Positions 1-43,379 of a stretch of DNA of 43,379 nucleotides are shown piece after piece. The notes under the pieces were generated by a model. The model saw only the letters and a list, made by a program, of their open reading frames with translations. It searched no databases and was not told the DNA's origin. A program made the position numbers and the translations under genes. Source of the DNA: Planktothrix paucivesiculata PCC 9631 (GTDB lineage: Bacteria > Cyanobacteriota > Cyanobacteriia > Cyanobacteriales > Microcoleaceae); assembly GCF_900009265.2 (NCBI RefSeq), contig NZ_LR735008.1:256312-299690 (forward strand). Direction: 5' to 3'. Numbering within the stretch: the first letter of the stretch is position 1; each line of letters opens with the position of its first letter.

Positions 1-2961
1 GGGGAAGCAGGGGGGGGTGAGGAGACGATTCAACCTGAACCTGAACCATTTTCTTCCCTTGCCGATGAAGGTCTGGCCTTCAGTTCTATGCCTTTGGAAT
101 TTCACACCGAAGCATCCGAAGCAGTGCGAGCGTCCTCCCTCCCTGATACCCAGGAGTTAACCGCTCCTACACCACCATCGGCCGTTGATACACAACCGTC
201 CATAACCGATCAGCAACCCTCAAAAGTTGTCGCCATTGAGGTTTCGACTGAAAGTTTGGCGCGCCAGGGTTATCCCGATGCGATCGCCAGCTACCTCAGC
301 GAGATTTTAGGGGGATTGGGGGTGGGGGTGAAAGTTACAATTCGGGAAAAATCCCCGAAAGGGAAAAAAACCGAAGCCCTACCCGAAACCAATCCATCGG
401 GGCGGCGGCTGTGGGTGTTGTGTGAATCGGCCTATAGTCCCGATCCCTCCCTATTAGCCCAACCCATTGCTCAACGGTTGCGACAGTTGCAGCTTGAAGG
501 GTTCCGGGATGCTTGTATTTTGTTGCAAGTCCAAGGGGAATCTACCCCGGACTGGATGTTACGGATTGATTTAACCCCACCGGATCGGATTCTCAAACAG
601 TGGGGACGCTGGGGAGATGAACAGGCGATCGCCCGCTTACTGAATGACAAATTGAGTCAGTTTCAGGTAGAAGTCCGAACTACCCTGAAAGAATCCACCC
701 TGCATCTGTTCTGTCATTGCCTTCAACCGAACGGTGCAACCAAAAGCCGCAGGCGTCAGGTTCCCGATAAACAGACGGTGATGGATATTGTTATCCCCCT
801 ATTGGATATCCTGGCTCCTCAAGGAATTTCCGCCGCCACGGTCTATGGTTTAGAAACCACCGCCACCCAACCTAAACCGGGCGCTCCGATTTGGGTGGAT
901 TGGTTAAATTTACCCGCCGCCCAACATTCTGACCTCCAGCCCACGGCCCTAACCTTAGCCCAACAAGGGAATCTTTCCGCCTTGCGTTTTGTTCTGAGTC
1001 GTTTAATTAATCCCGATTTAGAGCTAAAACTAGCCACGGGCGGGATTGGGGTACTTTTATTACAAAAAGCCGAATTACTGCACGTCATGACCGAGGGAGC
1101 TACTTGTCCGTCCCAGTCTCAGGTGGCCCCGGTGATTGCTCGATTTTTACGCACCTATCGGATTAGTGGGATTTCCGGGGTGAGAATTTATGGCCGTCGT
1201 TCAGGACAGAAACTGCCTCTCTGGCGCTATGGGGTCTATTTAAAAACCAGTCAACCTGATACTGTCCCCTCAACCTTACCGGATTTTGTTAGTCCCCCGG
1301 AGGAAGGCGAAACCCTGGGAGAAAAGTCATCCCTACCCGACGGTTTAGTCCTGCGCCCTGATTTAAACCTGGATCATCTCGAAGCGGATGTTCCCCGACG
1401 CTTCAACCTGCTCTATCCCAATTGGGGAGAGGTTTTCGGTCGTGGGGCTGAAGTTCTCGCCCAAGGGTTGGTCACGACCCGGTTATTTGTTCCTCGGGCG
1501 GCGATGATGGTTTCTGTCCCCAGCAAAATCCAGCGTTATCAAAAAATTGCCTTGGCTTTAGTTTGGGCTACCTTGGGGGGATTATGGGTTGTACAGGTGG
1601 ATCAAATCCTGGGGGAATGGTTAGGGGAAATTCCAATCAATGGGTTGGGTGAAGCGGTGATCCCGCCGACTAATCCCACTGATTTTGAGGAAAAAACTTC
1701 AGAAATTGTTGTTGCTTCCGATCTGAGGGAAACTCAAGCCAATTCCTCGGAAAATGATGTATTTAATGGAAGTAATTTTATTTCTTCTAGCGGAAAAACG
1801 CCAAAATGCAATTTATCGGATACAAAGTTAGGGTTACAAGCCTGTAAGTTAGCCCAATTGCTTTATCCAACTTTTAAAAGCCCCCAATTAGATGAGCAGT
1901 TGGCTCGATATCAACATTTTATTTTAAGGGAAAAACGCCCCCCGGATATTCTGATTATTGGCAGTTCTAGGGCTTTACGGGGGATTGATCCGCAGGTTTT
2001 AGAAACGGAGTTGAAAGCCCGAGGTTATGGGGAATTAAAAGTTTATAATTTTGGGGTAAATGGGGCAACCTTACAAATCGTTGATTTAATTATTCGTCAG
2101 ATTTTACCCCCGGAACAATTACCTCAATTAATTATTCTAGCCGATGGGGTGCGCGCTCTTAATAGTGGTCGAGTTGATCGTACCTATGAAACAATTTCTG
2201 CCTCGGAAGGTTATCAACAAATTTCCCAGGGAACATTTCAAATAGAGACTCCCCAGGGCAATTCTTTACCGGATCAGGAACCATCGGCTCTAAATTGGCA
2301 ATCTACTTTAGGAAGTTTGGCGGTAAAATTTCGTCAGGGGGAGTTAAATTTTGAGGAGTTTCAAACGGAATTAAATCAACATTTTGTTGGGGGATCAAAA
2401 GTTTATGGAAAACGCGATCGCCTACAATTTCTATTACAGTCCATAGTCAGGGGACAAGGATTTAAAAGCCAGATGGAATCCCCCGTTGATGAAGCTGAAC
2501 CTTTTAATGACCAATCGCTGAAAACCTCTGAATTTTTACCGAGTGGATTTTTACCTTTATCTACTCAATTTAGCCCGGAAGTTTATTATCAAAATCATTC
2601 TCAAGTTTCTGGCTATTATGATGGGGATTATCAAGGTTTTGAATTAGAGGGAAAACAAACCACAGCTTTAAAAAATTTAATTGAATATGTAGACTCTAAA
2701 AATATAAATTTGGTGTTTGTTAATATGCCTTTGACTGAGGATTATCTGGATCAAGTACGGATGGCTTACGAAGAAAAGTTTCAATATTTTATGCAATCAA
2801 TTAGTCAAGAAACCGAACTTTTGTTTATTGATTTATCCAGAGAATGGTTACAAAACTATGATTATTTTTCCGATCCAAGTCACTTAAATCAATATGGGGC
2901 GGTGGCGGTTTCTCAAAAGTTAGTTGAACTGGATCAAATTCCTTGGCCAAGAAGGAAGTAG
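1..2961 (+). CDS. DUF1574-type protein with SGNH-hydrolase-like C-terminal domain (5' end outside window)
   Basis: The frame is open to base 1, so the gene begins upstream; the first ATG inside the window is at 88, giving at least 957 residues. Counted from that Met, residues 1-470 are a polar region with no catalytic motif I recognise. One hydrophobic segment (about 480-500) could anchor the protein in the membrane. From about 615 there is an SGNH/GDSL-like fold: the block with IIGSSRALRGIDP resembles the nucleophile elbow, and a D-P-S-H-L-N motif near 929 matches the Asp/His block at the C-terminus of such hydrolases. This layout fits cyanobacterial DUF1574 proteins, which have no established function; acyl-ester hydrolysis or transfer on an envelope polymer is a guess. 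The gene stands alone, 135 bp before the NfeD/flotillin group. Confidence 0.75.
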   Translation, partial: GEAGGGEETIQPEPEPFSSLADEGLAFSSMPLEFHTEASEAVRASSLPDTQELTAPTPPSAVDTQPSITDQQPSKVVAIEVSTESLARQGYPDAIASYLSEILGGLGVGVKVTIREKSPKGKKTEALPETNPSGRRLWVLCESAYSPDPSLLAQPIAQRLRQLQLEGFRDACILLQVQGESTPDWMLRIDLTPPDRILKQWGRWGDEQAIARLLNDKLSQFQVEVRTTLKESTLHLFCHCLQPNGATKSRRRQVPDKQTVMDIVIPLLDILAPQGISAATVYGLETTATQPKPGAPIWVDWLNLPAAQHSDLQPTALTLAQQGNLSALRFVLSRLINPDLELKLATGGIGVLLLQKAELLHVMTEGATCPSQSQVAPVIARFLRTYRISGISGVRIYGRRSGQKLPLWRYGVYLKTSQPDTVPSTLPDFVSPPEEGETLGEKSSLPDGLVLRPDLNLDHLEADVPRRFNLLYPNWGEVFGRGAEVLAQGLVTTRLFVPRAAMMVSVPSKIQRYQKIALALVWATLGGLWVVQVDQILGEWLGEIPINGLGEAVIPPTNPTDFEEKTSEIVVASDLRETQANSSENDVFNGSNFISSSGKTPKCNLSDTKLGLQACKLAQLLYPTFKSPQLDEQLARYQHFILREKRPPDILIIGSSRALRGIDPQVLETELKARGYGELKVYNFGVNGATLQIVDLIIRQILPPEQLPQLIILADGVRALNSGRVDRTYETISASEGYQQISQGTFQIETPQGNSLPDQEPSALNWQSTLGSLAVKFRQGELNFEEFQTELNQHFVGGSKVYGKRDRLQFLLQSIVRGQGFKSQMESPVDEAEPFNDQSLKTSEFLPSGFLPLSTQFSPEVYYQNHSQVSGYYDGDYQGFELEGKQTTALKNLIEYVDSKNINLVFVNMPLTEDYLDQVRMAYEEKFQYFMQSISQETELLFIDLSREWLQNYDYFSDPSHLNQYGAVAVSQKLVELDQIPWPRRK

Positions 2962-3096
2962 ACAAGTAGGGAATGAAATTTAACTAATTAATCCCGATCA
3001 AACTGCAAACTTTCTTAACAAAAATAGTTACATTTTCTCCCATCTTTGTCACAATAGAATTATTTCAATGGTTTTTCCGCACATAGGAACCCCATT

Positions 3097-3696
3097 ATGC
3101 TGACGCTGTATCTATTCTGTCTTGCTATTGGTGGGGGTTTTGTAATTTTATCAGTCTTTGCTGGACTAGACGGGATTGATTTTGATACTCATTTTGAGAT
3201 GGATGTGGAACTGTCTGAACCAGCAAAGGACGCAGAAACCCGCACCACCAGAACCCATCGCAAATCCCCTAAACCAGTATTTCACTTACCATTTTTTAGT
3301 TTGCGATTTTGGACGTTTGGGAGTTGTTTTTTTGGCTTAACTGGATTTGTTTTAACAAAACTTAATCCGTTCTTGCCTCCTCCCTTAATTTTTGCTATTT
3401 CCCTAGGAATTGGAGTTAGCTTTGGAACCATAATTGTCGGAATTTTAGGCAAACTTCGCCGACAACAAGCCAATAGTTTAATTTTATCTGAAGATCTGAT
3501 TGGATTATCGGGAACCGTTGAAATTCCCTTTGATCAAAACTGCAAAGGTAAAGTCCGATTATATCTGAAGGAATCCATGGTAGATGTTGTCGCCATTACC
3601 GAAGATACCCAGAGCTTTGAAAAAGGGGATAAGGTTTTTGTTGTTGGTAGAAGTCATAATAAGGTCTTAGTAATTTCCGAGGAAAACTTGAATTAA
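3097..3696 (+). CDS. NfeD-like membrane protein with OB-fold tail
   Basis: The 199-residue protein has an N-terminal hydrophobic segment (1-24), a charged loop (25-65), and two further hydrophobic segments (about 68-90 and 92-115). A soluble beta-rich tail (about 130-199) begins with LIGLSGTVEIPF and resembles the OB-fold of NfeD proteins. NfeD-family proteins are typically encoded beside SPFH/flotillin genes and are thought to help assemble flotillin membrane microdomains. The same arrangement is seen here, with two flotillin genes starting 123 bp downstream on the same strand. There is no protease domain, so this is the short NfeD form. The start ATG follows a weak purine stretch (AGGAA). 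A YqiJ/OB-fold family name would fit equally well. Confidence 0.75.
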   Translation: MLTLYLFCLAIGGGFVILSVFAGLDGIDFDTHFEMDVELSEPAKDAETRTTRTHRKSPKPVFHLPFFSLRFWTFGSCFFGLTGFVLTKLNPFLPPPLIFAISLGIGVSFGTIIVGILGKLRRQQANSLILSEDLIGLSGTVEIPFDQNCKGKVRLYLKESMVDVVAITEDTQSFEKGDKVFVVGRSHNKVLVISEENLN

Positions 3697-3819
3697 GGAT
3701 TAAGATTGAGGAGAATCCACAAAAGATCCAAGATAATAGATAATTAATACTCTCCCAATCCCCTAATTTTAATCATGGAGATTTCCCCGTTCCCCCTTAA
3801 CTGATTCACAGGAGTAAAA

Positions 3820-5151
3820 ATGACCCAAAATTATATTCCCAAAATTCACACTTCATCAATGATTACAGAAGTTGCTCAGGTTCCTAACGCGGATAATCCT
3901 CCTGATAATAGTTCTAGCAGTATTGGAGCGGCTTTACCCGTCGCCCTTTCTATTTTTGGTGTGATTGTTTTTCTGTGGTTTATGAATACCTTTCTCCAAA
4001 TTTGTAAACCCAATGAAATTTTGATTTTATCCGGTCGCAAACGTCGGAATAAAGAGGGACAGGAACTGGGTTATCGGGTAATTTTTGGCGGTCGGACAAT
4101 GTGTATTCCAATTTTAGAAACCGTCAAAACCATGGACTTGCGGACAATGCCCGTGCGAGTGGAAATTAAAAATGCTTATTCTAAAGGCGGAACTCCGTTA
4201 AATATTCAGGCGATCGCTAATGTTAAAATATCTAATGATCGACAAATTGTGGGAAATGCGATCGAACGGTTTTTAGAGCGCGATCGTTCAGAAATTTCTC
4301 GGGTTGCTAAGGAAACCTTAGAAGGAAATTTACGGGGTGTGGTGGGAACTTTAACCCCAGAACAATTAAACGAAGATCGTCTACAATTTGCCGAAAGTAT
4401 CGCCGAAGATGTCTCCCGGGATTTATCGAAATTAGGCTTACAATTAGATACTTTAAAAATCCAAAGTGTGTCCGATGATGTGGATTATCTTAACTCCATT
4501 GGTCGCCGTCAAATTGCTTTAATTGTGCGAGATGCGGAAATCGCCGAATCTAATGCTATGGCCGAAGCTGAACAAACTGAAGCCGACTGTCGGCGACAAG
4601 CAGAAGTGGCAAAGACCCAAGCCCAAACTATTGTTTTACAGAAGAAAAATGAACTGAGAAAAATCAAAGCTGAATTAGAACAGCAAGCCCGTTCAGAAGA
4701 AGAAAGAACCACCGCAGCCGGGGAAGAAGCCCGGGCAAAAGCGGAACAATTATTACAAACAGTTCGCGCAGAATTAGAGCGGTTACGGTTAGAATCCGAT
4801 GAGGTTTTACCGGCCGATGCTCAACGTCAAGCGCAGGAATTAAGAGCCAGAGGAGAGGCGGCATCCTTAACCGAAAATGCTTTGGCGGCGGCGACGGTAA
4901 CGGATTTATTAAATCAAGTTTGGCAGGAAACAGGATCAGATGCTTCGGAATTATTTAATTTACAACAAATTGAAATGATTCTCCGCGAAGCGGCGAAGGT
5001 TCCTAACCGGGTGAAGTTACAAAATATTAATGTTATTGATAGTGGGGATGGTAAATCCGTGGCGGGTGTGGTTAATATCTATCCTGAAATTTTTCGGCAA
5101 TTTCTGGAAACGGTTGAGCATATTTTGGGGGTTAAATTGTCGGCAAAATAA
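3820..5151 (+). CDS. Flotillin-like SPFH-domain protein (first copy)
   Basis: The 443-residue protein has a short polar N-terminus and one membrane segment (about 35-58), followed by the flotillin start block CKPNEILILSGRK. The SPFH/band-7 domain runs to about 220 and contains the typical blocks AKETLEGNLRG and TLTPEQLNEDR. A long Glu/Ala-rich coiled coil (about 235-355) and a C-terminal oligomerisation region follow. Flotillins form large membrane-bound oligomers that organise lipid microdomains. An AGGAG ribosome-binding site 5 bases before the ATG supports the start. It lies between the NfeD-like gene and a second flotillin gene, probably in one transcription unit. Compared with its neighbour it has about 30 extra N-terminal residues, which could alter membrane insertion. 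Confidence 0.9.
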   Translation: MTQNYIPKIHTSSMITEVAQVPNADNPPDNSSSSIGAALPVALSIFGVIVFLWFMNTFLQICKPNEILILSGRKRRNKEGQELGYRVIFGGRTMCIPILETVKTMDLRTMPVRVEIKNAYSKGGTPLNIQAIANVKISNDRQIVGNAIERFLERDRSEISRVAKETLEGNLRGVVGTLTPEQLNEDRLQFAESIAEDVSRDLSKLGLQLDTLKIQSVSDDVDYLNSIGRRQIALIVRDAEIAESNAMAEAEQTEADCRRQAEVAKTQAQTIVLQKKNELRKIKAELEQQARSEEERTTAAGEEARAKAEQLLQTVRAELERLRLESDEVLPADAQRQAQELRARGEAASLTENALAAATVTDLLNQVWQETGSDASELFNLQQIEMILREAAKVPNRVKLQNINVIDSGDGKSVAGVVNIYPEIFRQFLETVEHILGVKLSAK

Positions 5152-5155
5152 TCAC

Positions 5156-5264
5156 GTTATTGGGCTGTTGTTGGGCTTTAGCCCTCTTATCTTGATTTGG
5201 GAAGTTAACGTTGTTGAGCTTTAAATCTTAAAGATTGCGCTTAAGCGCAACAACATATTTTAGG
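5156..5264. repeat. Dispersed palindromic repeat between the flotillin genes
   Basis: The gap between the two flotillin genes holds a GTTGTTGGGCTTTAGCCC-type arm and a GCGCTTAAGCGCAACAAC arm. Similar arms flank the gaps at 28181-28279 and 40403-40560. It looks like a small dispersed cyanobacterial repeat inserted inside the operon; it may form a hairpin in the mRNA. Confidence 0.6.
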
Positions 5265-5275
5265 AGATTTCAAAC

Positions 5276-6592
5276 ATGGGAATTATCATTGCCTTATTAG
5301 GGATTTTGGGATTGGGAACGGGGGCGGGATTTTTAATTATTCGCAACCTATACTATATTTGTCAACCCAGTGAAGTCTTGATTTTTGCTGGAAGTCGTAG
5401 CAGTGTTGAAGGAGGAAAGGACGTTGGGTATCGTTTAGTTAAAGGGGGAAGTAGCATTAGAATTCCTTTATTAGAAGATGCTTTTCGGATGGATTTAACC
5501 AATATGATTATTGAGTTAAAAGTCTCCAATGCCTATTCTAAAGGAGGGATTCCGTTAACCGTTGAAGGGGTGGCTAATATTAAAATTGCCGGGGAAGAAC
5601 CAACTATTCATAATGCCATTGAAAGGTTATTAGGAAAGAGTCGGAAGGAAATTGAACAATTAGCAAAAGAAACCTTAGAAGGGAATTTACGCGGGGTCTT
5701 AGCCAGTTTAACCCCGGAACAGGTGAATGGGGATAAATTAGCTTTTGCTAAGAGTTTATTGGTGGAAGCAGAAGATGATTTAGAAAAGTTGGGGTTAGTG
5801 TTAGATACCTTGCAAGTTCAAAATATCTTTGATGAAGTGGGATATTTGGATTCTATCGGCAGAAAACAACGGGCAGATTTATTCCGAGATTCTCGAATTG
5901 CTGAGGCTAAAGCCCATGCGGAATCAATTATTCAAACCGCAGAGAATGAAAAAAATACGTCTTTGAAAAAGTTAGAAACGGATATTGAAGTTGCCAAAGC
6001 CGAGGCAGAAAGACGGGTTAAAGATGCCGTGACTAAACGACAAGCTGTGATTGCGGAATCGGAGTCGGAAACGGCTTCTAAGGTGGCAAAAACCCAGGCT
6101 CAGGTGTTAGTTCAGCAAGCCCGAATTAAGCAAGTAGAACAACAGTTACAGGCGGATGTAGTTGCCCCTGCTGAGGCTCAATGTAAACGGGCTATGGCTG
6201 AAGCTAAAGGGAATGCGTCCCAAATACTGGAAGCTGGAAAAGCTCAAGCGGAAGCGACTAAACGATTAGCTGAATCTTGGAAGTTAGCGGGGTCAAATGC
6301 CCGGGAGATTTTCCTTTATCAAAAATTAGAAGTATTGTTAAAAACTATTGTGGAAACGGTTCCTCAAGTGGAAGTGGATAATGTTACGGTTATCAATAGT
6401 CAGCAAGGAGGAACTGCGACAAAGTTGGCGGCATTTTTAACGGAATTAAAGCAAACAACGGGGATTGATTTGGCAGAAACTATTGAAACCATGGGTCATA
6501 AAAATTCCCCCTCCCAACCGATTCCTCCGATTGTACCTAAACAGTTAAAATCTATACCCAAAAATTCCCCCGAATCCAATTCAGACACCTAA
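5276..6592 (+). CDS. Flotillin-like SPFH-domain protein (second copy)
   Basis: The 438-residue protein starts directly with a membrane segment (2-24), then CQPSEVLIFAGSR and an SPFH domain aligned along its length with the preceding gene (shared blocks NAYSKGG, AKETLEGNLRG and LTPEQVNGDKL). A long coiled coil rich in Glu, Ala and Lys (about 205-340) follows. The tail is Pro/Ser-rich (about 410-438) and absent from the first copy. An AGGAG site 8 bases before the ATG supports the start. The two genes look like an old tandem duplication and could form mixed oligomers. Flotillin function in membrane-domain organisation is known for the family; a specific cargo cannot be read from the sequence. 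Confidence 0.9.
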   Translation: MGIIIALLGILGLGTGAGFLIIRNLYYICQPSEVLIFAGSRSSVEGGKDVGYRLVKGGSSIRIPLLEDAFRMDLTNMIIELKVSNAYSKGGIPLTVEGVANIKIAGEEPTIHNAIERLLGKSRKEIEQLAKETLEGNLRGVLASLTPEQVNGDKLAFAKSLLVEAEDDLEKLGLVLDTLQVQNIFDEVGYLDSIGRKQRADLFRDSRIAEAKAHAESIIQTAENEKNTSLKKLETDIEVAKAEAERRVKDAVTKRQAVIAESESETASKVAKTQAQVLVQQARIKQVEQQLQADVVAPAEAQCKRAMAEAKGNASQILEAGKAQAEATKRLAESWKLAGSNAREIFLYQKLEVLLKTIVETVPQVEVDNVTVINSQQGGTATKLAAFLTELKQTTGIDLAETIETMGHKNSPSQPIPPIVPKQLKSIPKNSPESNSDT

Positions 6593-6958
6593 TTTTTGTT
6601 GTAAAAAAGGCTAGGAATTTAACACTAGGGGCGAGGTATTCTCCTCCCCCTGATCGGGGAATTTAGGTGTTTTTAAGCCTTATAATCTGGGTATTTTTTT
6701 TGTATAATTCTGTATATTTATGCAATTAATTAATATGAAATCCTTAAATATTTGCTACAATATTCTAAGTACCTAAACATAATTATTTACACATTTGGTG
6801 ATTCCCTATTCCCTTGTTACTGAGCGAAGTCGAAGTATTCCCTATTCCCTTGTTACTGAGCGAAGTCGAAGTATTCCCTATTCCCTGTTCCCTGTTCCCT
6901 GTTCCCTTTCTCAACTAGGTAATTTATTTTGCACCAGCACTTACAAGTTTAATTGATA
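6593..6958. repeat. Intergenic region with 36-bp and 7-bp tandem repeats
   Basis: This 366-bp gap contains two identical 36-bp units (6801-6836 and 6837-6872), each with an ATTCCCTATTCCCTTG start and the widespread cyanobacterial motif GAGCGAAGTCGAAGT. A degenerate run of GTTCCCT heptamers follows (about 6881-6907). Upstream there is a GC-rich arm pair around 6627-6659 that may help terminate the flotillin transcript, then an AT-rich stretch. I see no gene in it. Confidence 0.75.
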
Positions 6959-7180
6959 ATGATTGAATTAATTATTTTATTGGCTTCTTTATTGGTGGCT
7001 TGGTTGGTGTTTGCCTGGGCGGTTCAGGTGTTGAAATCGAGTGTGAGTACGGCAATTGCGATCGCAATTATTGTATTAATTTTACAGCTTGTTTTTGGAA
7101 TTGGGCCCGAGGAACTTTTAAACCATTTAATTCACTTACCTCAAAGGTTATGGGATTTAGTTATTAATCGTCGTTTTTGA
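6959..7180 (+). CDS. Small hydrophobic membrane protein of unknown function
   Basis: The protein has 73 residues from the ATG at 6959; an in-frame TTG at 6953 is possible but less likely. It has two hydrophobic segments (about 4-26 and 30-52) separated by a short polar turn, then a mildly amphipathic tail ending in Arg-Arg-Phe. A HIP1 site lies inside the gene, which suggests a resident cyanobacterial gene. I do not recognise the family. It lies between the flotillin group and the convergent tyrA gene, separated from the flotillins by the tandem-repeat region, so it probably has its own promoter. Confidence 0.55.
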   Translation: MIELIILLASLLVAWLVFAWAVQVLKSSVSTAIAIAIIVLILQLVFGIGPEELLNHLIHLPQRLWDLVINRRF

Positions 7181-7214
7181 GGGGGAAGGGGAATCTCTAA
7201 TAAATAGAATCAGA

Positions 7215-7230
7215 GAGTCCTGAAGGACTC
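7215..7230. terminator. Hairpin between convergent genes
   Basis: GAGTCC-TGAA-GGACTC is a perfect 6-bp stem with a 4-base loop, in the 58-bp gap between the small membrane-protein gene and tyrA, which converge. It has no clear T-tract on either side, so a weak bidirectional terminator or a dispersed repeat is possible. Confidence 0.4.
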
Positions 7231-7238
7231 ACTACGGG

Positions 7239-8135
7239 TTAGAAGTCAAATTTTAGTCGATCTGAATGGTTTTGGTGTAATTGTTTGTCTAGGGTTTGCC
7301 AGTCTTCTTTTTCAATATAATCGGTGATTTGATCTAAGGTTTGTTTGTAGGATTTGAGCGATCGCAATAGGGCTTCTCGATTATATTTTGCCATCATTAA
7401 TCCTAATTCTGGATTTCCCCCCCCAACCCGACTGGTATCTCTAAATCCTGAACTGGCAAAATAGTGGGCTAATAGATCAACATCGGGGTTATCTTCTAAT
7501 CTTAAAGCTGCAATTAAACTGCCACTAATTATAACAGGTAAATGGGAAATCCAAGCCACGGCCCGATCATGTTCTTCCGGTTGACAATGATAAATTTTAG
7601 CTTGCAATAAATTGACAATAGATTCTACAATTTTAATCGATTCTGGGGGGGTATGATCCGTAGGTGTAATCACATAGGGTTTATTAATAAATAGATGATG
7701 TTGGGCCGCGTCAATTCCGGTTTCCGTATTCCCCGCCATGGGATGTCCCCCAACAAAATTCGGCCATAATTGTGAACAAGTTTCTACAATCGGTTTTTTC
7801 ACAGAACCCACATCCGTTAAAATCGTATGGGGTTGTAAATAGGGAATTAATTCCGCAATGGTGGGAGCGATCGCGGCAATGGGTGTACAAATAAAAATAA
7901 TATCCGCTTCACCCATCAAAGATAAATCCACACTGGCCGCATCGACAACCCCACGTTCAACGGCAACGTCGCAGGTTTGTTGTTTACGACTAATACCCAA
8001 AATGCGATAGGATAGGGGTGGGGATGCCGGAGAATGGCATGGGGGAATTGGGGTTTGGGTTTGTTGTCGATGGGTGAATAAATCTAAACCGAGTGATCCG
8101 CCAATTAAACCCAGTCCAATAATACCAATATTCAT
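7239..8135 (-). CDS. tyrA: Prephenate/arogenate dehydrogenase (TyrA)
   Basis: The 298-residue enzyme begins with a classic Rossmann motif, NIGIIGLGLIGGSLG. Family blocks follow: ADIIFICTPI, LTDVGSVKKPI, GGHPMAGNTETGIDAA, and AVAWISHLPVIIS with the catalytic-region His. It oxidatively decarboxylates arogenate or prephenate in tyrosine synthesis; cyanobacterial enzymes generally prefer arogenate with NADP. The length matches the single-domain form, with no ACT or chorismate-mutase fusion. The start is the ATG at 8135; an in-frame TTG immediately upstream is less likely. An insertion of about 20 Pro/Thr/Gln-rich residues after the first helix is slightly unusual. The gene is divergent from the pentapeptide-repeat pair across a 277-bp AT-rich gap. 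Confidence 0.93.
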   Translation of the reverse strand: MNIGIIGLGLIGGSLGLDLFTHRQQTQTPIPPCHSPASPPLSYRILGISRKQQTCDVAVERGVVDAASVDLSLMGEADIIFICTPIAAIAPTIAELIPYLQPHTILTDVGSVKKPIVETCSQLWPNFVGGHPMAGNTETGIDAAQHHLFINKPYVITPTDHTPPESIKIVESIVNLLQAKIYHCQPEEHDRAVAWISHLPVIISGSLIAALRLEDNPDVDLLAHYFASSGFRDTSRVGGGNPELGLMMAKYNREALLRSLKSYKQTLDQITDYIEKEDWQTLDKQLHQNHSDRLKFDF

Positions 8136-8412
8136 CAATTAAAGACTCCATTAAAACTGTTAAGGAAAAGCGTTATTAAATCTATCACTTAAAGCTCAAT
8201 TTTACAATATTTTGTCAAGTTCAGTTAAAACGGTTTAGTTGTTCATTAAACTCTGGAATATCTAGTTAAATTTAAAACAGATTGTTTAAATCTTTAAAGT
8301 TTGAATAAATATTTTTATAGATATTTTTCTGATTGAATAATATGGATATATTCTACCATATTTTGTTATAATTTTCTATAACCCACCTCACTAATTTGGA
8401 GAGTTAGAAGGC

Positions 8413-9963
8413 ATGGATGCCGATGAACTTCTGCTCAAATATAAATCAGGGACAAGAGACTTTACAGGGATTTTGCTTTGTGAAGCCAATCTCAGTCGAG
8501 CCAATCTCAGTCATGCCAATCTCAGTCACGCCATTTTGAGCATTACAAATCTCAGTGGCGCCAATCTTTCTGATGTCAATTTCACTCAGGCTAAACTCAA
8601 TGTTGCTCGCTTGAGTGGTGCCAATTTAACCCGCGCTAGACTCGATGATGCGGTTCTCAATGTTGCCAATTTAATTCGGGCAGATCTGCGAGAAGCGTCT
8701 TTAATCAATGCTTCTCTGATTCGGGCTGAACTCATGCGTTCCGATCTCAGCCATGGCTTATTGATGGGAGCAAATCTCAGCGAAGCGGACTTACGAGAAG
8801 CAACCCTACGCCAAGCCAACCTGGAACAAGTCAATTTGAATGGGGCTAATTTAACCGATGCGATTTTAATTGGTTCTAATTTAGAAAGGGCGAGTTTACA
8901 TCGAGCTTGTCTAACCAAAGCCGATTTAAGAGGGGTGAATTTAAGTAATGGTGAATTACGACAGGTCAACCTGTCTAAAGCTAATTTGAGTGGAGCCGAT
9001 CTGCGGGGGGCAAATCTCCGTTGGGCCGATTTGAATGGCGCCAATTTAAGTGGGGCAAATTTAGAACAAGCTCGATTAAGTGGGGCGAGTTTGTGCGGGG
9101 CAAATTTAAGTGGTGCTAACCTGATGAATGCGGTTTTAATCCATGCCGATTTAACCCAAGCCAATTTAATTAATTCCGATTGTACCGGAGCGGATTTAAC
9201 AGGTTCATCCTTAACCGGGGCTAAATTATATGGAGTATCTCGTTTTGATTTAAAAGCCGAAGAAATTACCTGTGACTGGATTGATTTAAGTCCCCTAGGA
9301 GACAGTAATCAGATTCAAACCTTTAGTTCTAAAGAAGCAAATAAATTTTTTAATGCTACCTTTCCCACCGTGGAAATTAGTGTAGATACCCGATTGGGAT
9401 TTGAAGCTCACACAATTCTTGCTAAAATTTATCATTATTTGCAACAACAATCCTCCTTACTGACTCAGCCGCCGACCTTGGAAGTTAATTCCCGGCGCAC
9501 AGTAATTTCATTCAAAATTGAATCCAATGAACAACTATTTAATGTTGCTTATGTTGCCATTTTACCCTTTAGGGATGCTGATGTTACCCAAAAGGCAATT
9601 GAAACCGCAATTAAACAGTTAACTCCAGACAACTGTGGTCATTTTCCGGTACAGTTATCTAATCGAATTGTGCAATTAGGAGTGGAGATCGCTCAACAAA
9701 TTCGTTTGTTGAGTGATATTAAACTTCCCCAATCTTCGCAAGCAGAAATTGAAACCTCAACGCCTTTCTTTTTCAATCCGACCAGAACCTTACTCAGAAG
9801 TTCTAGTCATCAAAATTTAATCCTGCATAGCCATGCTTATTTCGGCAGAAGTTTAGGATGTTCTTCCGAATCATCAGAAAGTTCAGAATCCCTGAACAAT
9901 CCTTATCTCAATCCTAAACCTCTGGACACCGAAAGTATCCTAAATTTTATTAGGGGATTTTAG
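8413..9963 (+). CDS. Pentapeptide-repeat protein with conserved C-terminal domain (copy 1)
   Basis: The protein has 516 residues. Residues about 20-275 are near-continuous A(N/D)LxX pentapeptide repeats, which form a right-handed quadrilateral beta helix in solved members. The remaining ~240 residues are not repeats; they start at LKAEEITCDWIDLSP and include TLEVNSRRTVISF and a Ser-rich stretch near 490. I do not recognise this domain. The next gene has the same architecture, length and C-terminal domain, so the two are tandem paralogues 75 bp apart. No signal peptide is seen, so a cytoplasmic protein is likely. The ATG follows GGAGAG and AAGG purine stretches. Pentapeptide proteins are abundant in cyanobacteria and mostly of unknown function. 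Confidence 0.88.
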   Translation: MDADELLLKYKSGTRDFTGILLCEANLSRANLSHANLSHAILSITNLSGANLSDVNFTQAKLNVARLSGANLTRARLDDAVLNVANLIRADLREASLINASLIRAELMRSDLSHGLLMGANLSEADLREATLRQANLEQVNLNGANLTDAILIGSNLERASLHRACLTKADLRGVNLSNGELRQVNLSKANLSGADLRGANLRWADLNGANLSGANLEQARLSGASLCGANLSGANLMNAVLIHADLTQANLINSDCTGADLTGSSLTGAKLYGVSRFDLKAEEITCDWIDLSPLGDSNQIQTFSSKEANKFFNATFPTVEISVDTRLGFEAHTILAKIYHYLQQQSSLLTQPPTLEVNSRRTVISFKIESNEQLFNVAYVAILPFRDADVTQKAIETAIKQLTPDNCGHFPVQLSNRIVQLGVEIAQQIRLLSDIKLPQSSQAEIETSTPFFFNPTRTLLRSSSHQNLILHSHAYFGRSLGCSSESSESSESLNNPYLNPKPLDTESILNFIRGF

Positions 9964-10038
9964 TTTTTTTTATAAATGTTGAACCCATAACCGAGAATCA
10001 ATAATCGTTCATTTAACCAGGGTTAAAGGATCACTCTT

Positions 10039-11598
10039 ATGATAGAAAGTGAATTAGTAAAAGTCTACCAAATTGTTAAAAGATATCAAGAAGGAGATCG
10101 AGATTTCAGTGGAATTAACCTGAATGAAAATAATTTAAGCCGGATTAAATTGAGTCAAGCCAATTTAAGTGGGGCTTCTTTTATGGTGGCTAATTTAACT
10201 GCTGCTAATTTAAGTGGCTGTAACTTAACCGGAGCTAATTTTAATGTTGCTCGACTAAGTAATGCTAATTTGAGTAACGCAATTTTAGATCGAGCTACCC
10301 TCAATGTTAGTAATTTAGTCCGAGCCGATTTAAGCGAAGCCTCTCTGATTGAAAGTCTACTAATTCGGGGGGAATTAATTCAAGCCCTGATGAGTAAAGC
10401 TAAATTAATTAAAGCTAACTTAAATGGGGCGGATTTAAGAGAAGCCAAAGTTGAACAAACCGATTTTACCTATGCGAATTTAAGTGGGGCGAATTTACGC
10501 GCTATTTTTGGGGTGGGAACTTGCTTTAGGAAAGCGGATTTAAGGGGAGCCAATTTAACTAAAGCCGATTTACCCAAAGCCGATTTTAACTATGCAGAAA
10601 TGCGCCAGGTTAACCTCACCCATGCCAATTTAAGTGGGGCGGATTTAGGGGGGGCAAATTTACGCTGGGCCGATTTACGGGGAGCCAATTTAGGAGGAGC
10701 CAATTTAAGTGAAGCAAATTTGAGCGGGGCTAATTTAACTGGGGCTAATTTAAGTAATACTAATTTAGTCAAAGCTAGTTTTGTTCATGCGGATTTAACC
10801 CAAGCTAATTTAATTCAATCGGACTGGGTAGGGGCCGATTTATCGGGAGCCACCTTAACCGGAGCCAAACTTTATGAAGTACATCGATTTAGTTTAAAAG
10901 CCGAAGATCTCAAATGTGAATGGATTGATTTAAGCCCCAATGGAGATCATAGTCATGTTGTACATTTTAATCCTGAAACGCTGAAAAAGTTCTTTAATCA
11001 AAGTCTTCCCCTGGTACAAATTTTTATTGATGCTCCGTTGGATTTTGAGTCCAGTTTAACTTTAATGACCATCTATTATAAATTAGCCCAAGTCTATCCC
11101 GTGATGAATCGTCCACCAAGTATTGAGGTTGATTATCGGCGCACAACCTTAACCTTTGTTGTCGAACGGGAAGAATATTTATTTCCCCTGGCTTGTATGA
11201 CTATTTTTCCCTTTGATGATGCTTCGGCAACTCAAAAAAATATTATTAATTTAGTGAAAAAAATCAAAGAAGAAAATTTAGGTAAAAATCGCACAATTCA
11301 AATTTTAACAGCTATGAATCAAGTGATTGTTAAAGCTAATGAATTTAAACTCTTAGTTAAAGAAAATCAAAGTGATTCCCGGTCTATATTTTTTAAATCC
11401 GCCACTCAAACCCTATTAAAAAATAGCAGCCAACAAAGCTTACTGGTTCATAATAATGCTAATTTTGGGAAACGGTTTGATGAACTATCCAGTCGTCAAA
11501 CTGATGTTGATTTAACCCTCAATTCTAATCAATCTCACCTACCGGATTTACAACAAGTGATTGATTTTATTGAAAGTTTTGATTATCTTAGTCGTTGA
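10039..11598 (+). CDS. Pentapeptide-repeat protein with conserved C-terminal domain (copy 2)
   Basis: The 519-residue protein is a tandem paralogue of the gene just upstream. The repeat helix covers about residues 25-285, with one irregular break near 155-165 (AIFGVGTCFRKA) where the pentapeptide register slips. The C-terminal domain (about 290-519) matches the other copy at CEWIDLSPNGD, PPSIEVDYRRTTLTF, FPFDDASATQK, and the tail TLLKNSSQQSLLVHNNANFG. This conservation argues for a real folded domain. AAGGA lies 9-10 bases before the ATG. The 75-bp spacing suggests co-transcription with copy 1. The function is unknown. Confidence 0.88.
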   Translation: MIESELVKVYQIVKRYQEGDRDFSGINLNENNLSRIKLSQANLSGASFMVANLTAANLSGCNLTGANFNVARLSNANLSNAILDRATLNVSNLVRADLSEASLIESLLIRGELIQALMSKAKLIKANLNGADLREAKVEQTDFTYANLSGANLRAIFGVGTCFRKADLRGANLTKADLPKADFNYAEMRQVNLTHANLSGADLGGANLRWADLRGANLGGANLSEANLSGANLTGANLSNTNLVKASFVHADLTQANLIQSDWVGADLSGATLTGAKLYEVHRFSLKAEDLKCEWIDLSPNGDHSHVVHFNPETLKKFFNQSLPLVQIFIDAPLDFESSLTLMTIYYKLAQVYPVMNRPPSIEVDYRRTTLTFVVEREEYLFPLACMTIFPFDDASATQKNIINLVKKIKEENLGKNRTIQILTAMNQVIVKANEFKLLVKENQSDSRSIFFKSATQTLLKNSSQQSLLVHNNANFGKRFDELSSRQTDVDLTLNSNQSHLPDLQQVIDFIESFDYLSR

Positions 11599-11638
11599 GG
11601 GTGAATCTCACAATTACTGTTTGCATTTTTGAACGAAT

Positions 11639-13165
11639 TTGATAGAAGTTGAAGTCCATAATTTATTGCGAAACCTGCTCAAGTCCCAGACCGAAGCCTT
11701 TTGGCCCCATCATCTGACGATGGCTCGCCTGGTGGCTCGGGCGTTACGTTTGGGACGGGATGCTTTAATTCAAACGGGGATTCCCCCCAGCCACTATGAG
11801 CATTCCTATCGGTTGAGTTATTGGATACCGTTATTAGTCTGGCATCAACCGGTAATTGTAGTGGCCCCCGATGGGATTTTGGACGAACTTCAACGGCTGG
11901 ATTTGCAACCCTGGATTAACCCAGAAACCCTCAACCATCCTGACCTGATTGCTAATAAACCCATTCTTAGGGGCGATCGCTGGCCAGATTATAGCTTTTC
12001 CGGGGTCTTGCTCACCACCCCCTCAGCCTGGTTATCCAGTCGCCTCGGGAATGATCACGGCTTTCCTGACCAGGTTCTCACTGTTATTGATGGGGTCGAT
12101 GATTTAGAAACCTGGACACGCCAAACCCTAACCGTTAGTTTGCATCCCCAGGACTGGAATCATCTCATGGAACAGCAACCCCAAGAAGCGGAAATCATTC
12201 GAGATACCCGCATACACCTGACTCGGATCTTATTCCAACATCCACCCAATCCCTATCAATGCTATGTTTTGGACAGTCCAGAACAGAAAATTATTGAGCA
12301 ACTCTATGGAGTTGTTGGGCCCACCTTGGCTCCATGGCAGAGGTTTTGGCAAGGTTGGCAACGACCGGAACCGTTAAAATGGGTCGTAGTGGATCGGACA
12401 TTAGGAACCTTTTCTCTTTTTTGTGGGCCGGTGGATGTGGCATCGGAGTTAAGTCGGATTTGGCCCCAACAGCCCGTGGTCTTAATTGGAGGAGCTTTAG
12501 ATTTGGAAAAACAGGCTCCGATTTATCGTAAGCTGGTGGGACTTGGGGAGATTACCTCGGTGAAATTTACCCCAGATCGACAAAGCCAACTGATTCAACT
12601 TTATATCCCATCCCGTTTTCCCCTGCCGAATACGCCTCAGTATAAAATAACTTTGATTAAAGAGATTTATACTATTTTATGTATGAGTGTATCGGTACGG
12701 GGGTTCAGTGTTTTATTAATTGGAGATGTTCCGTTAAAAGCCCAAGTTAGTACAGCCATGGCGGCGGAATTTGGTTCGCGGGTGCGGGTAGAAACCACGG
12801 ATTTACCAGAAAATGGGGTTTTAGTTACAGGTTGGGAGTTTTGGCGACAGCATCAGAGCCGTTTACCCTCACCCTATTTGTTAGCGATCGCAACTTTACC
12901 CATCCCTTCTTTAGAAGATCCCTTAGTGGCGGGACAGGTTGCCTACTATAAACAACGACATCTGGATTGGTTCAGGTTTTATTTATTACCAAAAGCCTTA
13001 AGTGAACTCCAACGGGCCGTTGCTACGGTGCGGGATAGTCAGGGGGTTGTGGCACTATTTGATAGTCGGGTCTTCCATCGGAGTTACGGAGAACAGGTAT
13101 TAACAGCCTTGAGTCCCTCCGCCCGGATTGATTATTTGGATACCCTGTGGTTAAACCCTGGCTAA
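11639..13165 (+). CDS. Helicase-like protein (DinG-type relative) with degenerate ATP-binding motifs
   Basis: The protein has 508 residues from a TTG start. The frame has a stop 9 bases upstream and the next Met is residue 28, inside conserved sequence, so TTG is the best start. The N-terminus (LTMARLVARALRLGRDALIQTG) resembles the region just before the Walker A motif of DinG/XPD-type helicases. Where GTGTGKS is expected there is GIPPSHY, with no Lys. The Walker B position reads VIDGVDDLE rather than DEAH. The C-terminal half contains SVRGFSVLLIGD, VLVTGWEFWRQH, LPIPSLEDP and GVVALFDSRVFHRSYG, like helicase motifs V-VI. It may be a non-hydrolysing DNA-binding relative. The family is annotated as helicase in cyanobacteria; activity should not be assumed. 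Confidence 0.7.
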   Translation: MIEVEVHNLLRNLLKSQTEAFWPHHLTMARLVARALRLGRDALIQTGIPPSHYEHSYRLSYWIPLLVWHQPVIVVAPDGILDELQRLDLQPWINPETLNHPDLIANKPILRGDRWPDYSFSGVLLTTPSAWLSSRLGNDHGFPDQVLTVIDGVDDLETWTRQTLTVSLHPQDWNHLMEQQPQEAEIIRDTRIHLTRILFQHPPNPYQCYVLDSPEQKIIEQLYGVVGPTLAPWQRFWQGWQRPEPLKWVVVDRTLGTFSLFCGPVDVASELSRIWPQQPVVLIGGALDLEKQAPIYRKLVGLGEITSVKFTPDRQSQLIQLYIPSRFPLPNTPQYKITLIKEIYTILCMSVSVRGFSVLLIGDVPLKAQVSTAMAAEFGSRVRVETTDLPENGVLVTGWEFWRQHQSRLPSPYLLAIATLPIPSLEDPLVAGQVAYYKQRHLDWFRFYLLPKALSELQRAVATVRDSQGVVALFDSRVFHRSYGEQVLTALSPSARIDYLDTLWLNPG

Positions 13166-13233
13166 CTCATCCTCTGAGCGCAAAAATAAAACCTGAGACT
13201 CATTACTAATCCCAGGCTTTATTTTATATTTAG

Positions 13234-13306
13234 TACCCCCAAGGGAATTCGAATCCCTGTCGCCTCCGTGAAAGGGAGGTGTCCTAGGCCTCTAGACGAT
13301 GGGGGC
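13234..13306 (-). tRNA. tRNA-Glu (anticodon TTC)
   Basis: Read on the minus strand this is a 73-nt cloverleaf. The acceptor stem is GCCCCCA/TGGGGGT with discriminator A and no encoded CCA. The anticodon loop is CTTTCAC with anticodon TTC, and the T arm contains GGATTCGAATTCC, with the universal TTCGAAT loop. In cyanobacteria this tRNA also supplies glutamate for tetrapyrrole synthesis through glutamyl-tRNA reductase. Confidence 0.97.
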
Positions 13307-13428
13307 TTAGGTCGTTTGGTTGTTGGCTTTGACCCGTTTGAATTTAGGTCTTTTGCCTTTCACCTTTATTAATGTAGCCTATCTTCTTATCGGTGTCAAC
13401 CCTTTTGGAAATTTTTTTTTGATCTTTT

Positions 13429-14475
13429 TTATTTGAGGCTGAAATCCTGTTCACAGAAGGCTTGTAGAACTTTAACACAGTTAGCGATCGCCCCCAAATG
13501 GGCTATTTCATAGCCATGGGTATTCTGGGTAGGGAACGCGAGACAAGCAGCCCGGGCTACATGGCCAAATTTCATCGCAATAGAAGCATCACTTCCAAAG
13601 CCACTCAGAATCGTTAGTTGTAAGGGCACTCCGGCGGTGGTTGCCGCCTGTCGCAATTGACCATTCAAACCCTCGTCATAAAGGCCATAGTTATCCTGAG
13701 ACAGCAACACCGGCTTTTCATCGCCTTCGAGGGGATATTCCGGTGCTAGGGGGCAAACTTCCAAGGCAATTAACGCTTCTAGGGTTTGTCTTTGGGTAAA
13801 ATATAAGGCTCCAATAGCCCCTACCTCCTCCTTTGCCGAAGCCACTAAATACACATCAATAGGGGGATTTTTGACGGTTTCTGCTAAGGCTAATAAAATT
13901 GCTAAAGACGCTTTATTATCGAGGGTATAACTAGCAATATAATCTTTAATTCGGATGGGTTTTTTACGGTGTTTTCCCACAACTACCCGGGTTCCCGGGC
14001 GAATTCCTGCAATTTCTAATTCTTCGCGGGTGCATTGAGTTTCGATCCAAGTATCTTCCCATTTCAAGGCTTTTTCTTCTTGGTAAACTTTTTGAGGAGA
14101 TTCATGGGAAATATGACGAGATCCAAAGCTCAAAATACCGCTAATAGTTTGATGATCACCTAATAAATCGACGACTCCTTCTCCATATACCCAAGGAAAT
14201 GAACCGCCTAATTTTCTAACCGCAACCCTTCCCTTTTCTCCAATGGTTTTAACGATCATGCCAATTTCGTCTTTATGGGCGGTAATCGCGAGCGCTCTTT
14301 CGGAAGTTTGACCGGGAATTTTAGCGATAATATTATCAGCTTGATCTTGCCAAACTTTTACTCCCAGTTGAGAAAATCGTTCTAATAAACCTTGATTAAT
14401 TTCCGCTTCTACCCCACTGGGGGAATGTTGCAAAACCAAGATTTCAATTGTATTAAATAAAGTCTGATAATCCAT
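13429..14475 (-). CDS. M42-family metallo-aminopeptidase
   Basis: The 348-residue protein carries the M42 (PepA/FrvX/cellulase M) metal and catalytic blocks in order: ITAHKDEIG (first metal His/Asp), YTLDNKASLA (bridging Asp), ASAKEEVGAIGA (catalytic Glu-Glu), ALEVCPLAP, GSDASIAMKFG, and NTHGYEIAHL near the C-terminus (metal His). Such enzymes form tetrahedral dodecamers that remove N-terminal residues from peptides, typically with Co or Zn. The length is standard, with no signal peptide, so it is cytosolic. It ends just downstream of the tRNA-Glu gene on the same strand, and a 64-residue membrane-protein gene starts 29 bp upstream, so the two may share an mRNA. Confidence 0.92.
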   Translation of the reverse strand: MDYQTLFNTIEILVLQHSPSGVEAEINQGLLERFSQLGVKVWQDQADNIIAKIPGQTSERALAITAHKDEIGMIVKTIGEKGRVAVRKLGGSFPWVYGEGVVDLLGDHQTISGILSFGSRHISHESPQKVYQEEKALKWEDTWIETQCTREELEIAGIRPGTRVVVGKHRKKPIRIKDYIASYTLDNKASLAILLALAETVKNPPIDVYLVASAKEEVGAIGALYFTQRQTLEALIALEVCPLAPEYPLEGDEKPVLLSQDNYGLYDEGLNGQLRQAATTAGVPLQLTILSGFGSDASIAMKFGHVARAACLAFPTQNTHGYEIAHLGAIANCVKVLQAFCEQDFSLK

Positions 14476-14503
14476 TTTATCTGTCCTTAATTCTATTATC
14501 CAA

Positions 14504-14698
14504 TCAAGAATTATCAGGAGTAGGTTTTAATAATAATGCTACAATTAAAGCCGGGGTTCCACCGATTAATCCAATGATTAACCATTGGGAATAATTACGT
14601 CCTTTTTCTCGAGCTACAAAAGCTGCGATCGCACCGATAACACCATGAAGAATTGCCAAAGTTAAAATCACAGAAGGGTCATTTAAGGAATCAAACAT
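14504..14698 (-). CDS. Small two-helix membrane protein, unknown function
   Basis: The 64-residue protein has hydrophobic segments at about 9-27 and 39-58, separated by the basic loop AREKGRNYSQW. It ends with KPTPDNS. I do not recognise a family. It lies 28 bp upstream of the M42 peptidase gene on the same strand and could be translated from the same message. The ATG has only a weak upstream TGAG. A HIP1 site is inside the gene. Confidence 0.55.
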   Translation of the reverse strand: MFDSLNDPSVILTLAILHGVIGAIAAFVAREKGRNYSQWLIIGLIGGTPALIVALLLKPTPDNS

Positions 14699-14833
14699 TT
14701 TATGCTCAGATAGAAATTATAGCCAAGAACACAGAAATAAAATAAATCGGATTTCCGCTATCTAACTCATGAATTAAAACATAAGCCTTGGTTCAGAAAC
14801 CCGATTTTTATGAAAAATGATTCAATTGGAAGT

Positions 14834-15319
14834 TTAATCCAAAAATCCCATCAAAGTGAAGGGATCATCAATATCATTATTGGCAATAGGACGGTTCATT
14901 ATCATTGAAGTAATTTCTAAATGACTGACTTCAATGGGGCGATGGGCTAAACCTCCCACCGCATCTTCTAAATGAATAAAAGACACATTACTAGCACTAT
15001 TCGCTTTAAAAATAGGACGTCTTGGTGATAGCATTCCTGAAATTTCAAGATAGCTATGTTCAATGGGACGATTCATATATGTCGCCATTGAAGCGACTTG
15101 AATTTGGGTGGGTGCAGTATTGGCTTCAGAGCCTTTTTTTGCAGGTTTGTCCACAATATCTAATTTTGTTTCTTGGCTCATATCCGTAGTTGGTTTTTTT
15201 TCCACAAGATCTACTTTAATCTGATCAGCTTCAGTTTTATTATCTTGATTTGAGTTTGCTGTTTCACCGGTTCGCTTCGGGGCATCCCCCTTTTTTGGTG
15301 TAGATGAGCTAACTGTCAT
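14834..15319 (-). CDS. Unknown protein with repeated RPI-x-x-S-x-L-x-I motifs
   Basis: The protein has 161 residues. The first ~85 are low-complexity, rich in Lys, Thr, Asp and Gln, and look disordered. The C-terminal half carries four RPI-centred blocks: NRPIEHSYLEISGM, RRPIFKANS, HRPIEVSHLEITSM and NRPIANND. There is no signal peptide or membrane segment. I do not recognise a function; I have an impression that short RPI/SxLEV repeats recur in unannotated cyanobacterial proteins, but cannot verify it here. The start ATG at 15319 follows a 5' region that may also contain an insertion-sequence remnant. Repeats of this kind could be binding motifs on a flexible scaffold or cleavable peptide units; neither is shown. 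Confidence 0.65.
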   Translation of the reverse strand: MTVSSSTPKKGDAPKRTGETANSNQDNKTEADQIKVDLVEKKPTTDMSQETKLDIVDKPAKKGSEANTAPTQIQVASMATYMNRPIEHSYLEISGMLSPRRPIFKANSASNVSFIHLEDAVGGLAHRPIEVSHLEITSMIMNRPIANNDIDDPFTLMGFLD

Positions 15320-15726
15320 GATGAATACCTAGTTTTTTACAGGGTGAACTCATAATTTATACTTAACCCCGTGATTAATTTCATGGGTGAAATTTTCCCA
15401 ACCTTTGATTTAATTAGGGACGGGTTAGGCACTAATTCTGGATTACAGCTAAACACATTATAAAATAAATCGGATCTTTATTGACACTCTCACCGGCTAA
15501 AGCTGGAATGCTTCAACCTTCGATGAATCAAAAATAGTGAAAGCTAGGCGTTGGCGAAGTTACCCGGAGTGCGTCCTTCCTGACTAAAACCCAACTGCCA
15601 ATCCCTGATTAAAATTTCTTTACAAAATCCAAGGCTGTGATAGTATCTGGATGGATTTACACTACTGATGGACAGCCTATGGGCTTAATTTCTGTGGTGG
15701 AGGAGAGTAGAGGAGTGCAAAATAGG
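15320..15726. other. Divergent intergenic region with possible IS200/IS605-like end
   Basis: The region between two divergent genes has no convincing gene. At 15481-15510 it carries TTGACACTCTCACCGGCT followed by an imperfect 6-bp hairpin, CCGGCT-AA-AGCTGG. This resembles end hairpins seen next to tnpB genes in cyanobacteria and may be a relic. A GTG at 15637 opens the downstream frame early, but nothing there resembles protein sequence of that family. Confidence 0.35.
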
Positions 15727-16794
15727 ATGTCCCTTGGATATTCAAATGCTATGACTGGAAGAAATTACCTTGACCCGATTCAAGTTGGTGTAATCGGTGT
15801 AGGTAATATGGGGCAGCATCATACCCGGGTTTTGAGTATGCTCAAGGACGTGGAACTCGTGGGAGTTTCCGATGTCAATGTTGAACGGGGACTCGATACC
15901 GCTAGTAAGTACCGAGTTAGGTTTTTTGAAGATTATCGAGACCTTTTGCCCTTAGTAGATGCTGTTTGCATCGCAGTCCCGACTCGGTTACACTATCCCG
16001 TGGGGATGGCCTGTTTACAAGCCGGGGTTCATGTCTTAATTGAAAAACCCATTGCTGCGAGTATTGGCGAGGCAGAATTGTTAGTCAATGCCGCCGCCGA
16101 CTATCAGCGAATTTTACAAGTGGGTCATATTGAACGATTTAATCCCGCTTTTCAAGAATTTAGTAAAGTTTTAAAAACCGAGGAAGTTTTAGCCTTAGAA
16201 GCCCGTCGCATGAGTCCCTATTCTGACCGAGCTAATGATGTTTCGGTAGTTTTGGATTTGATGATTCATGATATTGATTTGATGTTAGATTTAGTCGCCG
16301 CTCCCGTGATTAAATTAACAGCTAGTGGTAGTCGAGCTTCCGACTCTGGGTATTTAGATTATGTGACGGCTACCCTCGGTTTTGCAAATGGGGTGGTAGC
16401 AACTTTAATTAGTAGTAAAGTCACCCATCGTAAATTACGTTCTATTGCTGCCCATTGCAAAAACTCTTTAACTGAAGCCGATTTTCTCAATAATGAAATT
16501 TTAATTCATCGACAAACTACGGCGAATTATGTTACTAATTATGGTCAAGTTCTCTATCGCCAAGATGGATTAATTGAAAAAGTTCATACCAGCAATATCG
16601 AACCCCTACACGCTGAATTAGAACATTTTGTCAGTTGTGTTCGGGGAGGAAATCAACCCTCTGTAGGCGGAGAACAAGCCTTAAAAGCCCTACGTCTAGC
16701 CAGTTTGATTGAACAAATGGCATTAGATGGTAAGGCTTGGAATTGTGCGGAAACCGACTATCTTTTTGATTCCTCGACGGTTTCCATCGGTTAG
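15727..16794 (+). CDS. Gfo/Idh/MocA-family NAD(P)-dependent oxidoreductase
   Basis: The protein has 355 residues from the ATG at 15727. The frame is open back to a GTG at 15637, but the extra 30 residues are not family-like, and a GAGGAG stretch lies 11 bases before 15727. A Rossmann motif GVIGVGNMGQHHTRVL, the EKPIAAS block (cofactor/substrate Lys-Pro) and GHIERFNPAF place it near nucleotide-sugar dehydrogenases such as UDP-N-acetylglucosamine 3-dehydrogenase. The reaction would be oxidation of a sugar or cyclitol hydroxyl. The precise substrate cannot be fixed from context: the neighbours are a small unknown protein and a convergent agmatinase. A second member of the superfamily, bvdR, lies at 35318-36328. 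Confidence 0.85.
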   Translation: MSLGYSNAMTGRNYLDPIQVGVIGVGNMGQHHTRVLSMLKDVELVGVSDVNVERGLDTASKYRVRFFEDYRDLLPLVDAVCIAVPTRLHYPVGMACLQAGVHVLIEKPIAASIGEAELLVNAAADYQRILQVGHIERFNPAFQEFSKVLKTEEVLALEARRMSPYSDRANDVSVVLDLMIHDIDLMLDLVAAPVIKLTASGSRASDSGYLDYVTATLGFANGVVATLISSKVTHRKLRSIAAHCKNSLTEADFLNNEILIHRQTTANYVTNYGQVLYRQDGLIEKVHTSNIEPLHAELEHFVSCVRGGNQPSVGGEQALKALRLASLIEQMALDGKAWNCAETDYLFDSSTVSIG

Positions 16795-16875
16795 GGGAAG
16801 GCAAAAAAGCGAGGTTTGGGGCTGAAGTTAACCAGCTTTGGCTCTCCTCAACCCTCAAGCATTAATCCTTAATTT

Positions 16876-17796
16876 TTAATCCTTAATCCATCCCTTAGCC
16901 ACGGTTTGATAGCCAATTAATTTATAGGTTAATTTAGCAACGGTAAATTCAGAAACCACTGAATCAACCACGGGGGCTAATTCCATTACATCACACCCAA
17001 TTACATCTTTAGACTCAAATAAACGGCGTAAAAAGGTTAGGGTAGAATACCAATTTAATCCGCCCGGTTCAGGAGTTCCTACCCCCGGAATTAAACTCGG
17101 ATCAATGCCATCAACATCAATAGTTAAAAAGACTTTTTCTGTTGGAATACTGGCGATCGCTTTTTCAATCCAATCCAGATTAAAAGCCATTTCTCTTGCT
17201 CGAAAAACTGTTAAATTTTTCTCCTTAATTAAGTCAGCTTCCTCTTGACAAATGGCTCTAATTCCTACTTGCACCGTCGGTAATCCCATATTCACAACCC
17301 GACGCATAACACAAGCATGACTATGAATTGTATCCTGATATTCATGTCTTAAATCCCCATGGGCATCAATTTGAACCACGGTAAAACATTCTTGATATAC
17401 TTGACGATATCCCTGTACAACTCCTTCGGTAATACTGTGTTCTCCCCCAATGGAAATCACAAACTTTTTCTGTTCAATTAAAGACTGGAGGGTTTCTTGA
17501 GTCACCCGCAACATTTCGGCATCGGAAACGGTCTTTCCGTGGCGAGTATCTGCGATCGGAGCATGGGTAAAAATCCCCGCATCAAAACAGATTTCTCGAT
17601 CAAGTTCTTCGTCATAACATTCTAACTGATGGGAAGCCTCCAGCATTGCCTCGGGGCCGTTCTCGCATCCTTTTCTATAGCTGGTTGTGGCTTCATAGGG
17701 AATCGGTAAAATCACAACTTTAGCGGTTTCATATTCTGGTACAATTTCAGAACCCAAAAAGTCTATAGTAGTAGTCGTCGGGAGAGTTGATGTCAT
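16876..17796 (-). CDS. speB: Agmatinase-like ureohydrolase
   Basis: The 306-residue protein has all the binuclear-manganese motifs of the arginase/agmatinase family in order: GGEHSI, DAHGDLR, SHACVMRR and DVDGIDPS, then GTPEPGGLNW and the conserved Glu in VMELAP. Length and the GTPEPGG loop fit agmatinase, which splits agmatine to putrescine and urea in polyamine synthesis. Related cyanobacterial enzymes can act on guanidine or other guanidino compounds, so the substrate is not certain. It converges with the Gfo/Idh gene and lies about 150 bp from the divergently transcribed alpha/beta hydrolase gene. Confidence 0.88.
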   Translation of the reverse strand: MTSTLPTTTTIDFLGSEIVPEYETAKVVILPIPYEATTSYRKGCENGPEAMLEASHQLECYDEELDREICFDAGIFTHAPIADTRHGKTVSDAEMLRVTQETLQSLIEQKKFVISIGGEHSITEGVVQGYRQVYQECFTVVQIDAHGDLRHEYQDTIHSHACVMRRVVNMGLPTVQVGIRAICQEEADLIKEKNLTVFRAREMAFNLDWIEKAIASIPTEKVFLTIDVDGIDPSLIPGVGTPEPGGLNWYSTLTFLRRLFESKDVIGCDVMELAPVVDSVVSEFTVAKLTYKLIGYQTVAKGWIKD

Positions 17797-17899
17797 TTTA
17801 ATTTAGGAAACTAACAACTTTTAATTTTGACACAGAATCAGAAAATAGAATAATTTATTGCTATAATAATAACAGTTAAAGAATAAATCATCATTAACC

Positions 17900-17927
17900 A
17901 TTCGTAATTCGTAATTCGTAATTCGTA
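17900..17927. repeat. Four tandem ATTCGTA heptamers
   Basis: Four exact 7-bp units (17900-17906, 17907-17913, 17914-17920, 17921-17927) lie just upstream of the alpha/beta-hydrolase start codon, followed by degenerate ATTCCCC/ATTCATA units. Short repeats like this expand and contract by slippage and could change the spacing to the start codon. Confidence 0.8.
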
Positions 17928-17948
17928 ATTCCCCATTCATAATTCCCC

Positions 17949-18857
17949 ATGTTAACCACTTCATCTGTACCGCAAACTTGGCTTTGGAAAGGATACCCGA
18001 TTTGTTATGTCAGCGAAGGCAATAATGGCCCGGCGGTGGTTTTGGTGCATGGGTTTGGGGCGTCTTGGGGTCATTGGCGAAAAAATATTCCTGAATTGGC
18101 AAAACATTGTCGAGTTTTTGCTATAGATTTAATTGGGTTTGGGGGGTCAGCAAAACCAAAACCGAGTCAAGAAATGGGTTATACTTTTGAAACTTGGGGA
18201 GAACAAATTGCTGATTTTTGTCGAGAAATTGTTCAAGATAAAGTGTTTTTAGTGGGAAATTCCATTGGTTGTATTGCGGTGATGCAAGCGGCTGTTGATT
18301 ATCCTGATATTGTTCGAGAAGTTGCTTTATTAAACTGTTCTTTAAGATTATTACACGATCGCAAACGCTCGGAACTTCCTTGGTATCGAAATTATGGCTC
18401 CAGTGTGGTTCAAGAGTTATTAAAATATTCCTGGTTTAATCAATTCTTTTTTAATCTTTTAGCAACCCCAAAAACTGTTAAAAAAGTATTATTACAAGCC
18501 TATAAACGGGATGAAGCCGTTACAGATGAATTAGTAGAAATGTTATTAAAACCTGCCCAAGATCAAGGAGCGGTGGAGGTTTTTGCCGCCTTTACCCGCT
18601 ATTCTCAGGGGCCGTTACCGGAGGATTTATTGCCTAAATTACCCTGTTTAGCCATAATATTATGGGGAACCGATGACCCTTGGGAACCGATAGAATTCGG
18701 AGAACAATTTAAACAATATTCAACGGTTAAACAGTTTATTCGATTAGAAGGTGTGGGTCATTGTCCCCAAGATGAAGCTCCAGAATTAGTTAATCCTATT
18801 TTATTAGATTGGATGGTCGGGGCGGGTGCTGTAACAATATTTGATGATAATAAATAA
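17949..18857 (+). CDS. Alpha/beta-fold hydrolase
   Basis: The 302-residue protein has the alpha/beta-hydrolase pattern: an oxyanion-hole motif VHGFGASWGHW, the second-strand block AIDLIGFGGSAKP, the nucleophile elbow GNSIGC (Ser), an acid in WGTDDPW, and the catalytic His in GVGHCPQDEAPE. It has no signal peptide, so it is cytosolic. The family includes esterases, dienelactone-type hydrolases and haloperoxidases; the substrate is unknown. The last 13 codons (VGAGAVTIFDDNK) and the stop lie in a dispersed repeat that recurs at 19724-19842, so the original C-terminus may have been replaced by repeat DNA. No good ribosome-binding site precedes the ATG, which lies directly after heptamer repeats. 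Confidence 0.85.
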   Translation: MLTTSSVPQTWLWKGYPICYVSEGNNGPAVVLVHGFGASWGHWRKNIPELAKHCRVFAIDLIGFGGSAKPKPSQEMGYTFETWGEQIADFCREIVQDKVFLVGNSIGCIAVMQAAVDYPDIVREVALLNCSLRLLHDRKRSELPWYRNYGSSVVQELLKYSWFNQFFFNLLATPKTVKKVLLQAYKRDEAVTDELVEMLLKPAQDQGAVEVFAAFTRYSQGPLPEDLLPKLPCLAIILWGTDDPWEPIEFGEQFKQYSTVKQFIRLEGVGHCPQDEAPELVNPILLDWMVGAGAVTIFDDNK

Positions 18858-18873
18858 CCTAAATTAACCCGCC
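18819..18873. repeat. Dispersed repeat copy overlapping the hydrolase 3' end
   Basis: This stretch starts GGGGCGGGTGCTGTAACAAT and ends in an AACCCGCC arm. It matches copies at 19724-19782 and 19784-19842 in order and spacing: GGGGCGGG arm, CAATATTTGAT core, AACCCGCC arm. It supplies the stop codon region of the preceding gene. Confidence 0.65.
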
Positions 18874-18943
18874 TAAAGCCCAAACGACGGGGTTTAAAAC
18901 CCATTTTTCTGATAAAATAAAAAAAATTCTTCAGATTTAACCC

Positions 18944-19177
18944 ATGACTGTAGCTCAACTGAGTGGCAACTATGAAATCGAGATTCCGGTGACAATTCGA
19001 GAAACATTGAAGTTGAAGCCGGGTGATGCGCTGGAAGTCAAAGTTGTAGATGGTGCTGTGGTGATGATGCCAGTTCCTAGCTACACATCACGCTTGTTTG
19101 CCAAACATCAAAACCTCTGGCAAGGGGTTGATGCCGTCGCCTACGTTCGCTCATTGCGGGATTCATGGCGCGATTAG
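18944..19177 (+). CDS. MazE/AbrB-fold antitoxin of a type II toxin-antitoxin pair
   Basis: The 77-residue protein has an N-terminal swapped-hairpin (SpoVT/AbrB) DNA-binding domain: YEIEIPVTIRETLKLKPGDALEVKVVDGA fits the family pattern. A short acidic/aromatic tail probably wraps the toxin. Its 3' end overlaps the following PIN-domain gene by 13 bp, the usual antitoxin-first arrangement. Antitoxins of this type bind their own promoter, so autoregulation at the sequence just before 18944 is likely but no operator was resolved. The pair lies in a repeat-rich strip beside the conflict operon. Confidence 0.85.
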   Translation: MTVAQLSGNYEIEIPVTIRETLKLKPGDALEVKVVDGAVVMMPVPSYTSRLFAKHQNLWQGVDAVAYVRSLRDSWRD

Positions 19178-19611
19178 CAGACCTTGATGGGCTTACAATC
19201 GCTTTGGATAGCGTGATTTTCATTTATGCTTTAGAAGGAAATCGGGAGTTTGGCGAGGTGGCTCGAAAAGTTTTTGAGTTGATCGAGCAGGGGAAGTGTC
19301 AAGGTGTCGCCTGTGACTTGGTGCTGGCTGAATTAATGGTTAAGCCCTTGCGTGAAGGATATCCCGAAATTGCCCAGGAGTACGCTCAGGATCTACCCTG
19401 CTTCCCCCATCTGAGGTTTTGCGCTGTGACTCAGACGGTTGTGATTGCAGCAGCCCGGTTGCGAGGGAGTAGCAATTTGGGCTTGATTGACGCTTTACAT
19501 TTAGCGACAGCCGTGGAAGCCGGATGCACTGTTTTTCTGACTAATGATGCCGCACTTCGTTATGCAAACGTGGGTTTAGATATTTGGATGCTTCGAGATA
19601 TTGTAGATTAA
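19165..19611 (+). CDS. PIN-domain (VapC-like) ribonuclease toxin
   Basis: The 148-residue protein contains the acidic residues of the PIN nuclease site: Asp in IALDSVIFIYALEG, Glu in LVLAELMVKP, Asp in LIDALHLATA, and the TND block near the end (FLTNDAAL). PIN toxins cleave RNA, often tRNA or rRNA, with magnesium. The start ATG overlaps the antitoxin gene in another frame, implying translational coupling. The gene appears intact and of normal length. It is followed by 380 bp of repeat-rich DNA. Confidence 0.88.
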   Translation: MARLADLDGLTIALDSVIFIYALEGNREFGEVARKVFELIEQGKCQGVACDLVLAELMVKPLREGYPEIAQEYAQDLPCFPHLRFCAVTQTVVIAAARLRGSSNLGLIDALHLATAVEAGCTVFLTNDAALRYANVGLDIWMLRDIVD

Positions 19612-19992
19612 TTTGCCACAAATTTCTCCTAACATCCTGTCCCCCTTTTTAATGGGGATAGAGGGGGATCTTCCCCTGGGGTTGGGGTGTAATCAAAATT
19701 AATGGCTATTTTTATTAATCCGTAGGGGCGGGTTCCGTCACAATATTTGATATTAACAAATAATCTGAATAAACCCGCCCAACCCCGCCACAATATTTGA
19801 TAATAATAAATAACCTGAATAAACCCGCCCAACCCCACCGGAATATCCAATTATTTGTTAATTATTGCGGGGTTCAGGGCAAGTTTAGGACATTTTGGGG
19901 TGGGAATTTTAGGTTGACGCGAACCCGCCCCTACGGGGTTTAATCAAAATTAATAGCGAAAGAAAAAAGGGCTAAGAATCCTGCACGCTAAC
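19612..19992. repeat. Repeat-rich intergenic region
   Basis: This gap contains no gene. It starts with a CCCCC...GGGGG palindrome (about 19640-19670) like other dispersed cyanobacterial repeats, then the inverted-repeat element described separately (19720-19936). Two 14-bp direct repeats TAATCAAAATTAAT (19690-19703 and 19941-19954) bracket that element. The right-hand end reaches the 3' end of the vWA/FGE gene. Confidence 0.7.
19720..19936. mobile_element. Non-autonomous inverted-repeat (MITE-like) element, 217 bp
   Basis: Perfect 16-bp terminal inverted repeats CCGTAGGGGCGGGTTC (19720-19735) and GAACCCGCCCCTACGG (19921-19936) enclose two degenerate tandem copies of a ~59-bp internal unit (19724-19782 and 19784-19842). 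The 14-bp direct repeats outside it could be a target duplication or part of a longer arm. No transposase is present; mobility is inferred. Confidence 0.55.
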
Positions 19993-22983
19993 CTACGACG
20001 CACCCACAACCCAACAAACCCGAAAGCCGCTGCTGCGGCCGAAGACGTTGGGGCACCCCCAACGATCAGCAGAACGGCCGTCATCAGAATAGTTGACCCA
20101 AGAACCGCCCCGCAGACAGTGTTTTCTTTCATCGCTTAATAAGTTGACTAAATTTTCAATGTTATAGATTTGATAACGATTATCATTCTTATTCTGCTCA
20201 TCCCAAACTTCTCCTTGTGTTGGCGCTCCTTCATAGTTTTCATGCCAAGGGTCAGCGCACCATTCCCAGACATTGCCATGCAGATCATACAACCCAAAGG
20301 AATTGGGAGGGAATTCATTAACGGGGGTGGTTTGTCCTCGATATTTCCCCTTGGGTTCGTCTGCATAGGTTCTGCTTACATGATAATTGGCTAAATCACT
20401 GGTTAGGGTTTCCCCAAAGTAAAACGGGGTTTGAGTTCCAGCACGACAAGCATATTCCCATTGGGCTTCTGAGGGTAAACGATAGGGGCGTCCGGTGCGT
20501 TGGAGTAGTCGGGCACAGAATTCGACTGCATCGTACCATTTAACCTTTTCTACGGGTCGGTTATCTCCTTTGAAGTTAGAAGGGTTAGGGTTGAGATCCC
20601 GTTGAATTTTGGGCCATTTAGCAACGGCTTTCCATTGGGCTTGAGTGATGGGATATTTAGCCATGAAAAAGGGGGGAACTGTAACTTGATGTTGGGGGCG
20701 TTGATCTTTGTCTCCTTCCCCCTCCAGTGAACCCATGAGGAATGTCCCCCCTGGAATATAAACCATATCTAATGTGACTCCATCCCCCAAGTCTTCGGTG
20801 AAGTACCGCGCTTGTTTGGTTTCCCGTTTGATTATTTCACCCTTTTTATTAACAGTAACGGTTTCAAAGGAGAAGGTTAGCAAACTTTCAAGAAGATCGA
20901 CATCGGGTTCTGGTGTCGGAAGTTCTGGAACCAGAATAACATCGGGTTCTGGTGTCGGAAGTTCTGGAAGCGGTAATGAAATTCCCTCAACTACAATAGG
21001 AGTTTGACGATGCAATTCCCTAGCCACTTCTAGCTTTTCTTCTGAGTTACTTTGGTTATATTTTTTGATGCCTCGACCATAAGTTAACAAGGGTTCAAAA
21101 CCATTATCAATCAGAGGTTCTGCCAAGGACTCGACAACCGAAATTAACCACATTTGTTCAGTTTTATTTTCATAAGCTGCTTGCAAAGCTTGAGCAATTT
21201 CCTGAGCAGCAGGTTGAGGGTTTCGTGCATAACTGAGCGCTAACCACCGTTGGGATTTTGCTAAATCTTGCTGAATGGGGTTAAGACTAGGTTGCAGCTT
21301 TTTTTCGACATAAGTTAAGAGAAAATCCGATAACTGATAAAAGCGTTCTATGCGAAAATTCTCATCGGTTTTTAACTGCATGAGCAACTCATTCCTGACA
21401 TCTCGATCTATTTGATATAAGCCATCATCAATGGATTTACATAAACTCGAAAGCAATAAATTAGCAACCGCTTCCCAAGGAATCTCTAAGGGATTATTTT
21501 GGCAATCTAATGTGAAATTTTTCCATAAGCAGTAAGCCAAATCTGGGGTTAAAGTTAAAGGAAAAGCAGCGTGATAAGCAAAATAGAGATGGGATTGACC
21601 ATAGATTTCACAAAAAGATTGTATCTGTTTTTTTACTGAATTTTCTCGTAAATCAGATTTAATTAGATTTAACTTTCTTCCGTTTTCTTGACCTTTTTTT
21701 AAAAGTCGATAACGGCTATATAACCTCTTAATTTTTTCTCCTCTAAGTACCCGAATAGTATCTTTTAACCCTTGATAACTTAACTCAAACATAGGGACAA
21801 TATTAGCTATTTTTTCTGCAAGTGTTCCCCGCCATTGATATTCAGGTAATGGGTTTAACCAAACAATTTGACGCACTCGCGGTTGTTGATTTTGACCTTT
21901 TAGAAGAATAGAAGCATCTACACCTGTAAAGTCAGATAAAGCAATACTAGGAACTAATTGGTGCAAAAACGCTTGAATTTCGGCTAGTTGTTGACGGTTT
22001 TTACTTCTTTGTCCTGCACCTGCATCACTAATGATTAAAACCACCGTTTTCTGAGGATTGAGTTGAGACAATATCTCGCTAATTCGTTCACCTTGGCGAT
22101 GATAAGGATCACGATAGAGATGTTCATTAGGATATTGCTCAAAATAGTAAAGATTAATTTTACTAAGATTTTTTCCTGGGAGTAATGTTTCTCGCAAGCG
22201 TTCAGTTAATGCTTCAAAGGGAATCATTGCACCCCGATGATCAATTAAAAGTAATAATTGAATTTGATTAACTCGCTTGGGTTGTAAAACAGGTTCTAAA
22301 TAAACTCCTTGGCGAATAATTTGATCAACAGTCGCTTCTAAATTTAATTCTTCTGGTCTTCCTTCTCGTTTCAATTGTCGTAAATTTCGCCAAGTTTTTT
22401 TCATTTGTTGGCGACTAACGGGTAAATAATCGGAAACTTTAAAATAATTGGTTTTAACCGCAGCAACAACTTGAACTTCATCTTCAATGTCTAAAATTGC
22501 TGTTGTCGGAAGTTCTGTTAAATTAGGGGATACTGGAACTGGATTTTCAGCTATTTCTTGACTGGCTAATTTTTGACTATCATTTTCATTACTATAATCT
22601 ATATTTTGGCATTGATCAAAAGATTCAAGAATAGATTCTGCGGGTAAACGCTGCGGTTGTTCAATTGGGGTTATATGAGTTGGGGTAGTTGGGGATAAAA
22701 TTTCAACAGCAGATAAAGGGGAATCTGAAACTCCGCCAGAAATTCGTTTCACGCTTTGGTTTTTCCAATCTAAAATCAGGGAGTCAAAGCAATCATTAAA
22801 AATCCGTTGTTGTTCTTCAGACTTAACCCACAGGGTTTGACATAAACGTTTTAAAGTCGATAAATTCTCGACACCAAACCCACGTTTTAAAGATTCTATT
22901 AGTAATTGATATTCATCTATTCCTAAAGAAAACCCCGCTTCACGAAGTTGAGAAAATAATTCATAGAGAGGAAGTTTACTCAT
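19993..22983 (-). CDS. SAV_2336-like/vWA protein with C-terminal FGE (C-type-lectin fold) sensor domain; candidate DGR target
   Basis: The protein has 996 residues. Residues 1-80 are a helical domain like the SAV_2336 N-terminal domain, and 80-190 is a polar linker. About 240-390 is a vWA-like domain with a degenerate MIDAS (LLLLIDHRGAM instead of DxSxS; later VLIISDAGAGQ). About 400-680 is a helical region, followed by a hinge of two PTPEPDV repeats. About 733-996 is a formylglycine-generating-enzyme/sulfatase-modifying domain (MVYIPGGTFLMGS, RLPSEAQWEYACRAG, LYDLHGNVWEWCAD, RGGSW, GFRV). The last ~35 codons look like a DGR variable region. The start overlaps the MoxR gene by 8 bp, so the genes are coupled. 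As in other vWA-MoxR systems, the likely role is a sensor/adaptor; formylglycine synthesis is unlikely. Confidence 0.88.
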   Translation of the reverse strand: MSKLPLYELFSQLREAGFSLGIDEYQLLIESLKRGFGVENLSTLKRLCQTLWVKSEEQQRIFNDCFDSLILDWKNQSVKRISGGVSDSPLSAVEILSPTTPTHITPIEQPQRLPAESILESFDQCQNIDYSNENDSQKLASQEIAENPVPVSPNLTELPTTAILDIEDEVQVVAAVKTNYFKVSDYLPVSRQQMKKTWRNLRQLKREGRPEELNLEATVDQIIRQGVYLEPVLQPKRVNQIQLLLLIDHRGAMIPFEALTERLRETLLPGKNLSKINLYYFEQYPNEHLYRDPYHRQGERISEILSQLNPQKTVVLIISDAGAGQRSKNRQQLAEIQAFLHQLVPSIALSDFTGVDASILLKGQNQQPRVRQIVWLNPLPEYQWRGTLAEKIANIVPMFELSYQGLKDTIRVLRGEKIKRLYSRYRLLKKGQENGRKLNLIKSDLRENSVKKQIQSFCEIYGQSHLYFAYHAAFPLTLTPDLAYCLWKNFTLDCQNNPLEIPWEAVANLLLSSLCKSIDDGLYQIDRDVRNELLMQLKTDENFRIERFYQLSDFLLTYVEKKLQPSLNPIQQDLAKSQRWLALSYARNPQPAAQEIAQALQAAYENKTEQMWLISVVESLAEPLIDNGFEPLLTYGRGIKKYNQSNSEEKLEVARELHRQTPIVVEGISLPLPELPTPEPDVILVPELPTPEPDVDLLESLLTFSFETVTVNKKGEIIKRETKQARYFTEDLGDGVTLDMVYIPGGTFLMGSLEGEGDKDQRPQHQVTVPPFFMAKYPITQAQWKAVAKWPKIQRDLNPNPSNFKGDNRPVEKVKWYDAVEFCARLLQRTGRPYRLPSEAQWEYACRAGTQTPFYFGETLTSDLANYHVSRTYADEPKGKYRGQTTPVNEFPPNSFGLYDLHGNVWEWCADPWHENYEGAPTQGEVWDEQNKNDNRYQIYNIENLVNLLSDERKHCLRGGSWVNYSDDGRSADRWGCPNVFGRSSGFRVCWVVGAS
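20005..20115 (-). other. Putative DGR variable region (VR) at the 3' end of the FGE domain
   Basis: This codes residues 957-993. Framework residues of FGE-type DGR targets (RGGSW, RSA, R, P, R, GFRV) are kept. The positions between them are GTC, AAC, TAT (963-965), GAT, GAC, GGC (967-969), GAT (973), TGG, GGG, TGC (975-977), GTC, TTC, GGC (980-982), and AGC, AGC (984-985). Thirteen of these 15 codons end in C or T, as expected if they came from AAC or AAT codons by mutagenesis at adenines. From Gly960 to Gly986 (81 nt) I count only 10 adenines. No template repeat or reverse transcriptase is in the window. Confidence 0.6.
20900..20969 (-). repeat. 39-bp in-frame tandem repeat (hinge of the vWA/FGE protein)
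   Basis: A 31-bp identical segment occurs at 20900-20930 and 20939-20969, a 39-bp period that encodes two copies of ELPTPEPDV. It is a Pro/Glu-rich flexible linker between the helical region and the FGE domain. Copy number could vary between strains. Confidence 0.85.
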
Positions 22984-23896
22984 CTAATTCACCTCTTTCT
23001 AATAGATAATTCTGATGATCTTCCCAACTCTTGAGCAGAACACTAGAAAAGGGTAATCCACCCTTGTTTAATTCTTGAATGACTTGATCTTTATCATAGC
23101 GTTTTAAAACTGTAAACCAGTCAATTAGTTCACTGGTGCTAACTTTTTTTCCGCTCATTTCCTCTCGTAGAGTTTCAAATCGTTCAATTACAGTTTTCAC
23201 CAAATTCTGATCTAGCACATCATTAAAACGACTTTCTAAAATTTTTTCCAGTTGGTCTGATTCAGGAAATTCAAGAAAATAAACTAAACAACGGCGTAAA
23301 AACGCATCGGATAAATCTCGTTCATCATTACTAGCAAGAAAAATAATAGGGGAATATTTAGCTTGAATAGTTTCTCCTATTTCTTCAATCACAAATTGTT
23401 TTTTTTCCAAAAGTTCCAAGAGATCATTAGGGAAATCTAAATCAGCTTTATCAATTTCATCTAACAAAACAACGGCTCTTTTTTGGGTTTCAAAGGCTTG
23501 CTTAAAAATCCCTGGTATGATATAGTTAGAAGGCTCATCTAATTGTTTAATTTTTTTCTCTGAAAGCCGATTAAGTTGAGCTAAATTAGCATCTCTAAGT
23601 TGTTTAATTCCTTCATATCGATAGCATAAATCTGAAGCTCGACTGGTAGATTTAATCGTGCGCTCAAAATAAGGTAAATCTAATTCATAAGCAACCGCCG
23701 CAGCTAAACAACTTTTCCCACATCCCGGTTCACCTTTTAATAGTAAAGGTCGGTCTAATTCTATCGCTAAATTAACGGCTTCTATTAACCCTTCTTTAGC
23801 AATATAGGGATAAACCTTTTTATCAGCGTACTCCACAGGTTTTTCGGGTTTTGTTCCTGTGTAATGATAGCGAGCATCGAAAATAGCATATTTCAT
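22976..23896 (-). CDS. MoxR-family AAA+ ATPase
   Basis: The 306-residue protein has Walker A GEPGCGKS (55-62), Walker B VVLLDEIDKAD with D146/E147, sensor-1 Asn190 in FLASNDERDLS, and arginines in FLRRC that fit the Arg finger. The small lid domain follows. All key residues are intact, so it should hydrolyse ATP. MoxR ATPases usually work with vWA-domain partners to remodel target proteins; the overlapping downstream gene encodes such a vWA protein. The upstream gene ends 10 bp before this one, and GAGGT lies about 7 bases ahead of the ATG. In the ternary system it is the probable chaperone or switch. Confidence 0.92.
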   Translation of the reverse strand: MKYAIFDARYHYTGTKPEKPVEYADKKVYPYIAKEGLIEAVNLAIELDRPLLLKGEPGCGKSCLAAAVAYELDLPYFERTIKSTSRASDLCYRYEGIKQLRDANLAQLNRLSEKKIKQLDEPSNYIIPGIFKQAFETQKRAVVLLDEIDKADLDFPNDLLELLEKKQFVIEEIGETIQAKYSPIIFLASNDERDLSDAFLRRCLVYFLEFPESDQLEKILESRFNDVLDQNLVKTVIERFETLREEMSGKKVSTSELIDWFTVLKRYDKDQVIQELNKGGLPFSSVLLKSWEDHQNYLLERGELDE

Positions 23897-23906
23897 CTGT
23901 TTTACC

Positions 23907-25076
23907 TCATTTTAAGATTGAATAAGACTCAAATATTGACTGATCATACTGGCACAAATCACTATAAATATACATTAAAACAGTTTCAGGAACTCCTTGA
24001 TTTGTTTTAGATAAAATCTCTTGAGCCGTTTTCCGAGGATTAACTGTTAAGTGTCGGGGAAGATAATCAGTTTCTTGGTTTAGCCAGGGAATCAAATCAT
24101 TTTCTGGGCAAATTAGTTTAAGTTTTGGTAATTTTATCGGCTCTGTTATTGACCAATTTTCATTAATATTACCGACCCAATTTGGACACCAATTTTCAAT
24201 TTCGGGTTCATAAGCCAATAAAAAAACTAGGAGCTTATTACAAGAATTAGGTTGTGCTTGTCGTGGAACCAATCGATCACATAAGGGAAACCAAAATTGA
24301 TCAATGAATTCTTGAGGATATTCTGAACTATTTGCTTGTAAATCTTCAAAAATTAAAACAATATTATTATATTGAAGCTGTTTTTTTAAAGCCCTAATAA
24401 TCCTAGGTTGATTTTCTTCTAATAATTTTCTTGTATTAAATGGTTCTCCGACTTTTTCACCTAGCCATTTCCATAGATTTTTCGAGTCAGATATATAGGA
24501 TCTAAAAGAACATCTATAAATTATTTTTTTAGAATATTTTGGTTTAGTCATCAATCTCTTAATAATCCAGTTTTGACCATGCCTTTCTTTGCCATAAACT
24601 AATAAACAAGCAGCAGGTTTATTCTGTTGTTCCCAATCCGCAAAAATACCGGAAGGCGTTCTAAAATCAAGTCGTAGAAGCGATTGATAAACTTGTTCTG
24701 CTTGTTCATCCTCCTCCTGATTTGAGTCTGTATGTTCTGTCAGATATTGCTGAAACTCAGGACTTGCATATTGAGTTTGTAGCCACTTTGAAAATAGTTT
24801 TTCTCTTTCAGTTCCTTGTTCTTCCCAGAATTTAGATAAATTATTCTCTCTCTTGTCTTTATTTATTTCCTCAAGATAATGATCCTGAATTTTTATATAA
24901 ATATTACGAGTAGTTCTAGTATTGTCTTTCTTTAATTTATTTTTTACTTCTCTATCATTCAAAATTTCATCATCACAACTTAAATATTTTGCTTTTAAAA
25001 TCTCCTTGTGCAAAGAAGTTAACTTGTATTCTTTTTGTAACCAGTCTAAAAAAATATCTGGATGAGGAACTTTCAT
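23907..25076 (-). CDS. iSTAND-like (degenerate P-loop) regulator with N-terminal helix-turn-helix-like domain
   Basis: The protein has 389 residues. About 15-70 is a small helical, helix-turn-helix-like region, and 75-140 is polar and acidic. About 150-350 has the outline of a STAND/AAA NTPase: a strand-loop-helix at LLVYGKERHGQNWIIKRL, where the P-loop Gly-Lys-Ser/Thr is replaced by Gly-Gln-Asn (167-169), and a Walker-B-like strand NIVLIFEDLQ (Glu244, Asp245). This matches inactive STAND modules described in prokaryotic conflict systems, where they act as scaffolds or nucleotide sensors. It is the first gene of the operon (iSTAND, MoxR, vWA/FGE), so its promoter probably lies in 25077-25300. 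No effector domain is visible. The family assignment is by pattern only. Confidence 0.65.
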   Translation of the reverse strand: MKVPHPDIFLDWLQKEYKLTSLHKEILKAKYLSCDDEILNDREVKNKLKKDNTRTTRNIYIKIQDHYLEEINKDKRENNLSKFWEEQGTEREKLFSKWLQTQYASPEFQQYLTEHTDSNQEEDEQAEQVYQSLLRLDFRTPSGIFADWEQQNKPAACLLVYGKERHGQNWIIKRLMTKPKYSKKIIYRCSFRSYISDSKNLWKWLGEKVGEPFNTRKLLEENQPRIIRALKKQLQYNNIVLIFEDLQANSSEYPQEFIDQFWFPLCDRLVPRQAQPNSCNKLLVFLLAYEPEIENWCPNWVGNINENWSITEPIKLPKLKLICPENDLIPWLNQETDYLPRHLTVNPRKTAQEILSKTNQGVPETVLMYIYSDLCQYDQSIFESYSILK

Positions 25077-25349
25077 ATTGGGTTAACAACTTAGGTTAGA
25101 CACACAGGAAGGAATTTGACAAGTAACTGGAAAAATTTTCCGCTCTTTTCCTCAACAGTGGAAAGTTTTTCCAATTTATAGAGGATATCAAAAGCCCGTT
25201 GTACATTGTGTTTAAAGGTTGAGAGATTAGCAAAACCGAGTTAGTTTCCTTAACCTCACCGAACCTCGAAAATTTGATAGCACAACGGTTTACCTCTCTG
25301 TAGGAAAGCCGTTGATCACTGATTGACCAACGACCAAACAAATTTACTT

Positions 25350-25889
25350 ATGTCTAGTTTAACAGCATCACCGACTCGATTTCAACGATCGATCTTTTTT
25401 GATTTCCAAAGGGCCAAATCTAGTCCCAACTATCAGAATCGCCTGGCCATTCACTACGAGGATTCCCCTGGTGATACCCTCAACGATTCCGATAAAAAAG
25501 GGTTTAGTAAATGGGTAGGCCAACTTTATCAAGAACTTCCGTTTCCAGTCGAATATGTTGCAGGACAACCATATAAAACGGCTGCTGAAATGACTGAAGA
25601 TGTCCGTCAAACAGGCGTATTAAAAATCAGCACTGATTTTAATGATCCCGTAGTGTTGTCTTCTCAAGAAAATCTTTATTTCCGGGCTACTCATGACAGC
25701 CATCATATCTTAGGAGGGTGGGATTTTTCTTGGGAAGGGGAGTTGGCAGCTTGTCAATATTTCTGCACTCTAACTAACAATTCATTATATCACAGAATCC
25801 TGTTTTCTGAACTAATTCTTCAGGCAGCAAGTTGTTTACATTTAGGGGGTTTTACAGAGCAGAAACTCGTTTTAACCTTGCCCTATTAA
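25350..25889 (+). CDS. Unknown protein with ATHDSHH motif
   Basis: The protein has 179 residues from the ATG at 25350; a TTG at 25323 in the same frame would add nine residues and is less likely. The sequence looks like a compact globular domain without membrane segments. A histidine-rich block, YFRATHDSHHILGGWDF, followed by GELAACQYFCTL, could bind a metal or form a hydrolase site. I do not recognise the family. It is divergent from the conflict operon, with 273 bp between the two starts, and is followed on the same strand by two more unknown genes. A GTAGGGGCGAGG palindrome follows its stop. Confidence 0.6.
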   Translation: MSSLTASPTRFQRSIFFDFQRAKSSPNYQNRLAIHYEDSPGDTLNDSDKKGFSKWVGQLYQELPFPVEYVAGQPYKTAAEMTEDVRQTGVLKISTDFNDPVVLSSQENLYFRATHDSHHILGGWDFSWEGELAACQYFCTLTNNSLYHRILFSELILQAASCLHLGGFTEQKLVLTLPY

Positions 25890-25899
25890 ACAAAAATCC

Positions 25900-25926
25900 G
25901 TAGGGGCGAGGTGCGTCTCGCCCTTA
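25900..25926. repeat. Short palindromic repeat (GTAGGGGCGAGG family)
   Basis: GTAGGGGCGAG and CTCGCCCTTAC form an imperfect 11-bp stem around GTGCGT. Its outer part resembles the ends of the element at 19720-19936. Its place between two same-strand genes suggests a dispersed repeat that may also act as an attenuating hairpin. Confidence 0.65.
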
Positions 25927-25960
25927 CACAAGCTATCGTTAAACTCAATTAGGAGGACGG

Positions 25961-26458
25961 ATGACACTGCAACACATTCAAGAGATTATGCTGGAAATGG
26001 CACAAGATAATTCCACCTTAAAAACAGCATTTGAACAATTAAATCAAAATGCGATCGCCTTTCCCCAAAACTCCGTTATTGTTCCCCCGATTTTAGAGAT
26101 TATCCAGTCTTCATCCCCTAATATTGGCTGTTGTGAATCCTGTATTGCTATCCCTTTTCCTCAACAGTATTCTAATCAAATTCAAGGGTTATCAAAGAAT
26201 GTTGCCGATATTTTGGGCGGTGCAACAGTCTTACCCGATTTTCTGGGATGGTGGAAAAACCAAAACGGTGAAATTATCCCTGATCAATTGGTTTTGATAA
26301 AGTCTTTTACTCAAGTTAAAAACTTAGCGAATAACTGGGAAAAACTCTTAGCTAGTATTCACTATTGGGGAAAAATGAGCCAACAAGAAGAAATCGCTAT
26401 TGAGCTTAGTGTTTTTGCATTAGGAAGTGTTTTGTTATTAGTTTCTATTGAAAGTTAA
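25961..26458 (+). CDS. Unknown protein with CCESC motif
   Basis: The protein has 165 residues. A strong AGGAGG site 5 bases before the ATG supports the start. The N-terminal half is helical; Cys-rich GCCESCIA lies near residue 57. The last ~20 residues (ALGSVLLLVSIES) are hydrophobic and could be a membrane anchor or a buried helix. I recognise no family. The next gene starts 12 bp after its stop with an equally strong ribosome-binding site, so the two are co-expressed. Its neighbours are also unknown small proteins beside the MoxR/vWA operon, which makes this a plausible accessory module. Confidence 0.6.
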   Translation: MTLQHIQEIMLEMAQDNSTLKTAFEQLNQNAIAFPQNSVIVPPILEIIQSSSPNIGCCESCIAIPFPQQYSNQIQGLSKNVADILGGATVLPDFLGWWKNQNGEIIPDQLVLIKSFTQVKNLANNWEKLLASIHYWGKMSQQEEIAIELSVFALGSVLLLVSIES

Positions 26459-26470
26459 ACAGGAGGTTTT

Positions 26471-26752
26471 ATGGAATGTCGCAAAAATCGGAAAGGCGAA
26501 AAAATGTGTAATATTATTTCTCATCCTGATCCTGATAAACATCGGGAAAGTTTTTGCCCAGAATGTAATAAACGCTTTATCAAAAAAGATGAAGGTTGGA
26601 ATTTTGATGGAGTTTGGGCAGTAATTTTTGTTTTGGGTTTGTTCTTTCTGATTTTAATGTTGAGCGGTTGTAAAAAACCAGCTAATTCCGACTTAATTCG
26701 CAGTATGGATATTAGCAATTCCGGTTTAAATCATCCTAAATCAGTTAAATAG
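26471..26752 (+). CDS. Small zinc-ribbon-like membrane protein
   Basis: The protein has 93 residues. AGGAGG lies 4 bases before the ATG. Cys3, Cys13 and the CPECNKRF pair (about 29-32) look like a small zinc-binding segment. One transmembrane helix follows (about 49-67, AVIFVLGLFFLILMLSG), then a short polar tail. The sequence LSGC at the helix end resembles a lipobox but is too far from the N-terminus to be a signal. Function unknown; the topology suggests a membrane-tethered zinc ribbon. It is the last gene of a three-gene plus-strand group and ends 11 bp from the convergent amine-oxidase gene. Confidence 0.6.
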   Translation: MECRKNRKGEKMCNIISHPDPDKHRESFCPECNKRFIKKDEGWNFDGVWAVIFVLGLFFLILMLSGCKKPANSDLIRSMDISNSGLNHPKSVK

Positions 26753-26763
26753 GAGAAGTTAAA

Positions 26764-28158
26764 TCAATTCATAAAAATTTGTTGAATTCGTTGTGCTTCT
26801 CTTAATCCTGATAAATAGGCTCCATGAACGGTTGCCGGGTATTGACGAGAGGTGGCTTCTCCAGCGAAAAATAGCATATTATTAACTGGAGAGGCTAAAC
26901 TATCTCGTTCTTTCGCCGTTGTTCCGGGGGGAATATAGGAATAGGAACCCAATGTATAGGGATCAGAACTCCAACGAGTGACTAATATTTCTTGGGGGTT
27001 AGGAATAGAATTGCCATACATTTCTCGCAAAACTGCCATGATTTTATCGGTTAATTGTTGTTGAGTCATGGTTTCTAAACTGCGGGCAAAACTCCCTCCG
27101 GTTAAAGCCATTAACATCGGAGATGAGTTATAATAATCATAATTCATAAATACTGTAAAGTTGGGGCTACTTTCAGGCAAATATCCTAGAAATTCATAAC
27201 TTTTTTCCCAAAATACTTGAGGGAATTTGAGCACAACTTTATTTAAAACTCCCAGGTTGAATTTCTGAATTGCCGTTTTTTTGTCCTGGGGTAATTCTGG
27301 GATAAATTTAACTTGATTGGCTTTTAATACGCCTAATGGTATGGTGATTAATACCGCACTTCCTGAAAAATCACCTTGAGGAGTTTTTACAGTAACTTGT
27401 TGATTATTATACTGAATTTCAGTAACGGGATGTTGAAGTTTAATCTCTAGTCCTTGGGCTAAGTTTTGAATAATTTGCTCATAACCATTAGGAAAAAGAT
27501 AATCCTCTCCGTCAAAAGCTTCATCTTCATCCAATTCCCAAATTGAAAGTTTTTCTAAGTCTGCTCCTGTCTCAATTAAAATTTCTGAAGTTAATAACCA
27601 ATTGACTAATTTAGCTTGACGGAGTGATAAATTATCAGGTTTAAAAAAGCGGTTAACAGCTTGATTAACTGAGACATCTTGCTCTTGATTTTCACTCCAA
27701 GATTTAGCCCTGGCTATAATTTTTTCATATAGGGATTCAGCTTTTTCTAATTCAGAATCTGGAATTTTATTTTGATTATTCGTATAGAAATCCACATGAT
27801 AATCATTGGTTTGTTTAATACCAATATTAAAGTCATGGGCTAGTTTGCCAATCGGATTATTTTGAATTCCATGAATCCATGATGCCCCTAAATCGACGGG
27901 AAAACCTAAAGTTTTATCTGTATAAATTCTACCCCCAATGCGATCGCGAGCTTCTAAAATAGTAACTTTAAATCCTTGAGATTTTAAGGTTTTTGCCGCC
28001 GCAATTCCCGCAATTCCCGCACCAATAATAATAATATTTTCTGAAATAGCCTGAGAATTATTTTGACAACTTAACCAAAGGGGAAAAGAAGCAGCAACTA
28101 AAGCACTCAATTGTATGAAATTGCGACGAGATTTGTTGAAATTCGGTATAAACTGCAT
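26764..28158 (-). CDS. FAD-dependent amine oxidase with Tat/lipoprotein signal
   Basis: The 464-residue protein begins with a twin-arginine signal (SRRNFIQLS, residues 10-18), a hydrophobic stretch, and a possible lipobox ending at Cys31 (LWLSC). The FAD-binding Rossmann motif IIIIGAGIAGIAAA follows, then GGRIYT, and ASWIHG, typical of polyamine and monoamine oxidases. The C-terminal block FFAGEATSRQYPATVHGAY closes the FAD site. It should oxidise an amine with O2, giving an aldehyde, ammonia or amine, and H2O2, outside the cytoplasm. Folded export by Tat fits a flavoprotein. The actual substrate (polyamine, amino acid or other) is not determined. An agmatinase about 10 kb away is suggestive but not linked. 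Confidence 0.87.
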   Translation of the reverse strand: MQFIPNFNKSRRNFIQLSALVAASFPLWLSCQNNSQAISENIIIIGAGIAGIAAAKTLKSQGFKVTILEARDRIGGRIYTDKTLGFPVDLGASWIHGIQNNPIGKLAHDFNIGIKQTNDYHVDFYTNNQNKIPDSELEKAESLYEKIIARAKSWSENQEQDVSVNQAVNRFFKPDNLSLRQAKLVNWLLTSEILIETGADLEKLSIWELDEDEAFDGEDYLFPNGYEQIIQNLAQGLEIKLQHPVTEIQYNNQQVTVKTPQGDFSGSAVLITIPLGVLKANQVKFIPELPQDKKTAIQKFNLGVLNKVVLKFPQVFWEKSYEFLGYLPESSPNFTVFMNYDYYNSSPMLMALTGGSFARSLETMTQQQLTDKIMAVLREMYGNSIPNPQEILVTRWSSDPYTLGSYSYIPPGTTAKERDSLASPVNNMLFFAGEATSRQYPATVHGAYLSGLREAQRIQQIFMN

Positions 28159-28180
28159 AAATTCTAACCTAATTATATTC

Positions 28181-28279
28181 CGTTGTTGCGCTTTAGCACA
28201 GCCACACCCGACAAGTTTAACTTAAAACTGATTTCAGTTAGGGTTTACTTTTAGGAATTGGCACTAAAGTGCAACAACG
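28181..28279. repeat. Dispersed GTTGTTG palindromic element
   Basis: CGTTGTTGCGCTTTAG (28181-28196) and CTAAAGTGCAACAACG (28264-28279) are inverted arms with one mismatch, filling the gap between two minus-strand genes. The arms match the elements at 5156-5264 and 40403-40560. Confidence 0.65.
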
Positions 28280-28302
28280 AAGTTTGTGGGTTTTGATTGA
28301 TA

Positions 28303-29205
28303 TTAACGAGCACCAAAAGCCCGAGATCCCTTATATCCTGAAGCCGTCGCTAATTTTTCTAAACTTTGAATTCCTGAATACATTTGACCCTGAACTTCCC
28401 AGGTGGGATAACCTTGAATACTTTTCGCTTTACACAAATCAGGTTGAGGATTTTTTCCGGCTTCATCACACTCAATATAGGTTAATTTTTCTACCGCTTG
28501 TTGACCAAATAATTCTTTTTGATCATGGCAATGCTCACACCAAAATGCCCCGTACATTTTAGCATCAGATTGGGTTAAATATTGAGCCAGTTCGATATTA
28601 GCTGGTTCAGAGGTAGTTGTAATTTGAAAGGTATTTTTTTCGGCGCGAGGACTATTAATTGGAGCATAGATCGCCAAGGTTCCAATTAATGTAATCATGG
28701 CTACAACCACGGCAATAAAAAACAGTTGACCCCGATCTTCCCAATCTCGACCCAATAACCCTAAAATGAATAAAGCCAAGGAGCAAATAGCCGAAGCAAT
28801 ACAATAAATACACAGAGATTTAATGACAAATGCCATTAAATAAATTAGATAAATACTGAAAATCATCATGGCAGTGGCTTGAGCAAAAATCAAGAGCCAC
28901 GTCCAATCTTCTGTTTTTGTTCTTAAACTTTTTTGAGTTTCCGGGTTAATTAACCACGGAGAAACTGCCATCCCCGCCATAATAATATAGGCTACAAACC
29001 CGAATAACGCCAAGGGTAAACCAAAGATCACCGCATAGGGACTTGACAAAACTTGATCACACCCGGTTATCGGACAAGCCGCATTTCCCCCCGTCAGTTT
29101 CACTAGGGTTAAATAGGCGGTAATCACTGCACCAAAAGCAGCTAGACTAGCAATAATAAATCTTGATTTTTGATGAATCCAAGGAGTTGAACGTCGGCGA
29201 ATCAT
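28303..29205 (-). CDS. Vitamin K epoxide reductase homologue fused to a thioredoxin-like domain
   Basis: The protein has 300 residues. Membrane helices lie at about 17-36, 59-80, 103-128, 131-150 and 160-181. The VKOR module has the loop cysteine pair C44/C49 (ACPITGC) and the active-site C132-I-Y-C135. The soluble C-terminal domain carries W-C223-E-H-C226 in a thioredoxin/DsbA-like fold and an additional cysteine pair about 20 and 33 residues later. This is the bacterial VKOR-DsbA-like fusion that makes disulfides in the thylakoid lumen or periplasm, passing electrons to quinone. All expected cysteines are present. It is divergent from the response-regulator gene, with 60 bp between the starts, and upstream of the amine oxidase on the same strand. 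Confidence 0.93.
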   Translation of the reverse strand: MIRRRSTPWIHQKSRFIIASLAAFGAVITAYLTLVKLTGGNAACPITGCDQVLSSPYAVIFGLPLALFGFVAYIIMAGMAVSPWLINPETQKSLRTKTEDWTWLLIFAQATAMMIFSIYLIYLMAFVIKSLCIYCIASAICSLALFILGLLGRDWEDRGQLFFIAVVVAMITLIGTLAIYAPINSPRAEKNTFQITTTSEPANIELAQYLTQSDAKMYGAFWCEHCHDQKELFGQQAVEKLTYIECDEAGKNPQPDLCKAKSIQGYPTWEVQGQMYSGIQSLEKLATASGYKGSRAFGAR

Positions 29206-29265
29206 AGCACTATTTTGGTCGTTTATACAGGAAAGAATTTTAGATCATTTTAGACATTTTAACCC

Positions 29266-29964
29266 ATGAGAATTTTATTAGTGGAAGATGAACCCGATTT
29301 AGGGGAAGCCATTAAACGGATATTAACGCAAAAAGCCTATATTGTAGATTGGGTTCAGGATGGGACAGAGGCTTGGAATTATCTGGAAAATCGCTGGACG
29401 GAATACACTTTGGCGATTTTTGATTGGTTATTACCTGGGTTATCGGGAATTGAACTCTGTCAAAAACTACGACGCCAAGGGAGTTTGATCCCGATTTTAA
29501 TGTTAACAGCAAAGGATACGGAAGCGGATAAAATTATGGGGTTAGATGCGGGGGCGGATGATTATTTAGTTAAACCCTTTGGCATGGGAGAATTATTAGC
29601 CCGTTTACGCGCTTTACAACGGCGTTCTCCTCAACTGCAACCCCAACAATTAAAGCTGAATCATCTGATGTTAGATTATCAATTATATACATTTTCTTCT
29701 CAAAAATATAAGAATCATCCTTTGACCATTCGTTTAACCCAGAAAGAGTTTCAATTGTTAGATTATTTTATGCGACATCCTAACCAAATTGTTACCCGAG
29801 ATCAACTCTTAGGTCAACTTTGGGAAGTGGGTTCAGAACCGGAAAGTAATGTGGTGGCGGCTCAAATTCGTTTACTCAGACGTAAACTTTCTGAAATCGG
29901 TTGTGATCCTTTAATTGAAACGGTTTATGGGTTAGGATATCGTTTTATTATAGATAATAATTAA
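29266..29964 (+). CDS. OmpR-family response regulator
   Basis: The 232-residue protein has a receiver domain with the acidic pocket VEDEPD (7-11), phospho-acceptor Asp53 in IFDWLLPG and Lys103 in DYLVKPFG. A winged-helix DNA-binding domain (about 135-230) contains the recognition region LTQKEFQLLDYFMRHPNQIVTRDQLL and SNVVAAQIRLLRRKL. It is the cytoplasmic output partner of the histidine kinase encoded immediately downstream, whose ATG shares one base with this stop codon (TAATG). The pair resembles the RppA/RppB (NrsR/NrsS) metal- and redox-linked systems of cyanobacteria, but the specific stimulus cannot be read off. No receiver residue is missing. Confidence 0.93.
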   Translation: MRILLVEDEPDLGEAIKRILTQKAYIVDWVQDGTEAWNYLENRWTEYTLAIFDWLLPGLSGIELCQKLRRQGSLIPILMLTAKDTEADKIMGLDAGADDYLVKPFGMGELLARLRALQRRSPQLQPQQLKLNHLMLDYQLYTFSSQKYKNHPLTIRLTQKEFQLLDYFMRHPNQIVTRDQLLGQLWEVGSEPESNVVAAQIRLLRRKLSEIGCDPLIETVYGLGYRFIIDNN

Positions 29965-31445
29965 TGAATCAAAACTCACTTTTTAAAAGTACAAAATTAC
30001 GGTTAACCTGTTACTATGCTGGGGTAATGGGAGTGATCCTCAGTATTTGCGGTTTAGGAGTTTATGAAGCGATCGCCCACGCCCATTGGAGTACCTTGGA
30101 TCGAGAAATAGAATCCGTTGCGGGAGCATTACATGATAGTTTAGAAACGGTTCTACAACAGCCAGGAAAATTAGAACCAGATGTTTTAAGAATTATTCCT
30201 GATTTGTGTTTGATAAAATCCGAAAATACCGGGCTTATTCAGTTAGTTTTTACTCACTATCCCGATCCCAAATCCGATAAAAAGACACCCTTAAATGATC
30301 CTATTTCAAAATTTAATTGTTTACCTATTATTGATAAAAATGGACAAGAGTTTCATCGATTAGCACCCTATCACAATAACTCTTATTTAATTCGTTTATT
30401 AAATAATTCAGGGGATTTAGTCGCTTTTACCGGAACCCATCGCCTCGATTTATTTCCGCATTCTAAAGGAGAAATTTGGCAAACCTTCAGGGATAAAAAA
30501 AGAATTCGCTATCGTCAATATTCTTTAATTTTACATACCCGAAATCAACAGAATTGGGGAACGCTACAATTAGGGCGATCGCTCCAAGATTTTGATCAAT
30601 ATATGATCATTGTAACATTAATTTTGGTTATTGGTTTACCCCTAGCTTTAATTTTAGTAGGGTTTGCCAGTTGGAAATTATCGGGAATTGCCATGGAACC
30701 GATTTATTATTCCTATCAACAAATTCAACAATTTACCGCCGATGCAGCCCATGAATTAAGAACACCTTTAGCGGCCATTCGTGCCACCGTAGAATCCACA
30801 ATTAGACTGGAACCTTTGAGCGAAAATGAAGCCAAAGAAACTTTAAAAACCGTAGAAAGACAAAATTATCGACTTTCCGAATTAGTCAAAGATTTATTAT
30901 TATTATCTCGGATGGATCAAGCAACCGTATCCTTATCCAAAAAATCATGCTGTTTAAATGATTTAATTAATGATACTCACGAAGAATTAGCTACAATGGT
31001 ATTAAATGCCGAAATATTTTTAAAAACAGAAATTAGAGGTACAGAACCCATTTATATAATAGGAAATGAAGAACAAATTTATCGAGTTATTTTTAATTTA
31101 GTTATTAATGCAATTCAATATACTCCCCCCGGTGGTCAGATTATTTTATCTTTAGATAGCCGTCATCAACAGGCAATAATTCAAATTAAAGATACGGGGA
31201 TTGGTATTCCTTTAAATGAACAAAATCGCATCTTTGATCGGTTTTATCGGGTGCATAGCGATCGCTCTCGAAAAACCGGAGGTTCAGGTTTAGGATTAGC
31301 CATTGTTAAAGCTATTATTCAAGCCCATCGTGGTAGTATTGAGGTAGAAAGTCAACCCGGAAAGGGTAGCACTTTTACTGTTAGATTTCCCCTAAAACCG
31401 ACCCCCACTTTTATAACTTATTCTCAAGGTAAATCAACAAACTAA
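29964..31445 (+). CDS. Membrane sensor histidine kinase
   Basis: The 493-residue protein has membrane helices at about 12-35 and 213-236. They enclose a ~175-residue extracytoplasmic sensor domain with two cysteines (about 82 and 119). The HisKA domain has the phospho-acceptor His263 in DAAHELRTPLA. The HATPase region contains the N box VINAIQYTP, G1 DTGIGIP, F box RIFDRFYRV and G2 GGSGLGLAI. All catalytic boxes are intact. It is translationally coupled to the upstream OmpR-type regulator. The signal is unknown; the next gene encodes a periplasmic protein that could be a target. Confidence 0.93.
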   Translation: MNQNSLFKSTKLRLTCYYAGVMGVILSICGLGVYEAIAHAHWSTLDREIESVAGALHDSLETVLQQPGKLEPDVLRIIPDLCLIKSENTGLIQLVFTHYPDPKSDKKTPLNDPISKFNCLPIIDKNGQEFHRLAPYHNNSYLIRLLNNSGDLVAFTGTHRLDLFPHSKGEIWQTFRDKKRIRYRQYSLILHTRNQQNWGTLQLGRSLQDFDQYMIIVTLILVIGLPLALILVGFASWKLSGIAMEPIYYSYQQIQQFTADAAHELRTPLAAIRATVESTIRLEPLSENEAKETLKTVERQNYRLSELVKDLLLLSRMDQATVSLSKKSCCLNDLINDTHEELATMVLNAEIFLKTEIRGTEPIYIIGNEEQIYRVIFNLVINAIQYTPPGGQIILSLDSRHQQAIIQIKDTGIGIPLNEQNRIFDRFYRVHSDRSRKTGGSGLGLAIVKAIIQAHRGSIEVESQPGKGSTFTVRFPLKPTPTFITYSQGKSTN

Positions 31446-31576
31446 TCTATTCTTAATCAGATGAAGTTTTGCTATGTTTTTTAAAGTTTTATCAACTTAA
31501 CGGGACTCTCCCCCTAGGGGATACTTTATCATATAACTGTCAGTAAAATTGGTTAACTGATTAGGAGGACTGAATT

Positions 31577-32155
31577 ATGAAAATGAATTTATCTAAAACT
31601 CAGATTGCAGGTGTTTTGATAGTCGCGGGAATTGCTTTTATTTCCCTGAGTAATTCCCCGCCTCTATTTGCACAGCCTAACTCAAATTCTCCCCAGCCAA
31701 CTCCGAACAATGACAATGATTTTGAGCCACCCTGCCGCGAACTCATGGGTCAAAACCATCCGATGATGGGTCAAGGTAGATGGGGACGTTCAGGGGGAAA
31801 TGGGCAATATTCAGGGTCAATGTATGATCCGAGTCGTGTAGAAACAGTTCAAGGAATAGTAACAGAAATACAAGCCGGAAATCGAGGAAATCGAATGTCT
31901 CAAGGGGTTCATTTATTGATGAAAACGAATACAGAAACCCTAGAACTGCATCTTGGCCCCCGGTGGTATTTAGAACAACAAAACTTTCAAATTCAACCCA
32001 ATGACACCGTAGAAGTGACGGGAATGCGAGTCAACAGAGGAGGACAACCCATTATAATGGTTGGAGAGATTAAAAAAGGAAATCAAACCTTACAATTACG
32101 CGATGAAAAGGGTTATCCTCGCTGCATGGGAGGGCAACTCCAAACCCCCCGTTAA
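31577..32155 (+). CDS. Exported OB-like protein of unknown function
   Basis: The 192-residue protein has a Sec signal peptide (about 1-33, ending before QPNSNSPQ). A disordered Met/Gly/Gln-rich segment follows (about 60-92, MGQNHPMMGQGRWGRSGG), then a beta-rich domain (VQGIVTEI, LELHLGPRWYL, DTVEVTGMRVN) resembling small periplasmic OB-fold domains. AGGAGG 8 bases before the ATG gives a strong start. The Met/His stretch could bind copper or another soft metal. It lies 131 bp after the two-component pair, which points to regulation by it, but no direct repeats for a regulator were resolved. Confidence 0.68.
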   Translation: MKMNLSKTQIAGVLIVAGIAFISLSNSPPLFAQPNSNSPQPTPNNDNDFEPPCRELMGQNHPMMGQGRWGRSGGNGQYSGSMYDPSRVETVQGIVTEIQAGNRGNRMSQGVHLLMKTNTETLELHLGPRWYLEQQNFQIQPNDTVEVTGMRVNRGGQPIIMVGEIKKGNQTLQLRDEKGYPRCMGGQLQTPR

Positions 32156-32318
32156 TTGATCCCGCAGTCTGATTGAATCGGTCAAGTAGAAGGTTTTAAT
32201 ACTCAACAGCTTAGGAATATCAACCATTAACTCACTCATAGGGACGCGCCAATAGCAAGAGCGGAATTAACTCCCCAATGGCACGTCTCCACACTAATCA
32301 CTGATCACTGATTAAGGC

Positions 32319-32612
32319 TTAAGCCACTTCATCAGAAACCCCTGAAACTAGCTCTTTGAAGGCTTTACCCGCAGAGAATACCGGAACAGTGGTTGCTGGG
32401 ATGGTCATGGGCGCGCCCGTGCTAGGATTACGACCTTCGCGGGCTTTGCGTTCTCTGGCTTCAAATGACCCAAAACCCACCAAAGTCACTTTTTCCCCAT
32501 CCGCCACCGCTTCCATGATCGATTCGCAAATAGCTGAAACAATTAGATCCGCTTGTTTTTTGGTGACACCAGCTTTAATCGCTGTGTTTTGAACCAGTTG
32601 TTCTTTATTCAT
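32319..32612 (-). CDS. hup: HU-family DNA-binding protein
   Basis: The protein has 97 residues from the ATG at 32612; a TTG 39 bases upstream extends the frame but the family starts at MNKEQLVQ. The HU signature GFGSFEARERKAREGRNPSTG and the intercalating-loop Pro in NPSTGAPMTIPA are present. HU bends DNA and compacts the nucleoid. GAGG lies about 13 bases before the ATG. It stands alone between the exported protein gene (convergent) and a pentapeptide gene (divergent). The C-terminus has a slightly longer tail (KELVSGVSDEVA) than the E. coli proteins, as is common in cyanobacteria. Confidence 0.95.
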   Translation of the reverse strand: MNKEQLVQNTAIKAGVTKKQADLIVSAICESIMEAVADGEKVTLVGFGSFEARERKAREGRNPSTGAPMTIPATTVPVFSAGKAFKELVSGVSDEVA

Positions 32613-32961
32613 CTGATCTGAACCTCGTAAATTATGTGAGCAAGTCTGCAAATATTAAAGCCGATGGCAGTTCTGGTACAACCTGATCAGCAATTGGCAA
32701 GCCCTATTGCCTCAACCACCTTAACCCTAAGTAAAGTTGGGGTTTTTGGGTTATCCATTGGTAAGGCTGAAGTGGATGATGGGGAGTCATCCTAACCAAA
32801 CACCAATTTACCGCTTTTGTAGAGATTAGCATTGATTTGAGGGAGTTTTGACACTCACCGCCCTAGAAGTTGACAGATTCAAGGCCCAAGCAGAAGGAGA
32901 GGGCTTGATAACCTATTTTTGGGCGACAATAGAATAGATCCTAAAGTTGGGAAAATAAGAT
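32613..32961. other. Divergent intergenic region upstream of HU and pentapeptide genes
   Basis: This 349-bp region has no gene. It must hold the promoters of both flanking genes. At 32848-32865 it carries TTGACACTCACCGCCCTA, close to the TTGACACTCTCACCGG motif at 15481, perhaps part of an old IS200/IS605-type end. No palindrome large enough for a riboswitch was resolved. Confidence 0.35.
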
Positions 32962-33528
32962 ATGACTAATGAAGAAGTTTTGAGTGCTTATGCAGCGGGA
33001 AAGCGCGATTTTCGAGATACAGACCTATTCCGGGCTGATTTTAATAATGCTGACTTGAGTGGAGCCAGCCTATTTCGATGTCACCTATTTCGGGCTAACT
33101 TATTTCGGGCTAACTTAATTGGGGTGAATTTATACAATGCCGATCTTGTTGGTGCTAACCTCTACTGTGCTAATTTAAGTGGGGCTAACCTGAGTGGGGC
33201 TAATTTGACCCGGGCGGATTTAACCGGGGCTAACCTGAGTGGAGCCGACTTAAGTGGGGCGGACTTGAGTGGGGCGACTTTATCCTTGGCAAATTTGAGT
33301 TATGCTGATCTGAGTCGAGCCACTTTATTAAAAGCTGATTTCGTGGAAGCGAATTTGAATCATGGGAATCTCAGAGGAGCTAATTTGAAAGATGCTAATT
33401 TCACGGATTCAACGGTTCAGGAAGCCAATTTTACAGGTGCAATTAATATAAGTTTAGATTTACTCAGTTACCTCCAACAGCAGGGGGCAATTTTATCGAA
33501 ATCGGAGCTTTCGGTGACTCAAGGTTAG
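32962..33528 (+). CDS. Small pentapeptide-repeat protein
   Basis: The 188-residue protein consists almost wholly of A(N/D)LxX repeats between residues about 15 and 155, with a short N-terminal cap (MTNEEVLSAYAAGKRDF) and a non-repeat tail. The N-terminal cap resembles those of the two larger pentapeptide proteins (ELLLKYKSGTRDF and VKRYQEGDRDF), so the three share a domain start, but this one lacks their C-terminal domain. It is probably a cytoplasmic beta-helix protein of unknown role. The next gene, an FHA-cyclase, starts about 80 bp downstream on the same strand; a 7-bp-stem hairpin lies between them. Confidence 0.87.
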   Translation: MTNEEVLSAYAAGKRDFRDTDLFRADFNNADLSGASLFRCHLFRANLFRANLIGVNLYNADLVGANLYCANLSGANLSGANLTRADLTGANLSGADLSGADLSGATLSLANLSYADLSRATLLKADFVEANLNHGNLRGANLKDANFTDSTVQEANFTGAINISLDLLSYLQQQGAILSKSELSVTQG

Positions 33529-33538
33529 ACCCTTGAAC

Positions 33539-33559
33539 GTGCGGACTTGGCTTCCGCAC
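33539..33559. other. Hairpin between pentapeptide and FHA-cyclase genes
   Basis: GTGCGGA (33539-33545) pairs with TCCGCAC (33553-33559) across a 7-base loop. It has no T-tract, so it is not a standard terminator. It contains the in-frame TTG at 33547, which argues against that codon as the translation start of the next gene. Confidence 0.5.
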
Positions 33560-33609
33560 CCAGCCCCTCAAAATTGTGGCAATATTCGGTGTGGCTTTTT
33601 AATCCCCCA

Positions 33610-34599
33610 ATGCTCTCTATCGCGCGCTATACGACCTTGGAACCAACTCCCCATTTAGTCTTACATACCGAAGGTGGTAATCGCTATTTACCACTGATGG
33701 GTAAAAATTACTGGACATTGGGTCGCAGTGAGGACAACACTTTTGTCGTCAAAGACCGATGGATGTCTCGTAACCATGCCATGTTACAACGCATGGAAAA
33801 TGGAGAGTTTTTTTTAATTGATTTAGGAAGTCGGAATGGTTCTTTTGTCAATGGTCGGCGGGTGACTATTCCTATTACCCTTCATAATGGAGACCATATT
33901 GTTTTCGGACAAATGGAAGTAGAATTCTATTGTCCTGATGTCACCCAAGAAACCGACCCTTCCGAACCCGAATCTGAAGATTTTACCGCCACCTTAACGG
34001 TTCGCCGTTTGATATCGGTCATGGTCATGGATATTCGGGATTTTACAGTTTTAACTCGACAATTAGATGAACGAATTTTATCTGAAGTCATTGGTCGTTG
34101 GTTTCGTCACGCCGGACAAATTATTCGGGAAAATGGCAGTTGGGTTGATAAATATATTGGCGATGCAATTATGGCCGTTTGGTTTCATGGAACCCAAGGA
34201 GTCACTCCCCAAGAAATGTTAAAAATTGCTAACGCATTAAGTCAATTACATAAAATTACAATAGAACTGAGTAATCATTATCCCTTACCTTTCCCGTTGC
34301 GAGTCGGTGCGGGAATCAATACCGGATATGCCATGGTCGGCAATACTGGAAGCGGTGGAACTGCGGATTATACAGCCTTGGGAGATACGGTCAATGCAGC
34401 ATTTCGTTTAGAATCTTCGACTAAAGAAATCGGTATGGATATTGCATTAGGAGAAACTACCTATAAATATCTAGCCCAGGCTTGTCCTAAACAAAATTTT
34501 CAACAATATACTGTTAATCTCAAAGGCTATGATACCCCTACAATTACCTATGGGGGAACTTTTGAAAACTTAAATGAGTTTTTGGAACTGAAATCCTAA
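33610..34599 (+). CDS. FHA-domain class III nucleotide cyclase
   Basis: The protein has 329 residues from the ATG at 33610; a TTG at 33547 gives a longer product but lies in a hairpin loop. Residues about 15-110 form an FHA phosphothreonine-binding domain (WTLGRSEDN, MSRNHAML, DLGSRNGSFVNG). About 155-300 is a class III catalytic domain with the metal-binding Asp in VMDIRDFT, the second metal site in KYIGDAIMAVW, and the transition-state Asn/Arg in GDTVNAAFRLE. The Lys and Asp at the purine-recognition positions fit adenylate rather than guanylate cyclase. The product, probably cAMP, is a global signal in cyanobacterial motility. The FHA domain suggests regulation by a Ser/Thr kinase not found here. 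Confidence 0.9.
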   Translation: MLSIARYTTLEPTPHLVLHTEGGNRYLPLMGKNYWTLGRSEDNTFVVKDRWMSRNHAMLQRMENGEFFLIDLGSRNGSFVNGRRVTIPITLHNGDHIVFGQMEVEFYCPDVTQETDPSEPESEDFTATLTVRRLISVMVMDIRDFTVLTRQLDERILSEVIGRWFRHAGQIIRENGSWVDKYIGDAIMAVWFHGTQGVTPQEMLKIANALSQLHKITIELSNHYPLPFPLRVGAGINTGYAMVGNTGSGGTADYTALGDTVNAAFRLESSTKEIGMDIALGETTYKYLAQACPKQNFQQYTVNLKGYDTPTITYGGTFENLNEFLELKS

Positions 34600-34648
34600 T
34601 CTTTTAAAGTGTATAATATCAAATTAGAATATTTTACCTAACTTAATT

Positions 34649-35173
34649 ATGAAACTTGCCACCGACATCAAAATTCCCTTCCCTCGTCCCCTGGTTTTTA
34701 GTACCTACAGAGACAATTTAATGGATGTAGTTAACTCATTACCGAATAAAAATGATGTTAAATTAGTCTCTCGTCGGGTAGAAGCCGATACGGTTTATAC
34801 TGTTTATGATTGGCAATCGGATGAAGATATTCCCGCCCTGATTGAAAATGTATTAAAACAGGACAAACTGCGTTGGACAGAATACGACACCTGGAATAAT
34901 CAAGACTTTACCTTAGATTGGCAAATTAAAACCCAAATTTTTACAGAATCATTCCAATGTTCAGGGAAAAATAGCTTTTTAGAGGATAAAAATAATACCC
35001 TGATTCAAACACGAGGAGAAATTCAACTAGACCCCAGTAAAATTGATGGAATTCCCGATTTTCTCAAGACTCAATTAGCTAGTTTGTTTGAACAAATCCT
35101 AGGAAGTAAACTCGAACCCAATTTGATAGATATGGGCAAAGGAGTACAAAAATATTTAGAACAACACAAATAA
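34649..35173 (+). CDS. SRPBCC/START-like protein of unknown function
   Basis: The 174-residue protein opens with a strand-turn pattern (MKLATDIKIPFPRPLVFSTYRD) and has alternating strands through the middle. A long C-terminal helix (FLKTQLASLFEQILG...) is typical of SRPBCC (polyketide cyclase/START-like) hydrophobic-ligand-binding folds. No catalytic motif or signal is visible. It follows the FHA-cyclase gene by 49 bp on the same strand and converges with bvdR, separated by an inverted repeat. It may bind a small lipid or pigment; that is family-level inference. Confidence 0.65.
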   Translation: MKLATDIKIPFPRPLVFSTYRDNLMDVVNSLPNKNDVKLVSRRVEADTVYTVYDWQSDEDIPALIENVLKQDKLRWTEYDTWNNQDFTLDWQIKTQIFTESFQCSGKNSFLEDKNNTLIQTRGEIQLDPSKIDGIPDFLKTQLASLFEQILGSKLEPNLIDMGKGVQKYLEQHK

Positions 35174-35177
35174 TCGC

Positions 35178-35251
35178 AGAAACCGGGTTTCTAGCCTTGA
35201 TTTAGGGTAAAAAATCTATATTATCTATATTGTTTCTGAAACCCGGTTTCT
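35178..35251. terminator. Inverted repeat between convergent genes
   Basis: AGAAACCGGGTTTC (35178-35191) and GAAACCCGGTTTCT (35238-35251) are perfect 14-bp inverted arms separated by 46 bp, between the SRPBCC-like gene and bvdR. Each arm is also self-palindromic (AAACCGGGTTT, with a small mismatch). This is a dispersed cyanobacterial repeat type that probably acts as a bidirectional terminator here. Confidence 0.55.
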
Positions 35252-35317
35252 ATCTATAAAAAAGTGTTGGGTTTTATTGTAAATTAACCCCAATAAATGT
35301 TAGGAAATAATCTAAAT

Positions 35318-36328
35318 CTAAGAATGAATCTTGATTGTTTCCCCCGATAAACTAGATATTCGCGCCGCTTCCGCCACTTTTAGGGTATATAAACTCGCTT
35401 CCGGGCTAACATAAAGGGGTGTGCCTTCATAGAGAAAATCTAAAACCATCTGGGTATCTTTAACAAATAATCCCCGACGGGAAGCTACCTCAATATTTTG
35501 AATAGTATCGTTTTGAATCAGTTGACCCTTTGCGGGAGTAAAAATTAAGGTTCCCTGTTCACCATAGAGGGTAAAAGTATTATCAGACTGCCAAAAAACT
35601 TCCCCTTTCCCATAAACAGATTCTCCCAGGATGCCATTATTAAAAATTAACCGGATATTACATAAACAAGCTTTATAAAGATCCGGTTCAATATCCCAAT
35701 ATTGGGCTTGACAATTGACACTAGCTACCGTTCCAAATAAATCCGTAAATCGATGTAAACGGGACAATGCTCCAGTTATGGGAAAACCAAATAAAGACGG
35801 TTGATATGTCCATTTAGCCGGGGCCGGATGTTGGGGGTTAATCGTAACATAACGAACATAGAACACTTGACCAATGGCCGCCAGGGAATTTTTAATCGCA
35901 TTATGCAGTCCCCCCAACAATTCAATATGTTCGACGTGGAGGAGTTTATTTTTCTCTTGAGCCAGGTTAATTAAAGATTCTGCGTCCTCGGGATCTAAAC
36001 TTAGGGGATATTCGACGACAACGTGTTTATCCTGTTCTAAAGCGTAACGGGCAATCTTGCCATGATCTCGATTTACCGAACAAATCATCACCAAATCAAT
36101 ATCTGGCCGTTCGACTAAATCGGCCCAAGAAGCCAAAACCGTGACATCAAACTCTTGACTAAAGGCAATGGTGGAGGTAGGGGTATTACCCGCCATGGCC
36201 ACCAGTTGCGATCGCGAATCGGTTTTTAAAGCCGCCGCCCGCATTTTGGCCACATATCCAGTACCAACAATTCCCACTTGTAGAGGTTGGGAAACCTTAC
36301 CAACAGAGGAAAATAAAAATCGACTCAT
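35318..36328 (-). CDS. bvdR: Biliverdin reductase (BvdR)
   Basis: The 336-residue protein is a Gfo/Idh/MocA-fold enzyme with Rossmann motif VGIVGTGYVAKMRAAAL and the blocks KHVVVEYPLSL, LLHVEHIELLGG, PAPAKWTYQPSLFGFP, LSRLHRFTDLFGTV and GSRRGLF-like ASRRGLF. These match what I recall of cyanobacterial BvdR (Synechocystis) closely along the whole length. It reduces biliverdin IXalpha to bilirubin with NADPH and is needed for normal phycobilisome function. The N-terminus has a ~15-residue extension before the Rossmann strand. It is divergent from the ferredoxin gene; a link through bilin-reducing ferredoxin enzymes is possible but the electron donor of BvdR itself is NADPH. Confidence 0.9.
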   Translation of the reverse strand: MSRFLFSSVGKVSQPLQVGIVGTGYVAKMRAAALKTDSRSQLVAMAGNTPTSTIAFSQEFDVTVLASWADLVERPDIDLVMICSVNRDHGKIARYALEQDKHVVVEYPLSLDPEDAESLINLAQEKNKLLHVEHIELLGGLHNAIKNSLAAIGQVFYVRYVTINPQHPAPAKWTYQPSLFGFPITGALSRLHRFTDLFGTVASVNCQAQYWDIEPDLYKACLCNIRLIFNNGILGESVYGKGEVFWQSDNTFTLYGEQGTLIFTPAKGQLIQNDTIQNIEVASRRGLFVKDTQMVLDFLYEGTPLYVSPEASLYTLKVAEAARISSLSGETIKIHS

Positions 36329-36426
36329 GATATCAGGGTTAGGGACAAGGGTGCTAGATATAAGTAATCAAGATGCAATTAGAAAAATTTATAACAAATC
36401 CCATTCTAAATCTAGGTTGACAAGGT

Positions 36427-36455
36427 TTTACAACTTCGGCTTTTTCTCCTAATAT
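36427..36455 (+). promoter_or_regulatory. Predicted sigma-70-type promoter of ferredoxin gene 1
   Basis: TTTACA (36427-36432) and TAATAT (36450-36455) are separated by exactly 17 bases. The same hexamers with the same 17-base spacing occur in the duplicated unit at 37034-37062. Transcription would start near 36462, leaving a leader of about 98 nt before the ATG. Confidence 0.7.
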
Positions 36456-36559
36456 CGAGAGGAGAAAAAAATCTGCAATGCAGCCAAAAGCCCATTAATG
36501 CTTTTGACTTGTATAAGGGATTTTTATATTTTTATCGAAATTTACGAGAGGAACACTAC

Positions 36560-36853
36560 ATGGCCACTTATAAAGTCACATTGAAAACCCCAGATGGCGA
36601 CAAAACCATTTCCGTCGCTGATGATGTCTACATTTTGGACGCAGCAGTAGATGACGAAGGGATTGATTTGCCCTATTCCTGTCGTGCAGGTTCCTGCTCA
36701 TCCTGCACAGGTAAACTGGTTTCAGGTACGGTCAACCAAGACGATCAGAATTTCTTGGATGATGACCAAATTGCCGATGGATTCGTTTTAACTTGCGTGG
36801 CTTACCCGACTTCTGATTGCACGATCCTAACTCATCAAGAAGAAGAACTATAA
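36560..36853 (+). CDS. petF: Plant-type [2Fe-2S] ferredoxin (copy 1)
   Basis: The protein has 97 residues from the ATG at 36560; an upstream in-frame ATG at 36509 is inside the leader and not conserved in the second copy. The cluster ligands are C41, C46, C49 (CRAGSCSSC) and C79 ([11 protein letters not shown]), as in PetF. It carries electrons from photosystem I to FNR and other reductases in the cytoplasm/stroma-like space. GAGAGG lies 9 bases upstream. A Val-Asp-Asp insertion replaces the Glu-Glu of copy 2 at residues 30-33. The gene has its own promoter and terminator. Confidence 0.96.
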
Positions 36854-36884
36854 TCTAGGTTAAAGTTTTAACGCTTTTGATGAC

Positions 36885-36927
36885 CCCCACCCCTAAACCT
36901 TTGCGGTGTTAGAGGTGGGGTTAATTT
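36885..36927 (+). terminator. Rho-independent-type terminator of ferredoxin gene 1
   Basis: CCCCACCCCTAA (36885-36896) pairs with TTAGAGGTGGGG (36909-36920) with one mismatch, followed by TTAATTTT. The loop includes the AAACC(T)TTGCGG element also found in the terminator of copy 2. Confidence 0.75.
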
Positions 36928-36960
36928 TGCCTAAAATAACTGATCGGAGCAATACTCGAA

Positions 36961-37464
<504 letters not shown>

Positions 37465-37497
37465 TTTGCTCTCGATTTGAAGTTCAATTTTGTTGAT

Positions 37498-37547
37498 CCC
37501 ATCACTGCCAAACCCTTGCGGGGTTAGCAGCGATGGCGGTCTTTTTG
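37498..37547 (+). terminator. Terminator hairpin of ferredoxin gene 2
   Basis: CCATCACTGC (37499-37508) pairs with GCAGCGATGG (37527-37536) with one mismatch. The loop region holds a second stem, AACCC-TTGCG-GGGTT, and CTTTTT follows. The terminator also lies at the convergent junction with the SpoIID-type gene. Confidence 0.7.
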
Positions 37548-37578
37548 GATTTTTTGTCGAAATTCCTGAGCAATATAA

Positions 37579-39189
37579 TTAATTCCCCGACAGCATGGAT
37601 GAATTTAAAGGTTGTAGTTGGGTTCCTGGGAAGTAAAAGTTTAAAATCTGTTCACTTGACCATCCTAATTTTGACAGGTGATATGATCCCGTCTGACTCA
37701 TTCCCACCCCATGTCCAAACCCGCCGCCAACAAAAACATAACCTTTGAGAGTTTTATTCGGATTGTAAACAGGATCAATATAAAATAGGGTGCTAATCGG
37801 TGGTAAAAAGGCACTTTGAATTTCATCCTTGGCAATTTCTAAAACTCCTTGATCCGTGGTTACTGTCATTTTCAAAATTCGGCCCGTTGCCGATCGCTCC
37901 ACCACCTCAACTTTTTTAACGGTTTTAAAATTAGCCTGGGGAAGATTACGCCGTTTTAAGTAATATCGTAGATGTTCGGCAATGGCTTCTAAGGTAGTTT
38001 CTTCCCGCCAACGAAAATCTAATTGTCCCGCTTCATTAAATCCACTTTTCAGATTGATAAACTTTCTAAAATTCGGTTCTAAAGCTAAATTTTGTTGGGA
38101 TAAATCCCAAATTTTATTCGGGGCATCAATCACCCCTTGTAAATAAGGCCGGGGTTCTCCATTCCAAATATCATTATAATTTGCCGTGACTCCCCCACTG
38201 GTGGAAAAATACACCGCATCCGTGAGTTGATTATTCTGGGTTAAAACTAACCCTTTAGTCACATCAATCGCTTGATCCGTACTGGGATAAACTTCCGTTA
38301 ATCCTTTATAAACTTGACAGTCCGTATTAGCACACAGATGATAGTTGTCGGCTTCAAACCGTTGCAGATTTCGCAAGGCGTAGGTTCGCGCTAGAACGGC
38401 CTGGGCTTCGATGGAGGCTGCCGGGGGCCAAGCTCCAATTTCATGGGGTACGACGCCCCGTAAATAGGTCTCTAACGGCACGTTATTCACAAGGGTATAG
38501 GTTCCGTAGGCGTCGGGCTGGAGTCGCAAATTCCCCCCATAAACCAAAGGTTCGGGGTCATTGGTTTTTTGACTAACTTGAATCACATTCTGGGGGCTGG
38601 TAATCTCTAGTTGATTGCGGTTGTAGCGATATCCCGCGGCCATCCAATAGGGAGTCCGTTTCTGGGTGAGCACTTGGGTTTCCAGGCGGGGAATTTTATG
38701 GCCTTGGGCCTGTAAACTATCGATTAACCAGCGACGCAACAAAGGCGTATGATAAACGCTGCGTTTGGCCCAAACTTGCCAGCGATCGGGTTGGGCCAGT
38801 TCCACCTCTAAACCGAGCGATCGCCATTTTTCAGCATCTTCTTCGGCATTTTCATAGCTACGGTGGGTGCTCAAAACCACTCGTTCGGAAACTTCCGGTT
38901 CCGGTAAGGGTTCAACTCCCATTTTCAGGATCACCGTCTCCGTATGGAGTTGTTTTTCCCCTTCGGGTGTGGGAAATTTCAGGGTTAGGTGATCTCCGGG
39001 TTGGGCTTTGAGAATCAGTTGGTCGGTGGGTTTCTCCCCAAAATGCTGTACTACACCGATGTTTAATTTAGGGTTGAGATCTGGAGCTTGGGGTTCTGAT
39101 TCTTGGGCGAGGGTGGGGAGGGGCCAGAGGAGCAAAAAGTACAAGAGAGTGCATAGGTTAGTCGGGAAAAAAAATGTGATTTTAGCCAT
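37579..39189 (-). CDS. SpoIID/LytB-domain exported protein
   Basis: The protein has 536 residues from the ATG at 39189; an in-frame TTG 12 bases upstream is ignored. The signal peptide covers about 1-28 (FLLLWPLPTLAQES). A beta-rich region with an SPOR-like stretch (about 95-145: VVLSTHRSYENAEEDAEKWRSLGLEVELAQ) comes before the SpoIID/LytB core (about 235-370), with LETYLRGVVPHEI, EAQAVLARTYALRN and CQVYKGL. The final block, GFGHGVGMSQTGSYHLSKLGW, is characteristic. SpoIID degrades glycan strands lacking stem peptides; LytB-type proteins enhance amidases. In a filamentous cyanobacterium a role in septal peptidoglycan is likely. The hpsO start lies about 1.2 kb upstream; the gap to hpsO is only 22 bp, so they may be co-transcribed. 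Confidence 0.9.
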   Translation of the reverse strand: MAKITFFFPTNLCTLLYFLLLWPLPTLAQESEPQAPDLNPKLNIGVVQHFGEKPTDQLILKAQPGDHLTLKFPTPEGEKQLHTETVILKMGVEPLPEPEVSERVVLSTHRSYENAEEDAEKWRSLGLEVELAQPDRWQVWAKRSVYHTPLLRRWLIDSLQAQGHKIPRLETQVLTQKRTPYWMAAGYRYNRNQLEITSPQNVIQVSQKTNDPEPLVYGGNLRLQPDAYGTYTLVNNVPLETYLRGVVPHEIGAWPPAASIEAQAVLARTYALRNLQRFEADNYHLCANTDCQVYKGLTEVYPSTDQAIDVTKGLVLTQNNQLTDAVYFSTSGGVTANYNDIWNGEPRPYLQGVIDAPNKIWDLSQQNLALEPNFRKFINLKSGFNEAGQLDFRWREETTLEAIAEHLRYYLKRRNLPQANFKTVKKVEVVERSATGRILKMTVTTDQGVLEIAKDEIQSAFLPPISTLFYIDPVYNPNKTLKGYVFVGGGFGHGVGMSQTGSYHLSKLGWSSEQILNFYFPGTQLQPLNSSMLSGN

Positions 39190-39211
39190 ATTTATTATCA
39201 ATTTATTGGTT

Positions 39212-40378
39212 TTATAGTAATTGTTGATAAAAGATTAACAATTCTTGAGCGAGTGCCCTATTAGTGTAGTGGGTCATGGCTCGTTGATACCCTTTTTCTC
39301 CTAAATGTTTGGCTAATTCGGGATCTGTGATTAACTGTTTCAGGCTGTTTTGCAAGGCTTGATCATTTCCTTCGGGAAAGATTAATCCGGTATCGGCAAT
39401 AACATGGGGAATTTCACCGGAGTCGGAACCAATGACGGGAACTTGACAAGCCATAGCTTCTATTAAAACATGACCAAATTGTTCTTTCCATCCGGCGGCG
39501 GTTAGGGTTTTAAATTTGTAGGTGGTTTCGGAGGGTAAAACTAGGGTATTCATCAGGTTAATATAGCGTTGTACCTGATCATGGGGGACACTTTCGATTA
39601 AGATTAATCGATCTTGAAATCCAAATTTTTCGGCTATTTCTAGGAGTTGCGATCGCAATTCTCCCCGACCTAATAATACCCATTTCCAAGGATATTCTTT
39701 TAATCCTGCTAAGGCTTTGGCTAAGGTCATTAATCCTTTTTCTTCAACAAAACGTCCTACAAATCCCACTACAAATTCATCGGGCTTAATTCCTAATTCG
39801 GCTTTTAATTCCGGCTGAGGTTCGGGTTTAAATAACTGTTCATCAATGCCTAATTGGGGCATAACTTCAATGGGTTTATGATATCCTTTTTGGCGTAAAA
39901 TATCTTTTCCATCTTGATTTCCCACCACAATTCCATCGGTATTTTTTAGGTTATAGGCTTCGAGGAGAGAAACGGGGAATTTTAATTCATAAGGCAAATT
40001 CCACCAAGTAAAAAAGATATTTTTTGCTTTTAAACCCAAAAGATTATTTAAAGTAATCAATTGACTATAGGTAAGGGCTTTAGAACCCTGTTCAACTTGA
40101 ATAATATCCGGTCTAAAGGTTTTGAGGAGAGAGACTAAATCCCAACCAAAAGTTAGTAAGCCTTGATTATTTTCACTAAAATTAGAAATCGGAACCACTT
40201 TAAAGTTACCTTCATCTAAATATTCAGATTCAATAATTTTATTCTGAACGCCTCCGGGTCGCCAACGTTTGGGAACAACTATTGTTACTTCTATATTGGG
40301 TTGTAAACGGGCTAATGCTCTAAATTTTTCCCGATTTAAGTCCACAATATAGGTATGACTGGCTACTAAAATTCTCAT
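39212..40378 (-). CDS. hpsO: GT4-type glycosyltransferase, HpsO-like
   Basis: The 388-residue protein has a GT-B fold: an N-terminal block MRILVASHTYIVDLNREK, PISNFSENNQGLLTFG, FFTWWNLPYELKFP, then GRFVEEKGLMTLAKAL, and the donor-site E-x7-E region MACQVPVIGSDSGEIPHVI. It closely resembles the hormogonium-polysaccharide glycosyltransferase HpsO. It would add a sugar to a lipid-linked repeat unit at the cytoplasmic membrane face. The hpsN and hpsL neighbours on the same strand support the assignment. A 183-bp repeat-filled gap separates it from hpsN. Confidence 0.82.
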   Translation of the reverse strand: MRILVASHTYIVDLNREKFRALARLQPNIEVTIVVPKRWRPGGVQNKIIESEYLDEGNFKVVPISNFSENNQGLLTFGWDLVSLLKTFRPDIIQVEQGSKALTYSQLITLNNLLGLKAKNIFFTWWNLPYELKFPVSLLEAYNLKNTDGIVVGNQDGKDILRQKGYHKPIEVMPQLGIDEQLFKPEPQPELKAELGIKPDEFVVGFVGRFVEEKGLMTLAKALAGLKEYPWKWVLLGRGELRSQLLEIAEKFGFQDRLILIESVPHDQVQRYINLMNTLVLPSETTYKFKTLTAAGWKEQFGHVLIEAMACQVPVIGSDSGEIPHVIADTGLIFPEGNDQALQNSLKQLITDPELAKHLGEKGYQRAMTHYTNRALAQELLIFYQQLL

Positions 40379-40402
40379 AGGTTTTTAATGTTTTTATGAT
40401 TT

Positions 40403-40560
40403 TACTGTTGTTGGGCTTGTTGTTGGGCTTGTTGTTGGGCTTTAGCCCCTCTTATAAGATTTGCGCTTAAGCAGACAAACTATTAAACATTTTACTATTG
40501 TTGGGATGAGTGTCCCTCTTATAAGATTTGCGCTTAAGCGCAACAACGGCGCGACAACGG
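40403..40560. repeat. GTTGTTGGGC repeat cluster between hpsN and hpsO
   Basis: Three close GTTGTTGGGCTT units (about 40403-40443), two CTCTTATAAGATTTGCGCTTAAGC units (about 40459 and 40515), and a CGCTTAAGCGCAACAACGG arm fill the gap. They match the repeats at 5156-5264 and 28181-28279. They may form strong hairpins in the hps transcript. Confidence 0.7.
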
Positions 40561-40561
40561 C

Positions 40562-41548
40562 TTAGGGGTCTTGTTGGGTGTAGATTTGTCCTTGATCCCA
40601 GAGGGAGGTGATCCAGGTTCCTAGGGCCTTAATTAAGCCTAATTTATAGAAGAATAAACGACTAATAATTTTGAGGGGAGAACCACTTTTATTACAGGGA
40701 GGATGTCCTAAAACATGACAATCAAATAGTTTAGCAAAAAAGCGGAAACATTGACCCGGAGTTAGGTTTTTTAACCCCATTAAGAAGTGATTATGGTAAA
40801 AGGTAATCTGATATTGTACGGAACGGGTACTCATATCATGACAGCCTCCAACTTCTTCTCCTAAATGGATTAAATAGGCTTCGGGATCGTACCAAATAAC
40901 ATATCCAGTTTTTCTAATTCTTAAACAAAAATCCGATTCTTCTCGCACCGCACTGCCTTTAAATCGTTCATCAAAGGTTAAACCAAATTGTTCAAAAATT
41001 TCTCGCCGGAAGGACATATTACATCCTCTGGCGGAAATAACTTGTTGGGGTTTAATGGTATGAACTAAATCAATATGATACCAAGCAATACCCGGATCTT
41101 GAGCTTCCAGGGGTAAATCTTCAATAGTTAATTCTCCCCCAGAATCACCTAATTTCATCCGATCAAAAACTCGTCCCGCAACGGCGCCAATTTTCTCGGG
41201 GGCGGCGGTTTCTCCGGGGATATAATTACGAGCATGGGCCATTAAAAATCCTTCAGGAAGTTGCACATCATCATCAATAAATAAGAGAATATCTCCTTGA
41301 GAACGTCGAACAGCGTAATTTCTAGCCCCGGGTAAACTCGCCCAATCTAAACGATACCATTGAATTTTTCCAGATTGGGTTAACTGTTCTAAATAGGTTT
41401 GGGTTTCGGGTTCATGGGTTGAGGTTTGATCAACTACTAAAACTTCAAAATTGGGATAGGTTTGTTGTAATACTTCTGTTAAGGTTTCCCGTAGGACTTG
41501 TTCACGATTATAGGTGGGAATAATCACAGAAATTAGCGGTAAATTCAT
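40562..41548 (-). CDS. hpsN: GT2-type glycosyltransferase, HpsN-like
   Basis: The 328-residue protein has a GT-A fold: PLISVIIPTYNREQVLRETL, VLVVDQTSTHEPETQ, LDWASLPGARNYAVRRSQGDILLFIDDDVQLP (with the DDD metal motif), then SARGCNMSFRREIF and REESDFCLRIRKTGY. Sequence blocks such as FDERFKGSAVREESDF and CHDMSTRSVQYQ match the HpsN family of filamentous cyanobacteria. It transfers a nucleotide-sugar residue in extracellular polysaccharide assembly linked to gliding and hormogonium adhesion. The gene lies between hpsL and hpsO on the minus strand. No signal peptide. Confidence 0.85.
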   Translation of the reverse strand: MNLPLISVIIPTYNREQVLRETLTEVLQQTYPNFEVLVVDQTSTHEPETQTYLEQLTQSGKIQWYRLDWASLPGARNYAVRRSQGDILLFIDDDVQLPEGFLMAHARNYIPGETAAPEKIGAVAGRVFDRMKLGDSGGELTIEDLPLEAQDPGIAWYHIDLVHTIKPQQVISARGCNMSFRREIFEQFGLTFDERFKGSAVREESDFCLRIRKTGYVIWYDPEAYLIHLGEEVGGCHDMSTRSVQYQITFYHNHFLMGLKNLTPGQCFRFFAKLFDCHVLGHPPCNKSGSPLKIISRLFFYKLGLIKALGTWITSLWDQGQIYTQQDP

Positions 41549-41631
41549 TAATTTTTTCTCCCAATATTAGGTTTAAATAGTGATAGAATAGTTTTTCTAA
41601 AAAAATGATCTCAATGCACCCCGCTAATCAC

Positions 41632-43245
41632 TTAAGTCTCGGGATCGATTTCCCCAGCTTCGAGCAGTTTTTTTCGTTCTTCCCGATCAATTTCGGGGAG
41701 TTTAAAGAGTACCCCAGCAAAATACCAATAATAAACTGTAACCGGATCAACATCTAGGGGGTAATAGTAGGTATTGTAGCTAATAATTAACACAAAAACC
41801 CAAAAACAAGCCCCAAAACTACGTAAATTTTTATCTTTAACGGAACGATAGGATTTAAACCCAATAACGACCATGGTAGTCACTAAATAGAGAAAACCGG
41901 CAACTCCCAAGGGCCCAATTTCAAAAATCAGTTTAGGATAGTAGGTTTCAATTAAGGCGGTTTTCCCAAAGATACGAGCGGCATTTGTGGCTCGTCCCAG
42001 TCCCTTTCCTAAAATCCCTTTTTGTCCGCCGCTACTATGTCCAAACTGTTCGGAAATGAAATCGGTGGGGGGGGAAGCATTCCAACGACTGACAAAACTA
42101 TCGACTCGTTCTTGTAAAAATGCTGGGCTGGCTGCTACCGCAATTCCTAAGATTAAACCCAGTCCGGCGAGGATGGGAAGAAATCTTTTTAAGTTAGCAA
42201 CTTGTCCGGTTAAAACTAACAAGATAATAGTGACAACGGGAACCAATGCTAAGGCAATTCGTTGACCGGAAATTACGGCATTAACAAATACCAGTGCCAT
42301 TCCGACTAAACCCGTCATTCGCCACAGGGGAGAAGGATCGCTAAAAGCACTAGCAAAGGTAAAAAAGGCATTGGCAATTAAAAACCAGGCCCATTGCCAA
42401 GGAGCCACAAAGGTTCCGGGTAAACGAATCATATTTTGAGAGGGACTAAAAACTAAAGATCCACCTACAAAACATTTAGCATCCAGAGTGGCTTTGAATA
42501 AATCATCCCCGGTAAGGTGATCGGTTCCTTGGCAACGGCCACTGGCTAGAAATTGATATTGTATGACTCCTAAAACACAACAAATTATGGCTAAAACCAG
42601 GGTTAAACGAGTTAAAAATAAGAGTTCTTTTTTACCTTTAATTTGATAATAGGCACAGGTAATTAAGGGCAAGTATCCAATAAAAGATTTTAACCCCATG
42701 AGTCCGAGTAAAATCGGTTTGTCGCCTTCGGGTTTGAGTTGTTGTAATCCATTTACTAATAATAAAGTTAAACCACAAATAGCGAGAAGTACCATCAAAG
42801 GTTGCTTTAATCCTTTGGGAACAATCATCGGCATTCGCTTGCTTTTCCATTCCTTATATTTGGCAAATAAGGCGGGAAAATAAAAGCCATCTTTAGCAAG
42901 TTGAAATATGGGGCTTCCGCCACCAATCCAGTAGGTGACTGTGCCACTAAATGGTAAATAAATTAAAAACCCCCATAATGCCATATCTGGGTAAAGATAG
43001 GATAGGGCTACAATTAAAATTCCTCCTCCCCCGGCGATCGCTAATTTCGGGCCAGCAACCACAAATAAAATCGCTCCCACAACAACAGCAGCAGTAATAA
43101 TTCCTGACGAGGAAGATATAACTTTCTTAATCGCTTTTGACCGTTGCTTTTGGCGAAGTTTAATTTCTTGTTTGCTTAAAGTCGGTTTCTTGGATTTAGA
43201 TTTTTTTTGAGTGGTTTTTCGCTTTTTTTTAGCTTTTGTAACCAT
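41632..43245 (-). CDS. hpsL: HpsL-like polytopic membrane protein (O-antigen ligase/polymerase type)
   Basis: The protein has 537 residues from the ATG at 43245; another ATG at 43272 would add nine residues not typical of the family. The N-terminus is a striking basic cluster (TKAKKKRKTTQKKSKSKK), then about ten hydrophobic segments between residues about 48 and 510. There is a large outer loop with PPTDFISEQFGHSSGGQKG and LGRATNAARIFGK, like Wzy/WaaL proteins. It probably polymerises or ligates the hormogonium polysaccharide at the membrane. It is the first visible gene of hpsL-hpsN-hpsO; the gap to hpsN is 83 bp. A tnpB-like 3' end lies only about 60 bp upstream of its start. Confidence 0.8.
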   Translation of the reverse strand: MVTKAKKKRKTTQKKSKSKKPTLSKQEIKLRQKQRSKAIKKVISSSSGIITAAVVVGAILFVVAGPKLAIAGGGGILIVALSYLYPDMALWGFLIYLPFSGTVTYWIGGGSPIFQLAKDGFYFPALFAKYKEWKSKRMPMIVPKGLKQPLMVLLAICGLTLLLVNGLQQLKPEGDKPILLGLMGLKSFIGYLPLITCAYYQIKGKKELLFLTRLTLVLAIICCVLGVIQYQFLASGRCQGTDHLTGDDLFKATLDAKCFVGGSLVFSPSQNMIRLPGTFVAPWQWAWFLIANAFFTFASAFSDPSPLWRMTGLVGMALVFVNAVISGQRIALALVPVVTIILLVLTGQVANLKRFLPILAGLGLILGIAVAASPAFLQERVDSFVSRWNASPPTDFISEQFGHSSGGQKGILGKGLGRATNAARIFGKTALIETYYPKLIFEIGPLGVAGFLYLVTTMVVIGFKSYRSVKDKNLRSFGACFWVFVLIISYNTYYYPLDVDPVTVYYWYFAGVLFKLPEIDREERKKLLEAGEIDPET

Positions 43246-43301
43246 GGGAACAGAGCATGAATTTAGCCCCATTATAGATCAAGTTTCAAGGGGCTGGTGA
43301 A

Positions 43302-43379
43302 CTACCCACACTTCTCTACGAGTAAGTGTGGGCTTCTAGCATCAACGGGGATAGCATCAGAAGAAACAGAAGTTTGTTC
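43302..43379 (-). CDS. tnpB: Probable 3' end of a tnpB-type gene (IS200/IS605 family), partial
   Basis: On the minus strand the last 25 codons of an open frame reach the window edge and end in TAG at 43302-43304. The peptide, with S-D-A-I-P-V-D-A-R-S-P and a short tail, looks like the variable C-terminal tail of cyanobacterial TnpB/OrfB proteins. A strong hairpin overlaps the end of the frame, as at IS200/IS605 right ends, where the gene end overlaps the omega-RNA scaffold. No catalytic residue is visible in this fragment, so the identification is tentative. Confidence 0.4.
   Translation of the reverse strand, partial: EQTSVSSDAIPVDARSPHLLVEKCG
43305..43332 (-). repeat. Hairpin at the end of the tnpB-like frame
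   Basis: CCCACACTT (43305-43313) pairs with AAGTGTGGG (43324-43332), and CTC/GAG within the loop extend it. This 9-bp stem overlaps the last codons of the partial frame and fits an IS200/IS605 right-end or omega-RNA structure. Confidence 0.6.

What the first reader, a model, noticed from the sequence alone, without database searches (positions are those of the whole stretch)
20005..20115. Likely DGR variable region at the end of a conflict-system sensor
The last ~37 codons of the vWA/FGE gene keep the framework residues of FGE-type C-type-lectin folds (RGGSW, RSA, GFRV), while the positions between them are unusual. Of 15 expected variable codons, 13 end in C or T (GTC, TAT, GAC, GGC, TTC, AGC and so on), as expected from AAC/AAT template codons mutated at adenines. 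From Gly960 to Gly986 (81 nt) there are only 10 adenines in an AT-rich genome. The region is at the very 3' end of the gene, the position required for retrohoming. Cyanobacterial DGRs are known to target FGE-domain proteins, often at remote sites.
Basis: partly seen in the sequence, partly recalled or inferred. Interest (0 to 1): 0.9.

Follow-up and report, generated by a model that had tools for sequence, protein, structure and literature searches.

The report
Orphaned hypervariable region in Planktothrix sensor
The end of this cyanobacterial defence-type gene was scrambled by a known mutation machine (a diversity-generating retroelement), but the machine was not found in the genome assembly that holds it, and related species carry a different machine's scrambled cassette on the same gene.

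Summary
The vWA-FGE gene (19993-22983, minus strand) ends in a DGR variable region (VR). A same-genus genome (G009) holds a DGR cassette with target, Avd (NCBIfam equivalog), RT and template repeat (TR). There VR and TR differ at 13 of 26 TR adenines and 0 of 96 other sites. The window VR differs from that TR at 16 of 25 adenines and 7 of 94 others (p=1e-8); controlled for region and codon position, 16/25 versus 4/21 (p=0.003).

A paralogous VR there is followed by an Avd cut after about 56 codons, the remnant of a lost cassette. Of 10 genomes of the genus (Planktothrix), 9 have VRs and 3 have RT plus TR.

In two sister genomes the orthologous gene carries a VR of a second DGR family; a second gene shows a similar exchange. 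So: a known kind of element, orphaned here, with exchangeable VR cassettes.

The parts
19993..22983 (-). vWA-FGE gene (996 aa), target protein carrying the VR
   Evidence: ORF; FGE-sulfatase PF03781 residues 739-990; weak VWA_CoxE residues 195-267 (20.2 bits, below the 26.4 cut-off)
19997..20115 (-). Variable region core, family 1 (homologous to the G009 TR)
   Evidence: 16/25 TR adenines and 7/94 other TR bases differ; 3-nt gap set aside
20029..20097 (-). Variable codons 963-985
19997..20028 (-). Conserved 3' end of the VR (putative IMH), one difference from the G009 TR
   Evidence: TR position 113
19955..20134 (-). Minimal segment whose family differs between the window gene and its orthologs in G003 and G007; the 5' breakpoint may lie as far up as 20293-20345
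   Evidence: DNA homology to both orthologs stops at 20134; homology to the own-genome family-1 paralog runs to 19955
22976..23896 (-). MoxR-type AAA+ ATPase
   Evidence: AAA_5 56.1 bits; bpMoxR 29.0 bits (cut-off 27)
23907..25076 (-). iSTAND protein, third component of the operon
   Evidence: PF19995 iSTAND 88.2 bits

Best explanation
The stretch is a variable region written by a diversity-generating retroelement into the C-type-lectin (FGE) end of a vWA protein in a MoxR-vWA-iSTAND operon. Shown: it is homologous to the family-1 TR of a same-genus genome, and its differences concentrate at TR adenines. Shown for the assembly: no DGR RT and no TR were found, and a paralogous locus keeps a VR with a cut-off Avd. 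Inferred: adenine-mutagenised cDNA from a family-1 TR was retrohomed into this gene, or into a donor whose 3' end was then copied in by recombination between FGE paralogs; the cassette was later deleted; and the VR now stands as a largely frozen recognition surface that drifts normally unless an RT is regained. Its role as a ligand sensor that signals through MoxR is taken from the proposals of Kaur 2020 and Dore 2024 for related systems.
For: G009 cassette: VR versus TR 13/26 A and 0/96 non-A; Avd NF033474 144 bits, cut-off 80; RT with GNLTSQ and YVDDF in its translation. Window VR 16/25 A versus 7/94 non-A, p=1e-8; restricted to the variable segment and codon positions 1-2: 16/25 versus 4/21, p=0.003, third positions 1/23. 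Own-genome paralog: another family-1 VR with shared flanks followed by Avd codons 1-56 and then a palindromic repeat. No DGR RT: 11 of 11 RVT_1 loci in the genome show the QGG[VI]ISP motif that I know from group II intron RTs, none LTSQ; at E up to 1e-10 the G009 RT finds one G000 match, 30% identical. No TR. In G001 (P. rubescens PCC 7821, 5 contigs) the segment syntenic with half of Avd, RT and TR is missing while the VR remains.
Against: The window VR has 7 non-A differences and a 3-nt gap from the G009 TR. Four of the 7 positions also differ in other family-1 VRs, only one of them to the same base, and may reflect a lost, slightly different TR; 3 (TR positions 14, 27, 36) are private. The genome is a draft of 184 contigs at 97.5% completeness, so a cassette could sit in the missing part. 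Freezing was not observed: no reads or same-species strains were examined. No stem-loop was found after the VR, unlike the BPP-1 element as I recall it. Not every VR in an RT-bearing genome is A-only: two of three in G002 have 4 non-A differences from the best TR, and one of three in G004 has 1.
Confidence: 0.85

Rival explanations
1. The DGR is still active in trans: RT and TR sit on a plasmid or an unassembled part of this genome, and this VR is an ordinary remote target.
For: The assembly is a draft. Related RTs at 64-72% identity lie on 6 cyanobacterial plasmid records (Anabaena 90, Fischerella, Nostoc, Acaryochloris and two Microcystis). Kaur 2020 reports TRs elsewhere in the genome and Vallota-Eastman 2020 reports remote targets.
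Against: G001, 5 contigs and rated 100% complete, also has 3 VRs and no DGR RT or TR found. The paralog locus is a remnant inside a 314-kb contig. TR-like matches on plasmids (7 records, some in FGE genes) are not from Planktothrix, and the exact VR 3' end had 0 hits in viral contigs; both searches warn that records near the window's own genome may be left out.
Confidence: 0.15
2. Ordinary rapid evolution or paralog recombination of an FGE lectin surface without any retroelement.
For: FGE genes are multi-copy and look recombined; the VR also carries non-A differences.
Against: More differences at adenines in 27 of 27 VRs tested (Fisher p below 0.05 each), still below 0.05 in 25 of 27 after the position control; A-only pattern of the cassette VRs in G009 (13 A, 0 non-A) and G004 (12 A, 0 non-A).
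Confidence: 0.03
3. The family-1 VR was written on this gene by retrohoming of a family-1 cDNA directly over a family-2 VR, not by paralog recombination.
For: The 5' switch point (20134) lies near the 5' end of TR-VR homology.
Against: The segment just upstream (20135-20200) is 95.5% identical to 3 of the 4 other family-1 genes compared and 85-91% to the 6 family-2 genes (the fourth family-1 gene, the own-genome paralog, is only 78.8%), and the shared 3' tail runs to 19955, beyond the TR homology. This suggests a tract longer than a TR.
Confidence: 0.12

Closest known systems
Cyanobacterial DGRs with CLec targets and remote variable proteins (Vallota-Eastman 2020, PMC7517822; passages seen)
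   Same: C-type-lectin VR near the 3' end of the gene, adenine-specific differences, remote copies, DGRs also on plasmids of Anabaena 90 and Fischerella
   Different: There remote targets are associated with a DGR of the same genome; here no RT or TR was found in the assembly. 'orphan' and 'loss' had 0 occurrences in the main text. The paper was not among the results for DGR plus Planktothrix
MoxR-vWA ternary conflict systems, iSTAND subtype, and the DGR-linked FGS domain (Kaur 2020, PMC7159879; 12 of 28 passages seen)
   Same: MoxR, a vWA-type protein fused to FGS/FGE, iSTAND as third component
   Different: In the passages seen the FGS domain and the DGR link are described for VMAP systems; this operon is iSTAND-type and no DGR was found with it
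Degenerate DGR loci of Thiohalocapsa PB-PSB1 (Dore 2024, PMC10907252; passages seen)
   Same: VRs kept where RT or TR is missing, with MITE-like repeats in place of the RT
   Different: That genome keeps one complete locus per class; none was found in the window genome. Exchange of VR family on one orthologous gene was not in the passages read

Membership tests
DGR variable region (target site) | Homologous TR with differences at TR adenines | tested here: met
   TR in G009, same genus, not the same genome: 16/25 A versus 7/94 non-A; control
DGR variable region (target site) | VR at the 3' end of a C-type-lectin-fold gene with a conserved 3' end (IMH) | tested here: met
   FGE residues 739-990; 3' end 19997-20028 with one difference from the TR. 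The fold itself was not modelled
Complete DGR | DGR reverse transcriptase in the same genome | tested here: not met
   11 of 11 RVT_1 loci carry the QGG-ISP motif; one match to the G009 RT at E up to 1e-10, 30% identical. Draft assembly
Complete DGR | TR in the same genome | tested here: not met
   VRs and short chance matches only
Complete DGR | Avd accessory protein | tested here: not met
   Only the first 56 codons, at the paralog locus
Active DGR target | Polymorphism within a population at adenine codons | not testable with these tools
   No reads or same-species strains were held
Active DGR target | Stem-loop after the VR (BPP-1 type; recalled) | tested here: not met
   three folds, z-scores 1.14, -0.01 and -0.42; no inverted repeat of 6 or more bases in 19930-20030
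iSTAND ternary conflict system | MoxR ATPase plus iSTAND protein in the operon | tested here: met
   AAA_5 56.1 bits and iSTAND 88.2 bits
iSTAND ternary conflict system | vWA co-chaperone | tested here: inconclusive
   VWA_CoxE 20.2 bits, below the 26.4 cut-off; SAV_2336_NTERM 38.8 bits, below its cut-off of 200

The most novel reading that the evidence does not exclude
In Planktothrix the sensor gene, its 3' VR cassette and the DGR machinery behave as separately replaceable parts. VR cassettes of two DGR families are exchanged on the same orthologous genes, and RT-TR cassettes are lost (and perhaps regained through mobile elements), so a lineage is diversified in bursts and then lives on a frozen repertoire of recognition surfaces.
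Probability: 0.25. Interest if true: 0.7.

Novelty: new variant of a known kind. Interest (0 to 1): 0.5.

Why it matters
It gives a series within one genus (cassette present, Avd without RT, truncated Avd, VR only) in which to ask what happens to hypervariable immune-like sensors after their mutator is lost. Exchange of VR families on one gene suggests a way for a target to change which DGR serves it, testable by population sequencing of a filamentous cyanobacterium.

Tried and rejected
Low adenine count as proof: weak, since 16 of 970 windows of the gene are as low. Downstream stem-loop: none found. DGR carried by a phage or virus: the exact VR 3' end had 0 hits in viral contigs, and the 86 phage records with an RT relative were all under 60% identity. 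Transfer of the whole FGE domain from the paralog: suggested at first by DNA homology from 20874, rejected because orthologs share the FGE body up to 20134. All non-A differences as drift after loss: doubtful, since 4 of 7 positions also differ in other family-1 VRs. One-sided Mann-Whitney of non-A counts, VRs with a same-family RT in their genome (n=7) versus orphans (n=20), p=0.0013: consistent with drift after loss but confounded by TR divergence between species. PADLOC gave 7 weak AAA-type matches for the MoxR protein and none for the other two.

Rows dropped before counts: the weak match G004:C19:94391 and the G006:C3 fragment (only the VR 3' end) were left out of the 27 VRs; the three TRs were not counted as VRs; alignment gaps were set aside. 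G009_C1 (family 2) and G002_C43 (family 1) were counted as orphans because their genomes hold an RT of the other family only. The match list was cut by the tool ('more matches are not listed'); the per-genome best E-values were complete.

Full report
Observation. The window gene at 19993-22983 (minus strand) ends in HCLRGGSW-VNYSDDG-RSA-D-R-WGCPNVFGRSS-GFRVCWVVGAS. The stated counts check out: 81 nt from Gly960 to Gly986 hold 10 adenines; by my codon choice 16 of 18 variable codons end in C/T and 12 of 18 in C, against 52% and 16% gene-wide. The C-ending excess is unlikely by chance (p=1.8e-6); the low adenine count is less telling.

Genus. The genome search placed the window in G000 (6.15 Mb, 184 contigs, 97.5% complete). 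G001, labelled same genus, has a contig of 5,464,396 bases, the length of LR882958.1, Planktothrix rubescens PCC 7821, which the VR 3'-end pattern found with three matches, as many as the VRs of G001. I therefore take the window to be Planktothrix; the strain was not named.

The template. A search of 98 genomes, the own one included, with the VR led to G009. There, reading along one strand, come a vWA-FGE target gene (split over several ORFs), an Avd of 118 aa (NF033474, 144 bits, cut-off 80), an RT of 364 aa (RVT_1 80.5 bits) and, just after it, a TR; VR to TR spans about 1.9 kb. The VR differs from the TR at 13 of 26 adenines and 0 of 96 other positions. The window VR differs from this TR at 16 of 25 adenines and 7 of 94 others, with a 3-nt gap (p=1e-8). 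Because adenines cluster in the variable segment and at codon positions 1-2, I repeated the test within that segment and those positions: 16/25 versus 4/21, p=0.003, with third positions 1/23.

The machinery is missing. PF00078 finds 11 loci in G000; all 11 show QGG[VI]ISP and none LTSQ, so I read them as group II intron RTs (motif knowledge recalled). At E up to 1e-10 the G009 RT finds one G000 match, 30% identical and lying in one of those loci. TR searches find VRs only: two of family 1 and three of family 2; the VR search at E up to 10 adds only partial FGE and short matches. One family-1 VR, at G000:C137, is followed by Avd codons 1-56 and then by a palindromic repeat. In G001 the region is syntenic with G009, but the 1.6 kb holding the second half of Avd, the RT and the TR is gone and the VR remains. 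In G008 a family-2 VR, a further ORF and a full-length Avd are followed by genes that I recognise (recalled, not searched) as ribosomal and elongation-factor genes, with no RT in the 16 kb looked at. Of 10 genomes of the genus, 9 have at least one VR match and 3 have RT plus TR: G009 (family 1), G002 and G004 (family 2); the tenth, G005, is 73% complete.

Survey. For 27 VRs compared with the best TR, 27 differ more at adenines than elsewhere (Fisher p below 0.05 each). Pooled: orphans (20) 299/561 A and 119/1838 non-A; VRs with a same-family RT in their genome (7) 87/199 A and 9/639 non-A. Of those 7, four have no non-A difference, G004_C19_158 has 1, and two in G002 have 4 each; the G002 TR itself carries a small deletion relative to that of G004. 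With the position control, orphans 280/519 versus 34/438 and RT-bearing 79/180 versus 0/154; 25 of 27 remain below 0.05, the exceptions being G000_C160a and G003_C26. Orphans carry more non-A differences (one-sided p=0.0013), as expected of drift after loss, but divergence of the lost TRs may contribute: 4 of the window's 7 non-A positions also differ in other family-1 VRs, one of them to the same base.

Exchange of VR families. Orthologs of the window gene lie in G003 (homology to the window from 20134 through the operon to 26685, upstream side only; split by a TnpB-like gene) and in G007 (window homology on both sides, but window 22323-25550, with the 5' part of the gene, MoxR and iSTAND, has no match there). 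The vWA parts are 90% identical in protein in G003 and 97% over residues 221-662 in G007, and the FGE body is about 86-92% identical in DNA. DNA homology to both stops at 20134, and both end in GFRVVS(L/S)PPAWTL. These VRs match the family-2 TR of G004: 11/29 A and 1/91 non-A in G003, 14/29 and 5/91 in G007. At the syntenic site in G006 the operon is gone but a family-1 3' end remains. At 10 family-diagnostic sites upstream of the VR the window gene is family 2 at 6 consecutive sites (20704-20345), family 1 at 3 and neither at 1; from 20133 down it is family 1 at 35 of 38. The simplest reading is a family-2 gene that received a family-1 3' end by recombination; the upstream signal is thin and the direction tentative. 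The paralog gene at G000:C137 (family 1) shows a similar picture: G002:C11 matches its body at 86-90% up to the VR start, and G004:C19, syntenic upstream, matches parts of it at 81-95% (one stretch of about 1.1 kb has no match), yet both carry family 2, while G009 carries family 1.

Function. Next to the target gene are a MoxR-type ATPase and an iSTAND protein, the MoxR-vWA-iSTAND arrangement of Kaur 2020. The vWA assignment rests on weak matches. That the lectin end senses a ligand and signals through MoxR is the proposal of Dore 2024 for related systems; it is not tested here.

Known and new. DGR-diversified FGS/CLec domains in cyanobacterial conflict proteins, remote targets, and degenerate DGR loci are in print (passages seen). 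A search for DGR with Planktothrix returned one paper, on Nodularia (listing only). The listings of searches (25, 6, 6, 10 and 10 rows shown, of 1,820, 6, 6, 2,621 and 683) held no title that I recognised as describing exchange of VR families on an orthologous gene; the library lacks most subscription journals.

Noticed in passing
window 19165-19611: PIN-domain ORF (PF01850, 52.4 bits) just downstream of the VR gene, on the opposite strand.
   Followed up: partly
window 35178-35251; L065 10473-10537; L063 9153-9418: A palindromic repeat with AGAAACC-GGTTT ends occurs in the window and just after the cut ends of Avd in G000 and G002, reminiscent of the MITE-like repeats reported at degenerate DGR loci.
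   Followed up: partly
L059 11084-14045: In G009, which keeps Avd, RT and TR, the target gene itself is split over several ORFs.
   Followed up: no
L160 4712-6007: In G003 an IS605/TnpB-like gene sits between the vWA and FGE parts of the window gene's ortholog.
   Followed up: no
L161 5310-7871: In G007 the ortholog has lost its 5' part together with MoxR and iSTAND, and its FGE domain carries an in-frame PPQPPFPRGA repeat.
   Followed up: no
G000 contigs C13 and C162: Two contigs of equal length (3,719 bases) give identical intron RT loci, perhaps an assembly duplicate.
   Followed up: partly
G018:C1 about 1006832-1022941: A single-contig genome has 8 of its 10 TR-like matches clustered here, and its best match to the G009 RT is only 28% identical: possibly another orphan VR array, not tested for adenine bias.
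   Followed up: no
NZ_LR882951.1 100239-100710: A Planktothrix agardhii plasmid carries an FGE gene 64% identical in DNA to part of the window FGE.
   Followed up: no
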